From Mytilinidion resinicola (lineage: Eukaryota; Ascomycota; Dothideomycetes; Mytilinidiales; Mytilinidiaceae): a stretch of 64,000 nucleotides of DNA. The DNA lies in contig NW_022985437.1 of NCBI RefSeq assembly GCF_010093595.1, positions 707,380 to 771,379 of the forward strand. The letters run 5' to 3'. The translations under genes were made by a program, and so were the position numbers. The notes under the pieces were generated by a model. The model saw only the letters and a program-made list of their open reading frames with translations. It was not told the origin of the DNA and made no database searches. This document shows positions 1 to 64,000 of the stretch, in pieces. How positions within the stretch are numbered: position 1 is the first letter of the stretch; the number at the start of each line of letters is the position of its first letter.

Positions 1-1
1 T

Positions 2-259
2 GGGTACGTTCTTTTCTGGCTTAACCTGCGCCGGGAGAACGAGGCGCGGCAGGCGCTAGTGCGGAGCTGGGACGCTGATGATGTGGAAGCTGAGCGGCGG
101 GATGGAAGGGGTCCGGTTCGGCGGCAGAGGGGGTTTGCGTTGGGGCTGGCGAGGTTGTTGGCAGAGGTGAAGGGGTTCGCGGGGTTGACGGAGTGGGTCG
201 AGAAGGCGAGTGAGGGCCGGGAGGGGGATGAGAGGGTCACGTTTGTTTGGGGGTATTAG
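2..259 (+). CDS. C-terminal end of a probable membrane transporter (partial)
   Basis: An open frame enters from the left edge and stops at 257-259, giving about 85 residues. It begins with a short hydrophobic stretch (GYVLFWLNL) followed at once by a charged segment (RRENEARQ) and a polar tail ending in FVWGY. A last transmembrane helix followed by a basic 'RREN' stretch and an aromatic end is what fungal MFS permeases of the Dal5/Tna1 (anion:cation symporter) group look like at their C terminus. The match is by general pattern only, because most of the protein lies outside the window. Confidence 0.4.
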   Translation, partial: GYVLFWLNLRRENEARQALVRSWDADDVEAERRDGRGPVRRQRGFALGLARLLAEVKGFAGLTEWVEKASEGREGDERVTFVWGY

Positions 260-715
260 AGTTTTGATGGTAGGGTGGTTGTGGCGTTTTGGTGTTCTGG
301 GTGGCTATTTATTAAGGCATGACGATACCCGTGGGATGATATCCAAGTGTGAGGTTTATGCATTATGGATGGTTATTGTTGCAGAGAATGGGTGGATGTG
401 ATTTGTGTAGGTGACGCGTTCTGAACCTGCCGTTATTAATTTTCTTGCGCGTGCGTGAATGGGGATCGTGAGGACTGACAATCTGACCAACGCTGATGAG
501 CCATCGAAGCACCCCCCGATTGTGGAAATATGCCGAAGTTTCGGAGTCGCATCTTGCCGTTCCAACTCGGGCTCTGCGGGAGCGGGGGTAGGGGATGAAA
601 GGGGGAGGCGGTGGTAGTGGACAAGCGTGAATACAATAGATAGATAGTAGGGGCTGAGTAGATAGCTAACCGGCAACTAAGCAAGTGAAACATCCCAAAG
701 TGAAGGTAAACCGCC
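260..715. other. Intergenic, no gene seen
   Basis: Region between the ends of two convergent genes. Only short overlapping ORFs without family features are present. It probably holds the 3' untranslated ends of both neighbours. Confidence 0.5.
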
Positions 716-3672
716 CTACTGATCCCAGTCGATAAAAAGCCAAGGGTAAGTAGATTTGAGCCATTCATTTGACGCTTCGTATGCGTTTCCAAGCAGTCCA
801 TTCTTCCATAAGCGGTATGCAACATGCTTCCTCCAGCTAACCTCGCGTGCAGAAAAAATCGGGGGATATTGGTTGTCTTGATGATCGCTATGCTCGCACA
901 TATCTTTCACAACGTAGTTTGTGCAAGGGCGCCCATCGGAATGATAGCGGGCGTGGATGTGGCACGGATCCACAGCGGCTTCAAAATGCATGGCTGCGAA
1001 CATGAAAAACGGTGCCAGCCACCACTGCCACACCCGGTGGCTTCCGCGGTGTCGAGATGAACTTCCTTCGGTCGTAAGGTCCTCCAGCTCTTCACTTTCG
1101 TTTAACTCAAGGCCTCCATGCTCTATGACAACAGTCTCGTACCTCTCGTCTATTTCGTTGTCTAGCCACTCGATACCGTCTGCTTCGTCGTCTTTCTGAA
1201 GTAGCTGAGCGACATCGAAACCAACTTTCTCGAGACACTGGCACCAAAGGGTCCAGGACGATGTTGAATTCATCATGTCCGAAGGCGTAACTCCCCATAT
1301 GTTTCGGAGATTTGGGTCGCATCCTATTTGAAGAAGCGATACAATCATTTCGGTCATCTCTTCCAACCATGCGGAGCCTAATTTGTAGACATTGCAGATC
1401 CTAAGTCGGTCAGAAATATGGTGAAAGATTCCCTGGCCTGAGTTACTGGTGGCGTAGGGGTCTGCTCCATATTTGAGGAACAATCTCATCACGCGAGGAA
1501 GCGCCCTGGCGCAGACACCGACTGTGGTAGACAACAAAGGAGTAAGTCCCTAGCCGTCCTTATCTTCCATGTCAGCACCACGCTGGATCAGAAGTTCTAG
1601 AGATTGACAGGACTCAGACATTACGTCAGCGCTGAGCCACGAGCAGAACAACGCTCGAGATGCGCGGTGAAGGATGCCACGTGTATAGGTCCATTCAAGT
1701 TCAACAGTTACATCCGAGTCGACGTGCACAGCCCAATCCACAATATCGGCACCTCTAGCAGTCGTGAGAGCGCGTGTGGCATCTAGGACTTGCGCACTAT
1801 GCTGGTTTTCTTGTTTCATCTGTCTATAAAAGATAGACAATGCTGAGGACCCTTTGCTGTGATAGATCCGATGTCAGAAGCTAGATTATAAAGAGCAAAA
1901 AAGATGACATACTAGTTACAGTCCAGCGGATCAGCGCCTTCGAGTAGCAGCGTTTGCATAATCTCTAGTTGGTGCCAGTATGCCGCCCACTATAGATATG
2001 TTAGTAATACACACTATTTGGAAGCAGTAAATTAGCCAACAATTGGAATAAATACGGGCTTACTCCCAGTAAGGTGATTCCGTCGTCACTTTCCCGGTCA
2101 TTCGGATGAACCCGACGGTTCCACAATAGATCGCGGACACCATTGATGTGACCATATTGGATGAATCTCCATATATCATGATCCGCGCGTAGGAGTCCAA
2201 ATGTTGAAAGTAGAGGCGACATGGTGGGTGTCGGCGCGTCGTTGGCAAAAGAAGCCGCGAACCCACAAACTGACAGTTCAGCTCTCGGAAAGAACAGGGC
2301 TCGGAATCCTCCAAAATTGTGTTCATGTGATTGACTCGGGTCGCTCTTGGTTCTGAAAACTATTACTGATCCGATAGAACCAAGGTCTACATGGATCTCA
2401 ATTTCTTGAACTTCTACTACTTTGAGACGTTCGGAATCATTCTTGTAGTACAATACGCTCGTGATAGTCTGAACATATGACGGACGGGTTTTCAGAATGT
2501 TTTGCAGTGCGATAGGTTGGGATGGTCTGTACCTTCCAAGAGAATCTGGTTGTCTCTTCTTTGAGGCGAGTTCGTGAGAAGCCTGGGCATACAACTTCGC
2601 TAGAAGAGATCTGAGATTCTCGAAAAGATTACCTGCCCCGCTTGGAGAAAGTGGGTTGTTTCCCGATGGTTGATTTACCGAAGCAACAACCTTTCCAAAC
2701 TGTGTTGAGAGTAGAGATAAAGAAGCGGCGGCATCTTGGGCAGAGCCAGTTAGTATCACTTGATCTCCCACAGGGGTCAGGTGGAGTGCATTGAGGTTCT
2801 CAACGATATCAGCTAACCGATCCAACTTGCCCAACTTCGTGCAAGCATGCTTTGCAAAATGTTGTATCATTTCCTTCGACGCTGCACCATCAGAATGAAT
2901 TGCTGACAACCGGTCACTGACAGTCGAGAACCCCGCGACCATAGAATCTGTATGCTCTCTCTGTTGGTCTAGCATCGAGGATATGCCATGGCTATGGGTG
3001 GATATCTTTTGTAGGACTGCCTGTGACAGTTGTAATTGCTCACGGCGCATACATCGCTGAGTCTTGTCAACGGCGCTGAGTTGCAGGCGACTTGTTGTAA
3101 AGCTGGCCTTGAGGTCGGCACGAATACTTTTTTGAATTTCTTGGATGGACTTGAGACTTCTTTGTGTTTCTAGATCGTTATGTCTAAGAAGTGTCAATAT
3201 TACTAGGTTTTGCCTTGCACTTTTAGACTGACCGCCCAATAGTAGACAGAATTTCAGACATTCCCAATCTTCGCCTGTCCAACCTTTCCGAAATTTGATT
3301 CAACTCCTTTTCTCTGAAGACCGACTTTACTCGCGTTCCAAATCGGTTGAACGCATGCTTAGCGCTGGACTCAGGATTCCCGAGTAGTTTTCTGAGACAG
3401 GCTAGATCTTGAACGAAGGCCTTGAGCTCTTCCTCAAGAGCATCGAAGGATGACCGGTGTAAAGTCGCAAGCGATGAGGTCAAGTATGATTGTTTGAGAG
3501 CCTTGATCCGAATGAGCGCCTTCTCTAGGCCGGCAAGGTGGCGATGGATGTAATTCAGCTCCGCCGATGCTTGGCGTAAGGCTGAGATGAACTTGTACGT
3601 CTCTCGGATAGCCCTAAGGCTTACGTCGAGAAGACTGATAGACGCTGAAACGATTGAGAAGGGTTCGGCCAT
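716..3672 (-). pseudogene. Ankyrin-repeat protein with fungal NACHT-type N-terminal domain, interrupted by in-frame TAG
   Basis: Reads from ATG 3672. The N terminus (MAEPFSIVSASISLLDVSLR) is typical of the helical domain that opens many fungal STAND/ankyrin proteins. A coiled-coil region follows, then a middle region and ankyrin-like repeats. Two introns are clear: 1990-2063 (GTAAGC...CTATAG) and 1857-1912 (GTATGT...CACAG); both restore ankyrin sequence in phase. Two problems remain. Around 3223-3240 the first and second coding blocks are in different frames; either there is a phase-0 intron 3228-3330 (GTAAAG...GTCAG), which would remove a conserved-looking helix, or there is a frameshift. 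Second, TAG at 1550-1552 stops the frame inside an ankyrin repeat (MEDKDG-stop-GLTPLL), and the same frame then runs on for over 270 residues to 716. That extension includes another ankyrin-like unit and a hydrophobic segment (WWLAPFFMFAAM). I read it as one gene broken by a nonsense change; readthrough or sequencing error is possible. Confidence 0.6.
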
Positions 3673-4421
3673 GCTTAGCTTATGTGCTTAAGGGTTGGTG
3701 CTTTTGATGTAGAACTAGTTGAGAAGAGTGTGAAGAAAGGTGGACTCATCTAACCTACAAGGTTGACCGGTGCTCCCTCTTTGAAATAATAGGTTGCCTG
3801 GCGAGGCTTAGGCGGGATGTACGTGTTTCTGCGTTGCAGGGTTGGCACCCTCGACAAGGCTGACTGCGAAAATTGTCTATAAAGTCATCCCAAAGCAAAC
3901 CTGAATTACTGCGGGATCTGTTAGCTGTAACAGCTCATTCAATAGTTTTCCATGATGAAGTCTGATTCGAGGAATAACATCTTCAAGCTCTTCGAAGAGC
4001 TCGCCAGAGGAACTACTATGCCTTCGGGGCACCAAAGCACAACATGGCAACTGGACTAGGTCAGGACTGCCTTCTATCATATTGGAATACGCCGTGGTCC
4101 TTGCGAAGAGCTCTAGAAAGGTACGGTGCAAAGGCTGTTCGATGATGGAATTAGAAACTCGAGGGCTAACGACGGAGACTATTGAAGCTTGCACGTGACA
4201 GTATTAAAGCATGCTAGTGGGAGACGTGCCTCGGCTCTCCACAACGATTACTCTTCAGCGTTCAGCAATACTGATTTTCCTCTGGACTTGCATTGGCTTA
4301 AATAACAATCTACTAATCGTGCAGCATCCTGTTCTTCTCACCTGTCGTCTCTTCTCGCTTTTTGCATTCATTGCTCATCAAGCCTCAGGTTTCGACTCAA
4401 TTTCCTGCCATAGCATGCAAC
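3673..4421. other. Divergent intergenic region
   Basis: Lies between the starts of the ankyrin gene (minus) and the thioesterase gene (plus), so it should hold both promoters. It contains a CACGTG E-box at 4192-4197. A 105-codon minus-strand ORF at 3877-4194 has no recognisable feature and is not called. The stretch 4330-4421 is pyrimidine-rich, as expected just upstream of a fungal start codon. Confidence 0.45.
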
Positions 4422-5402
4422 ATGGTGCTCGCCGCAACCCTCCCTGAGCAAGTGGCCCTGGAAAAGATTTCTGAAGACTATTATGTCACCCTTTTTAATC
4501 CGGACAAGATGGGAAACGCAGCTAACATTGCCTATGGTGGATGTACGGTTGGCGTAGGAGTAAATGCGGCGCATCAAACCATCAAACCAGGATATCATTG
4601 CTATTCCATCATGGGCAACTACCTCGGACCCGCTCTCACGGATCGGAAGCTTTTCTGCAAAGTTCGGCGATACAGAGACACTCGGACTTTTGCAAGTCGG
4701 CAGGTCGAGGTCAGTCAGGAGCAAGACGATGGAACCCACCGTCCGTGTCTCATCCTTTTGGCTGAGTTCCAAGTCCAAGAGCCCGCCATTCTGTTTACTT
4801 ATTCCGCGCCGTCTGCTTCCAAATATGCTCCTGCCGAGGAATGTCCCACCAGAGATGAGGTCGCGAATGGACTAGTGAAAGAAGGAAAAGTATCGCAGAA
4901 GATGGTCGACGTATTCAATACAGTGTTCGGACTCATGGCACGCTTTTGGGAGTGCAGATCCCCCCCTGGCAATGTCATGTCGCAGAACTTATACGGGATG
5001 GCGAAGCATCTGAAGACGACACAAGACCACCTGCCTATCACTTCGAAAACATCAGCCGAATGGGTGCGGAGCAAGTCGATTTTGACGACCGCAGCAGAAA
5101 ACGTGTCGGCACTCTCTTTCTACATGGACGGGGCCTTATCATTCCTCCCACTTTCATTCAGTAACTTGTTTTTGCAAGATGCCGCCGCATGTTCGACGCT
5201 TGATTTTGCTCTACGCCTCTTTTCGAACAAGATTGATATGAATCAATGGCATATCAAAGAGCTGAGAACGATTAATGGAGGGGAAGGGAGGACATACGAT
5301 GAGGCACAGATATGGGATCAACAGGGGGAAATGATTGCTTCTATGACACAGCAATGCATTATGCGACCACATAAACCAAAAGCAGTCAAAGCGGCGCTTT
5401 GA
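4422..5402 (+). CDS. Acyl-CoA thioesterase II-like (double hot-dog) protein
   Basis: Intronless, 326 residues. ATG 4422 (AACATGG context) is preferred over an in-frame ATG at 4362, since the extra residues do not resemble the family. The layout fits the TesB/acyl-CoA thioesterase II family: an N-terminal hot dog with 'FNP...GNAANIAYGG' and 'GNYLGPALTDRKLFCKV', the strand 'RTFASRQVEV' (compare RxFxTRRV in TesB), then a C-terminal hot dog with 'LSFYMDGALSFLPLSF', 'ACSTLDFALR' and a final 'GRTYDEAQIWDQQGEMIASMTQ'. Family members hydrolyse acyl-CoA thioesters. Fungal versions of this length also occur in secondary-metabolite clusters, but no cluster partner is seen here. The substrate cannot be told from sequence. 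Confidence 0.8.
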   Translation: MVLAATLPEQVALEKISEDYYVTLFNPDKMGNAANIAYGGCTVGVGVNAAHQTIKPGYHCYSIMGNYLGPALTDRKLFCKVRRYRDTRTFASRQVEVSQEQDDGTHRPCLILLAEFQVQEPAILFTYSAPSASKYAPAEECPTRDEVANGLVKEGKVSQKMVDVFNTVFGLMARFWECRSPPGNVMSQNLYGMAKHLKTTQDHLPITSKTSAEWVRSKSILTTAAENVSALSFYMDGALSFLPLSFSNLFLQDAAACSTLDFALRLFSNKIDMNQWHIKELRTINGGEGRTYDEAQIWDQQGEMIASMTQQCIMRPHKPKAVKAAL

Positions 5403-5864
5403 TTGAGCTGGGAGTGGGTAGATAGCGAACGACAATGGGAGCGAGCGTATGATCTGAGATCAGTTCGAACATCTGTAGCACCTCGAAATGTCAAAATCGA
5501 ACTCTTTCAATTGGTAGTTGCTGTAACCGATCATCTGTTGATCCAAGATCTCGAATTTGGTATTCGTTACGTTGTCTTTGTTGACGTCGAGAGTGAGGTT
5601 GGTGATGTCCTACAAAGGTAAGCAGCACAGACCAACGAAAACGAAAACGGTTCGGGTGTCGTGCACGTGACCGTTCCGTTCTCCCAGATCTCGAAACCTC
5701 ATCTGAACCGCAACTTCAGAGCTCATCCACCCAACCACGCCATCGAACCTCATCCCCCACGGGCCACTATCCGCAAACCAGTATGTCAATTGCGCACTCC
5801 GGAGCTCCCTTCGCCCTCAATTCGCGCCCTGGACAATGCTAACGAAGATACCGCAGAGCCCGTC
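5403..5864. other. Upstream region of nuclear ATP8
   Basis: No gene seen. A CACGTG element (5664-5669, followed by AC) lies about 200 bp before the ATP8 start. The sequence from about 5690 is C/A-rich and probably forms the 5' leader; 'ACCGCAG' ending at 5855 could be the 3' end of a leader intron. Confidence 0.4.
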
Positions 5865-6231
5865 ATGAACTCCACCCGTGTCTTCCGCCCGCTCGCAAGG
5901 GCCATGCAGCACCAGCCAGGCATGCTGCATGCCTCAACGATTGCACGCCCTACTCTAGCCGCTACCCAGATCAAGGCGAAGCAGACCGAGACTCCGGCCA
6001 AGCCAGCTCAGGGACTGGTATGCAATTTGCGAGCCCATGAAGCCGGGCACGGCTAACAGACTGCAGATGATGTACCGCGCGGCGATGCCCCAACTTGTCC
6101 CCTTCTTCTTCGTCAACGAGACCACCGTTGCCTTCATTGCGCTCCCGGCCCTCATCTACGTCTTCTCTAAGTACATCCTGCCCGCGAAGGTCCGCACCCA
6201 GGCTGCGCGTCTGTTCATCAGCAAGCTATAA
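5865..6231 (+). CDS. ATP8: Nuclear-encoded mitochondrial ATP synthase subunit 8
   Basis: Two exons, 5865-6017 and 6067-6231, joined across a 49-nt intron (GTATGC, branch GGCTAAC, CTGCAG), give 105 residues. Exon 2 encodes MMYRAA followed by a typical fungal Atp8: MPQLVPFFFVNETT, a single hydrophobic helix, then SKYILPAKV and a C-terminal RLFISKL. Atp8 is a one-helix Fo subunit that in most fungi is made inside mitochondria. Exon 1 (51 codons) is rich in Arg, Ala, Ser and Thr and nearly free of acidic residues (RVFRPLARAMQ), which is a classical mitochondrial presequence. The intron falls exactly between presequence and mature protein. Loss of atp8 from mtDNA is known in some Pleosporales (Parastagonospora nodorum), which fits. 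Its short upstream spacing suggests its own promoter. Confidence 0.85.
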
Positions 6232-6701
6232 GCACTGGATGGATATCATTGGGAGAATTAGTGGAGGAGGAAGGGGGATATCTTTGCGGGTAGTAGCGGG
6301 TGTTGATTGTACATAAGGACCTTAGCCGGGCTAGAATTGCGTCAAGAATCGAGCTTTGGTTGGAACCTTACTTGGATGTGCCATTGAGCGGCGTATGATC
6401 CAAGTAAGAAAGCTGCGAGCTACTTCAAGGCTCAGCACATTTTGAGGAAGTATGTCTGGTGATGGCGCAAGGTGTCTGTTGCGAGGAGCTACTGCCAATT
6501 CTTTCTCTCTGCAAAGTATTACTGACTGTAGACATCTGGGCGTTTCGTCTAAACACCATCCATCCGAACGCATCCCAATCGCTCAATCCATCAATATCGC
6601 AACCACTCTCGCCGCCGCTAAAGTCATCTTATCTCAAACCATCGCCGAAGAATCACTTCTTTTCACTTTCTTCTTAGCGCCTTCTCCCAAGTACAACCAC
6701 C
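6232..6701. other. Intergenic, no gene seen
   Basis: 3' region of ATP8 and upstream region of the next small gene. Only short ORFs without recognisable features. The stretch before 6702 is C/A/T-rich, like a leader. Confidence 0.4.
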
Positions 6702-7074
6702 ATGTGTTCCCTATACCTTTGTTTCCGACGTCTCATCGCCCACCCACAGTTCCGCCTATTCCTAGACACCTCACTACTATCGCCGGGCGTTTCTTCCGTC
6801 ATAAAATGGATCTTACTCTGCATCGCCAGCGGCATAGCAGGCAAAGCCGTCCGTGCCCGACGCGAGCTCGGAAAGAAAAGGTCACGACTCCTAGACCGCT
6901 TGCTGGGCCCTATTGACAGGACGTCTGTGGTTCAGCTTCTACAACTTTATGTCCAACCATTCAAAACAACTATTTGGGCCAGGAGGTACGTTGAAAATAC
7001 CTTATGCTTGAGTGATGATGAGCTGACTTAGTAAGGCTCAAACGGTTCTTCTTCCCGCGGCTGAGCCAAAATAG
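6702..7074 (+). CDS. Small hypothetical membrane protein
   Basis: ATG 6702 (ACCACCATG context). Exon 1 6702-6985 and exon 2 7032-7074 are separated by a 46-nt intron (GTACGT, GCTGAC branch, CTTAG). The product has about 108 residues, with one predicted transmembrane helix (VSSVIKWILLCIASGIAG) followed by a basic stretch (RARRELGKKRSR), so the C-terminal side is probably cytosolic or matrix-facing. I do not recognise the family. The good splice signals and start context are the main support; it could also be a non-coding transcript. Confidence 0.4.
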
Positions 7075-8889
7075 ACCTAATATTAGCGGCGATGAGGGAT
7101 GGGAGGGAGTAGACAACCGTGTCGTTAGGGCACGATTTGTCTTGTTCTGGTGGCATGATAGGAAAGGGTGGAAAGAGGGAGATGAGAGCGATGGATTTTG
7201 GATACCTTTGGCTATTGGTGTGCTTGCTTGGGTCGTTGGGCGTAATTGATATCCCGACGGTTTCGTGAGGTAGATTGCGTAAGCCGGAGAATTGTCGCCG
7301 TTCAGCGTCGTATCGCTATGAAATTGCATCACGGTCAGAGGCGATATGAATGAATTAGGGTACAGTGAAGCGGACCACAATCTTACCGAAGAGATCTCCT
7401 CCTGGTCAAGCATCGCGTGTGAGGTTTATGTGAGCTTCCCCTCTATCTATATATTTTTGTTATTTTTGTTAATCTTGTCTTCCTTTCAACTAACCCACAG
7501 CGCCGTCCCGATTGCGAAGTGCGGCCCGCGTCTGGTGACGTTACGAGGCATCTCATCCTCAGCGGCTTTGTCCTCGAATTGAGGACACTAAGGTTTGGGT
7601 TTGATTCCCGCAGCTCAGTTGACGACATATATTTGTCGAAGAGTGGTAGCGAACCCAAATCCCTTGCTGGGGTTCGTCAGAGTGCTCAGCAGGGGGGGTG
7701 CTCGGTAACGTAAGTTTTCTTTTCGGCGTTTTGCTCGTGAGGTCTTTTATCTGAGTCTTAAGACGGTTGGGATGGATAGGGGTGGTGATAAGCCTGTTTT
7801 GTGACTGTCATGTTCACGTTCACTCTGGTTAGCAAAGGACTCTCAAGGTCGTGTTCGATGCCGTTGTATCAGTGAGTACTAATCTGCACCCCCGTTGCTT
7901 GTTTGCGTATTGCTTAACGTGTGATGTGGGGGAAGCAATCCATCACCCTGGTTCAATGTCACAGCATATTAGTGAGTAGCATTGGATTTTGCGCTTTTTC
8001 GTAATCGGGAGGAGCGAGTACTAGTGGATACGGGATACTCAAATTGGATGAGAGCTATCCCTTAACCCGTCGTGGCGCAACGCTCGGACTTAGGATCAGG
8101 CTCCGTTGAACATAAAGTGACAGTCTGACACCATTTGAGGTCGCCCGCAAAGCTATCGGGCTTGTCAACATTGTCCTTTTCCGATTTTTCGTAACGTAAT
8201 AGAGGACCTCGAGCGGTACTAGGCAAGTGTACGAAAAGCCTAGAGGGAGTGTGTCTCAAGTATTTCGCTGCAGTTCTTATCACTCGAAGCTTTCTATATA
8301 CACTCATCTATATGCCGCTGTCCAAGATATAGGTCGAAGCACTACAAACTGTCTAGACAAGTCACTCATCTATGCCGAGTCATTTTAAGCCTTTTACACT
8401 ATCACTAGGAATGACCCCACCAAAGTCCATTTCCGCTTTTGAACCTGAGCACACAAGGTTTCAAACTGAGCTATGACTAAGCGAACCTGAGTTTATGGCT
8501 GTGCAATCCTGAGCATGCGTTAGCGGCTCTGAGCAAGCCTGAGCAAGCCAAGACTGGTCCTGATTCGGGCCAACACATGTCCTAGATTCAGGCGCAGAAG
8601 TTCAATGCAGCTTTGTCGACATATGAGGCATTGGATCATAACAATTCGCTAGGATTTATCTCCTGCATGCAAACAAGTTTCTATGTTGACTTGGGGTAGT
8701 GATATCGACCGGGTCGCTGTGCTTGGCGACCTGTCTCGGGATTATGTAATGAATTCTCAAGCGTCTAACTAACGTTAACTCAACTACCACCACCATCATT
8801 ATCATCATCACCCTTATCGTTCTTATCGCTTTCATCGACGAAACTACTATCAACGTCAATCTTAGTTGTCGGAACTCGTTGAAAGCACT
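7075..8889. other. 1.8-kb gene-poor region
   Basis: No gene I can support. A perfect 7-bp hairpin (TGTCCTC...GAGGACA) lies near 7569-7590, followed by a T-arm-like GGTTTGATTCCC, but no full tRNA fold can be drawn. Around 8440-8560 there are several loose copies of CCTGAGCAAGC. The segment 8780-8860 is rich in ACC and ATC trinucleotides. This looks like the start of an accessory block that runs to about 15 kb. Confidence 0.4.
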
Positions 8890-10308
8890 ATGGCACCGTC
8901 GGCCCTGTACCAACGTTCTTTCGCCGCGCTAGAAGCTCTCAAGCGCAGTAGCGATCTGGCCGATATCACACTACCCGAACGACCTCAAGACATCACAGCG
9001 GAACGAACGTACCTAGACGGCGCGATCACCACGTTAAGCACCTCAACCGGCCACCTTTACCACAACCACGCTATTTGGGCTAACGAGCTTTCTGGGATTA
9101 AGGATGGCGTGACAGAGGTCAGGCAAGATGTGGACATGGTCAGGCAGGATGTGGACAAGGTCAGGCAGGATGTGGACAAAAGATTCACGAGGTTGGATAC
9201 GGAGGTGGCATGGCTTAAGAAGGGGGTAATAGGGCTTGAAAAGGAGGTAGGAGGGCTCAAGCAGGAGGTGAACAAGGTCAGGCAGGATGTGGACAAGGTC
9301 AGGCAGGATGTGGACAAGGTCAGGCAGGATGTGGACAAACGATTCACGAGGTTGGATACGGAGATGTTAGAGGTCAGGCAGGATGTGGACGAGGTCAAGA
9401 AGGAGATCAAGAAGATCCAGGACGATGTGGCAGATTTCAAGCAGATATCACTAAACAGGCACGCGGAGAACGCATGGGATAACATTATGACGGTTGAACA
9501 CAACGGCGAAGTACCACCTAGATTTCCGCACAAGGTTATTATGCTGTGGAGACTTCAACGCCCGGAAAAACGTAAGCCACCTATATCGGTCCGCGTTTCT
9601 ATAGAGGCTAACACTTAGTTCTTTGCAGAACATGAATTAATCCGCTTACTCAAATTCTATCACATTGAGAAGACCTGGCTAGAGGATCACACTGATGACT
9701 TGGATACCTGGGAACACGGGGATCTGGAACATCCGGGCAGTGACTCAGATTCAGACGATATTGCGCAAAGCTATACGTCTTTGGAAGCTGCGGTAAAAGC
9801 GCATCCCGAAATAGCACTGCGAGCACTCACAGAAGCACTCGGGATGAACTATGACCGCATATCAAAAAGAATATTAAAATGGGAAGAGAATCAAGCGCGC
9901 ATGAGGGAAGAGAGAAGGATTGAAAAGCGCAAGCGTATTATCAGTGAAGGTATTGGGCGCAATACGGCTGACACAGCACCAAACAAGCATCGCAAAACAG
10001 ATGCTAAAACGGCCAGCCCTGAAGGGCTGTCAACTCGACTCCCACTTAAGGACCTAGTCGGCGGCCACGAGTCTATTGGACCCAAGTCAAGTCCTGAATC
10101 CGGCACTAAAATCGGATGGAAAGTCGAGTCCAGCGAAGGGTCTCAAAAGCGGGTCCGCGACACCGGGCGTTTCAAAGCCGCGTCGCCTTCCAAAGCCGCA
10201 TCGCCTTCCAAAGCCGCATCGCCTTCCAAAGCCGCGTCGTCTTCCAAAGCCGCGTCGCCTTCCAAAGCCGCATCATGGGATGCAACGGTGCCTTTTACCG
10301 ATAACTAG
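8890..10308 (+). CDS. Repeat-rich coiled-coil protein of unknown function
   Basis: Exons 8890-9571 and 9629-10308, intron 9572-9628 (GTAAGC, GGCTAAC, TTGCAG), 453 residues. ATG 8890 is the first ATG in frame. Residues about 75-190 form a long coiled coil built from a seven-residue unit (KVRQDVD-like, seven copies) in two blocks. Each block ends in KRFTRLDTE, so the region arose by internal duplication. Exon 2 begins with a globular part (ELIRLLKFYHIEKTWLEDH), then an acidic stretch, a basic RMREERRIEKRKR helix and a C-terminal tail of KAASPS repeats. No catalytic motif is visible. The exact heptads suggest a self-associating fibrous protein, and the SPSK tail resembles a phosphorylated or DNA-proximal linker. 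Both statements are inference. Confidence 0.65.
9114..9363 (+). repeat. Coding minisatellite, 21-bp unit in two blocks
   Basis: The unit AAGGTCAGGCAGGATGTGGAC occurs three times from about 9117 and three times from about 9273, with a further copy at about 9369. Both triple blocks are followed by the same GATTCACGAGGTTGGATACGG sequence (9182 and 9341), an offset of 159 bp or 53 codons. Units are nearly identical at DNA level, so the array is recent or kept uniform, and it stays in frame. Confidence 0.85.
10171..10275 (+). repeat. Coding 18-bp tandem repeat (KAASPS)
   Basis: About six tandem copies of TCCAAAGCCGCRTCGCCT encode the Ser/Pro/Lys-rich tail of the coiled-coil gene. Copies differ at one or two bases, mainly CGC/CAC choices at a CpG. 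Confidence 0.85.
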
Positions 10309-10529
10309 ATGGATATAAAGGTTAATGCGGAACCAGATGGAAGCAATTTGTTGTAGACACGGGAAGGGGAGCAGCTGATGAAGTGGGACTCGCGTATGGC
10401 CCCTGGTGGGCATATTGTATCTTGTTCTTACTCTGTCTTCTCTCTACCCGTTTCTAGCTCCTGTACTGTCCCTGTCTAACTACGTCTCTTGCCCTGAGCC
10501 GCTTGTTCCCATCTTCCTAAACTAACCAG

Positions 10530-11051
10530 TTGACGTTCGCCTGGAACGTGATCTGGAGACGAGCTTGCGCAGACACTAATCAAAGCACGACACAGGAGGC
10601 TCAAGATGCCCTGGGACCATATGTGGTACCTAAGATTTTGCAATACAAGTCACGCCTTCCGCCGAGCTACAATCTAGCCTTATATAAAGGGGCTAATCGC
10701 ATTGACAGATACCTGGGAGCGTATGACAGCTCCTCCATCAAGCTTAGCGAAGCCAGCAATGGGACTCTGCAGGCGTATTCGGAGGAGCATAATTCAATAA
10801 TCGGGGAGCCTCTTCGCTACAAATGGTGCATAGAGCTGGCCGAAGGCTTTGCATGTATACACTCGAAGGGCGTGATACATTCGGACACGAGACTCGATAA
10901 CGTCCTGGTGAATGCCACGCTAGGTATCTGGCTCTGCGACTTTAGTGGATCGACGTGCGACGCGCTAGGATTGAATAGCGGACACTTTCCGGACGACCCG
11001 TTCTTTAACCCACAACTAGGCGTGGAAACTAGATGGGGAGATGGGAGATGA
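10530..11051 (+). pseudogene. Truncated protein-kinase-like fragment
   Basis: The frame encodes the middle of a fungal kinase-like domain: 'YKWCIELAEGFACIHSKGVIHSD', then a degenerate catalytic loop (HSDTRLDN in place of HRDxKxxN) and 'LCDFSGS' in place of DFG. The last part of the frame contains 'DDPFFNPQLGVETRWGDGR' and stops at once. The C-terminal lobe (APE motif, helices F-I) and a clear N lobe are missing, and there is no ATG upstream of the conserved part in this frame. An acceptor-like CTAACCAG precedes it at 10522-10529, so an upstream exon may once have existed. I read it as a broken copy of an expanded fungal kinase family. Confidence 0.6.
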
Positions 11052-11117
11052 ACGAGAGGAGACGAGGAGCGATGATACCCTACGGCGTTTGACATTCAGT
11101 CAACATCATTGCATGAA

Positions 11118-11200
11118 TGGCCCAGTTCTGGGTCATCCCATGAGATGGCCCATCTCTGGGCCACCGCTGTCACTTTCACAAGGTGGCCCACTTCTAGGCC
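11118..11200. repeat. Three imperfect copies of a 17-bp partly palindromic motif
   Basis: Copies at 11118-11134, 11146-11162 and 11184-11200 share TGGCCCAnYTCTRGGYC. Each copy is itself a partial inverted repeat (GGCCCA...TGGGCC). They lie just downstream of the truncated kinase. Function unknown. Confidence 0.55.
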
Positions 11201-11518
11201 TCATTGCCAGCTCACCCCTAGCTGTCTTTCGCGTAGAGTTGACTGAAAACTCTGATGCGAATAGTTCCGCATGCACTATAATTAGACTATTTAACGGAGT
11301 TTGGACAGAAAGGTGAAATGAAGATAAGCATCCTAAGTTATAGCGGTGCAACCTGAATAGAGAGCGAGCTAAAGTTAAGCCGGGGGGAATGTTGCTTATA
11401 AACGGGGGATACGGCGCTAACTCAACGGGGGAATTGGAGGAGATAAGTTAGTCGGGATTATACGCGATGAACCGTGCGGATCTAAGCACGAGACGATAAG
11501 ATAAGATCCGCCTCTCCT

Positions 11519-11968
11519 TCAGCTTGTTTTGTCTTCGACAACCAAGCAGCACCACGTACTATCTATTGAGAAACATGGCGTTTCTCCGTTGATCTTCGAC
11601 ATTGCGGCGAAGGTCGTAATCAACCTCTCAATGCTAACCCCCGACCTGATCGCCATTACGGCCGTAGCTGCGACACAGTGCTCTGGCAGGAAATCGATCC
11701 TGAGCCCGGCGGTGATGTAGATCACGCTCTTCTTGACCACCGTCTCTAGGGCCATCTCCAGGGACGCCGGTGGGTACTGGAACTCGCTCGTGTACCCCAG
11801 AGCGGCTCCCATAAACTGCATCCTAACCCAGTTGTCGATCCTGTCCTTAGGGAAGGACTTGAAGTTCTTGCCGATGAGGTCAATGGTCGTCCACTCGACC
11901 ATCCTGGTGAACAGCCTCGTGATGTGCTTAGAGAATTCACCCTTGCCCTCGGTTTTGCTATTTGGACC
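11519..11968 (-). CDS. Hypothetical protein fragment
   Basis: A 150-codon open frame on the minus strand; the first ATG is at 11902. It has normal-looking composition (TRMVEWTTIDLIGKNF, FQYPPASLEMALETVVKK, LRIDFLPEHCVAATAV) but no family I recognise. A possible acceptor (GAACAG) stands at its 5' end, and an adjoining frame upstream (NDWELECVMIGTTPEA) looks coding too, so it may be the last exon of a larger or decayed gene. Confidence 0.3.
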   Translation of the reverse strand, partial: GPNSKTEGKGEFSKHITRLFTRMVEWTTIDLIGKNFKSFPKDRIDNWVRMQFMGAALGYTSEFQYPPASLEMALETVVKKSVIYITAGLRIDFLPEHCVAATAVMAIRSGVSIERLITTFAAMSKINGETPCFSIDSTWCCLVVEDKTS

Positions 11969-13580
11969 TGTTCATCATCTCATCCGACCGGTTCAGATCT
12001 CGCCTCAGGAGTTGTTCCTATCATAACACATTCCAGCTCCCAGTCGTTTATGAGAAAGTTAGTAAGAGTGATTAGGGTAGAGTCCTGACCTCCACAGGAG
12101 TAGCGAGCTGGTAATCAATATGCTTAATCTCCGATGATGACTGCTGTCGTTCGCATCGGTTCTCATATCGACTTGTACTGTGCCACCCTCTTAGAGTAGA
12201 AATATGGTAACATGATTGTCGCTGTGGAGAGAGTTTGGCCATGCCCCCGGTGGTATGGATGGTGACCCGAATCGTTTTGAACTTCGAAGTATTGTTTTGG
12301 AAAAAAAAAGGGAGATAAGACCAGACTCAGGGTAAATGGCTGAATACGCATTAAGTCAAATCCAGGGAAGCTAGTCGATTTCAATCTTGTTTCAAGTCTT
12401 TTAACTCGCGGTTTGACCCTAGCTTGCTGGCCTGTCTGCCATGATACGCTTCAACTACTGCCGAAATTCCCTCTTTAATGGACGTTTTCTCCCATCTCAT
12501 AAAGTTCATGCCCAATATCCAGTAGAAAAAAATGGTATGCCACAACTTGGGGTCCAAGAACATTCTTTCTCTTTATTCCAAGACTCTGCGAAATCTTCCT
12601 TGAAAAACATCTCAATGGCGTCAGGGATGCATGTCTCCTTATCGAAAGCATAGAGAAATATGTTTATCCAATGTCTCTTGCAATCATCGTCACTTCGACC
12701 CGGTATTTGAGGCCGTTTGTGCCAAATGTGAAGATCACTGGGGAAACACAATAATTCCGGTCTAGTCCAAGGCTTACTATTACCCTCAGAAGATGTCCAC
12801 ATCCCCATTCCTAATGATTAGTATGGATAGGATGATAGTGCTAAGCATTAGACTTACTTGTTAGTTGAAAAATGATTGCTAACGAACGCTCTTGATAATT
12901 GTGGGAACTTTATAGCTATAGCACATCTCCATTGCATATCATCCCCCGCTCAATGAGCCTGCGTAGGTTAACATGAGCGTTGCATTCCGCGGCATTGTCC
13001 AATGTGAGGAACTTGCAGACCGATTAACTAGACTCGGCCTCGAAGGACTCTGATTGTTGCAATCCCACTTTTCTGAAAGCCTTTTGATGCAAGCCTTGAT
13101 AGACCACCCGTCTGACTGGCCGACGTCAACGCACACCCTGCAGATGGGCGATATGCTCCGATCACTATACCACCGGACTCTACAAACCACTTCCGGTGCG
13201 CACAACATGGCGAACGATTTCGCTCCCGCACAGTAAGCCCGCCAGCTTCACAGATCGCGGGTACCAGTCAGCGCTATGTAGCTGCTTATGAAAAACCCAA
13301 CTTCCCCACCCTGCAGGTGTTGGCCTCTTGTGATGCGGTACAATGCGATGATGAGGGAAGGTGCATAAGCTATGCCATTTTAATATGCGTTCAGACGTGC
13401 TATTTCACCTCTGTTGCTATTTCATCCGTATGAGGTGTCGCCCGGGTGTGAGACGCCATCCATCATGCAAGGCGGATTAGTCACTGCAAGTCGCCCGATA
13501 TTATTATGGGGAGAGGAAGAGGGTGTTCGACATTGAAGAGGCTTCGTACTTCATATACTATAGCAGCCTTTAGGAGAATA
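11969..13580. other. Gene-poor accessory region
   Basis: Apart from one weak Myb-like ORF (12506-12808) I see no gene. An A-run stands at 12301-12309. Base composition and the lack of long ORFs match the rest of the 7-15 kb block. No terminal repeats of a transposon were found by eye. Confidence 0.35.
12506..12808 (-). CDS. Possible Myb/SANT-like fragment
   Basis: A 100-codon ORF contains 'RPQIPGRSDDDCKRHWIN', which resembles the end of a fungal Myb/SANT repeat (PGRS...C..RW). The preceding Trp-rich part (MWTSSEGNSKPWTRPELL) does not form a complete repeat, and the frame ends soon after. It may be a remnant of a Myb-like gene or a chance match. Confidence 0.25.
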   Translation of the reverse strand: MGMWTSSEGNSKPWTRPELLCFPSDLHIWHKRPQIPGRSDDDCKRHWINIFLYAFDKETCIPDAIEMFFKEDFAESWNKEKECSWTPSCGIPFFSTGYWA

Positions 13581-14670
13581 TTACGGCTTCTGTCCATACA
13601 CTACATAGAACCGCGTGTGCGTCTTGTTCACAGAATATTCCTTCCGAATCTGGGCCAAAAAAATATATACGTCTTCCGCTCTCCAGCCTAGACGACATAG
13701 CGGCCTCAGTGCTATCCCTTCTAAGCCTTGAAGCAGTACATCCTCCCACAAATGTCCAATCTCCTTTTGTCTGAGGCCACTGTGCCATGGTCCGACAGGG
13801 ATATCGAATACCTCTTCTTTCACGTTCACAACCCCCGCTTCCCGCATCAGACTTTCGAGCTGTGCTGGACTATTTAGATTAACGCCCATCTCCGCAAATC
13901 CTTTACTTACTTCTTGCCAGAATTTGCCCAAGGAGTTGTCGGAGCTGAGTTTGCCGTCGTCCGTACGTGGGAAGTAGTCTGGTTCTTGACATTCTATCCA
14001 GCCGCCGGGTTTTAAGTGCCTTCCGGTGAGAAATAGTAGATTAGCCTATAAAGCTAGATTATAATTGGATTTTAAACTTACTAAAACGCCTGGCGGATTA
14101 TAGAAGGCCAGTCACGGATCCCTCTAATAAGAGAGCGTGTATGTATAAAGGTATACAAATCTGGTGTCCACTTGGCTTCTGCGTCATCGACCAAAAAGAT
14201 GACATTTGGCGGCACCCACTCCGGCTGGATCGGGCTGAGGTCTGTACCCTTAATAGACTCAGCAGGATATTGTTCTCCAACTAAAAGAATCTTAGCAGCG
14301 TCTTCTTTATCAGCAATGGGACAATACACCTACAGTCAATTGCCCACTCTCCGGTACCTGTACCCACGTCCAGGGTTTTATGGCCCGGGGATATTAGCGC
14401 AAGGTGTAATCTTTGTTTGCATACAAGGAAGAATATCCGATGCAGAATGCGCTGGCTCTCTTGCTCCGATTGGTCATTTGGAACAGGATACTCGTGGCGG
14501 CCATGGGAAGGATAAGTACGTCCATTTTCATCCACGCAACGTGTAGCGCTGGAAGTGAGTGGGCACATGGTATCATCTCCGTCTGTCTGGTACCCGTCAT
14601 TAACGTTGGTGTCTGGTTCCTCAGGGAATTCAGCTAGTCCGGGGTCGGCGGGGTCGGCAACTATGTCCAT
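13581..14670 (-). pseudogene. LaeA-like SAM-dependent methyltransferase with TAG at an exon junction
   Basis: Three exons read from ATG 14670: 14334-14670, 14082-14280 and 13581-14019. The introns are 14281-14333 (GTAGGT...TTTTAG) and 14020-14081 (GTAAGT...GGAAG). The sum is 324 codons plus stop, a normal length. Motifs follow the fungal TAM/LaeA-like order: 'LDVGTGTGEWAID' (SAM-binding motif I), 'GTDLSPIQPEWVPPNV', 'VDDAEAKW', 'RDWPSIIRQAF', 'HLKPGGWIECQEPDYF', and a C-terminal 'FYVVYGQKP'. The codon split by the second intron reads TA|G, a stop exactly between QAF and HLKPGG, where relatives carry one residue. No alternative splice site that removes it is obvious. Family members modify small molecules or act as secondary-metabolism regulators. 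It may be inactive, or spliced in a way I cannot see. Confidence 0.65.
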
Positions 14671-15638
14671 GGGGATGTCGACGATATTGTAATTTGCGAC
14701 GTGAATAAGTCGATGCTAGAGAGTGTAGAACCTGGCGTACAGTATATGAACAAGTCGGCTGCGCTCTAAAGCTCCACAGCACTCTCTGGTTAGAACAAGT
14801 GGCTGCGCTAGATACGCCCGAATGTCAATGGCCGAGACATGAAGAATCTGAAAAGTCGATCCTCGACTCCCGAGTACGAATTTGATGCTAGTTTATGCAT
14901 GGCTTCTACATTGAATTCGCTGCTAGCCAAAATGGACGGACGATATTTGCGAGGCGGAGTGGCTAGAGACGACAACTCGTGGGTTCGCGGGAGTTGGGGA
15001 GCTCTTGGACAGTGTACGGAGATCGGGTTAGAAAACATCCAAAGGTGCCAGGCTCGTAAGGGTCACTATTGGCACAAATATTAATTGAATCTTCTCTATT
15101 CTGTGCTGGAACTGCGCGAGAGTATCAACTAACATGATTTATACAATTTGATGGATTCCGCCAGAAAACATCAACTCCCCTCCCGAAAGAGGCAAAGGCA
15201 GCATGCTCCCGCCCAGCTGTCACAGTCCGACATCGCTTCTTGGCTGTCGCGGTGCGACTCAAGCCCGACTCCCGATGGTGCATCCCATCCCACATCATTA
15301 GCAGCCCTGCCGTCGCTCATTCGGCCCCTCCCGAAAATAGCCTTTCGTATGCATGTGCCCGGTCCCTCAAAGCGACTCATGGGTCAAACTCACTAACTCT
15401 GGGATATCTGGCCCAGCCTGAAACGCGTTAAAACCGCCGTTGCACTTTAATAACGTAGGCAGGTGCGGCAAAACAGATCCGGGAAAGTAGATAAGTGCTA
15501 GTATCTGGACCCCTAGTTGGTAGGGAAAAGCAAGAGTTCTATTCTACCCACAGCAACTGAATCGACATTCTCGTCTTCCAACTACAACACTCTCCACATT
15601 TGAAGATCCGGAACCAATCTACCACAATCAAAACGACC
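14671..15638. other. Divergent intergenic region
   Basis: Contains the promoters of the methyltransferase gene (minus) and the SDR gene (plus). Short ORFs at 14839-15084 and 15148-15396 show no family features and are not called. Confidence 0.45.
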
Positions 15639-16434
15639 ATGGGCAGGCTAGACGGAAAAGTAGCTATTGTCACCGGCGCCGGGCAAGGCATGGGCGCAGC
15701 ACACGCCCGCAGAATGGCCTCTGAAGGCGCAAAAGTCATCCTGACAGACATCGACGCCGTCGGCGCCTCTCAGATCGCCAAGGAAATCGGGCAGAACGCA
15801 CTTTTCATCCAGCACGACGTCGCGTCCATGAGCGACTGGACACGGGTGGTGGCCGAGGCTGAAAAGGCGTTTGGGCCGGTGACGGTACTCGTGAACAACG
15901 CGGGCATACTGGGCCCAATCAAGAACATTATCGATTTGTCTGTGGAGGAGTACATGAAGGTTGTGGCAGTGAACCAGCACTCGCAGTTCTATGGCATGAA
16001 AGCCGTGGTTCCTGGGATGAAGGCGGCAGGTGGGGGCAGTATTATCAATATCTCGTCAATTGCGGGACTAGTTGCTTCGGTTGGGGCCCCGAGTATTGCC
16101 TATGTTGGGAGCAAGTTTGCCAGTAGAGGTATGACGAAGCAGATTGCGGTGGAGTTTGGTCCCGACAAGATCAGGGTGAACTCAATACACCCTGGATATA
16201 TCAAAACGCCGATGATGGAGGCTGCAACGGATCAGGATGGTGGAGGCGTTGCGAGCGGGTTGGCCTTGAGAAGGATGGCGGAGCCAGATGAAGTGAGCAA
16301 GGTTAGGCTTCCAGAAACAAACTTGAGATTCCTCTTCTCATTTTCTACAGGTTGTGGTGTTCTTGGCTAGCGATGATGCCAGTTACGTGACAGGTGTTGA
16401 ACATCCTGTTGATGGAGGGTTTACTGCAGTTTGA
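15639..16434 (+). CDS. Short-chain dehydrogenase/reductase (classical SDR)
   Basis: Exons 15639-16292 and 16351-16434 (intron GTGAGC...CTACAG), 245 residues. The start at 15639 has an ACCATGG context and places the cofactor motif at the usual distance; an in-frame ATG at 15600 would add 13 atypical residues. Motifs: TGAGQGMG at residues 12-19 (dinucleotide binding), D at 37-39 after strand 2 (favouring NAD(H)), NNAG 86-89, Ser 139/140, Tyr 155 and Lys 159 (YVGSK), and a C-terminal 'ASYVTGVEHPVDGGFT'. It resembles bacterial-type 3-alpha/20-beta-hydroxysteroid dehydrogenase-like SDRs. Substrate unknown. It stands next to the methyltransferase in divergent orientation, so a shared promoter region is possible. 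Confidence 0.9.
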
Positions 16435-16760
16435 GCGCATGCCATATCTAAGGAGAGGAAGCCTTCGCTGGGCGTATACGAATTTGTTGAACGGTCTGGA
16501 TTTGAAAAGGATTGTAGTCAAAGGAGAAAGGCCTTGGGAGTGTCTTCATTAGCAAAGGTCTATACATCCTACAAACGGCTTTACCGAACAAAGAAACTGA
16601 GTAGTCATCCAACACATGAGAGCCCTATGAAGTGGTGTATTCTGCTCTCTGAGCCATCTTCCACTGGTCCAAAGAAAGAGGTTCACACCCACGCTCATTC
16701 GCAGACCCTTTGATCCTTACTTCTTCCTTATACCCTGGAATTGTCATCTTCCCTCTGCTC
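16435..16760. other. Convergent 3' region
   Basis: Between the ends of the SDR gene and the small minus-strand gene. No further gene seen. Confidence 0.45.
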
Positions 16761-16986
16761 CTAGCGCCCATTGTAGTATTTCTTCTCATCTTCCGGATAT
16801 CGGGTTTGCGGGGGGATTCCTTGATAGTATCGTTGTGGAGTGTAGTCTTGCTCGCGGCCCGTTCGACGGACGGGTTCCTCGTAGCGCGGAGGTGGAAGCG
16901 GAGGTGGACTGCTATCTTTAGATGAGGAGTTCTTTTCCAAGTTTGTAGGCACCAAGGCCGAGGAGAGCGAATTTGAGCTTCGTCAT
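16761..16986 (-). CDS. Small Pro/Tyr-rich hypothetical protein, frame uncertain
   Basis: ATG 16986 opens MTKLKFALLGLGAYKLGKELL, a short hydrophobic N terminus. One base out of frame, a coherent tail follows: SPPPLPPPRYEEPVRR, then a Gln/Tyr-rich end YYQGIPPQTRYPEDEKKYYNGR. Small fungal proteins with a hydrophobic start and a Pro/Gln/Tyr-rich tail are common, so the two parts probably belong together. I find no good intron to join them, so a 1-nt frameshift, or a very short intron ending at the CTAAAGATAG acceptor, must be assumed. Confidence 0.35.
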
Positions 16987-17690
16987 GTTGGTGAGGGAGA
17001 GTGAGACGGATGGGATGAAGGAATAAATGGGCTATGGATTCGGGTTTCAAGTAATGTTGTGACTTGTGAGGGAGTTTGCTAGGTTCAAGTCGTGCTAGCT
17101 GATGACGCGTTAATGAAGCGGAGGATGGTCAGTCGGCTTATAGAAAGTGAGGGTCCGTAGAGTCCTTTGGATGCGTTGCATGACACCGCGCGTATCCCGA
17201 ATACGTAGGGCTGTGAGGATCGATGATGATGGCTGAAAGCTACTGCGGCGTGTTCCAACGTCACCAAAAGTTTGTGCTCGATTGTCGTCGCATTCGCTGG
17301 GTTGTCATTGGGCTAATGTTCCGCTGCGGCAGTGCTGTTGTTTGAAAAAACAAGGGACAGACTTTTAGACATCGGAGACCTCGGTGAGACTCATCGGACG
17401 ACCAATGAAGGGCGATGGCCGATATAGGTAGCTCTTAGCATCCATGAGAAACCTCCAGCTAAGAAGTGTGGAACATGGAGAATTGCTCTGACAACCAAAG
17501 GACAGCACCAATATGCATACATAACATTAACGCCTAGAGGCTCGGTGATTATACGCCTAGAATTTCAACGGTCATTGCTAAAACCTGCTTGAGAGCCCGA
17601 ACTAATCATCAAAGCCGAGCATCCAAAGGTAGGACACCCACTGACAAAATTCCCAGTCCTAACAACAGCAAGAACCTACGACTATTTTAG
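16987..17690. other. Intergenic, no gene seen
   Basis: Upstream region of the small minus-strand gene and 3' side of the orphan gene at 17.7-18.8 kb. No coherent ORF. Confidence 0.4.
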
Positions 17691-18759
17691 CTAGAAACTA
17701 GCGCCCTTCCATCCACCAAAGTATTGGGCGTCTTCCAAAGCGATTATTCTCGTGGATTGGCGGAAGAGGCTGTTTACAACGGTATTCAAGTGGCGCAGCT
17801 CATAAGATGCCTCTGCATTTGGTTCGAAGGATGCGCCAGCATTCGCCGCGGTCTTCTCGGTATAAGCTACTCGCAGAGCCCTCAGAGCCTTCTTTCGGTC
17901 CTTGCGAGACATCCCTTCAGGGAGATGATCGAGCTAGGGAGGTCTCGTTTGCACAGTAGGATTGCCAGTTCGCAGCTCGGCGATGCGTTGTTCCATCATC
18001 CGCTTGACGGCTTCTTCATGTCCACCGCTCACCCTCAGTTCAGCTGTGCGTCTTGCGAGAATCTCCATATCATCGTCTGCCTTTGTAGATTCCGCTGACT
18101 TTGCCAAGTCTTCAAGGTAGGTCATGAGGTTCCGTGCGGTTTCCATCTGCTTGTTGCTCATTTCAGGGATGTCTCCGTCCACAGTGGGCCACATAGCGCA
18201 ATAGGCCTCTCGCGCAGTGAAGACTCCAGGATTGTGTATGTTCTCGAGCACCGCGTCGCGAAAAGCTTCCAGGAGAGGCGATACATCGAGCCCGAGACGT
18301 TGCTTCGCAAAGGCAAACATCGCCCACCATAGGGCATGAAACGTCCGGAAGGACCGTTTGTAATTGAGCTCGCCGAAGTAGATCATGCGAGTTGTTTGGG
18401 GATCTTGGCCCTTGTAGACGTTGAAGCGCTCCATTAACGCTTGGATTCGTAGCTCCTTGTTTGATGCATAGGATTGGAATGTGCAGTCGGGAGGTGTCCT
18501 ATAGGAACAAGTAAATCGCGTCCAGACTGTACTGGGCTGGCAAGATATAGAGTACTTACGGATAACCCTGCTCGCATAGCCGTTTGAAGTTGGCTTCCTC
18601 CCTGTAATTCTGCGGATTAAGGCCATTCGTAGGTACGAGGGACGCAAGTATTCCTACTTCGAAAGCAAATATATGCCTTGAGGCAAGTTCCTCGTCGCAA
18701 AATCCTGGATCAATTTCCACGTCCCCTCCGTTGTGTCCCTCAATTGCTGATCGTCGCAT
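17691..18759 (-). CDS. Hypothetical fungal protein with ambiguous 3' end
   Basis: ATG 18759; exon 1 18560-18759, intron 18499-18559 (GTAAGT...CTATAG), then an open frame to TAG 17934-17936, giving 254 residues. The same frame continues past that TAG for another 80 codons to 17691, and this extension looks coding (GMSRKDRKKALRALRVAYTE). Either the gene ends at 17934, or the TAG is a nonsense change, or a phase-0 intron 17934-18032 (GTGAGC...CCCTAG, 99 nt) removes it; in that case TAG is simply the acceptor. The protein has an aromatic central part (FHALWWAMFAFAKQRLGL) and a helical charged C terminus. No family recognised. Confidence 0.6.
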
Positions 18760-19802
18760 TGTGCTGTTGCCCTGCCACGCACCTTTCTGCGGCGCGCCAT
18801 TGCAACACGGGTTTGGTGCCCCGGCCAAAGCTAGTCGAGGCCTTGGGGGTGGGTTGAAGAGGAGCGAAAGCAGTTGAGGTAGATGCGGAGGTGTAAACAA
18901 GAAGGGGTAGTTACGTGTTTTGAAAGTACGAATTGAGGTCACGTGGAAGAACGACAAACCAGACTTCCGTTTGAGCACCATAGCTCTCGTAGTTGAGAAC
19001 CGACCTTCAGCCTTTGCTACCATCTTAAGTAGTTCAGCAAGATTACTGATTACTCGGAACAATGTCGTTCGTATCTATGAAAGCCCATCAAGGCACTCCA
19101 GATGTCGGTCGACGAGTGCACACAAATCTGTGACAAGGTATGGGAATCACAAAAGTAACTAGACCTACCCAGAAGAGCCTGTGATATTCTCAAGCATCTG
19201 CTTCCTGCTTCTCACTCGCCAAGTACTATGCGATTACTAACGTGCTTGCCGCTCCCTCTTCGGCCAGAATGCATGGAAGCCAGGAAAGCAGGAAAGCTGC
19301 CGTACAAAAGGGAAAGCAGGTCTAGAGACTGACTAAATTTGACACACACGAAGCAAGACAATGCGCTGGAGATGTTGGACAGCATCACAATGAACTTTCT
19401 TTCGTAGAAAGGAGGAACAGGTCGCATGGGATACTTCCGGAGGGTGGGGGCCTCTGGGATTGGTGGTACAATTGCTTTGCATACTCTTATAGAAACTTCA
19501 TACCCTTCCGAGTTGATATTTGAGACGTTGAAATAATTGCTTGCCCTTTTCTTTGTTTCTCGCACGAGACAGCAGAAGATGAGGTTGAGATGGAATCGTG
19601 CCAAGACTGGGGATAATCTAGCAGATCCCTGCACATTTTCTCCCTCGCGTCTGACTTCACAGTCGACGCGCGACAGGACTTGAAAATCTTCCCAGCATAC
19701 CGCCTCACTCTTGTGTCGACAAGCCCTCCCCTATCCTCATTTGCACTGCTGTAGTCCGTCTCCAGCTTCTCGATCTCCTAACTCCACTGCCACGCCCTCG
19801 CC
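18760..19802. other. Divergent intergenic region upstream of ARP1
   Basis: Holds the promoters of the orphan gene (minus) and ARP1 (plus). CACGTG occurs at 18940-18945. The last 80 bases before the ARP1 start are strongly C/T-rich. ORFs in this stretch have no coding character. Confidence 0.45.
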
Positions 19803-21144
19803 ATGGGCTCCCGACTGCATAACGCCCCCATTGTTCTGGATAATGGCAGCGGGACCATTCGAGCTGGGTTCGCGGGACAAGATGTACCGAAATGCTACTT
19901 CCCATCATACGTCGGGCGCCCGAAGCATGTGCGGACAATGGCAGGCGCATTGGAGGGCGACGTCTTCATAGGACCCCAAGCACAGCAATATAAGGGGCTA
20001 TTCAAGATCAACTACCCACTAGAACACGGCATAGTCACAGACTGGGACGACATGGAGCGGATATGGCAGTATGTCTATACAGAGGAGCTGAAGACCGTGA
20101 GCGAAGATGTATGTGTCTCTAAGCAACACCTAGATCTTGGTTGCGCCTGAAGAAAAGACCATTGAAGCTAATCAAAGCCCTGCGCTGCGTTATAGCATCC
20201 CGTACTGCTCACAGAACCGCCACTCAATCCGCGAGAGAACCGCGACATGGCTGCCCAAATCCTCTTCGAGACCTTCAATGTGCCCGCCCTCTATACCTCG
20301 GTACAAGCCGTGCTCTCCCTCTACGCTTCTGGCAAGACAACAGGAATAGTGCTAGATTCTGGTGATGGCGTGTCCCACGCTGTTCCAGTGTTTCAAGGAT
20401 TCGCCATTCCAAACAGCATCAGGAGAATAGACGTGGCAGGCAGGGACGTGACGGAGCACATGCAGCAGCTGCTGAGGAAAAGTGGCAAAGTTTTCCACAC
20501 CAGTGCGGAGAAGGAGACTGTCAAACACCTCAAGGAGACGACCAGTTATGTTGCGCTGGACCCCGTGAAAGAGGAGAAGGAATGGTCGGGCAGCTCGGCA
20601 AGGACGGACGGGAAGAGCGTCGAATACACGCTGCCCGACGGACAAAAATTAAAGGTAAGAGTCTAAGCAGTGTAACCTGCTCGAGCAGGTGCTGACACCG
20701 TGAAATTCAGATTGGCGCAGAGAGATTCCGGGCTCCAGAAATTCTCTTCAATCCCGAGCTCATTGGCTTGGAGTACCCTGGAGTTCACCAAATCGTTGTC
20801 GATGCCATCAATCGGACGGACATGGACCTGCGGAAGGCATTGTTCGGAAACATCGTACTATCTGGAGGCTCCACACTCACTAAGGGCTTTGGAAATAGGC
20901 TGCTCAATGAAGTGCAACGGCTCGCGGTCAAGGATATGAGGATCAAAATCTTAGCGCCTCCTGAGAGGATATACACAACGTGGACCGGAGGCAGCATTCT
21001 CGCTGGTCTCAGCACTTTCAAGAAGGTCAGTTCCCCTGTGTCATGGACAGGGGCCCAGAAGCAGCGGCTAACCGTGCGTAGATGTGGGTTGAAAAGGATG
21101 AATGGCAAGAGAACCCCGACATCATCCACACGAAATTTGCGTAG
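19803..21144 (+). CDS. ARP1: Actin-related protein 1 (centractin), dynactin filament subunit
   Basis: Four exons: 19803-20108, 20196-20654, 20711-21025 and 21082-21144, all phase-0 junctions, 380 residues, the usual Arp1 length. The N terminus ([20 protein letters not shown]), '[17 protein letters not shown]', '[19 protein letters not shown]', '[12 protein letters not shown]', '[20 protein letters not shown]' and the end '[10 protein letters not shown]' are diagnostic of Arp1 rather than actin. Arp1 forms the short filament of dynactin, the dynein cofactor that drives nuclear and vesicle movement along hyphae (ro-4 in Neurospora crassa). A conserved housekeeping gene with no sign of damage. 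The first intron (87 nt) is the longest; its acceptor was placed to restore HPVLLTE. Confidence 0.95.
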
Positions 21145-22681
21145 ATGCAGCATCTGGCTCCGCAATGTCGCAATTCGCCGCAAGCATTAGATTCTTCTCC
21201 GCTTGTAGCCTTCCCGCCCCCGCAAATGCGACCTTGACACACTTTCGGGACAGCTGCAGGACGGTTGGTTGGGCTTTAGTCATGGAATCGGACATTCTGA
21301 GCCGGGTAACGGAGAGCCACCGAAGCAGCTTTCCCGCAGCGGATCTACGTGTCATGGCAGCATCTGGGCGTAAATCCTGAACGGCGCAGTGCGCTACATG
21401 TTGTTTATTTCCCCGCATGTTGACCGCACTTTCAATTGTTGTTACTAACTTCACTGCTGGAAGGCTGGCTATTTGGTGAGCGAGATGCGAGCAGGGCATT
21501 GCGTGCTGGAGTGCGTGCTGGAGTGCATTCATGGCGTTAGTCTGGCTGTTTTCGTGGCATAAGGATACCCTATGGGAGCATGTAATGATTCAAGAGTGTT
21601 CAAATTAGCTGAGGGCCGGCGTCGAGACTCCTAGTGCCAAGGATCGTGAGTTTTCTCGAGCTGGGACTAAAAGTTCCGTGCCCCGGCCAGGTGACGGTGC
21701 TGGAAACAATAGCTGAGCGTAGCTTGCATAAGCGACGCGGTTTGGACGATTCTAGTCAGCTTCTCAAACGGCACTCCTGCCGCCTCCGCCTTGGACAGCC
21801 GTCGTGACGAGCTAAACAAATCCTGTGACGGCCATCACGCCTCAGAATGACCAGCAAAACGGTCACCGCCTGACGGGCCCAGCGCGTCGGCAACCGGCAG
21901 CTGGGTCGTCGACAGCTGGAATGCACTGGCGGCGCCTGGAAGACCACTGGCGGCCTGCCGCAGCAGTCCTGTTCCTGCGTCGGATCATCGACTGGACAGC
22001 AAAAGCAAAGGAGACATCGCCAGAGCTCATGGCCCACCCCAAAAACAGAGATTTGCGCAGATTCACGGCTAAGGCTGCACAACAGTACCGCCGCGCGGTG
22101 TGGAGCGCCCCGAAGCACGTTTTTCAAGCGCTGGGTTCCATCACAGAGAGGGATATTTCGAGACGACATTCTATTACCCCCAGGAAACTCCCGCCAGGCA
22201 CCGAGGACGGTCAGGTGGCGCTGCATACTCTCGCGGCGGCCAATGGGCGCTCGGCATTGACTAATTCAATGGCCACCCTTGCGTGGCGGGCCAGGGCGCG
22301 AGGTGCTGGCCGGCCGCTTGCCGAGCTGCTTTGTGTTGAATGATCATGCTTCGCCTTGTCAATCCGTTAACTGCAAAGCGTCTTCAGCAGCCCTCATCGA
22401 ATCTGAGCCAGTTTACGACGGCTGCTGTTGCGTGACACGCAATTTCTCCTCCGCTTTGTGTCATGATTATTCAATGCAAAAATTTCACGATGTCCTCCGC
22501 CACTATAAGACCCATCACTGACCCGCCATTAATGCAGCACATAACATTCAGACTCACATCCACCTGATACAGACACTAGTCTTCATACCCAGTCCGATCA
22601 GACATTCTCAAAGCATCTAAACTAGCCACTCTTCCAAAAATTCCAACTTCTCCACACATCAACAACCCTCAAAACATCACA
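21145..22681. other. 1.5-kb intergenic region
   Basis: Promoter side of the Par32-like gene. The G+C-rich part 21760-22340 gives a 172-codon plus-strand ORF and overlapping minus-strand ORFs, all with arbitrary composition, so none is called. From 22540 the sequence becomes C/A-rich and looks like a leader. Confidence 0.4.
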
Positions 22682-23140
22682 ATGTCATCCTACCAAATCA
22701 CCGAACCGCACCCATCTGTTCCTGCCAGCAACTACTACCATGCCGGCAGGGGAGGCGCAGGAAACATCGCTCGCGTCAACCCCAAGAGCGTCACCGCCGG
22801 CCCTGATGCCACCGGCCCGGCCAGCGTCGTCAAGATCACTCCTCCACCACAAAACGCCTACTTCATGAGCGGACGTGGCGGTGCTGGCAACTTGCACCGC
22901 GAGAAGGAACGCGCCATCTTCAGCTTTGACGAGGAGCTTGCCCAGCAACAGCGCCTGATGGAGCACGCTGCCCCCGTATACCATATCGGCCGTGGCGGCG
23001 CCGGCAACGAAGTCCACGACGGCACTGCGCGCACCAACTCAGCCAGCTCGACTTTGAGCGCAGACAGCCATGCTTCCCGAACCCGCACCAGCATCGAGGG
23101 TGCGTGGCACCGCGTCAGCAAGAACTTCTCGCGAAACTGA
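22682..23140 (+). CDS. DUF3602 / Par32-like protein with GRGGAGN repeats
   Basis: Intronless, 152 residues, ATG 22682 in an ACAATG context. Three copies of GRGGAGN lie at residues 22-28, 64-70 and 103-109, each a few residues after an aromatic position (YYHAGRGGAGN, YFMSGRGGAGN, YHIGRGGAGN). This spaced repeat defines DUF3602. Its best-known member, yeast Par32, is phosphorylated after rapamycin treatment and inhibits Mep ammonium transporters in nitrogen/TORC1 signalling. The rest is low complexity and Ser/Thr-rich, as in the family, so the protein is probably largely disordered. Yeast Par32 has more motifs; the short three-motif form is common in filamentous fungi. A role in ammonium control here is inference. 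Confidence 0.85.
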   Translation: MSSYQITEPHPSVPASNYYHAGRGGAGNIARVNPKSVTAGPDATGPASVVKITPPPQNAYFMSGRGGAGNLHREKERAIFSFDEELAQQQRLMEHAAPVYHIGRGGAGNEVHDGTARTNSASSTLSADSHASRTRTSIEGAWHRVSKNFSRN

Positions 23141-25184
23141 GACTTGAGCACCATTGCTCTTTCCTGACCGCGTTTTCCTTTGGGCTGCATCTACGGACTT
23201 TCTTATTATGCATTGCGAGCTGGTTCTGATTCTCGCATTCAAGCATGGTGTTGGGCGGCTATCTTGTCTTTCTTCCGAGCTTCGCATTTCTCGGGAGTCA
23301 TCATCACTCAGTGTAAAACAACAAAAAGTGATTTCGGTTTCGGTCTCGGTTCCATTTCATTTCAGCTATAACACAACCGGCGAAGGAGTTTCGGGACGGC
23401 GAAGCTCCTTTCGTGACGAGGGCTGCAGCGACGAGCTGTTCATTTTTACATATTATACCACAACCAGCGGGCAGTTATACCCACATACCCCGGTGAGGGC
23501 TCCAGATAGACTCTGGAACATTCTTGTTTTTTTCGGGTTTTGGAGACTTTGGACTCGGAGGATACTTTGGGAGGTAGCCTACGACGATTATTGTCGTCGA
23601 TAATGATAAAGCTTCTATGACTTCAAACTCCCTCTTGATGCGATCTTGCGTGATATTGACGTCTTGGGAGACATGCAGTCGCAATCGTACACAGACCATC
23701 ACGGTAATCTTGCACCATATTGACGATTTCGCAACCCCGGAGTTGACCTGTGCTACACAATAGGAGGGCGAGAAACCCCGCTACCCCAGATCTTCACAGC
23801 AAGAGGAGAATAGCCTGATACCCTAAAACTTCAGACACAGGACTGCGCATCTCATCTCATCTCACCACACCACAGATCACCTCTAACCACACAGAGACAC
23901 GTGACATATGGAGCGGCGCGTGAAACCTTGGAATAACGGGTCTCGCCACTCCTGCGTTGTGGCTGGTGTCGTGCATCGCAGACTTTTCTTTTCGGTTCGG
24001 GCCACTAAAAAAGTTGAAAGCATCGCGGCACGACGTCACACGTCAAAACTGTTCCTGAAAGATTTCCGCGCAGCCGAGTCCGAGGACTGAGTACCCCGAG
24101 CTATTCCCGCCTACGTCCTTCGGTGGAAATGTGTTCGTGAGTAAACATGAAGCTGCTGTGCTAAGCAACATTGAGGCAATGAAGCTTTTCTGTGCTGACA
24201 AAACAATATCGTCTCTCGACTCGAGTCTGTCGGCATCTATGGTTGACTTTCGGATATCTTGCTGTCTATGATGCACTGAGCGGCATGTTGTGTTTATCCG
24301 ATCTTTCTTCATGATGTTCAGGGCGCTTGGTTCATGAATCCTTCGCCGATTTGGGCCTAGCTCCTAGCAGCTTCTCCTCTTGCTTGAACCTGAAGCTGCT
24401 TTATAATGCAAAGAGAGAACACGTAATCCGAGACTGAGATTGCTATTGGATGTAGCTAACTTCCTCCAACTATAGGCTGCCAAGGGTGTGCATCCGCGCC
24501 AACGTTTTTCTTTACCTATGCACCTCCATCTCAAAACTAATGCCGCGGGTCTGCCGAGATTCCAGCTTTATCTAAAGGTAGTCCGAGTGCGGTAACGCTC
24601 TAAGTCCCCGCAGTTGTTTGACCAAAGTTTCTGCCAGCATCTTAAGCCACAGATCACCGCCCTATTGGTAACCTGCCCGCCCTCATCATCACTCACACCT
24701 TTCCCGGAACCCGCGGCCACTCATGTGAAGCTATCCTTACCCCTTCGATCTTTCTTTCGCGTATCTAGCTACGCAAATACGCAACTACTAGATTTGAAAC
24801 CATCTGCGGCTGTTTTCATTCGTCCGTCCCGTCAAAATGTGCACTTCCAGCCCTACAGGGTTTGAAACCCGAGTGGTTTTAGACGACACGTCATTGTAGT
24901 GTATTCAGATTTTGTTTGTTCCCCTCCATCTAGATTCAGTATTATGCAATCTTGTTGACATAGGTAAGCTTGTAAACCTTCCCAAGGCTCCACACTTGGA
25001 AGGTCAACTGTAGAGAACGACCACATGCCATTATTCAGCCCAGACATATATATATATGTATCATTCTTCCTTCGCACCTCTCCATCAGCATCTTCGAACA
25101 CCGCCATCATCCAGTCTTCTCAATTGACCAACGAACATCTCAATCTTCCAAAATCTAAACATCTACCCTTTCAAATCTCCGAAC
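23141..25184. other. 2-kb intergenic region
   Basis: Between the Par32-like gene and the alcohol dehydrogenase gene. No coherent ORF. CACGTG at 23898-23903, CATCTCATCTCATCTC at 23847-23862 and a short TA run (TATATATATATG) at 25049-25060. The last, 125-135 bp before the ADH start, could serve as a TATA-like element. A C/A/T-rich leader follows. Confidence 0.4.
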
Positions 25185-26297
25185 ATGGTCTCCTTCACAG
25201 TATTCAAAGGCTCTAAGGACGGTTCCATCCAGAGGAGCACCACCTACAAGCCCGCACTCACTGGCAACCAAGTCCTTGTCCGCGTCACTGCTTCCGGCGT
25301 CTGCGGTACAGATGAACACTACCGAGGCCAAGATATGGTCCTAGGCCACGAGGGCATGGGCGTTGTTGAAGAAGTCGGCCCCGGGGTCCAGCACTCCAAG
25401 AAGGGCGACCGCGTTGGATGGGGATATGAGACCAATGCGTGTGGGCATTGCGAGTTCTGTCTCACTGGCCGTGAGACGTTCTGCCCAGAGCGCGAGACGT
25501 ACGGGGCTAGCAACTTTGATCAGGGGTAAGTGGATGTTGAAACTTGAAGTCAAGTATGAGTCATTAAACACATTCGTATAGATCTTTCGCACACCAAGCC
25601 GTTTGGAGCGAAAACTTTCTTTTCAAGATCCCAGACTCCATCCCAGACGAGGAGGCCGCGCCCCTGATGTGCGGTGGCGCTACTGTCTTCAATGCCCTTC
25701 GCATGTACGACATACAGCCCGATTCGAGAGTGGCCATCATCGGCGTCGGCGGGCTCGGCCATTTGGCCATCCAATTCGCGTCGAAGATGGGCTGTGAAGT
25801 CGTCGTCTTCAGCGGATCCGAGTCAAAGAGAGAGGAGGCTAAAGCCTTTGGCGCCAGCGAGTTCTTCGCCACAAAAGGCGTGAAGGAGCTCGATATCGGA
25901 AGGAAGATCGATTGTCTGTTGGTTACTACCAGCTTCCAGCCTGGTAAGTCACGACTATCCTTATCCCTTTTGAATTAAGATACTAACATGAATCGTAGAC
26001 TGGAACTTCTACCTCCCCCTCATGAACATGGACAGTGTCATCATTCCCTTATCCGTCGCGGCGGGTAATTTGGAAATCCCATACATGCCCCTTATCCTCC
26101 AGGGGATTCGCATCCAGGGATCTCTCGTCGCCAGTCGCGGTATACATACGCGCATGCTTGCGTTTGCCGCTCAGCACAGCATCAAGCCTACGGTGATGAA
26201 GTTCCCAATGAACGTGGATGGAATCACGGATGCGCTGCAGACGCTTAATGATGGGAAGATGAGGTACCGGGCTGTTCTAATGCCTGAGAAAGTGTAA
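25185..26297 (+). CDS. Zinc-dependent alcohol dehydrogenase (MDR superfamily)
   Basis: Three exons 25185-25525, 25582-25943 and 25999-26297; introns of 56 and 55 nt (the second with TACTAAC), 333 residues. Catalytic zinc ligands: Cys40 (GVCGTDEHY), His54-Glu55 (GHEGMG). Structural zinc ligands Cys86, 89, 92 and 100 (CGHCEFCLTGRETFC). The cofactor fold has 'VAIIGVGGLGHLAIQFA' with an acidic-free 'FSGSESKREEA' after strand 2, which hints at NADP(H). The C terminus 'LQTLNDGKMRYRAVLMPEKV' is typical. Related fungal enzymes include cinnamyl-alcohol-dehydrogenase-like and formaldehyde/aldehyde reductase types; the substrate cannot be assigned. It stands alone, with the hypothetical gene at 26622 facing it. 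Confidence 0.9.
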
Positions 26298-26621
26298 GTG
26301 GTGTGTCTGGGTATTTCTGGCATAGATGGTGTTTTGGGAATCTGGAGCAAGCGAGCATTCTAATATAATTATCCTCAAAATTGCGCTTGGTAGCGTATTG
26401 ATAGCATTTCACGCATTTTCTAACCTTCCTTGTGCATCGTAATACGCCGGCTTAGTGAGAGTCGCCATTCTTCATACCTAAGACAGGTATATCGAAAGCA
26501 TGCTGCGAGCCAGCTTCTCCAAATCCGAACCGATCTATTCATCTGGTTAAGAGGGCTCACAGTAGCAGACATCAAGGAAAGACACACAAACTAACATCCT
26601 GGCATTATCTACAGACACTCT
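26298..26621. other. Convergent 3' region
   Basis: Between two gene ends. Nothing else seen. Confidence 0.45.
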
Positions 26622-27411
26622 CTAGAAAGCAACATCCCCATCCTCCAAGACCTGCTCAACCGCCACCCTAAACCACGCCCTCAGCTCCCCCCTCTCCGCA
26701 TCCAACCCATTGACTAACCGCGACGACATCCTCACGCCGCACACCTCCTTGCTCCTCTCATAAGGAAACTCCTCTCCGCCGTCCGCATGTTTGCGGCCCC
26801 ACACGCTCTCCAGAAACTCATACCACACCCCCTCCTCCGCGGCATTAAGTAGCCAGAACTCCCCCGCCTTCTCATTATTCCACAGATTCACATACCGGTC
26901 CCGCGCCGCGAAGCTCGCCGGCTCCTCCTCCGCCTCCCTCATTGCCGCGCCAAAGGCGGCGTGGAGGGGCGTGGGAGTGTGCGGGTTTAGGTCTAGGATG
27001 TAGTGGCGCGCTGCCGCGTTAATGACCGCGCGGTTGAACATATTCTGCAGCGAGCGCGGGTTTAGGTTGTGCGAGGGGTCGAGGCCTCGGTACCAGACCA
27101 GGCGGACGGCGGCGATGTTGGGGGACTTGCGGGCTTTGTAGTTCCAGCGGGCGATGATGTTGCGGGTCGTGGAGCGGGCTGAGTCGATGAAGTCGGCGTG
27201 GGCGCAGCCTGGTGGGGCCCTGGTTGATTGGATCAGCGAGGGGGTCGAGAGGTTGGATGGTTGGTATCAGCGCTCTTGATGTGGGTGAGAGGGTGCTGTG
27301 TGCTTACTTGTGTTGCTTGTCTATCTCTGCGGAGAGGGCTTCTATGAAGGCGCTCGCTGTTTGGGCAATGGGTCGCTTGTTACGGCTTGGGAGCGCAATG
27401 TGCGCCGCCAT
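26622..27411 (-). CDS. Hypothetical fungal protein
   Basis: ATG 27411; exons 27308-27411 and 26622-27219, intron 27220-27307 (GTAAGC, GCTGAT, CAACCAG), 233 residues. It starts MAAHIALPSRNKRPIAQTAS and has conserved-looking blocks 'RSTTRNIIARWNYKARKSPN', 'VWYRGLDPSHNLNPRSLQNM' and 'RYVNLWNNEKAGEFWLLN'. Exon 2 is notably G+C-rich with C/G at most third positions, a sign of real coding. I recognise no family and see no signal peptide or membrane helix. Confidence 0.65.
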
Positions 27412-27653
27412 TGTATACCTAGGTAAAGAGGTGAAGAGGTGAAATGAACATCTATGTGCAGAGCGAGGTTGTAATGAGGTTGGAGGGGGAAGGTGGAAGG
27501 TGCTCCGAAACGTCACCGCTAGACCGACTAAAACACTCACGGGCGGCTGCATACAGATGCACAGCAAGAGAAACAGGAAGAGCTCTCACTGATGACTTGA
27601 AACTGTATGCACATGAAAGTCTAGAGTTAAATGGAACATACATCGCTATTAGC

Positions 27654-28598
27654 TTATAGCTTCGCATTGATCACGGTACCTCCGTCAAGAGTGATAGTCG
27701 CTCCATTCACAAACCCACCAGCCTTGCTTCCCAAGAACAAACATGCGCCTGCAACGTCTGTGGGTGACCCAATCCTACCTAGAGGGGATTCGCTCTTGAT
27801 TTTATCTCCGAACTTCTTCAGTGTTGCCGCCATCATTTTGCTCTCAAATGGACCGCATGCCAGCACGTTGGATGTTATATTTCGCGGGCCGAGGTGAACA
27901 GCGAGCACGCGGCTCAGGTGGTGTAGGCCAGCCTTGCTCGCAGAGTATGCGAAAGTAGAGAGAGCTGGCACCCGTAGGCCGTCAATGCTGCCGATGTTTA
28001 TGATACGCGCGGGATCTTCAGGTGTGGCAGCGGCTTCGAGGAGAGGTGTTACTTGTTGAGTGATGGTGAAGACGCGCTTGAGATTTAGTGTAATTACGCG
28101 GTCCCAGGCGCTGTCGGGGTAGGTATCGTAGGGCTCGCCCCAGTTGCTGCCGCTGTTGTTGACGAGGATGTGGAGTTCTGTCCAAAGTATAAGTTAAGCA
28201 ATGGCCTTTCAAGATCCAACTTTCCCCAGGCGGAAGGATATATGTATGGGGGGAAAGGGAACATACTCTTCTCTTTCTTTTTGAGCTCTTCAGCTAGGTT
28301 CTTGACGTCCCCCTCTTTGTAGAAGTCCGCGGTAATGTAATGAGCGCTTCCCTTGCCCAGAGCATTGAGTTCTTTGCATGCCTGTTCGCATGACTTCGCG
28401 TCTCGAGACGCTATGTACACCTTTGCGCCATTTTGAACGAAGCCTTCCGAAATCATGCGTCCAATGCCTTTGGCGCCTCCAGTGACCAGCACTACTTTGT
28501 CCTAGCTGACGTCAGTGCTTGTTCCTGATTCTCGAAAGGGTGGGCTTTTCGCGTAGAGAATTGGCTACCTTGACGTTGAACAGATTCTGAATATCCAT
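27654..28598 (-). CDS. Short-chain dehydrogenase/reductase
   Basis: ATG 28598. A 30-nt first exon (MDIQNLFNVK, 28569-28598), then 28267-28501 and 27654-28177, give 262 residues; introns 28502-28568 and 28178-28266. Motifs: TGGAKGIG at residues 17-24, NNSG after strand 4, and 'YSASK' active site in 'STFAYSASKAGLHHLSR'; the C terminus has 'GGFVNGATITLDGG'. The Ser-Arg-Asp stretch after strand 2 (YIASRDAKSC) favours NADPH. Overall it resembles the RhlG/3-oxoacyl-ACP reductase-like fungal SDRs. The gene runs divergently from the F-box pseudogene. Confidence 0.9.
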
Positions 28599-29024
28599 CT
28601 TAAGAGCAGGCTTAACGATAGGAGAAGAGAAAAAAAGCAGAGACAGATTTGATGCCAGAAGTACGAAGTAGCTATTGCTCGGGATCAAATCCGATGAGAA
28701 CCCGGGGAACATACCGAGGCTCGGACCGAGGGTTTTTCCACCCCGAAGGAACATCCTCCCACGCCTCAGGGTCCTACGCCTCCTTTCGATAGCATATGAC
28801 GCTCATCAATAAGAGTCCGAACCCCGTGAGTTTCATCAATTGATCGTGTCTGTGATCCATTACACCTCCTGTACTTGCGATCAGGATAGTTCTATCGGAA
28901 AGACGCCGTGGATGTTTGCTCCGAGAAACCGCGCATAGCCATCTGCTGTGCGATTGACCTCTCTGGCTGCACTACTTCCACAACTAACCTCACGATCTTG
29001 CTGACTTGCACCGCACCTTCAATC
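28599..29024. other. Divergent intergenic region
   Basis: Promoter side of the SDR gene. No other gene seen. Confidence 0.4.
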
Positions 29025-30301
29025 ATGGCGACTGCAATACTGTCTAATGATATCTCATCCTCATCTTCTCAAAACTAGACGTTGACTCTTTCTTGAACTC
29101 ACGCCTGGTATGCCAGCAATATCATGACCTGATCGAATTCCACATACTCTCTCTTTCGCAAGCTGTGGCTGCGAACACCTTTCCAGGATCTCCGCAAATT
29201 CTTCTACCACCGGATGATGGCATCTACAATCTACGATGGCTCAAGAGTCTTCGACGCCACTAGATGGGAGCCATTTTAATCGAGCGAGGAACTAGAGCGT
29301 GGTTTCCCACCCAGCCGCATCGATGGATACCCTATTGGACATCCTTGGCATGCCGATTTGAGAAAGCAGGTCGCCTGCGGCTTCGAGACCCTTGCCCATT
29401 TCTCTCGCATCGCGAAAGAAGTACATGAGCTAGTGCCTCGTGAGCTTCCTACGATACAACGAATCGACTTTCCCATGACCAGTGCTGAAATCGAAACCAA
29501 TGAAAAGATCGAGGCCGAGATCAACCGTCAGAGAGAGCGAAGTAAGAAGATCTTGTGGCCAGCGCATTGCGTGCGACTAATTCGCCAAATGTAGACATTC
29601 AACATGAGATCAGAACGGGCAGACGACGACCGGGCGCATCTTGCCACTATGGAAGGCCACCGAGGCGGGTAACTGTTCTCGGCGTGCGGAGCTTCGCATT
29701 GAGTGACGACATGGAAATTGTATGGCAGTGAGAATGGGAGATTTGCCGGCGGAGAATCGACTACGCAAAGGGCCTGTCCATGGAACGCCTCCGGAATTTT
29801 CTCGTCATGTTTTCACGTCTCGGTGCCGCCTTTGGAAGCGAGAGTATGACACATGTCTCCATGCACCCTCATTCTGGTTGGCGATTCGATTTGGGGAAAA
29901 AGCCGAAGATCGATCGTTCCTACACTTCGTGGGTTGCTTGGCGCATTTTTGAAGAAGGACCGGAGTTGTTCTGGCATCAGTGGTAGAGAGGCTATCAATC
30001 TGACTATGACGCCTCATCTCCTACGCGTTACGTCCGGAATACTGTGCAGGAGCATTGGGCCGATCAAACATTTCTCCAGAGATCCATTGAAGCGGACGTT
30101 ATGGATAACACTATGTGGGCTCTCAGGATTCTTGCCGATAAGGCAACTCGTCTTCCTTGGAAGATGAGTCGAGGTGTGGAACATGTACCGCTGCCGCAAA
30201 CTTTGGAAACTGTTCCGTTCCAGGTGGGGTTAGAGGCGGAGTTAGAGGCGGAATACTTTGTCAATGCCGAAAGTGGCCTGGTACACTCTTCAGCTTTTTG
30301 A
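29025..30301 (+). pseudogene. Decayed F-box-type protein gene
   Basis: The frame from ATG 29025 (LSNDI) shifts near 29055 into 'KLDVDSFLNSRLVCQQYHDLIEFH', a clear second half of a fungal F-box domain (a Skp1-binding module of ubiquitin ligases). Later coherent blocks lie in several frames: about 29280-29591 (FPPSRIDGYPIGHPWHADL...), then about 29735-29983 (RIDYAKGLSMERLRNFL... EEGPELFWHQW), then, after TAG 29984-29986 in the same frame, to 30301. Stops also occur at 29261-29263 (TAG) and 29592-29594 (TAG, same frame open beyond). A few breaks might be introns, such as GTAACT at 29671 to GGCAG at 29729. However, the early frameshift plus several stops make an intact gene unlikely. Confidence 0.65.
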
Positions 30302-30772
30302 TAGACCATCTCAAGAAGAGTCTCTTACTTCCTTTGAACGATAGTTACGAACAGAAATAAGCTGAAGAGCATCTCGCGATGCTGTACAATTCACCGGTTT
30401 TTCAAGCACATGACGCGCGCTCACACTCTCACTCTCTTCTACAACAGTGCAGTCATGGAATTTGGTCATTAGCTTATATTACATGTGCTTCTCGCGTGAT
30501 TTGCTAGAGTAGGTAGCCGTTTGAAGGACTCCAAGCCTCTTCATCTTTTGAACTTTACAATGTCATATCTGTGGGCCCGCGAATCAGGCGCGAGCACCTA
30601 CTTATCAGAACTCGCTTCTTTTGCCTCAGAAACTACCTAGGTATGACACCTATGCCGAGGTGTCGTATTATATATCAACCTGCCTTTATCGGACTCGCAT
30701 GAAGACCAAGCGTTGCATGCCACATGATGCCGTGCACTCACATAAATAGCACTCTTCCAAGCTTCTAATGAT
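30302..30772. other. Intergenic, no gene seen
   Basis: A/T-richer stretch after the F-box remnant. No ORF with coding character. Confidence 0.4.
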
Positions 30773-31078
30773 TCAGATACATTTCTCTACGTCTTTCGGA
30801 ACGATCAATAGTTGCCATCTGCAGGTGGTGTTAAAAAAAGAGTGACCATCTGACCAATGAGGACGACTAGAGACGCGATAGGCATAGCTTGGCTGAGAGT
30901 TCTTCGACTTACCCATCGTGCATTCGTATTCGGCACGAGCGGATCGCGGATGTCGGATACGGCTTTGGAAGCCTTCCAGAATGCTGTGTGACGTTCGTTC
31001 TCCTGAGTCAGCGGGTGTACAGCCTCCGCAAATCGCTAGTACAGTACCAAAGCTGAAGATGGTCCTCTTTTGAAGCAT
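30773..31078 (-). CDS. Candidate small secreted cysteine-containing protein
   Basis: ATG 31078 begins MLQKRTIFSFGTVLAICGGC, a plausible signal peptide (basic start, hydrophobic core). The ORF continues to TGA 30773-30775, 101 residues. A consensus donor (GGTAAGT) at about 30913 and acceptor (GGTCAG) at about 30852 bound a 63-nt in-frame segment; if spliced, the product is 80 residues. Three cysteines follow the signal region (EYEC, NTTC, EKCI). No relatives recognised. Size and layout fit an effector-like secreted protein, but a chance ORF cannot be excluded. Confidence 0.35.
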   Translation of the reverse strand: MLQKRTIFSFGTVLAICGGCTPADSGERTSHSILEGFQSRIRHPRSARAEYECTMGKSKNSQPSYAYRVSSRPHWSDGHSFFNTTCRWQLLIVPKDVEKCI

Positions 31079-32917
31079 GGCGGGGCTGTGGGAAATATTG
31101 AAAAGGCATAAGGATACGATCCTGGCGAGGATCGATGATATCAATCCCGGCGAGAACGTGCAGTCGAGGTTGGCGGTATATTAACGGAGGTGGGTTGCAG
31201 AGGGGCTCTGCGCCCAAGGTCGTCTTCATGCATGATGTGGCCCTGGGCTGACCGAGATCCAACAGGGCTCGGATGGCGGGATTCGGTGATTGGGCAGCGG
31301 CGAAGCGCCCTTTGCTCTCGCGGTCTGTTGGTGGAGGGCCGTGTTCTTTTGTATCATTCTTTCGAAACTGTTGGGCGGCGACATGACGATAGCTATGGCG
31401 CTTGGTGAGACAGGAGACGGCGATCTTGACTCCACTGCTCTGTAGTTGCATTGGGGAGTGGGACCTCTATACGTGGTTCCATGGTTGAGGCTGCGTGCTT
31501 CCCGTTCTGCCGAGTGTTTACATGGCGCCGCCGGTCTGTCATGCTGTCTGCGAGTTGGAATTCTCCACAGCGTCTGCAGGGAAGGGGGGCCTCGTGCGGG
31601 ACCCGATGGATTGAATCATGCATGAAATAGCAAACAAACACCGCAAGATGCAGGACAATGGCCGGGCTAAGACTGGCGATGCATGTCCCAAAGTTCAGCT
31701 GCCCCTCTTGGGGTGGGCATAACATGCGGTGGCCACACAGCCGCAGCTTTCAATACCCGCCGGCAGCGTGTCCCACGTCAGCTGCGCGCCGAGTCTTCGA
31801 CTTCTCTGCGCGGTGCCGGAGTTGGCGCCTCTGGCGGGCTGCTGCCAATGTTGGTGATGCTGCGAGAGGAGGCATCGTGGTGGAGGGCGTGCTGGGGTGG
31901 CAGAGAGTATCGTCCACTGAGAGGGCTCGCGGGCCTCGCCGCCAACACTGGCACCTTGGGCCGCTCGAATGAGACGGCTGTACGTAGCGCGGGCGGGTGT
32001 TGAAACCGTCACGACGATGGCCCAAAGAAGGCCCCGGTGTCCATGTGAAGCTTGAGAGGCCCCTCCAGAGCGCTGCCTACATCCCCCCGCCGCCGCCCGT
32101 TCTCACGCCTCCTCTGCTGCCTCCTCTGCCTCTCCTCTGCCTCTTCTGACTCCATTGCCTTCTTGCCTGCCTCCTGTGTGCGAGCTGAGGATTCGGCCCC
32201 CAAGCTCCAACGCCAGCGCCAATCCTGCAGGCTGTCCCCTCTGCTGTGCCGCCTTGCTGCCTTGCCCAATCCTCGGCAGGGCTTGCACGCGCCTCAACCT
32301 CGACCCCGTTGTCCCGCTCTCCGTAACTCAGCCTGAACGACTCCTCGACACTCTGTGCTCTGGACACACTGACGAGCAGTTTCCACTGCAGAACGGTACG
32401 CAGCTCCATTCCCTCAAGCTCCCAGTGCCCCAGTGCCCCAGCGTCCCCGTGCTCATCCCACTATCTAGGCAGGCCGTGCTTCGATCGATCGCCGGTGTCT
32501 CTATTCAAGCTACGATAACCCCTCTCGCGGGCCTCCTCCTTCGTTGTCGCGCCAGACCGCTATATTTCTACAATCGAGTCGGTCAGAGTCGTCGGCTACG
32601 TGCATCGTCCCGGTCTGCAGGAACCAAGCAGCGCGCTTCTAGCATTACACACACCAGAAGCCCAGACCCCTCCTCCGTCACTCGCTCGAGAGGCGTCCGA
32701 AACTTTAGGACACGGCCATTCATACCAACAGCTTGCCCTGGCACAGAGTCACAGTACTCTGACGCACAGTCTATTCTTCACCGCCGACCAAGCTCTCTGT
32801 TTGGCCAGGCCTTCTTCATACTTGCTGAAAGCACCATATCTCTAGCTATAGCTGTGCAGTTCTTCAACTATTAACGCAAACACGGATTCCACGCCGAATT
32901 CAACTCCTCCATCCAAC
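31079..32917. other. 1.8-kb G+C-rich upstream region of the MAPKK gene
   Basis: Contains many overlapping ORFs on both strands (the longest 239 codons, 32155-32874), none with family features. From about 32080 the sequence is strongly C/T-rich (CCTCTGCTGCCTCCTCTGCC type), as in long leaders of fungal signalling genes. A long 5' UTR, possibly with upstream ORFs, is likely. Confidence 0.45.
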
Positions 32918-34483
32918 ATGTCTTCTCCTGCCCCTCTCCTACGGCCGCCAATACCTGGCGGCCGACCCAGCAGAGGGCCACCTCGCCTTGGTCTCTCGAT
33001 ACCCCCCTCTCCAAACGCTCGACCTGTCGTTAACGGAAATGACAACGCGCCTCAACTCTCTCGACCACAGCTGCCTCAGCTCCGGCTAGCGACACCCATG
33101 GGCAGTAGCCACACTCCATACGAGGGCCGCCCTCAGCCCAAGGGACTGCCTCCACTTCAAATCGGAACAGGGGCGGGTCTCTCGGCAGGAGGTTCCAGCG
33201 ACGCAAGCGGACACTCGAGATCGGGAAGCTTTGGGGAGAACGGATATGCAAATGGCGCAACGTCAGCAGCGTCCTCATACTCGCAGGCTTTAGGGTTCCC
33301 GGGGCTGCAGAGAACAAACGGCTCGGACCCCATATCAGCAATATCCCAAGGCGGGAGTGAAGGTGCACCGGCCATGGAACGAGAAAACAGTATGGGTCCG
33401 CTGCCTGACCTAGAGCAACTTGCCAAGGAGAAGGGCCGACCCCTGGATGTGGAGGATCTGGATGATGTCGGCTGGAGAGCGGCGAGTTCCAAAGGCCTGA
33501 TTCAAGAAAAGGGCAGTCTAGGAGAAGGAGCTGGAGGTGCAGTCACGAAGTGTGTGTTACAGGGTGGAAAGACAGTCTTTGCTTTGAAGGTATTATCATA
33601 CATAAGAGATGAGCGTACCATGCTAATTGTATCTCTAGATTATAACAACCAACCCAGACCCTGACGTCAAGAAACAGATTGTGCGCGAATTGTCGTTCAA
33701 CAAGAACTGCGCCAGTGATCACATCTGCCGCTACTACGGTGCCTTCATGGATGATAGTACCGGCACTATTAGCATTGCCATGGAGTTCTGTGAAGGCGGC
33801 TCTCTGGACTCGGTCTACCGTGAAGTCAAGAAACTTGGCGGTCGTACCGGTGAGAAGGTCCTCGGCAAGGTCGCTGAAGGAGTCCTAAATGGACTTACTT
33901 ACCTCCACTCTCATCGAATTATCCATCGGGACATCAAGCCAAGTAACATCCTCCTGTGCCGTAATGGTCAGGTCAAGCTTTGCGATTTCGGTGTGTCCGG
34001 TGAATTCGGAACGAAAGGTGATGCCAACACCTTTATCGGAACGTCGTACTACATGGCTCCTGAGCGGATCACGGGTCAGAGCTACACCATCACCAGTGAC
34101 GTATGGAGTCTGGGCGTCACTTTACTCGAGGTCGCACAGCATCGCTTCCCGTTCCCGGCAGACGGGACCGAGATGAACCCGCGGGCAGGACTGATCGATC
34201 TTCTTACGTACATTGTAAGGCAGCCGATTCCGAAGCTCAAAGATGAGCCCGAGAGCGGAATCAGGTGGACAGAGAACTTCAAATACTTCATCGAGTGCTG
34301 GTATGTTCTGTCTTTGTCGTGTTCTTATCGAGCCCTCTCTAACAGCTTAGCAGTCTTGAGAAAGAACCTCCCCGCCGTGCAACACCATGGCGTATGCTGG
34401 AACATCCATGGATGGTGGAAATGAAGGCCAAGAAGGTCAACATGGAGCACTTCCTCAAGCAAGTGTGGGACTGGAAAGAATAG
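32918..34483 (+). CDS. mkk2: MAP kinase kinase of the cell-wall-integrity pathway (Mkk1/2 type)
   Basis: Exons 32918-33589, 33639-34300 and 34354-34483, 487 residues. The N-terminal ~190 residues are a Pro/Ser-rich regulatory region ([20 protein letters not shown]). Kinase landmarks: glycine loop GEGAGGAV, invariant Lys224 at the exon 1 end (FALK), [17 protein letters not shown], activation loop [19 protein letters not shown], '[20 protein letters not shown]', and a C-terminal '[15 protein letters not shown]' and 'VWDWKE'. This exact activation loop and the DWK end are typical of filamentous-fungal Mkk2/MkkA. That enzyme is phosphorylated by the Bck1 MAPKKK and activates the Slt2/MpkA kinase during wall stress. 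All catalytic residues are intact. The long upstream region suggests translational or multi-site transcriptional control. Confidence 0.95.
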
Positions 34484-35439
34484 GGTGAGATGTCGATTCG
34501 GCCATCATAAGGGCCCGCTTCGTCCACTCCGGCTTTCTCGTCTCTTCATTAGCACTGCGAAACGCCTCTTTATGTTCTTATCTATTTCAGAACCCGGGAT
34601 CTTTGTGTGTCATGTGCTGGACATAGACTATTCGAAAAAGAAACTCATGCAACTGTTCTTTCGTTTGGTGGCCCTCATAGAAGACAGTGAGCTTCTTCAC
34701 TTGAAGGGCAGGTTGGAAGAATGCCAAGGTACGGGTCATGAGGTGGGCATGATGGAACGGGGGAGGTGTCGGCAGGTACGGATACACGGAGATGGCTATG
34801 ACGAAGGGTTAGCAGCATTGGGTGGGCGTTAGGGTCTTTGCACTCATCCCTAGGTTTGTGAGTGGAAGCTCGCGCTGCTGCCATGTGTCATTTTCTAGTT
34901 GGGTAACAGTTCCGAATCACGCGTTCGGCGGTTGACACATTCTTGGTTATCTGCATTGCGCTTGCTTTGATGTTGATTGTACGAATCTAGCTTCGCCCAC
35001 TGATAAGTCGCGTTTTCTGTGTGTTCGGTAAGTTATGGTAAATCTACCGTAGCTCCAATTTGGCTCTCGTTAGATCATATAGGATGTTCTAAAGCCGCTG
35101 GCGACTTTCCTCTTGGAGTTCAATTCGCGAAATAAACACCATTCACGAAGTAGGGGTCTCGGTTTCCGCACATGGGCGACGACACTACCGCATCTTGCAC
35201 AACATCGTACAAAACTACCGTCCCACTTCGTCTAAAACCTCCCCCATTCAGCTAAACGCATTACGCGTCCCTCGACGCGGAAAGAAATCCCAAAAACTTG
35301 CTCATCAATTGCCCAATCACGCGGTCCCAAATCTTGCTGCCTGAACCCCAGGGCGTCTATGTAAACAGCCTCAATATCTCAACCACGGAGGTCCAGCACA
35401 GTGCCTCAACTCAGGACCAATACACAAGACCTCGCAACC
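34484..35439. other. Intergenic region
   Basis: 3' end of the MAPKK gene and promoter of the DJ-1-like gene. No coherent ORF seen. Confidence 0.4.
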
Positions 35440-36526
35440 ATGGTGGCCTTCCAAGATCCCCCTGCCAAATTTCCATCCACCAACCCCTCCAACCCCAACC
35501 CCCTCCACATCGGCGTCCTCATCCTCCCTCCCGTCCAACTCCGTACGTAAGCCCCCGACAGAGATAAAAAGTTTCCCAGCAATCTGTCTGTTGGAAAGAC
35601 TACTCAGGAAGTGTTTCGAGACAAGCACAGTGGTGTCCTGGAATCCCCATGAAGAAGTGTCTCACGCAAACAGTGCCTGTTACAAGAAATCAAGAGCGGC
35701 TTCCTCACTCTGGTTCTGCATGATTTGCTAACCTTATTCCCACCTTTAGTCGACATCTCCCCCATCGATCTCTTCGGCATGCTCACGCCCGAGTACCTGA
35801 CCGCGTGCGGCCTCCCCGCGCCCCTCCTCGCCCTCGGCATCCCCATCACTATCACCTACATCTCGCCCACCGGCGACTCGCCTGCCCCCTGCACCGCTAG
35901 CGCTGGTATCCGCATCGACGCCTCGATCGCGTCCCCCGGAGTGCAGCCGGGGAAGCTGGATATTCTGTTCATCCCCGGTCCAGACCCGAGCGCGGTGCCG
36001 CAGGAGCCGGAGCTGGAGTTTGTGAGAGGGCATGTGGCGAAGGGCGTGGATTTGCTGATCGTATGCACGGGGCAGTTTGTAGCGGGGTATGCGGGGGTGC
36101 TGGATGGGAGGGTAGCAACGGGGCCGAGGGGCTTATTAGGGAGGTTGAAGGGGGAGTTTGAGGAAGTGAGGTGGGTGGAGAGGCGGTGGGTGAGGGATAG
36201 GGGGGTTTGGACGAGTGGTGGGTGAACCTTTCTTATTCTTCTTGCTTCTCTTCTTTTCCTTCCTCGCATGAGGGAGGGGCAGTGTGGAATCAGTGAAGGT
36301 TGCTAATGGTGGGGACCTAGGTGGGATTACGAATGGGCTGGATATGGTAGCGGCGTATATCCGGCAGCGGTGGCCGGGGCCGCTGGCGGAGGTTGTGTGT
36401 AAGATGGCGGATGTGGGGGAGAGAGGGGTGGAGTATGAGATCGGGACGGTGAGGGAGAATGGGTTTTGGGTCTGGCAGATTTTGAGGGCTTGGACGGCGG
36501 GGTTTTGGAAGGGGAAGCAGGCTTGA
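35440..36526 (+). CDS. DJ-1/PfpI-family protein (class I glutamine-amidotransferase fold)
   Basis: Exons 35440-35542, 35750-36217 and 36321-36526, 258 residues. The first intron is long (207 nt, GTACGT, GCTAAC branch, CTTTAG); the second uses a GTGGGT donor. Family landmarks: 'HIGVLILPPVQLLDISPIDLFG' at the N terminus, 'LDILFIPGPDPSAVP', the nucleophile-elbow segment 'DLLIVCTGQFVAGYAGVLDG' with the expected Cys, and 'WTSGGITNGLDMVAAYI'. Fungal members of this size have unclear roles; some relatives act as glyoxalase III or isonitrile hydratase. No His partner can be assigned with certainty. Coding strand G-rich, typical codon use. Confidence 0.85.
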
Positions 36527-37644
36527 GTTTGGACTGAGAGGATTCAGAGCTGGGCATGTGTATAATCGCTACTAGAGCATATAGCGCATGGGCATGAAAC
36601 ATCTACGTGATGCTGCAATTCTTGACTTTGAAAGGAGGACGATGAGGATTTTGAGCACGTGCAAGATCCTGCTTGGTCGTGAAAAGCAAAATTGCGGAAG
36701 CATGCCTTCAAAGTTTGATTTGTTGAATCTGAACTGGATAAAAAAGAGTACGATGCGAAGAATACTCATTTGAAAGAGCCATGTAGCAGGTAATGTACCA
36801 TTTTGAAGAGTAATGGCGATGAACATCTGTGCGCCCTTCACGTGTATGCGACATTGAGCCTAACAATCTCTCCTCGCGACTAAGCACTCTCCTCGCGGGT
36901 TTGACAAGAGGGAGTTTCGGAGACGCGATGCACAGAAAGAGAAACAAGAGGACTGAGGGAAGAATGAAGACAGACAGACAGAACCCCCGGAATATCGACT
37001 GGATCGGCGGGACGTTCTTCCGAGCCCGGTTGCAAAGTTTGCAGAGATGCAATTTCTTCTTCGAAGTCCCAGACAAGCTGAGAAGTTCAATGAAAAAAAG
37101 TTCGCGTCGGCCCGAGGCAGTGCAATACGAGCGACACTGTGCTCCTGGACATAGGCAAGCCCAGCGGCCCAGGAGCGGTTTCCAAAGACTGGATTAATCT
37201 TGAGAGATCCCGTAGGATCGTTTCAGAGATTAAACTGAAAAGAACAGATCTGGAGAAGGTTAGCAAAATGTCGAGGTGAACGTGGGGAGGATTTTGTCAT
37301 TACACTACACTTGATCTAAGCCAAAAGGCACTGGAAGAAAGAGAAGCGTTGTTAGCAAAAGCGTCAAAATTTGGGGTGATTTGAAAACTTACAAGAGAGC
37401 TGATTTCCAAGTGAGGGCGAGGACGGGCACTTGTAGTGGGCAGCGGGGCTCGCTTAGCGAGCTTACTCATCAGCGCTAGAGATTTTAATCGACTCCGCTT
37501 GAACATTTTAATCGACTCTGCTTGGACATTTTAATCTGCCAAAAATGTTGCCGCAAACTCGGAACTTGTCAACTCCAACTTTGAAGCATCTCCACGGCCA
37601 GGAGACTACACGACTTACTGCCAATAACCCATTCCATCGGTATC
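36527..37644. other. 1.1-kb intergenic region upstream of DBP8
   Basis: No gene called; a 122-codon plus-strand ORF (36829-37197) has no coding character. A perfect hairpin GCTCGCTTAGCGAGC lies at about 37448-37462, and 23-bp direct repeats follow at 37482-37536. Confidence 0.45.
37482..37536 (+). repeat. Tandem 23-bp repeat upstream of DBP8
   Basis: Two adjacent copies of ATTTTAATCGACTCYGCTTGRAC (37482-37504 and 37505-37527) plus a partial third (37528-37536). They lie about 110-160 bp before the DBP8 start, so they could be promoter elements. Function is inference. Confidence 0.75.
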
Positions 37645-39379
37645 ATGGTCGCCAGGATGCGAAAAGCACGCCCCAGAGAAGCATCTGATCAAGAGTTGGA
37701 TAGCGATCAAGATTCGAGCTCGTGGGACTCAGATGCACAAGATGAAGTGCATGATGATAGCCCTAGGAAACGCAGAAGATTATCTGATTCTTCAGCTGGC
37801 GAGAAAGCGGTCTCTCAGCCTCTCCTTCCGGCTTCTTCACTTTCGCGCATAAAAACCAAGAAACAAGGACTTCTCCAACCAAACTCTGGAACATCGGACT
37901 CTGCATCTGCTTTCGTAACGAATGACGAAAAGGCTAGCTTTTCTGATATTGGGGTTGCGCCATGGTTAGTGGCATCTCTGGCAGCCATGCAAATCACGAG
38001 ACCCACTGGAATTCAAAAGACTTGCATTCCCGAGATCATCAAAGGGAGAGACTGTATCGGCGGAAGCAGAACCGGTTCTGGAAAGACTGTGGCTTTCATG
38101 ACACCGATATTGCAGAAATGGGCGGAGGATCCGGTCGGGATATTTGCCGTAATCCTGACACCTACCAGGTTGGACACTTCCATCTTTCTAGCAGGCCAAC
38201 ATACTGATATCGTGGCAGAGAACTAGCACTTCAGATCTTCGAGCAGGTCAAGGCAGTGTCGTCGCCAGTCTCACTCAAGCCGTGCTTGATAACAGGTGGC
38301 AGTGACCACCGTGCACAGACACTTGCGCTATCACAACGACCTCACATTGTCATTGCAACACCAGGTAAAATCTAAGTTACATTTGTGATTTGCAGCAAAG
38401 ACTCACATCTTTCATAGGACGACTAGCTGATCATATTGATACGTCTGGGGAAGACACTATCGGTGGCCTTCGAAGAGTTCGGTTCCTAGTCCTTGATGAA
38501 GCCGATCGTCTTCTTGCGACAGGTAACGGCAGTATGGTCCCTGACCTCGAGACGTGCCTGGATATCTTGCCCCCGTCAACCGAACGGCAGACTCTACTCT
38601 TTACAGCTACAGTCACTCCAGAAGTAAGAGCTATCAAGGAAAACCCGCGTCCGGCAGGGCGACCCCCATTCTTTGTGTCTGAGGTTGATACCGAAGTCCT
38701 TGCCATCCCAGCTACACTAGAGCAGAAGTATCTGCAAGCCCCAGTCACTCACCGCGAATCATTTCTTCATATCCGTAAGTCAAAACAAACATTACTTTAA
38801 CGATTTGAGCTAATGAAAACAGTCCTCCTCACACCAGCGAACGCCAAAAAGAGCATCATAATCTTTTGCAACAGGACTAGCACAGCGACCTTTCTTGAGC
38901 ATATGCTCAGGCTGTTGGAGCACAGAGTGACCTCACTTCATTCAGCATTACCGCAGGCTGACCGGGTATCAAATCTCGCCCGGTTTCGTGCTAGGGCAGC
39001 AAGAATCCTCGTAGCTACAGATGTCGCCGCGCGTGGTCTTGATATCCCCGAGGTTGCCATGGTAATTCACTACGATCTTCCACGAGACCCTGACGACTAT
39101 ATCCACCGCAGTGGGCGGACAGCAAGAGCTGGAAGGTCAGGTGAGAGCGTGAGTTTTATCGGCCAGCGAGATCAGGGTCTCATTCTTGCGATCGAAGAGC
39201 GAGTCGGGAAGAAAATGGTAGAGTACGACGAGGAGGGCGTGAGCATCGAAGGTCGGGTCATTAGGGACGCCTTGAAGATTGTTGGCGAGAAGAAGAGAGA
39301 GGCAATGCTACAGATCGAGGAAGGCAGGAACGTTGCTGGGAAGAGGAAGAAGGGGATGCAAAAACGTGTCAAAAACTAA
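37645..39379 (+). CDS. DBP8: DEAD-box ATP-dependent RNA helicase Dbp8
   Basis: Four exons: 37645-38168, 38219-38364, 38418-38774 and 38823-39379, introns 48-53 nt, 527 residues. The N-terminal ~95 residues are acidic and Ser-rich with a basic patch (RKRRRL). Helicase motifs in order: Q motif ([10 protein letters not shown]...GIQKTCIP), Walker [34 protein letters not shown] (for SAT), '[11 protein letters not shown]', '[14 protein letters not shown]' and '[11 protein letters not shown]'. The S-to-T change in motif III and the compact lysine-rich end are found in Dbp8, a nucleolar helicase for 18S rRNA maturation (works with Esf2 in yeast). All catalytic residues present. Confidence 0.92.
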
Positions 39380-39657
39380 GGTCGGTCATCAGGAACTACA
39401 ATTGCACTACAGTAGGTTCACCTCAATGAAATCATTCACTTTATCTGTATGCGTGTCTTTTGAATCTCTAGAGAATTCTTTACTGTTTAGGATCTCGGGC
39501 CTCTATGCAATCCCTGCTAATGACATGAATGAAGATACAGGAAATAATAGCATTCAACGCTCCAAAACCGTTGCGGAGGGCGTCGATGCTACTCCTTTGG
39601 CGTTCGCATGTGAAGAGTTCAAGCAGGAAACCCTCGTTCCGCTGCTCACGGTGCTCC

Positions 39658-40465
39658 CTACCACACTCCCATGAACTTCTTTTTCTTTTTCGGCTTGGCT
39701 TGAAAGCCGTTGCACTCACCAGAGTTGTAGGCCTCCTTGCTCTCGCGATATGCCGCCTCGTCATCGCGATCGAAGTCGCCCTCAGACTCAGAGCTGACTT
39801 CGACGGCCTCGCCTCCACAGCGCACGCTCTCGGGTATCGGGGCTTTGTCGTTCTTCAAGAGCTTCTGGTGATAATATGCCAGGTCGAGTTTTGCATGATT
39901 CATCTCTGCTTCAGGATCGACATCTTCGTCCGGCTGTCCGATGCTCTTAAGGTACGCGGTGCGGTCGGTCCTACGATCGATGTAGCCGCGACCCGGCATC
40001 TTAGCCATGTACACCCAGGCGTGGCCAACCTTTGGCTTCACCTTGAAGACGACCCGAGCGCCTCCCGACTTGTGATCGTGGATCCAATAAGGCTTGATTG
40101 CTTGTGTGGCGAGGACCCCGGCCTTCTCGATGATGCTAGCGTGCGTGTAAATCTGTTGGCATGTTAGCATATTCGCCATCAACCTAGGCGTAGAGCGGAC
40201 TGACGAGCAAGCTGACGATTGGCTCATAACGCGGGTCGTTGATATCGAGGATGCCATTTTCGTCGAACCAGCCGGCCTCAAAAAGGTAGTCGACTTCGAT
40301 GTTCTTGAACGCGCTCTTGCAAAGGGCGGTCCACCAATGCTGCCGGATGAAGATGAACACTGTGGTGAACCCGGGATCGGCACCATCTCTAGCAGAGGTA
40401 TCGGCAGAGGGATGGGTCGGCGGGGGATATGGAGGACTAGGTGGAGCAATCGAAGAGTGCGACAT
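39658..40465 (-). CDS. Hypothetical fungal protein
   Basis: ATG 40465 (MSHSSIAPPSPPYPPP); exons 40205-40465 and 39658-40152, intron 40153-40204 (GTCAGT, GCTAAC, CAACAG), 251 residues. A Pro-rich start is followed by a globular part: 'FIFIRQHWWTALCKSAFKNIEVDYLFEAGWFDENG', 'YTHASIIEKAGVLATQAI', 'VFKVKPKVGHAWVYMAKMPGRGYID'. An acidic stretch and a C-terminal lysine cluster (KPKKKKKFMGVW) follow, the cluster being a possible nuclear signal. No family recognised. Splice phase and codon use support it well. Confidence 0.7.
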
Positions 40466-41010
40466 TGTTGCGAGGCTGAGTAGATCGATGCGTAAAGAAG
40501 GCTTTGGGGAACTACATGTGTTGGTTTTGAATGAGGTTGGTGTCGGTTCCTGAAGAAGGAATCTGGTGGAAGTTTCGGCGCTGCTTTTATGTATTCTAAG
40601 AGTGGATTTAGTCGCCTCTTAGTCGGCGAAGCCCTCTCTCGAGGGTGAATTGCCACCTGATTCTATGCTTCATGCTTCGGGTTGCGGTGGATGAGCGGGT
40701 GGGGTCGGGTTTTGTCACGCGGAGGCGAATGTCTGCAAATACGCATAGAAAGAACGGATTATAGTGCATCGAAATCTTTCACCGAGCGATAGAAACTTGA
40801 CTCACATTGAGCAGTACAGCGTGAGGTGAAGGTTTGTCTGCTTATCGACAACGTCGTGAACAACGGGCGGCCAACAAGACATCTTTCGCACCGGCGCAAG
40901 ACCTGTTCCACCTGCGTCGTTCTATAAAAGCTCCAGGCTTTACAAGCGCTACAATTTTGCGATCTCCGCATATCATAGGTTCTCAACAGGGAACCTTTTT
41001 CGAAATAAAG
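40466..41010. other. Divergent intergenic region
   Basis: Promoters of the two flanking orphan genes. No other gene seen. Confidence 0.4.
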
Positions 41011-42007
41011 ATGGCCCAGCACACAGTCTATCTCAGTAGCGGCGTTGACGGGTCGATGCTTCTTCAAGGACCAACCATGACGGTCAGATGCTGGGACATT
41101 CATGGTGGCCACTTGGATATTCTCAACGTACCAAAGCGCCTATGGACGTACTTCTCGCGTGCCCCCGAAGGCCTCGAAGCGGATGACTGGTCAGAAGAAT
41201 TCATGGATATTTTGCCAAACCAGGGCAGCTGGGAAGTTGTCGGTAAGGAATTCCCTTCACTACTAGAAACAGGTCGGCTGACTTTCAATTCCTTTAAAAG
41301 ATCACATCTTGGGCTGGCTTCAAGACATTTGCACGAACGGAGAACACGACATACCATTGCTCACCTCTGGAGATAATCTTCAGCTGTACATCACCGCACT
41401 CTATTGCAAATTCGGAAGGGCGACCACATTCCTCCTCGAACATCTTGAAACTCATCTTCTTGTCAACCCGTTCCTTGACAGTAACGAGATATACAACTTA
41501 AGGTTCCTTCCGGATAACGACCCTCTCCTCAAGTGCGTGGCTCCCAGAATCTCGTCGTTGCCTAATTTCTGTTTCGAGGATTGCAGATCATGTTTGCTGT
41601 CGGATCCACGAATGCTATATCTCGTCTATGAAGCAAATCTGGAGCAGACCAAGCACCAGACTGCTGAGGAACGGCAACAAGAGCAACTGAAAGAGCACTA
41701 CGGGTGGCAAGAAACTTTAGCGGCTCGAAAAATAAAAATTGACGACATGATTAAGGATTGGATGAAGAAACTGTCGTGGCAAGACCTCGATTGGTATAGG
41801 GAGCAGCTATGGACGAGCCGAAAGCCCAGGAAAGACGAGATTGAGGACGGCCCTTGGATACTAGGAAAGGACAATATATGGTTCAAGGGGCAGTGGAGTG
41901 CAACTTGGACGAAGCATGGGGATGTGGAACCGACCATGGTGGACGGGATTCGGCGAGCTAAGCATGAGGACGAGAGAATCCAAACGACACGGCCGGAAGG
42001 CGTCTGA
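41011..42007 (+). CDS. Hypothetical protein, orphan
   Basis: First in-frame ATG 41011; exons 41011-41242 and 41301-42007, intron 41243-41300 (GTAAGG, GGCTGAC, TAAAAG), 312 residues. The first half (HTVYLSSGVDGSMLLQGPTM, 'GHLDILNVPKRLWTYFSRAP') could be a small all-beta or BTB-like domain. The middle 'LYITALYCKFGRATTFLLEHLETHLL' resembles the helix pair after fungal BTB domains. A highly charged C terminus (EERQQEQLKEHYGWQE, WMKKLSWQDLDWYREQL) follows. The BTB link is weak, and no function is assigned. Confidence 0.6.
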
Positions 42008-42872
42008 TCTAGAGATTACTTCGTAATCCAGGTGAAAGATTTGGGTTGAATTGACCGGAGTAGAAAGTAATAGACGACCATGCGACCCATTTAGATAGAA
42101 AATCATTGTGCGGTGTTGCGTAGGGCATCCACGCTGCGAAAGGTTTGGTTGCATGTCCAACTAACAAACAGCAAGTCGTCTGGAGAGCAAATAGTCTCGT
42201 TGGCCAGCCTTCTTCTGTCTCTTTCCCGAGATTCGATACAAGCTTGAAGATAGATAATTCGGTGGGGTGGACATCTCGGTCCTTTTGGTATATATTATCT
42301 GAGAGCTCATCAGCAGTGCGACCATGGAATGGACCAACTATCTCTGAGAATCATCAATCCACTAGCCAGGCTAGATCACCTACAGCAACCCGCCTTAGGA
42401 GTATAGATTTACGTTCACTGAGTTCCGCGGCCTATGTACAAAGCCGTAGAGTCTGCAGAAAAGAATTTGCTCCAAGTCGTATACTTGGCCCATAACTCGC
42501 CGCTGGCTTTCTCGGACTTACAAACACACCTTCAAGCATCCCCCGACCCCACCACCACCAACCGCGCCACACAACACTACTACCACTAGTTTTAGTTAGT
42601 AAGTCCATATGGCTTATTACCTAGAGTTTCCTGCCTCGGTATATCCTCTTCCCACCAATATAATACAGAAGCCGTATGCGCACATTCACATCGGCACCAG
42701 GGATATCTCCTCATTGCTTCCGTAGTTGATTCCCATTCCGATGCTCCTCCATTTCGCGCCAGCCCTTCAACAACTCCTAGAGCCACCAGAACCAGCTGGT
42801 AGTCTTATTAAGCGCATAATCAAGCCATACCAACGCCTCACTTTTCCCGAAGGCTCGGTGGGCAGGTAGCGG
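42008..42872. other. Intergenic region
   Basis: No supported gene. Short ORFs in several frames near 42590-42790 do not form a coherent exon set. Confidence 0.35.
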
Positions 42873-43605
42873 ATGATGCAGATTGCCGGCCGATTTGACT
42901 CCTCGCTTTTCAACCCCCTGAGACCACCGTTAGACGCTGCAGTCTTGGTCCTAGAGGCTTGGATGATATTTGGCCAGAAAGCGGAGGGTACTGTTCACCT
43001 CCGGCGTTATATCCTGAGCCACCTCTATGCTGAACCGGTTGAGGTGTACGATATCAAAGTAATCTGGGAACACTTCGACCATGATAGCGACGTGGTGGAG
43101 GCCATGATCTCCAACGTGGTCGAGAACTGGGTGGGCGGCGAGTTCAGCGATATAGAGAAGCTGATAATCAAGCACTACGTACATGGAAAGAAGGAGCTTG
43201 AAGAGCGAATCTGTCAAGCGAAAGTGGAGTCCCAGAAGAAGATTGAAGCTCGAGAAGCCAATCCGCACAGGCGATTGGAATTGAACGACGAAGTCCACCC
43301 ACAGCAGTTGATGTCTGCGCTGGCGGAAGACACGCACGAAGGGTACTTCATTTCTCAATCACGGAGATTGAGTCTGAGTCAATCCCACAGTGAGTCAGAC
43401 TGCGAGCCATTCCAATGACCGAACTTCTCGAGAATCCTCCGCGGAAGCTGCAATCCATCGCTCAGAAAGCTCTTCAACTGCCGAAGCATTAGTCGACGAC
43501 AAAAACCCCGCCAACCTTCGTCTCCTTTCCAGAACTGTACGCCTAGGTCTGGGTTGGGACCCAGCGGAAGATAATCCCGAATTGGGAGAATCAGAAGTAG
43601 GTTGA
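42873..43605 (+). CDS. Hypothetical protein, possibly related in type to its left neighbour
   Basis: ATG 42873 opens a 181-codon frame. It has a helical middle part (VLVLEAWMIFGQKAEGTVHLRR, 'EVYDIKVIWEHFDHDSDVVEAMI'), followed by a Lys/Glu coiled stretch and a Ser-rich end. A GTGAGT donor at 43390 with an acceptor at 43431-43432 (43-nt intron) extends it in phase to 43605 (SSAEAAIHRSESS...). Without splicing it ends at 43418. The helices again resemble what follows fungal BTB domains, but the BTB part itself is missing. A short coherent frame at 43621-43770 (YSSLGIATEIAGTVAKSV) may be a further exon. Confidence 0.5.
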
Positions 43606-44136
43606 ACCCTACGATTGTCCATGGAGGCGTATTCTAGCTTGGGAATAGCCACTGAAATAGCTGGTACAGTAGCAAAATCCGTCAAAGTAGGGGGTTCGGT
43701 AACAACGGTTGCTAGGTATTTTCCGAATTTCATCCAGAAAAATGATATCCGGTCTCCAGATGACGACTAGGTGAAACGCGGGCCACCCACGACACAATAC
43801 TCTGGGTCTTGGGGAAGAGCGACTAGATGACTCTACGCGTAGTGCGGGTACAACTATTGATATACCGAGTTGTTAAACCTAGATCGGATAGCATTTTTAA
43901 GGGTCGATATGATTTCGATATAGAAAGAAGTGCAAATTATTTGAGACTCATGCAGTGAAGTTGGAACATGGTGAGGATGTTGAAACTCACATTCTAAGCC
44001 TAAATGCGAAACCTAGATCAATTGGGTTTTTATGAGGTATATGCTGTACAGAGTTGGTGAAGTTGCTGCTACTATTCAATGAGCTTCTTCTGGAAGGAGG
44101 CTGTCTAAGATTGCAAGCTACACTTGATGCTTTCTT
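43606..44136. other. Convergent 3' region
   Basis: Contains the possible extra exon at 43621-43770 noted for the preceding gene. After 43800 the sequence is A/T-richer with no ORF of note. Confidence 0.4.
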
Positions 44137-45263
44137 TTAGTCCTTATAGATTGGAATGAACCAGTACATTATTCCGTTCAAAATGGCCGCAGTTATGTCT
44201 CCGAGCCAATGCACGTAATGGTAGTCAAAACGCTCTTTTGAGATGTCAGATCATTGAATTAGAGACTCGGAAGCATTCTCACATACCTGCTGCGGCCATG
44301 AGACCAAGACACCGGGCTGGATTCAGCGAAGCACCTGAGTAGCCTGATGTGACAAACCCAGTAGAAAAGGTGAAAAGCCCTAGAGCGATTCCAACCAGAA
44401 TTGGCGATAGAGCAGGACCAAAGACTACACGTTGCCGCGGATCGAGGCCGACCCCAAAGGCTACAAATATCAAAGCGAAAGCAGTCATGAACTCGAACGT
44501 GTATGCTTGCCCCGCGTTGACCAGCGAAGTGTCAACGTAACATCCTGGTATCTTTTCGAGAGCGGCTGCTGGCAGACCGAGAGCCGCGCGCATCAGGAAA
44601 CCCCCGATAACAGCTCCGGTACATTGAAAACCAACGTACAAGATTGTACGTGGTAGGGTTGCTAGCCTCCCAAAGAACGTTGATATAGTGATGAAAGGGT
44701 TGAAATGCCCACCTGAGAAGTAGTTAGGTTATGACAGAGCAATTTGGTAATGTCCCTTACCAGAAACAGGCCCTCCGGCAAAAATGAAAAGCGATATGAG
44801 GACTGTGTTTGCAATGGCTCCGAGAACTGCAGGCACCAAAGGGCCTAGAGACGTTTCTGTAATAGCGGAGGACAGCCCCAGAGAGTAAAGACCAGAAACG
44901 AAAATCTGAAGACCAGTCCCAACGCCTTCAATGGTTGCTTCTTTCCATAATTCCGGGTCAGAGAAACCCTGTGGATCGATACTTGCGTGCCACGAGAAAT
45001 GTGCAGTCGCATCGGGTGCCTTTCTGGTTATGGATTCGAATTGAGCCTGCAGTGGCCGGCTAGTGGTTAGCTGTGCTCGTGTGGTTTTTAGGGTCAGTTG
45101 CTCCTACATCGTCACGAGAGACAGTGAACTGTTGGTTACCACCAATACGTCCTGCAAAGGGACGTGACACCGCTCCATGCAAGCGCTGTAGCTCGACATC
45201 GCTAGTAGCTTCAAGGGCTCCTGTGGGCTCGAGGGAGTGGACGCGTTTCCGTGAGGTTGACAT
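44137..45263 (-). CDS. MIP-family channel (aquaporin/aquaglyceroporin type)
   Basis: Four exons from ATG 45263: 45108-45263, 44761-45046, 44287-44712 and 44137-44234; introns of 61, 48 and 52 nt; 321 residues. The N-terminal ~80 residues are cytosolic. Six hydrophobic helices follow, with the two half-helix motifs: 'GGHFNPFIT' (first, NPF instead of NPA) and 'GASLNPARCLG' (second, NPA conserved with Arg). The last exon gives 'YHYVHWLGDITAAILNGIMYWFI'. MIP proteins pass water, glycerol or small solutes through the pore lined by the two motifs. The altered first motif and a Cys two residues after NPA (NPARC) mark a fungal subgroup whose selectivity is uncertain. Located in plasma or internal membrane. 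Confidence 0.88.
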
Positions 45264-45706
45264 TGTCAAAGTAATTTAGAAGGTGAGATTGCAAGCAAAC
45301 TAGGGGGAATCTAGTTGACAATGAGGCTGATGGGAGAAGCATGGCAACATAGGACCAGCCGTGGAAGTATTCCGCGCGCCATGACGAAGCACGAGGGAGA
45401 TGCTTACATGAAGTCTTCAAATCACGCTAACTGCTTCGTGCTTTATGGCCAGCGGAAGTGATGTGTAAACGGGAGTATTTACTTTAACCATCATGTTACT
45501 ATGGAAAGGACGTTTCTGATTTAATAGTCGGACCCGCAACGCGTTGTGCCGAACGAGGAGGTGGGAGGAACATTGAGGAGGTTGAATACCTTGGCACGAG
45601 CTATCCAGATCCGGAATAGCGCATCTCGCTAAAATATATCCACTCCACAGCGGTCTTTGTTGGAAAAACAACCGCGACATCGCCAATTCTCGACACCACC
45701 GCCATC
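45264..45706. other. Divergent promoter region (MIP channel / eS7)
   Basis: Holds the promoters of the MIP gene and of ribosomal protein gene eS7. No other gene seen. Confidence 0.45.
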
Positions 45707-46535
45707 ATGTCGTCGCCCTCGTTGAACAAGATCGCGGCCAACAGCCCGTCCAAGACGAAGCCCTCCGAGATCGAGACCAGCATCGCCAATGCTCTCTACG
45801 ACCTCGAGACCAACATCCCGGACATGAAGAGCTCGCTGCGACCTCTGCAGTTCGTCTCTGCTCGCGAGGTAAGATGAACCACTACCTTCAGCAGTAGGAA
45901 ACATCCTTCCAATCGATCCAATGCGCCGCCGGCGTCAGAAACCGCGGCGTTGCGGACGGCGGGGGTCAGGTTGAATATCGAAGAGGCGGTGGGCACTGGG
46001 CAGCTTCAGCACGCTGACACCAGGATTCTTTAGATCGAGGTTGGCCACGGCAGGAAGGCGATTGTCATCTTCGTCCCTGTTCCCCTTCTCCAGGGCTGGC
46101 ACAAGTCTCAGCAGCGGTACGTATTTGCCCGAATCAATTTGCGTCAGCGCTTGACTGACCTCCAACAGCCTCACCCGCGAGCTCGAGAAGAAGTTCTCCG
46201 ACCGTCACGTCCTGATCATCGCCTCCCGCCGCATCCTTCCCCGACCCAAGCGCTCCAACCGCTCGCGCACTACTCAGACGCAGAAGCGCCCACGTTCGCG
46301 AACTTTGACCGCCGTCCACGACGCCATCCTCCACGACCTCGTCTACCCCGTCGAGATCGTCGGCAAGCGCATCCGCACCCGCGAAGACGGCAGCAAGATC
46401 CTCAAGATTGTGCTCGACGAGAAGGAACGTGGTGGTGTTGACTACAGGCTGGATACCTACTCGGAGGTCTACAAGCGCTTGACTGGCAAGGGCGTCAACT
46501 TCGAGTTCCCCCAGAGTGCTCCTTCAGACTATTAG
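45707..46535 (+). CDS. RPS7: 40S ribosomal protein eS7
   Basis: Exons 45707-45868, 46034-46116 and 46169-46535, 203 residues. The first intron is 165 nt, long for this window but usual for ribosomal protein genes. Recognised by '[24 protein letters not shown]', '[21 protein letters not shown]', '[24 protein letters not shown]' and '[19 protein letters not shown]', with the end '[14 protein letters not shown]'. eS7 is a small-subunit protein needed for 18S rRNA processing. Codon use is strongly biased to C-ending codons, as expected for a highly expressed gene. Confidence 0.95.
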
Positions 46536-46766
46536 ATGGGCATTGGACGGTGTGCAAGTTAGGGCGGGAGCAATGTGTTCGGCATAAAAGCAACTCGGCA
46601 CAAAATCAATTGTGCCACAATACCAAGACACTCCAGACTCTTCATATTTGTTTGATTATGTGCAACTGTGATGTCCTTTTGATCTACTTACATCTTTCGA
46701 AAGTAAGAATTCTCCAAAATCATTACCTTCCATCGCAGCACTTCGTTATATCTTGCCCAAAGTTCA

Positions 46767-47635
46767 TTATTGCCTATCTAGCTCGGGATAATGACGGAAA
46801 ATGCCCTGGCCGTAAGGCAGCCTCCTCTCGCTGGCTAAATATCTCTTGAGATGTTCTTGCTCCTCTACCGCTGGGTAAAACGTATCAAACAGCAGGGGAT
46901 AATCCGGTTTCCGCGCTTCGATCTCTTTTGGAAAAGCATGCTGCAGTCCATTCAGAACATGCCACAGGGTCGTATCAGCATACGTCAGCTTCTCCCCGAC
47001 CAAATGTTTGCCCTGTCCAGCCTTCTCGTTACTCTTCAGCACGCGCTCGAAGAACGAAAAGAACTTTGGAATGCGGATTTCGCGCACGTTCTTTGCTTTC
47101 TTGAGGGCCTCTTCCTTCTGGTCTGGGCGATGTCAGCAATGCGGGGTTACCTCTACTCACACGAGCTAACTCTAGCTCATGTGAGGATTGCTCATGTTGT
47201 AGACAGCCTACCCTCGTAATAAAGTATGTTCGCAATGGGGTGGTGCGTGTCGTGGGCTTCATTGTTGAGATCCAGCGCCGTCAGGGCGTATGCATTGACA
47301 GCCCATTTGTCCCCCTCCTCGCTGCCTGCCAGTCCCAGCTTCTCTCCTAGATATAGCAGGATGTTCGGTGTCTGGTAGAGCACCAGCTCGGCACCATCTT
47401 TGCCCTCTCCAGCCACCTTCAACAGCGGAGGGGCAAAGGCTGGGTTTGTGTCGGAGTTGAGTGCGTCCATGACAGGGCCATGGTCAGGCTTGGGTCCATT
47501 GCATATGTCGGTGTAGGGCGTCGCGGTAGCTTCGAGCACGAGACGGACGAACTCGCCACGGCCGGGGAGCGTAGGCCAGTAAACGAGGGTGTATGGAGGC
47601 GTCGTGCGGGCTTTCTTGGCTGAGGGCTCAGACAT
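46767..47635 (-). CDS. Glutathione S-transferase
   Basis: ATG 47635; exons 47212-47635 and 46767-47122, intron 47123-47211 (GTAGGC...CGCCCAG), 259 residues. The N-terminal thioredoxin-like domain starts after a basic leader: 'YTLVYWPTLPGRGEFVRLVLEATATPYTD' with the Tyr/Arg-Gly-Glu pattern of sigma/alpha-like GSTs and the 'LYQTPNILLYLGEKLGL' (Gln-Thr-Pro, Ser replaced by Asn) glutathione-binding segment. The helical C-terminal domain has 'KHLVGEKLTYADTTLWHVLNGL', the usual N-capping box region. It probably conjugates glutathione to electrophiles in the cytosol; substrates unknown. Confidence 0.9.
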
Positions 47636-47968
47636 GGTGGTGGTGTAGAGGGCGCAGGATGGTGGACGCGTGTTCTAGACATTGTCAACCCTGTTCCTCT
47701 TCAATGGCAGCTGTATTTACCGAATGTCTTAGTAATCGTGTCGCAAGTGAAGGAGAAAGAGTTCGATGCCCCATCAGGACCTAAAAGGCCATCTATTCCA
47801 TCATGCTGAGAGGGGCACTAAAAGATCGTTGACAGGGATCTGCCGTGGGCCTGTGCACTTAAATCAACCGTTGTTTTTGAGCTGTCTGACTGCCTCCAGC
47901 CCGCTTTCTACATCAAACCCACGCCCACTTTGGCCTGGGCTTCACTACTTACCATCTTTTTACCCAGC
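47636..47968. other. Divergent promoter region
   Basis: Between the starts of the GST and CCCH genes. No gene seen. Confidence 0.45.
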
Positions 47969-49914
47969 ATGAACGGGTACATCGACAGCAGCGCTGTATT
48001 GGCCCAGGTGGAGGGCTTCAAGAAGTCTGACAGCCAACGTGAATCCCTGCTATTGGTATGCCTCACTCTATAAATTTTCCGCTGTACGCTACAGGCTAAC
48101 ACCCGCTACAGACACTTATTAAACAATTCGAAGACCTGAAGGAGAAGTATGAGGAGAAGTGCGACGACCACGAGAATGAGAGACAGTCCCGTAGGAGATT
48201 ACAACGCAGCTGCGACGATATGAAGGCACAGGTACGTGTCTGTCCGCTCAGATATTTGTTGGACTATGCTAATTCACTGAAAGCTCACCTCTGCGAGACA
48301 AACTATGGATTCGAGCCCCTTCGTTCTAGTACTCATAGATGGAGACGGTGTAATCGTGAGTGCCCTTCACACAACGCACAACTCCCTCTAGAAACTGATA
48401 TTTCTCCCTTTCCTAGTTCCAAGACATGCTCCTCAGCGCCGCACGCGAGGGCGGTAGCGATGCCGCCCATCGACTAAACACTGCAATCCGATCCCATATA
48501 CTTAGTATGTACGAAAATGCTGGCCAATGGGCGATTATGGTACAGATCTTTGCGAACTTCGATGGCCTCTCCCACAAGCTAGCTTCACTCAATATCATAA
48601 AGCACCCGTCCGAGTTGAACGCGTTTGCGCAGTCGTTCAACCTCAACCAACCGCTGTTCAGCTTTTTGGACGTAGGTAGAGGCAAGGAGAGAGCCGATGT
48701 ACGTGTCTACCTGGGAACCAATTAATACTCAGCCGCGCTAATAATTTCACAGCATAAGATCAAAGGTACGACTATCAACCTTCCTTCCTTTTATTCTTTT
48801 ATTTCCAATTACGCGATACTGCGGAAGCTACAGGGTGTGACGATTTGGTCATATACTGGCTGGATTTATCTAGAGCAGCTTTGTTCTCACGTCGTACACA
48901 AGCTGTCCCAACCGTCTCCTTTACTCGATTCATCGCATTTCCACTTAGTATCATATCATTCTACCTGTTCTAGACGCGGTTCCCTTTCCTCGAGTCCTTC
49001 CCACAATTGCGATCCACGGGTCGAGAACCGCGCTATCACGTGACGGTTTACTAATTTTCTTCCCAGAGACTTTACGAGTGTTCATCGCGAACCCTTCTTG
49101 CAAACATATATTGTTCGCTGGATGCCACGATTACGGATATCTACCAAATCTGGAGCCGTACAAGCATGATCAAGCCATGGCATCCCGAATCACACTGGTG
49201 GAATCTACCCAGGCCCAGTCTATTTTCTCCGGTCTAAACATGAAGATGATCAGGTTTGATGATATCTTCCGGTCCACTCCTCTACCAGAGCGGCCATTTA
49301 TGCCGATGCAACCGCTTATCAGCTCACTCCCGCCCTCCCAACCAAGCCCCGTAGCTACGGCGCCGGCACCACCGCCTGTTCGTGCACCTGTTATTGCGCA
49401 GCCTCAGCCTGTTGCTAAGAGCCCAACTCCTCTTGAAGAATCCACTTGGGCAAGCGTCGGAAAGACTGGTATCACCGAGAAGAAAATATCTATTGCATCA
49501 AACAAAACGCCTCGGAGATACATCGTGTTCAACGCAGACGGCGAACGACTCGATCTTCCAATTGCAAAGGCGGATCGTGCGTCGCAGGACAGTCTCCACA
49601 AACGCATCAACAAAGGAAAAGTCTGCAACGACTACCATCTCAAGGGCAAATGCGAGAACATTGGCTGTCCTTACTCACACGCACCCCGACTTACGCAAAT
49701 GGAGACGCTTGTGCTGCGGAACAAAGCTCGCGGACTCTCGTGTGTCCAGGGCAGCGACTGTTTCGACTTTAATTGTTATTTTGGACATATTTGTTCTAAC
49801 TACTACTGTGACGGAGGCCCTCAATGCTACTTCGGTCACAGGCACAAGGATCAGATGGATACTGTAGGGCAACCTCCATTCATGCAGTATCCTGACAAAA
49901 AACTAATTGAGTAA
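47969..49914 (+). CDS. CCCH-type zinc-finger protein with coiled coil
   Basis: Six exons: 47969-48055, 48112-48231, 48284-48355, 48417-48698, a 13-nt micro-exon 48753-48765, and 49067-49914; 473 residues, all phases consistent. N-terminal coiled coil (EDLKEKYEEKCDDHENERQSRR), then a fungal domain beginning 'PFVLVLIDGDGVIFQD' with 'CKHILFAGCHDYGYL'. A Pro-rich linker follows, then three Cys3His clusters: C-x8-C-x4-C-x3-H, C-x5-C-x4-C-x3-H and C-x4-C-x5-C-x3-H. This order is shared by a family of ascomycete CCCH proteins annotated as nucleic-acid binding. RNA binding is likely but not shown. Intron 5 (301 nt) is unusually long. Confidence 0.85.
49036..49043. promoter_or_regulatory. TCACGTGA palindrome inside an intron
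   Basis: Perfect 8-bp E-box palindrome within the 301-nt fifth intron of the CCCH gene. The same motif occurs at 50214-50221 and 59525-59532. In fungi it is bound by Cbf1- or SREBP-like bHLH proteins. Confidence 0.4.
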
Positions 49915-50523
49915 TAGACACCTGCCAAGAAGTATTACGAAGATGGAACAGAGGAGACTGTAGCTTACCCGGGCTAGTGAATACGTGCTGGACTTATGGA
50001 GTTCACAGATTACGACTTTGCTTGATTCCACGAAGTGGGCGATGGTTGCGCTGGGCGAATTTGGTATAACCTCTTAACATAACTTAGCGACGAGGAGATT
50101 ACGTTAATGAAACCTGTACTTAGCTTTCATAATAACTACCAGGCTTCTCCTTCACATTCACATCTCCCGTGCTGCATGTGTCGTTGACGTGGGACTAACT
50201 CACTGCTGACCCATCACGTGAGCATACATTTGGTGAAACACGGTCAGAATTCAATATTTTGTGAGATAGAATTCAAGTATCTCCATATATATCTCCAACC
50301 CTTAAATATAATCCAAATCCACCTTTCCATATACCCGTAACGCTCCCCCCGCTAAATATCACATATATCAAACATCCCCCAGCCAGTCCCCATATTCCTT
50401 TAGTATTCCGAAATAGTATCAAACGTCCATCCCATATGCAAGTATTTCATCTCCGAAATCCACATGTTATACACAACTTCTTAGATACCATCCCCATCAA
50501 AATTCTCCCCGTCTCAACTATTG
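49915..50523. other. Convergent 3' region
   Basis: A/T-rich downstream sequence between the CCCH gene and the Zn2Cys6 gene. Holds a TCACGTGA palindrome at 50214-50221. No gene seen. Confidence 0.45.
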
Positions 50524-53500
50524 TTACGACCCCATCCCACCCCCCTCATCCAAAACATCTCCCGTCCCGATCTGCGGCCCACCGAACCCCCACCCATCGC
50601 CCACAAAAACGCCGTCGTCGCCCAGTGTTGGCGGCTCCATGTTGAATGGCATGAACCACGCCATGCTCTGGTCGGGGAAGAAGCCACTGCCCATGCCGCC
50701 GGTATTCGGCATACCCCCGAGATCTAGATTCCAGAGATCGGGGGCAGAGGACCCAGCGAAGGTTGAGAGGTCGAGGGGGAGGAGCGGGTTCGCGGTCGCG
50801 GCATGGCTCATGAGGCCGATATTTTCGGCATGAGACTGGGGTTGCGGCTGGCCCGGGATTTGAGAGAACGGCGCCGGGAAGGAGGCGTTGGCGGGGTTGG
50901 ACGCGTAGTACGCCGGGTCGAAATTCTCGACGACGTCTGGCTGGAGGTGCATTTGGTGGAGGTCTTGCGGTGGGTGTTGAAGGGCCGTTTGCTGTGATGG
51001 TGATGGTTGGGGTTGGAGCCGAGCAGTTGCGTCGATAGAGGGAGGTGCGTCGTCCTTTGTGGATATATTTTGTTTCTTCTTTTTCGCCATTTTGCGCTGA
51101 TGTTCTGCTCGAGATGGTGGCGAAAGGCTTGCGAAGAACTCTTCGACGCTTTGGAGGTCGGATTTTTGGCCGAGGACTGCGTCGGTGCCCGGTTCTCTCT
51201 TGGCCTTGGTAGCTGGGTCTTCGTAATCGGTGTTGGAGACGCCATGAGGATATCGATCAAACCAGTCGCCGTATTGAAAGATTTGTTCCTGGGGTACTTT
51301 GCCGTTGCCCGCGGAAGATCCACGCAAGACTGCATCAGCGTGTTGCCGGTATAAGTCTTTCAAGTTCTCCGCAATGTAATGAAACATGCCCCAATACTTC
51401 TTCATTTTGGTCAGATACTTGACGTTGCAAGCCAAGTATTTCTTCGATTGCGCTTCCAGTTGTGGGTTTTTGCTGAACACCCCTCGAATGTGAATAGTGC
51501 TTGAGAAGAAGGCAGAATAACCAACAAACGGAGCGACGACGTTGTAGTCCTCAGACGCGCTGATCACAATAGACATTTGCTCCGCGGCTTCTAGGGCATT
51601 ACGTGCGGCCTTGGCGAGGAATTCCTGCGGAATATCATTCGGAGTATGAGCTCCCGATTCCGTCAAATGAGAGGTTCTACCCAGTTTGCGGATGTTGTCC
51701 CCATTCGCAGACGAAGACGGCCGAGCGAACCGATTCAGGAAAAGAACGCTCTGGTAGTAGAGGATATGCATGTATAGGAGCTGGTTTGCAGACCCCTCAA
51801 TGGCGTGGCTCTTCAGATTCTCTTCGTTATGAACTAGGGACTCCGGTAACGTTTCCTTGAATTTCCGAAGTCGGTCCTTGATGCAATTGAAAGTGGACTT
51901 GGGATCCCACGTAGGTATCGTCTCCCTTTCTATCCCGCCAAGGTTCAGGTATTTGATTAGCTCGCCCCATATGGCGACCAAGCGAATCAAGTATGCCATT
52001 ACTCCCATATTTGCCTTCGCGTCCAACAGCTGTTCCGAATTTGACGTAGAAACCCCGCCATCTAGAGCTTCAGTAGATGCTGGGATTTCGTCAATGTACA
52101 ATTGCTCTCTAACGGGCAACTGAACTTGAATGAACTGTTCATTGACGAACAGTGGGCGCTCTGTGCCAGATGAGTTGAATCGATCCATGAGGAAGCACGC
52201 CCACATTGTTCTTCTTCGTATTTCTCGATCAATGAAGCTGAGCTTTTTGCGTTCTCCGTTCTCGCCACCCAGTGGGTCGTAATCGAGGTCCCTATGAAGT
52301 TGCAAGGCATAGGCCATTCTTTGCGCCATCCCCCCAAACATCCAACTTCGGCCTCCTTGGCACGTTCCAAACTCATGTAGCCCAAGTAAGAGATACACTA
52401 TCAGGATGGTAATATTCGGGGCGTCATATCGTTTGAGGGCTATTTCGCGGGCCTTCTTGGCCCACTCTTCGCCTCGAAGAAATGCAGGCTCCGTTCGAAG
52501 CTGTGGATGGGTCGAGAATCTCGCGGAAATAGCACATATTGCTAATATTAAAACTGGAGGGACGTTCCCAGAAGCTAACCTGCGCATAAAGCTGGGTTTG
52601 TGAAGAAGAGGGTAGCTCTGGCCGTATACAAAGTCAAAATAGACTTCTGCGAGATGTTCTTGCATCTCTTTTGATGGTAGGCTTTCTACTCCTTCGGTAA
52701 GGAGCTTACTTTCCTCCGTAGTCCGTGCTCTTGATGTTGCCGTCGCATTCTCTTCGACTTGCTTTGAGGCACCCGATTTTGACCAGTCATCCAGGTCATT
52801 ACCAAATGCTTCGTCCGCCGCCCGTTTCTTAGCAACTGAAGGCTTTGGAACGATGCCGGGGAGAGGTGGTTTGACGACTGACCTGCCCATTACTGGGACA
52901 GATCCAGCGTTTTCCTTTGGGATCAGCTTTATCACCCGATCTTCCATTCTCTTAAGTCGTTTGTCCAGCATGGCCATATAGTCGGTCCTCGGCGCAGCTT
53001 TGCGAGTGGTAACTTTGTAGACGCAAGGTATGCGTGATCGCAAACAGTGTCTGCAAGCAGGTTTCTCACCAGAGCATCGAATCTTCTTCCTTCGACAAGC
53101 AATGCAAGCCAATGGAAGCCGTTTCCGCTCCTTGCCCGCTTTGGTCTTCATTTCGCTCCACGGAGGTGGCCCCAGATTGCCGTCCTTATCCTTTACTGAG
53201 CCTTCGCCTCCGTCTCCGCTGACACTCCCATCAGCTTTGGTCCCCATCGTATCGTTCATTGTGTCCCCAACTCCCATCACGCCTAGCCCAACGCCACTCT
53301 CTGGACTTGTATTTGGGTCCAAACCATCTCTTTGCTGACTGAAGTCTCCGATGGTGCTAGTGCTCAGTCGGTGCTGTAGGCCAGATGCAACAGAGCCTGG
53401 GCCTTCGCCGAAATTCGAGACAGGTGTGCGGTGTTGGGTGAAAGAGTGGCTCTTCGTCGCCGGGGACGGTATTTGGGCCCGGTCATATGAAGCACCGAAT

Positions 53501-53748
53501 GGCTGATAGTCGCGCGATCCGTTTGCGAAAGCCATGGGAACATCGGAATACGTTGGCACGAGAGTAGGGTTGGGAGGCATAGAGGGCGACTGTGAAGCCG
53601 AGAGCGCACTCTCCATGTGCTGAAGCCGCGTATTAGACGCGACGTAACTGTTCAGACCAAGGGGATCTTCAGGCGATTGATCTGTGAGGTTGTTGTCCGG
53701 CAACGGATGTGGATAGTTCGCCATCGACGCCGTTGAGGCAGGCCTCAC
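50524..53748 (-). CDS. Zn2Cys6 fungal transcription factor
   Basis: One uninterrupted 1074-codon frame; ATG 53748, or the in-frame ATG at 53724 (MANYPHPLPD). The binuclear zinc cluster has Cys at residues 215, 218, 225, 232, 235 and 242 (C-x2-C-x6-C-x6-C-x2-C-x6-C) within 'RLPLACIACRRKKIRC'. A linker and short dimerising coiled coil follow (MLDKRLKRMEDRVIK). The middle carries the fungal-specific transcription factor domain (PLLHKPSFMRRL, 'GRSWMFGGMAQRMAYALQLHRDLD'). The C terminus is rich in Gln, Pro and Ala (PQPSPSQQTALQHPP), a likely activation region. The zinc cluster lies unusually far from the N terminus. Target genes unknown. It ends about 5 kb from the RiPP-like locus but reads toward the CCCH gene, so a regulatory link is only a possibility. 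Confidence 0.92.
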   Translation of the reverse strand: MRPASTASMANYPHPLPDNNLTDQSPEDPLGLNSYVASNTRLQHMESALSASQSPSMPPNPTLVPTYSDVPMAFANGSRDYQPFGASYDRAQIPSPATKSHSFTQHRTPVSNFGEGPGSVASGLQHRLSTSTIGDFSQQRDGLDPNTSPESGVGLGVMGVGDTMNDTMGTKADGSVSGDGGEGSVKDKDGNLGPPPWSEMKTKAGKERKRLPLACIACRRKKIRCSGEKPACRHCLRSRIPCVYKVTTRKAAPRTDYMAMLDKRLKRMEDRVIKLIPKENAGSVPVMGRSVVKPPLPGIVPKPSVAKKRAADEAFGNDLDDWSKSGASKQVEENATATSRARTTEESKLLTEGVESLPSKEMQEHLAEVYFDFVYGQSYPLLHKPSFMRRLASGNVPPVLILAICAISARFSTHPQLRTEPAFLRGEEWAKKAREIALKRYDAPNITILIVYLLLGLHEFGTCQGGRSWMFGGMAQRMAYALQLHRDLDYDPLGGENGERKKLSFIDREIRRRTMWACFLMDRFNSSGTERPLFVNEQFIQVQLPVREQLYIDEIPASTEALDGGVSTSNSEQLLDAKANMGVMAYLIRLVAIWGELIKYLNLGGIERETIPTWDPKSTFNCIKDRLRKFKETLPESLVHNEENLKSHAIEGSANQLLYMHILYYQSVLFLNRFARPSSSANGDNIRKLGRTSHLTESGAHTPNDIPQEFLAKAARNALEAAEQMSIVISASEDYNVVAPFVGYSAFFSSTIHIRGVFSKNPQLEAQSKKYLACNVKYLTKMKKYWGMFHYIAENLKDLYRQHADAVLRGSSAGNGKVPQEQIFQYGDWFDRYPHGVSNTDYEDPATKAKREPGTDAVLGQKSDLQSVEEFFASLSPPSRAEHQRKMAKKKKQNISTKDDAPPSIDATARLQPQPSPSQQTALQHPPQDLHQMHLQPDVVENFDPAYYASNPANASFPAPFSQIPGQPQPQSHAENIGLMSHAATANPLLPLDLSTFAGSSAPDLWNLDLGGMPNTGGMGSGFFPDQSMAWFMPFNMEPPTLGDDGVFVGDGWGFGGPQIGTGDVLDEGGGMGS

Positions 53749-55576
53749 ATCCCCACCAACGCTCAGGACAATTGCTAGCTAACACAAGGGTATAGATAAA
53801 CGGGTGTTTGATTGGAATAGTAGCGTCGCGGAGCAGCGTATATCATGTCGGGTGCTGCTCAGTTGCCAGCATCGCCGTAGATCCGAGCGAAGGGTTTTCC
53901 TCGCGCAGTGGCGATGCGCGCGAGCTATACAGCCAGCCCAGCAACGAGGCGTGAAAGCAAGGTTGGCGCAATCGGGGGTCCGGAGCAGCCAGTTATTGTC
54001 CTGTTATTCGTGTGCAAGGGGAAGAGGCTGAAAAGCGGTCAAGGCGGCGTTCGGACGAGAGGTCTTTTCGGTGAATGGCGAGGAGGGGCAAAGGCAGAGC
54101 TTCGAGGCCGGAAGCTGACGCAATAGGCGCGGTATGGGCATAGACGAGCGCGCAGGTAGAAATTCGAGTGAATGGAAGGAGGGTGACGTTGTGTCTGGCG
54201 GGAGTGCTGGTCGCAATAGCAGCATTCGATGCGCGCAGTGATCTGAAGCACACAAAGCCGCCGAGGTTCTCCATTCTTGGGCCAAAGTAGTGCTGTTCGC
54301 AGGCCACGATGCGCCCACTGCAAAGGCCAGAACTTGCACCACAGGCGCCGAATTAGTCAGGGCTCCCCCCGCATGTTCTGCACCTCGTTTCTACCCGCAA
54401 CACCCATCGCGACGCCCAAGGCCCTGCACGCCCGTGACGCCCTGGCCGCGGCTTCCAGGCAGGGAGTCACTGCGTCAATGGCATGCACCTGAGGGCATGA
54501 TAGCACAGTCGCACCATCCACGTTCACCTCACTGCCTCCAAGCGCCTCGCACCGCTTGGAGCGTGCACATCAGCCACCAGGGGACAACTCCTCACAGATG
54601 CAGTCATTGTACGAAATCGCCGTGCGAACTCGGACATCCTTCGGGCGTCCAATCTGCGGAACAAATGACAGCGAAGATCGTGTAATTTGCTCGCCTGGGA
54701 GGCCATCCATCCCGCGTCGGCGACCATGGACGATGCGCCTTCAGCCATTTCCCATGTGCCCATCCAGCTTGAAGTCCGAGACGGCCTTTTAACTCTGCAT
54801 TGACGGGTGTTCCATGCTGTGTACCAGGGCCCTGGTCGCCCAGTGCCAACCCTATTCGCCTGCGGCACGGCGATGACTGCCTCCACTGCGGCAGACCGTT
54901 CGCGATCGTCACAATTCATGGACAAGAGCTTAGAGTTTCGTGATACGCCCGGCGTGGGGGCCGGAGCACGATTAGGTTATTAGGCTGGCAATGGGATTGG
55001 AGATAAGTACCACAGGTACGTGTTGTTCCTGGGCATGACCCTGTTTGGGGCTGGACAGACTACGTACACACTTCACCGTTGCGCCGTTGGCTCGTCCATG
55101 TACCATGCGTGCAAGACAGCCAAGGCATGTTTGACCTTTTTGTATAGGGTTACGTAGTGTTCATGCATACTTGATGGCTAGATCACTAATACTTTTGCAC
55201 TGTCAGGCGTCATAATATAATTGCCCTGCAGAGGAAGTCACTGTGAGATAGCAGGTGAACACTGATGAGTAGCTTCTTAGACACATCGAACATTCCACGA
55301 CAATAGAATGGAACCATTTCGTCGTTGATCCAGATAAAACAGCCTCTTGCAACTACATACTCATAATATAAAGAATGACTAGGAGGACACTCCAGCTCAT
55401 CTCAGCGTCCTACAACTGCACATCTCCAACTAGCTCTCTGCTTCAGTCTTTTGTCCAATCCACCCACCGTTCGCAAGCTTGACCTGGTGGCAACATGTCA
55501 GCAGTGGTACCCATCTTCGCTGGTAGCTATGCAAACAAGCCTACCGCGCCTGTATTACTCACGACGTCAACGCGTC
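53749..55576. other. 1.8-kb upstream region of the Zn2Cys6 gene
   Basis: G+C-rich part (53800-54920) with overlapping ORFs in all frames, none coherent; then an A/T-richer part with no ORF. It probably holds the regulator's long promoter and the 3' flank of the precursor gene. Confidence 0.45.
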
Positions 55577-56527
55577 TCAAGAGGCATTATGCTCTGCATT
55601 GGTAGTGGCAGCCTCTTCGGCTTTCTTGTATTTCGCGTAGCTCGAGTAAATTCCATAAGGCCCGTAGGTGCCGTAGCCATCCTGAATATGAGGCTTGCCG
55701 GCTTCATCCCGCTTCTGGTTCTGCACTGTGCCATCTATAGCTTTCGAGTAGCTCCCATACGATTGATATGGACGATAGGAACCGTAGTAGCTAAATGTAG
55801 TTTCGGTCTTAGGAGTGGCGCTATCGTCGCGCTTCTTGTTTTGTGCAGCTTCTTCCGCTGCAGATCGATACGATCCGTATGAGGTATACGGCCTGTAACT
55901 GCCGTAGTAGCCGAATGTTGTTTCAGTCTTGGCGTTGTCGGCATCGTTGCGCTTCTGATTTTGGACGCCCTCTTCCGCTTCTGACATTCCAGTTTCGGGA
56001 GTGGCTATGTTACCGCGCTTTTCATTCTGCGCTGCACCCTCCGTAGCCTTCGAGTAGCTTCCATACCATGTGTATGGGCGATAAGACCCGTAGACGCCAA
56101 ATGTCGCTTCTGTTTTGGCAGTAGCCATATCATCGCGCTTCTTGCTCTGAGCAGCTTCTTCCGCTGCATCTCGATACGATCCGTATGAGGCGTACGGCCT
56201 GTAGCTACCGTAGTAGCCGAACGTTGCTTCAGTCTCGGGATTGTCCGCATTGCTGCGCTTTTGGGACTGCTGCGTGGTGGCAGTATTTTCCGCGGATGAG
56301 CTGTAATGATCATAAGACTTGTATATTTGATATGGTCGGTAGCCGGTGTAAGTGCCATACTCAGTGAAGGTGGCTGCCTCTTCTGGAGTAGGGATAATTC
56401 TCCATGCTCGCGGATCAGCTTCTCTTTTCAATGGATTGATGAGGCGCCCGTTAGCAATTGGAGCAGCGATGACGGCCGTCGAGGCACCAATCACCAAGGC
56501 GGCGAGGAGGTCTCGGGTGAGATGCAT
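55577..56527 (-). CDS. Secreted Kex2-processed repeat precursor, dikaritin/UstA-like RiPP candidate
   Basis: ATG 56527 (preferred over the upstream in-frame 56629, since it starts directly with a signal peptide), 316 residues. Residues 1-22 form a signal peptide ending near AVIAA. Lys-Arg pairs at 34-35, 90-91, 130-131, 170-171, 192-193, 232-233 and 272-273 divide the rest into seven segments. Four segments are 40 residues long. The core is Tyr-rich: YGSYRPY, two variable residues, then YGSY. Segments 92-131 and 194-233 are most alike, as are 132-171 and 234-273, so a two-unit block was duplicated. Segment 172-193 has lost 18 residues including the whole core. The first (36-91) and last (274-316) segments are divergent. 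Signal peptide, tandem repeats, KR sites and a Tyr-rich core are the layout of UstA-type precursors. A UstYa-like gene lies divergently at 58307. The product is unknown. Confidence 0.85.
   Translation of the reverse strand: MHLTRDLLAALVIGASTAVIAAPIANGRLINPLKREADPRAWRIIPTPEEAATFTEYGTYTGYRPYQIYKSYDHYSSSAENTATTQQSQKRSNADNPETEATFGYYGSYRPYASYGSYRDAAEEAAQSKKRDDMATAKTEATFGVYGSYRPYTWYGSYSKATEGAAQNEKRGNIATPETGMSEAEEGVQNQKRNDADNAKTETTFGYYGSYRPYTSYGSYRSAAEEAAQNKKRDDSATPKTETTFSYYGSYRPYQSYGSYSKAIDGTVQNQKRDEAGKPHIQDGYGTYGPYGIYSSYAKYKKAEEAATTNAEHNAS
55709..56254 (-). repeat. 120-bp coding repeat array of the precursor gene
   Basis: Encodes residues 92-273. Four full 120-bp units and one 66-bp deleted unit, each ending in an AAGCG-type Lys-Arg codon pair. 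The recurrent plus-strand signature is CGATAC...TCGTATG or CTTCGAGTAGCTYCCATA. Units are diverged enough that the array is not brand-new. Confidence 0.85.
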
Positions 56528-58306
56528 GACAAGACTTGAGGAAATTGCGTTCTCTGAAACGATTGAAGAAATGAAGTGAGCGAAAGGCCACAGGCTCTGA
56601 GGAAGAAATTCGGGCTGGGAGAGCCACATTTAAATGGAATATACATCTTCTAGAGACAGAGTTCGATGAGACAATCGGCGATACGAATACCGACATGACA
56701 CAGGCATAGACTTTGGAACTCCATGAGCCCAGTGTGTCGTATGGTGCTAGTCGAGTAGATGTCGAATTACAGCTCGCCGAATGCTTTTCGAGCTTCGCGT
56801 GATTCCAGTGTTGTTCCACCATTGGGCCACGCTAGGAGGCACCTTTTAGCAATCAAAAGAGGCAAAGTAATACCTCATAATAGACCTAGGATTATCAAGG
56901 ACGTCGGGAAGTCGGTATAACTTATTGGACGAATGATTGTGAAACTGTAAATGAAGACTTGGCATACGCGGGTAGGGTCCGTGGCTATCCTAAGAAACCT
57001 TTTCCCATTGGCGAAATACGATATAGACGTCTGACTTCACGCCACGATACTCAACATATCGGCGACAAGACGTTCCACGGCGCAATTGGAGAGATGCGGT
57101 GAGGATGCTGTGCTGCGAAGGATGGCCATGTGTTGAGCCTACGAGCAACGACAGGCGGATCTGGAATAGTGGCTGTCAAGCTGTGGTCTAGAATCAAGTT
57201 GCTGCGAGAACCCGAGTTATCCGTGACGACTTGCCCTACAAGGATGGAGGCGTAGCGCTTTCCTTTCGAGGAAGCGTCAAAGAAATCGATGAAGAAACAA
57301 AGGGGAAGGGTTGATGAGAAGTTCGGCATAGGATAGTCAGCCGCACCAATCGGACTCCAGATTTTCCGGTCCGATGGTATCTTTGGTACCTCTTCGTTTG
57401 CGCCAGCAACGCATCTGTTGGAACTACATAGCACTGTGATTCCGGTAGTGGACTCCTGACATCGGGATCCCGCAGCCATGTACCTGTCAACCCACAAAAT
57501 CCCAGGGGGCCACGCAGGGCCCGGGAGAGCCGCGTGATGTTGTCTGCCTTCACTGCTCAGCCTGGACGGGGAACCATGTTGTCCATGTACTACTGCCGTT
57601 TGCAGACGGCCGAATGTTCTCCCCGGCTTCTGCGGCATCGAAGGTATATCGTAGGTATATCAGAGGGCTGTTATTAATCAAGAAGTCAGACGTTTCGCAC
57701 AGCCTACGGTATGGTGAAGGAGGTACGGTCCTTAGTCTGTACATACAAACCCCCACTATTCTACCCGCTCCTAATTGCTAGGTACCATCTCCTAGAGTCA
57801 CTGAGTCAGGTAACGAGTCATTTAAGAGCTTCAAACTTCTATGTAAGATTCTGCTGCGACGGAACTGACATGCCGGCTACTGTTTGGGACAGTTCATCAA
57901 TACGCCACAAGCAATCCTGAAGAAACACAGGGTTCAGTATGAGGCACAGCAGCTGGCAAGTGATTTTGAATCTAGATGATGATAATCTGGGAATTTAACT
58001 GCTTCGAAGCTGTGTACTATTGCACTCTTCACTGAGTCTAGCAAACCTCAAAGGTCAGCCTACAGAAATGGCGTGCTACACGGATGGTTGCAGGAGCCGA
58101 GAGAATGTCATCCATTTGATGATCTACTGAACGACATTTGCGCTAATCTGTGTAATCGAACTAACAATTACCTAATTTTGCTTCGACTTATGTTCAAAAA
58201 TTCTCAGTAAAGCTCAACAGGTGCCTTCCTCCCTTCAATTTATCTAACACAGCGTCACCCTTCACTCTCTACTTCATTCTTGATATCCATGCGAGCTTTG
58301 ATGTAA
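56528..58306. other. Divergent intergenic region of the RiPP-like pair
   Basis: 1.8 kb between precursor and UstYa-like starts. On the minus strand, an A/T-rich ATTTAAATGGAATATAC segment at 56627-56643, about 100 bp before the precursor ATG, may hold its core promoter. A 195-codon minus-strand ORF (57051-57638) and overlapping frames show no family feature. I cannot exclude a diverged small tailoring gene here. Confidence 0.4.
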
Positions 58307-59388
58307 ATGCTCACTATGTTTGGCCAACTCGTGAGAAGTTCTATCAGGTTCACACCAGTCTCTCAGAAAGAAGACAACGAGGCCCTGCTTCCGTGTCCTT
58401 CTTGTAGCGCCTCCTCTGAAATCAAACGATCACCACATCAACCTTCTGCAACTTGGTACTTCTTGAAGACGTATGCCCCTCTGGTCCTCCTAACGACTGC
58501 GTCGGGTCTCTTAGGGATATGGTTGGGCAATAATTGGGTTTTGAACCCCGACAAATTTTGCATTTGGCACACTTCCCAGTATTGTACGTCTTGTTGCCTT
58601 TGATCTGGACCAAGAGCTGATACCTTGCGTATAGCTCCTATAGTTGAAGACGTGGACCTTCATTATGAAACGATTCGCTTCAACGGTTCTTTGCTCAAAG
58701 CAAACATTTTCAGGGGCGCCGCGAGCCCCGAGGTCGATGCAGCATGGGAGTCACTGGGGGTCAACTGTAGGTACCAAGCAGAGATCCCCAACAGTCAAAA
58801 ATACTGAAACTTATCCTCAGACCGTGCCATGGTGGTTCCAGCAGATCAAGCAACTCAATCCGGCATCCTTCCGGATCAAGTGAAAGTCAGCCAACGATAC
58901 GGGGGCGGGTTTCCTGCCAATGTAGAAGGTTTGCATCACTTGCACTGCTTGGTAAGTCATTACTCACGCAACATAACCAATACTTGTGCTCAAGGCGTTG
59001 CTGGTCATGGTTTCTAATCATTCTGCTGTAGAACCTGCTCCGTAAAGCGCTGACATGGAACTACGACTACTACCATGAACAAGGCGAGGGGCCATTCACG
59101 AATTCAGACTACGTGATCCGTTATCATACCACACACTGCCTAGACATCCTCCGCCAACAGCTCATGTGTACCGTTGATGTTGGTGTCCTGGGACAGATCT
59201 GGTATCATCCCGAAGGCAATCCCATAGAGCCGTTTGTCGACTTCCATACGAAACACAAATGCCGGAACTTCGAGGCGGTAAGGGCATGGGCGGAGAAGCA
59301 TCAGTTGCCTCCTGAAGAGAAAGTCGATATGCAGCATTTCTATGAATTGCCGAAAGAGGGAGACAGGATTGTTTCTGAGATTCCATGA
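58307..59388 (+). CDS. DUF3328 / UstYa-like protein, probable RiPP-modifying oxidase
   Basis: Exons 58307-58583, 58635-58766, 58821-58951 and 59032-59388 (introns 51, 54 and 80 nt), 298 residues. Residues 1-55 are cytosolic; one transmembrane helix lies at about 56-75 (APLVLLTTASGLLGIWLG), making it a type II membrane protein with a lumenal domain. The domain shows the family order: 'IVEDVDLHYETIRFNGSLL', 'AAWESLGVNYRAM', 'QRYGGGFPANVEGLHHLHCL', then 'RYHTTHCLDILRQ' and 'CTVDVGVLGQIW'. The two HxxHC motifs (HHLHC 175-179, HTTHC 212-216) are the hallmark of UstYa/UstYb. These are needed for oxidative macrocyclisation of dikaritin peptides such as ustiloxin, phomopsin and asperipin. DUF3328 proteins also occur in other pathways, but the neighbouring precursor supports a RiPP role. 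Confidence 0.9.
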
Positions 59389-59524
59389 TACTAGCGTCGA
59401 AGGGATGCCCAGAATGAAATTCTCCATAGCTGAATCATTGCTCTCTACAATACGTATCTAAGAATCTGATCCTCTGTTATACCTCCCAAAGGACCACATC
59501 AACTTCTCGTGAAGGGGGTTCGTA

Positions 59525-59532
59525 TCACGTGA
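59525..59532. promoter_or_regulatory. TCACGTGA element upstream of SEN15
   Basis: Perfect 8-bp palindrome about 115 bp before the SEN15 start codon, a normal position for a fungal bHLH site. Binding is inferred from the motif only. Confidence 0.5.
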
Positions 59533-59646
59533 TCTCGCGGAATAGATTTCGCCAAGAAGAATCCAGTCACCTCAAATCTTCAACCGTCGAACTTCCCTGA
59601 AGACGACACCATTCACTTAGGCTTCGACAACTCGCAGTACCTCGAC

Positions 59647-60255
59647 ATGACTACCTCTGCTGCGGCATCGCTTCCTACACCATCTCCTCTCACGAAATTC
59701 TTCTCTTCCAATCCCACTAGTGACCCCCTCCAAACCCTAGCCCTCCAGATCCAGCACAACCTCACTCATCAACACGCCTGGACCGCAACACGCCTCCACA
59801 CACACTCTACAATCACAAACGCTCCTCTCCCGCGCCCGTTACTATCGGGCTTGCCCCCGCTGCGGCTATATACCCATCCAGATGAGCAAGTTCAATTGCT
59901 GAAAGAGGCGGAAGCGAGGAGGAAAGCCGGGAGGACGAAGCAAGCCGAGAAGCACACCGATGCCCAGGAGGAGAAAGACGAAGCAGAACCTGAAGGATTG
60001 GACGTGCATGCCGAACCGGAGCGCGAATGGGTATTACCAATGCGGTTGAGCGAGCGGTGGAGCTTGAAGAGGTTGGCGGAGGTGTTCGACGCGATCGAGC
60101 TTACTCCTCCACCTGGTACTGAACACGAGGCGGGTGAGGAGAAGGAGAGCAAATGGAGAACAGCTAAGAGGGTGGTGTTGGCGACGGTCGATTCGGATAG
60201 CACGGTGGTTTATTATATCGTGCATGATGGGGTTGTGAAACCGAGGCAGAATTAA
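59647..60255 (+). CDS. SEN15: tRNA-splicing endonuclease subunit Sen15
   Basis: Intronless, 202 residues, ATG 59647 (GACATGAC). N-terminal part 'DPLQTLALQIQHNLTHQHAWT', then 'LPRPLLSGLPPLRLYTHPDEQ', a charged low-complexity insert, 'EWVLPMRLSERWSLKRLAEVFDAIE', and the end 'VVLATVDSDSTVVYYIVHDGVVKPRQN'. The last segment is the fungal Sen15 signature. Sen15 is a structural, non-catalytic subunit of the Sen2-Sen34-Sen54-Sen15 complex that removes introns from pre-tRNAs. The Glu/Ala-rich insert is a usual place of length variation. No damage seen. Confidence 0.9.
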   Translation: MTTSAAASLPTPSPLTKFFSSNPTSDPLQTLALQIQHNLTHQHAWTATRLHTHSTITNAPLPRPLLSGLPPLRLYTHPDEQVQLLKEAEARRKAGRTKQAEKHTDAQEEKDEAEPEGLDVHAEPEREWVLPMRLSERWSLKRLAEVFDAIELTPPPGTEHEAGEEKESKWRTAKRVVLATVDSDSTVVYYIVHDGVVKPRQN

Positions 60256-61453
60256 AGAGTTGGAGACAAAGAGTCCTGTTCACGCGCCCTTATGCCTCCA
60301 AAGTCACTGGGCGCTTCCCAATTATCGCTCCCTTTGCGTCTTCAAGGATTGACCGCAAAGAAGGTATGGTAACGCTCGGCTTCTATGAGTGGTAGAGAAC
60401 GCCTATGTGTTCCTAAGGAACTGGGTGCTTTCCCCGTAGGCTGTCTGTAGACCCAGAGTACTTTTTCAAGGAAAGAGGCCGAAATTGGTATCGGATGTAA
60501 CAGCTCACGCTAAATAGGTGGCCCTCAATTGGCGAGAGAAGATGCCAAAGACCACACCTTTCAATCCCTGAAGCATACAGAGAATGATGAAACACAAATC
60601 TGAAATTATGGCTCAAAAGGGTAGGTCCGTTCTTTCGATCTTAAAGTCAGAAGATTGGCACTAAGTAACAACGTCACCGTATCTCCGTTGAATCAGTGAG
60701 TACAAATAAATCAAGTCCTGTTCCGATACCAGAGTCAAACACGAGACTCTTGCTAAATCCTCGGTCTATTTGGGTACATTTCGTCTATATTACAATACAT
60801 CCAGTCGAGTGCGGTACCTCCGGACTCTGCTCTATTCCGTGACGATGTATTGCTTGCATGCATAGTGTACCTCTTAACATACAGTCAGTATTCAAAGAAA
60901 TCTTTCTATGCGGTCGCCTCCACCTATATATGCAGCTCTGCCATGATTGACTAATGGTGAGTTAATCAGACGCTTTACTACCACGCTGGGCGGGAAAAAG
61001 GTGGCGCACTCAGAGTCCTCTTCTGGGTGTACATCTGTCTGCCAGTGCTTGGAGTGCTTCAACGACATTTAAAATCGTCCAAGGTAAAGAGCTTCCATCA
61101 CGCTCAAATTTCTGTGAATGCATTGAGGCAACCCAAGCAGTGGCATACAGGTGTACACACTCACCGCGCGGCTTGTTTAAACTCGGAGTGCCACTGTTTT
61201 CATGCTCTGCGCGACTACCAAGGGTCAAGACTATACGTCTCTCCCATCATCATTTTGCAACATCCTTTTCGCAAGAGCGTCCCTCTGTAAGAGTGTTGTA
61301 TTCATAGTATTGTGCACATCAGGCTCATGAACGCTAAATAATGACCACTCGACTACTCCACCCCACCCCTACGCAGCAAGCATGCCAACCATCATGTATA
61401 TATCACTACTACACCCACCCAGTCCATGACATAACCACCATCTCATCCGCACT
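60256..61453. other. 1.2-kb convergent intergenic region
   Basis: Between the ends of SEN15 and the GLTP gene. Only short ORFs with no coding character. No tRNA or repeat recognised. Confidence 0.45.
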
Positions 61454-62220
61454 CTACCACTTCGCCTCCTTCCGTGCCAAGAACTCCTTCAACACAGTCA
61501 CAACCTTCTCCAGGGCCTCTAGCCACGGCACAAGCGCCGCCTGCACTTTATCCTGATCCGCGCCCAGTTTGGCATAGAAGTTATCTCGGTAGGGCGTCGC
61601 GCTCATGGCGGCGTTGAAGACGGGCTTGATGAGGAAGGAGTGGTGCGGCTTGAGGGTGTTGGAGTAGGCGGAGCGGAAGGAGGCGGAGAGTTCTTCCGAC
61701 GTGTCGTTTAGGTTGGCACGGAGGGCTTGAGCGGTGAAGTCGAGGCCGCTGGCGATAGTGTTAGTGATGATTGGTAGGGGGGAGAGAAGCGGGGGAGCGT
61801 ACCGGACTAGCCATAGGAGCCCCTCGGTCGCTGTGTGCTTCTTCCCCTTCAGCTCATTCAGGACGAGGTCTTGGAGGGTCTCGGATACAGCGGGAGCGGC
61901 GAGTTGGCGGTCGCGGATCTTCTTGACGTTGCCTAGCATGTCGTTCTTGACGGGAGTGAAGGCTATGGAGCCCAGGACGTCTGGGGGAAAGAGGGCAGAT
62001 TAGCATTTGAACCCAATCTAGCTATGCAGACTTTGATGTAGCCTCATAGAAGCATCCAGAATTATTAGAACCTACCAAATAGTGTAGTCAAGCTCTCCGC
62101 AGCCTCGAGGAACTCTGTGGTGGGAACAGCATTGTCCTTCCCCGACTCGACTGGGACATCGACGAAGCTCTTCTTGAGCGTGTCGAAGAAAGTTCCATTG
62201 GGAGGGTAGGCAGCGGCCAT
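61454..62220 (-). CDS. het-c2: Glycolipid transfer protein, HET-C2 type
   Basis: Exons 62076-62220, 61803-61980 and 61454-61748; introns of 95 and 54 nt; 205 residues, the normal GLTP length. Recognised by 'TTEFLEAAESLTTLFDVLGSIAFTPVKNDMLGNV' with the Asp-Asn (DxxxN) headgroup-binding pair, 'TATEGLLWLVRGLDFTAQAL' with the conserved Trp and Arg, and 'LKPHHSFLIKPVFNAAMSATPYR' with the conserved His. These residues bind the sugar and amide of glycosphingolipids. The protein moves glycolipids between membranes. In Podospora anserina this gene (het-c) is an allorecognition locus whose alleles are sensed by NLR proteins, so variation in it can be functional. No damage seen. Confidence 0.93.
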
Positions 62221-62544
62221 GATTGCTATGCTCAGCTCAATTGTTCAGCTTTGAGGTTCTAAGGGTAAGATTGAGGATTCGTGGAGCTTGGAGGTGACGG
62301 GACGAAGCTCCCTTCAAGGTTGGAAAGCGGTGTGCGAGGGGCTGGCAGCGGGGCCGTTTCTGGGCAGGGGCCAGATGCGTCAGCTAGCGGACCATGTGTA
62401 AATATAGATACCAGTGAACGTGTGGAGAATACACTGTCATTACTCTATATGAAGTTCCTTCCAACTCCTTGCTAATATAAATGGTATCAAATGCGCTGTG
62501 TTCGCTCATGAAAATCAGAAATCACCCCAGAACCCGCTCCATCC
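62221..62544. other. Intergenic, no gene seen
   Basis: Promoter side of the GLTP gene and 3' side of the GH76 gene. Confidence 0.45.
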
Positions 62545-63663
62545 TCATGCAAAAAAGCGAATCGCGCGCTTCTTCCCCTTTGGCAATACCAACAGCCCAC
62601 TCACGCTCTCTAGTGTTGTCATTTTGTCACCGAATCCCACACTATCACTGAAATCTCCAGCCATTGTGTTTGCGGCGGGCGTCAGGATCGACGCGACCGT
62701 GTCCGCAGTTTCTGGTAATATGGCAGCGGTTTTCGCGAGGAGACTGGCGAGAACAGCCTTGAAGCTCTGCTGATCCAGGTCGCAGTTGTTGCCTTTTTCG
62801 CAGAAGGGCTCGTAGAGGTTTCCGTTGAGGGTGAAGGTGTCTTTGATGTGCCCCAGGAAGCCATTGACACGATCGACCCACTTGTGGTCGCCGGTCTGAG
62901 ACGCCATGACTGCGGAGCCGTACATGACCGTTGCGATGTTGTAACTCCATTCGTTGTGATTGACATCAATGCAACCTGATCCCTTGGAGTCATCCGTTCC
63001 ATCGAAAACCGCGAATGTCTGCACGTCGATCAGACCAACACTGACGAGCCAGTCATACGCCGCGTCGGCAATTTCGGAAGCTGCCTGGTCCTTGTTGTAG
63101 AGGGCGAGGCGGGCAGCTAGCTCGAAGTAACCGGCCGTCGCAATGGTAGACTTGTAGTCGTAGCCGTTTTCGTTAGGGTTGATTTTCCACTTCATGCCCC
63201 CCTTGCAGCGAGTTGTGTCCCACCGGCCTTTCTGCTCATTGTAGACATTCGTTGCGAAATCAACCCACTTCGGTTGTCCAGCAGGCGGGTCGGAAATCTT
63301 ATATTCAGCAGCCGACATGGCGAGGCGTCCCCACCAAGCTTGGTCGTCATTTGCAACACCAACACCTTGCATCATGAAGTCGTTGGCGGAAGTTGCTTGT
63401 GAAAGTATGCCTGCCAAAACAATGTGCTCGTAAGAGGCGTCACCGGTGTTGTGCTGATACGAGACGAGAGCGCTCAAGGAATTTGCGGACTCCCACCAAT
63501 ATGCTGGCGCAGGAAGCAGGCCAGCGGGACACATAGATGCCAATGATCTGGCGAAATCTGCTGAGCCGGTCTTGATGGAGGGGGAACTCGTGGCATCGAG
63601 GGAAAAGGAAGTGGCCTTGCAAGCTAGGGCTGCAAGGACGAGTGTGAGAGATTGGGTCCACAT
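62545..63663 (-). CDS. Secreted glycoside hydrolase family 76 (alpha-1,6-mannanase, Dcw1/Dfg5-like)
   Basis: ATG 63663, intronless, 372 residues. Signal peptide at residues 1-19 (SLTLVLAALACKATSF). The (alpha/alpha)6 domain carries 'CPAGLLPAPAYWWESANSLSALVSYQ', 'VGVANDDQAWWGRLAMSAAEY' with the adjacent catalytic Asp106-Asp107, 'CKGGMKWKINPNENGYDYKSTIATAGYFELAARLAL', 'HNEWSYNIATVMYGSAVM' and 'NLYEPFCEKGNNCDLDQQSFKAVLASLLAKT'. Family members cut alpha-1,6-mannan; fungal Dcw1/Dfg5 link GPI-mannoproteins to wall glucan. Those are usually GPI-anchored, but here the protein ends in a basic KGKKRAIRFFA without a hydrophobic tail, so it is probably free or wall-bound. An in-frame upstream ATG (63732) would hide the signal peptide. 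Confidence 0.92.
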   Translation of the reverse strand: MWTQSLTLVLAALACKATSFSLDATSSPSIKTGSADFARSLASMCPAGLLPAPAYWWESANSLSALVSYQHNTGDASYEHIVLAGILSQATSANDFMMQGVGVANDDQAWWGRLAMSAAEYKISDPPAGQPKWVDFATNVYNEQKGRWDTTRCKGGMKWKINPNENGYDYKSTIATAGYFELAARLALYNKDQAASEIADAAYDWLVSVGLIDVQTFAVFDGTDDSKGSGCIDVNHNEWSYNIATVMYGSAVMASQTGDHKWVDRVNGFLGHIKDTFTLNGNLYEPFCEKGNNCDLDQQSFKAVLASLLAKTAAILPETADTVASILTPAANTMAGDFSDSVGFGDKMTTLESVSGLLVLPKGKKRAIRFFA

Positions 63664-64000
63664 AATGAGGATGTTGTCGACTAGTGGATAAGAGGACGTA
63701 ATGAACTTCGACAAAAGTACAAGAGAATACAATAGCTGTAATCAAGAGAAGAAGACGAAAACAAAAAGAGCAATAGAGATTAGGATATAAGGGTCTAGGC
63801 TACGTTCCGATTGTTGTGGATCCATGAGCGGAATGCGGTTCCATCGAAACCTTTATAGAACCTCAACTTCACCATTGGGGCTGAGAGCTGTTGAGGCCGG
63901 CTCTGTCTAGGCGACAGAATCAATGATATTCTGCACTTACTGGCTTGGAGGGATAGGAAAGTGCAGTGGCCCAAGCCTCATCTGAGTCGTATCCAGATAT
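63664..64000. other. Upstream region of the GH76 gene
   Basis: No gene seen up to the window end. Purine-rich segment GAAGAAGACGAAAACAAAAA near 63747-63766. Confidence 0.45.

Follow-up and report, generated by a model that had tools for sequence, protein, structure and literature searches.

The 64,000-nucleotide stretch of the Mytilinidion resinicola genome analysed here (the window) carries a gene for a secreted-looking precursor with repeated KR sites, divergent from a UstYa/DUF3328 gene. This raises the question of whether the two genes form a RiPP pathway of the dikaritin type and, if so, what the enzyme might do to the regularly spaced tyrosines of the precursor. The analysis suggests that this is probably a two-gene dikaritin-type locus, whose UstYa protein would cross-link the Tyr ladder to give the predicted product. 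The kind of pathway is already known; it is the peptide pattern that is unusual.

The precursor and its tyrosine ladder

The precursor and the UstYa gene are separated by 1.8 kb (Table 1). The arrangement proposed in the first-pass annotation, i.e., a secreted-looking KR precursor divergent from a UstYa gene with two HxxHC motifs, is confirmed by the coordinates, by Pfam and by the motifs themselves.

Table 1. Features of the locus and of its surroundings (positions in the window, unless otherwise stated).
Feature	Position	Strand	Basis or remark
Precursor ORF	55577..56629	-	signal-peptide start Met at 56527
Kex2-repeat precursor CDS, 316 aa, no intron needed	55577..56527	-	signal-like N-terminus, then seven cassettes
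Signal-peptide-like N-terminus MHLTRDLLAALVIGASTAVIAA	56462..56527	-	hydropathy maximum 2.25 at residues 10-20
Cassette 1, 56 aa, seven Tyr, spacing 3,3,3,3,3,3	56255..56422	-	reached by 1/100000 shuffles
Cassette 2, 40 aa, core FGYYGSYRPYASYGSY	56135..56254	-	cassette and codon analysis
Cassette 3, 40 aa, core FGVYGSYRPYTWYGSY	56015..56134	-	cassette and codon analysis
Cassette 4, 22 aa, core absent, flanks and KR retained	55949..56014	-	no Tyr
Cassette 5, 40 aa, core FGYYGSYRPYTSYGSY	55829..55948	-	cassette and codon analysis
Cassette 6, 40 aa, core FSYYGSYRPYQSYGSY	55709..55828	-	cassette and codon analysis
Cassette 7, 43 aa, C-terminal, without end KR, six Tyr at spacing 3	55580..55708	-	reached by 7/100000 shuffles
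Intergenic region, 1.8 kb	56528..58306	.	presumed common divergent promoter, from position alone
UstYa/DUF3328 gene, four exons, 298 aa (295 from Met 58316)	58307..59388	+	splice model, Pfam, Lophium alignment
First HxxHC motif, HHLHC	58934..58948	+	position invariant in aligned relatives
Second HxxHC motif, HTTHC	59125..59139	+	position invariant in aligned relatives
Short-chain dehydrogenase ORFs	15561-16367 and 27657-28193		ORF scan
DJ-1/PfpI-family ORF	35653-36222		ORF scan
MIP channel ORF	44282-44728		ORF scan
Signal-peptidase (S26) ORF	L031:2594-3376		ORF scan; outside the window, ~7 kb past the UstYa gene

The precursor contains seven KR sites, every cassette except the last one ending in KR. 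Its N-terminus, as read from hydropathy, is hydrophobic and ends in AAP, and the AAP[VIL] end of the predicted signal peptide is found again ahead of five of the other six precursors disclosed in this genome. The criteria for Kex2-processed repeat proteins (KEPs) in PMC7329392 ask for three or more repeats, each 8-100 aa long and bounded by dibasic sites; the precursor has seven cassettes, 22-56 aa in length, four of them full 40-aa units, and each of the seven resembles one or more of the others in our own scan, which is distinct from the repeat algorithm of that work.

The core has been lost from one of the seven cassettes, i.e., cassette 4. In the other six, Tyr recurs with a period of three residues, in runs of five to seven; 27 of the 30 successive Tyr spacings equal three, the remaining three being doubled YY, and 33 of 36 Tyr residues are in phase across the core-bearing cassettes. 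The core had been described as YGSYRPYxxYGSY; Tyr-rich tandem cores are indeed present, although the core is not just that motif, a Tyr spacing of three being found in all six.

Tandem Repeats Finder detected no array between 54000 and 60000, because the repeats are too diverged at the DNA level, in agreement with the codon analysis. Read in frame, the core of the four full 40-aa repeats gave a pS of 0.83 and a pN of 0.19 (ratio 0.23), and the two wrong frames, used as a control, gave ratios of 1.2 and 2.0. Moreover, Ser (AGC/TCT/AGT/TCC) and Arg (AGG/CGC/CGT) are preserved across codon families. Near-saturated synonymous sites together with conserved core residues, in four old repeats, point to selection on the core.

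The UstYa enzyme and the neighbouring genes

The spliced UstYa protein (exons 58307-58583, 58635-58766, 58821-58951 and 59032-59388) matches Pfam UstYa with 187 bits (E 5.7e-55). The locus thus harbors the class-defining enzyme of dikaritins, with the two HxxHC motifs, close to a divergent precursor gene. A Lophium protein identical to it in 261 of 295 columns (88%, one gap) backs the exon model, and the start of this protein suggests Met 58316, rather than 58307, as the first residue. In an alignment of 40 of at least 120 relatives, the His and Cys of both motifs, plus Cys 222 and 253, are invariant. The structure model of the Lophium protein (mean pLDDT 80.4, monomer) has a disordered N-terminus, a helix at 46-74 and two helices, 170-193 and 202-221, holding one HxxHC each; this modelled layout matches that described for CctR in PMC12435403, that is, an N-terminal anchor helix and HxxHC(x)nHxxHC on paired helices. 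A PDB structure search with the UstYa model gave no match at E<=0.001 (the best of the 198 matches at E<=10 reached 0.55), and a PDB sequence search returned two weak matches (E 1.4 and 1.6).

Between the two genes, an ORF at 57054-57659 (-), without a Pfam match at E<=0.01, was discarded as due to chance, and a scan of the intergenic region for promoter sites of the bacterial type found none.

The absence of a tyrosinase, methyltransferase, FMO and peptidase had also been claimed. It holds for the first three in the 40 neighbouring ORFs scanned (the window and 9.8 kb to its right); these were the larger ORFs only, so that genes with many small exons could be missed. In addition, none of the 16 tyrosinase matches listed for the genome falls on the contig of the window. 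It does not hold for peptidases, since DJ-1/PfpI and S26 ORFs were seen, neither of which belongs to the S41 type that known clusters are said to contain (PMC6514808). No isoflavone-reductase-like or multidrug-transporter ORF occurs among those scanned. For the ORFs scanned, the view that this locus has just two pathway-like genes is supported. Conversely, the statement that exactly this pair defines the known pathways went too far: ustiloxin and phomopsin depend on a tyrosinase as well, and four genes make up the putative asperipin-2a cluster (PMC7329392, PMC6514808). The five-gene dikaritin of Ding et al. comprises a tyrosinase, a methyltransferase, several DUF3328 genes and a transporter or peptidase (PMC12048977); the present locus falls outside it, having one UstYa only and, in the 40 ORFs, neither tyrosinase nor methyltransferase, but later definitions do not demand those extra genes (PMC12048977).

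Relatives and other UstYa regions

The UstYa clade is widespread over several fungal classes of Pezizomycotina, reaching Aspergillus, Penicillium and Sclerotinia; no relatives turned up in viral contigs or among bacterial and archaeal genomes. The precursor matches only itself in its own genome at E<=0.1, and among 5.8 billion proteins it has no homologue at E<=1 (3843 candidates) nor, in a second search, at E<=10 (169 candidates). With many relatives of the one and none found of the other, the searches do not support the pair travelling together. Given a precursor without homologues beside a UstYa so close to the Lophium one, the clade may have another, older substrate, for which the literature consulted gave no candidate. 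Since the clade reaches such common genera, the identity of its substrate could give a lead to peptides of many widely occurring fungi.

The different distribution of the two proteins speaks for an alternative in which the precursor gives linear, unmodified Tyr-rich secreted peptides (surface-active, antimicrobial or signalling) and UstYa serves another substrate, as does the fact that 6120 of 7878 surveyed Kex2-repeat precursors have no DUF3328 neighbour (PMC7329392); UstYa proteins also work in non-RiPP pathways (PMC12048977). We nevertheless consider this alternative unlikely. The strict Tyr spacing suits a cross-linking substrate, and two genes only 1.8 kb apart would seldom meet by chance: the 47.1 Mb contain 24 UstYa places, so that ~0.25% of randomly placed genes would fall within 2 kb of such a place (our own arithmetic). 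Furthermore, the pairing is seen again, with unrelated precursors, in six other regions of the genome. Including the window, seven of 20 UstYa regions contain a Kex2-repeat ORF, and in six of these the UstYa gene is divergent; the cores of the six precursors from the 19 other regions are unrelated to the Tyr ladder. In the remaining 13 regions no Kex2-repeat ORF was seen, so that a UstYa gene by itself implies no precursor. The genome has one Kex2 P-domain match.

True repeats read in a wrong frame or on the opposite strand were left out of the precursor count, as were the L011 rows that recur in L002. Candidates without the layout of a Kex2-repeat precursor were removed from the scan, namely a coiled-coil-like ORF of the window (8866-9615), the L011 ORF 5967-7610 (presumably WD40-like), two L020 hits, one of them partly N, and one L028 hit.

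The predicted product and its alternatives

The dikaritin-type reading is upheld by the anatomy of the locus, by selection on the core and by the six further precursor/UstYa neighbours; ring closure and product are predicted. In the mechanism that we infer, the predicted signal peptide would lead the precursor into the secretory pathway, where the Golgi protease Kex2 would cleave after KR, releasing cassettes of ~40 residues in which acidic flanks rich in Ala and Glu enclose a (Tyr-x-x)n core. If CctR and AprY are taken as models, UstYa would be a membrane-anchored, lumen-facing binuclear copper enzyme, which might oxidatively cross-link the core Tyr more than once per core, most likely by joining the phenol oxygen to a beta-carbon two or three residues away. 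General proteases would then trim the flanks and the peptide would be secreted, with a putative biological role. As a rather unlikely extension, a single UstYa might even work along the periodic core, closing four to six i to i+3 links into a rigid polycyclic ladder; one enzyme would then form more rings than asperipin-2a has.

Asperipin-2a of Aspergillus flavus (AprA/AprY/AprT/AprR) is, by its published description, alike in its Kex2-repeat Tyr-rich precursor, single UstYa and lack of a tyrosinase. Its core, FYYTGY, has two Tyr three apart, and the product is bicyclic, with ethers between Tyr side chains and beta-carbons that AprY was proposed to form sequentially (PMC6514808, PMC12186524). 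It differs in its 8-aa repeats and hexapeptide core (PMC7329392), whereas the cassettes here are 40 aa long and hold five to seven Tyr at strict spacing 3. Ustiloxin and phomopsin share the signal peptide (here a predicted one), the KR-separated repeats and UstYa-type enzymes with two HxxHC, and differ in possessing tyrosinase, methyltransferase, peptidase and other genes and in their cores (YAIG/YVIG and YVIP). The victorin core has about six residues. Victorin and the epichloecyclins (GigA) also derive from repeat precursors, likely cut by Kex2, and close a ring via an aromatic side chain; however, they have one aromatic-to-aliphatic link per core (Tyr to Ile, Phe to Leu), and their cores are short, those of the epichloecyclins having nine residues (PMC9233826).

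A second alternative, in which UstYa hydroxylates or dehydrogenates core residues with no macrocycle, draws on DUF3328 enzymes that hydroxylate (CctR) or halogenate (PMC12435403) and that desaturate residues in phomopsin (PMC10512285); it appears quite improbable, the DUF3328 neighbours of Tyr-rich repeats, where known, closing rings at Tyr (PMC7329392). Long repeats of the YGSY type are reminiscent of Tyr-rich structural proteins, and this likeness, like the many phenols per peptide, would suit ladders joined between molecules into a dityrosine-like cell-wall or spore-coat polymer rather than small rings, which is nonetheless very improbable, as the KR sites between cassettes would expose a structural protein to Kex2 and UstYa cyclisations in the cited work stay within one peptide.

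A single enzyme with a strictly periodic substrate offers a clean test of whether one DUF3328 copper enzyme acts iteratively and of how it reads the spacing. A literature search for Tyr-rich Kex2 repeats found none, and by 2022 the reported dikaritins numbered only five (PMC10512285). The likeness to the Kex2-repeat and DUF3328 pairs of Umemura 2020 is one of general type; in that survey, 1758 of 7878 precursors have a DUF3328 neighbour, most often the next gene, and Tyr is enriched in their repeats (65.6% vs 38.2%; PMC7329392). Repeat cores are diverse throughout this kind of locus.

A tyrosine ladder in the precursor

The minus-strand precursor gene (56527 to 55577) encodes 316 aa, with a hydrophobic N-terminus (MHLTRDLLAALVIGASTAVIAA) followed by seven cassettes separated by KR (Kex2) sites. 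The first-pass annotation had described the core as YGSYRPY, two variable residues and YGSY; this pattern is indeed present, and the cassette-by-cassette count of spacings revealed the rule that underlies it, i.e., a Tyr at every third residue. Seven Tyr at spacing 3 occur in cassette 1, six in cassette 7, and five in each of cassettes 2, 3, 5, and 6, three of which carry an additional Tyr immediately before them; overall, 33/36 Tyr are in phase, and 27/30 successive spacings are equal to 3. When the core regions were shuffled, the observed number of i,i+3 Tyr pairs was reached, per 100,000 shuffles, by 1 for cassette 1, by 7 for cassette 7, and by 791, 56, 795, and 807 for cassettes 2, 3, 5, and 6, respectively, the latter four being related repeats whose figures are not independent. 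Cassette 4 (55949-56014) lacks the Tyr core and retains the flanks and the KR site, representing a natural coreless unit.

In the core of the four full repeats, pS was 0.83 (synonymous sites near saturation) and pN 0.19, the corresponding values for the flanks being 0.72 and 0.28; as a control, the two wrong frames of the same core DNA gave pN/pS ratios of 1.2 and 2.0. In addition, AGY as well as TCN codons are used for the conserved core Ser, and AGG as well as CGN codons for the conserved Arg. The low pN at near-saturated pS, the wrong-frame control, and these switches of codon family strongly indicate that the core is genuinely encoded and has been kept by selection, even though exchange among the repeats of one gene is possible.

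The UstYa enzyme and its putative reaction

The UstYa gene (58307-59388, plus strand) consists of four exons separated by GT-AG introns of 51, 54, and 80 bases. The exon model and the Lophium mytilinum protein align over 295 columns with one gap, and the Pfam UstYa domain spans residues 49-270. Of the 120 listed matches, 40 were selected to cover the spread and aligned; both HxxHC motifs keep their His and Cys throughout, and two other Cys are likewise invariant. For the Lophium protein, AlphaFold (mean pLDDT 80, pTM 0.70) predicts a disordered N-terminus, a long helix (46-74), and two helices, each with one HxxHC motif. This layout agrees with the published description of CctR, whose HxxHC(x)nHxxHC binds two copper ions and whose C-terminal portion has been proposed to lie on the luminal side (PMC12435403). 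A dicopper site is also described for the UstY family, e.g., for the ether that connects Tyr-O with the Phe beta-carbon in asperipin-2a (PMC12186524). Solved structures gave no convincing match to UstYa, either by sequence or by fold.

Most likely, the secreted precursor would be cut by Kex2 (one match to the Kex2 P-domain is listed in the genome) and the Tyr ladder would then be linked by a luminal UstYa, the links being putative in both number and kind. AprY is reported to link the phenol oxygen of a Tyr to the beta-carbon of a residue close by. Two Tyr three apart are likewise found in FYYTGY, the asperipin core (PMC6514808); a ladder of spacing 3 would let an AprY-type reaction repeat along the peptide.

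Gene neighbourhood and spread of the two genes

The Pfam scan covered 30 ORFs of the window and ten from the 9.8 kb to its right, 17/40 of which had matches at E<=0.01. None of the 40 scanned ORFs encodes a readily recognisable tailoring enzyme of the known dikaritins, and none of the 16 tyrosinase matches listed for the genome lies on the contig of the window. The Zn2Cys6 transcription factor may be a regulator, or may just lie nearby.

Features detected by the Pfam scan and by the scan for KR-separated repeats (L numbers, regions of about 10 kb around other UstYa matches of the same genome; other coordinates, window positions)
Feature	Coordinates	Strand	Source and remarks
Zn2Cys6 transcription factor ORF, 1084 aa	50527-53778	-	Pfam; next Pfam-matched ORF past the precursor
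CCCH zinc-finger protein, glutathione S-transferase, MIP channel			Pfam; further ORFs, left side
Helicase, DJ-1/PfpI, kinase, short-chain dehydrogenase stretches			Pfam; farther left
Sen15, glycolipid transfer protein, GH76 glycosidase, two isocitrate/isopropylmalate dehydrogenase stretches			Pfam; right side
Signal-peptidase (S26) protein, exocyst subunit Sec5			Pfam; right side
Kex2-repeat precursor beside UstYa gene	L011:3228-3653		KR-repeat scan
Kex2-repeat precursor beside UstYa gene	L012:6516-7106		KR-repeat scan
Kex2-repeat precursor beside UstYa gene	L014:3505-3825		KR-repeat scan
Kex2-repeat precursor beside UstYa gene	L016:6386-6592		KR-repeat scan
Kex2-repeat precursor beside UstYa gene	L021:6411-6860		KR-repeat scan
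Kex2-repeat precursor beside UstYa gene	L022:6359-6640		KR-repeat scan

UstYa homologues at E<=0.001 were 585, 120 of which were listed. Among these, the closest belongs to L. mytilinum (Mytilinidiales, Dothideomycetes; 88% identity), followed by one at 65% and by Glonium stellatum (69% over 77% of the length), all those other than Lophium falling between 49 and 69%. Judged by this one gene, the DNA most likely comes from a Mytilinidiales-like fungus. They come from many Dothideomycetes, Sclerotinia (Leotiomycetes), Xylographa (Lecanoromycetes), Geoglossum (Geoglossomycetes), and Aspergillus and Penicillium (Eurotiomycetes); for an enzyme of specialised metabolism, it is surprising to have such close relatives across several Pezizomycotina classes. 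A profile of the 120 matches and the window UstYa gave at least 371 bits on all 121 members, whereas no single stretch within the 19 other UstYa regions in the genome exceeded 85 bits; these regions were scored exon by exon, which lowers their values. In a tree of these 121 proteins and six (partial) own-genome paralogues, the latter split away (support 0.80); they are 3.1-5.6 distant from the window UstYa, the listed matches at most 1.6. This shows that the window UstYa falls in one distinct, widespread clade, without implying strict orthology, since the listed matches were selected by similarity.

The precursor is a single copy in its own genome, and protein-database searches over two different length ranges found no homologue. 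Of the pair put forward as a two-gene locus, the UstYa half is widespread, whereas the other half stands without any homologue found; co-conservation of the two genes is therefore only putative, which is the main weakness of the two-gene reading. Such precursors are described as highly variable (PMC12048977), and relatives elsewhere may be unannotated.

Similar pairs in the same genome and in other fungi

The genome (47.1 Mb, 44 contigs) harbors, by our own count, 24 gene-like UstYa places in 20 regions. The 19 regions other than that of the window (10 kb each, one 8.4 kb) were scanned for similar KR-separated segments, and six of them contained Kex2-repeat precursors, all preceded by a signal-like stretch and with cores unrelated to the Tyr ladder (e.g., SSYAEK, GAQYSHLYKEA, RIGYKDKR, GSGLWWKR, FWQSGDWKR, and GGGDWKR). 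Including the window, a precursor is present in 7/20 regions, with a divergent UstYa gene in 6/7; none was found in the other 13/20, where the scan would miss an interrupted precursor. As the sole control, the rest of the window (60 kb) yielded one match, a coiled-coil-like ORF. The pairing thus recurs in the genome and can hardly be a single coincidence.

Kex2-repeat precursors with a nearby, most often adjacent, DUF3328 gene have already been surveyed (1758/7878), Tyr being enriched in them (PMC7329392), and nine clusters of this type are reported in Venturia inaequalis (PMC9632046). Among the strings YGSYRPY, YGSYRP, and GSYRPY, searched in the running text of a literature collection, only GSYRPY was found, in an unrelated antibody paper. 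The locus is therefore of a known general kind, with an unusual core.

Two further observations concern repeats and clusters. The window ORF 8866-9615 contains tandem VRQDVDK repeats and is probably a coiled coil. Region L014 (C20:694600-704500 of the same genome) packs three UstYa places into about 6 kb, next to one repeat precursor, forming a larger cluster than that of the window.
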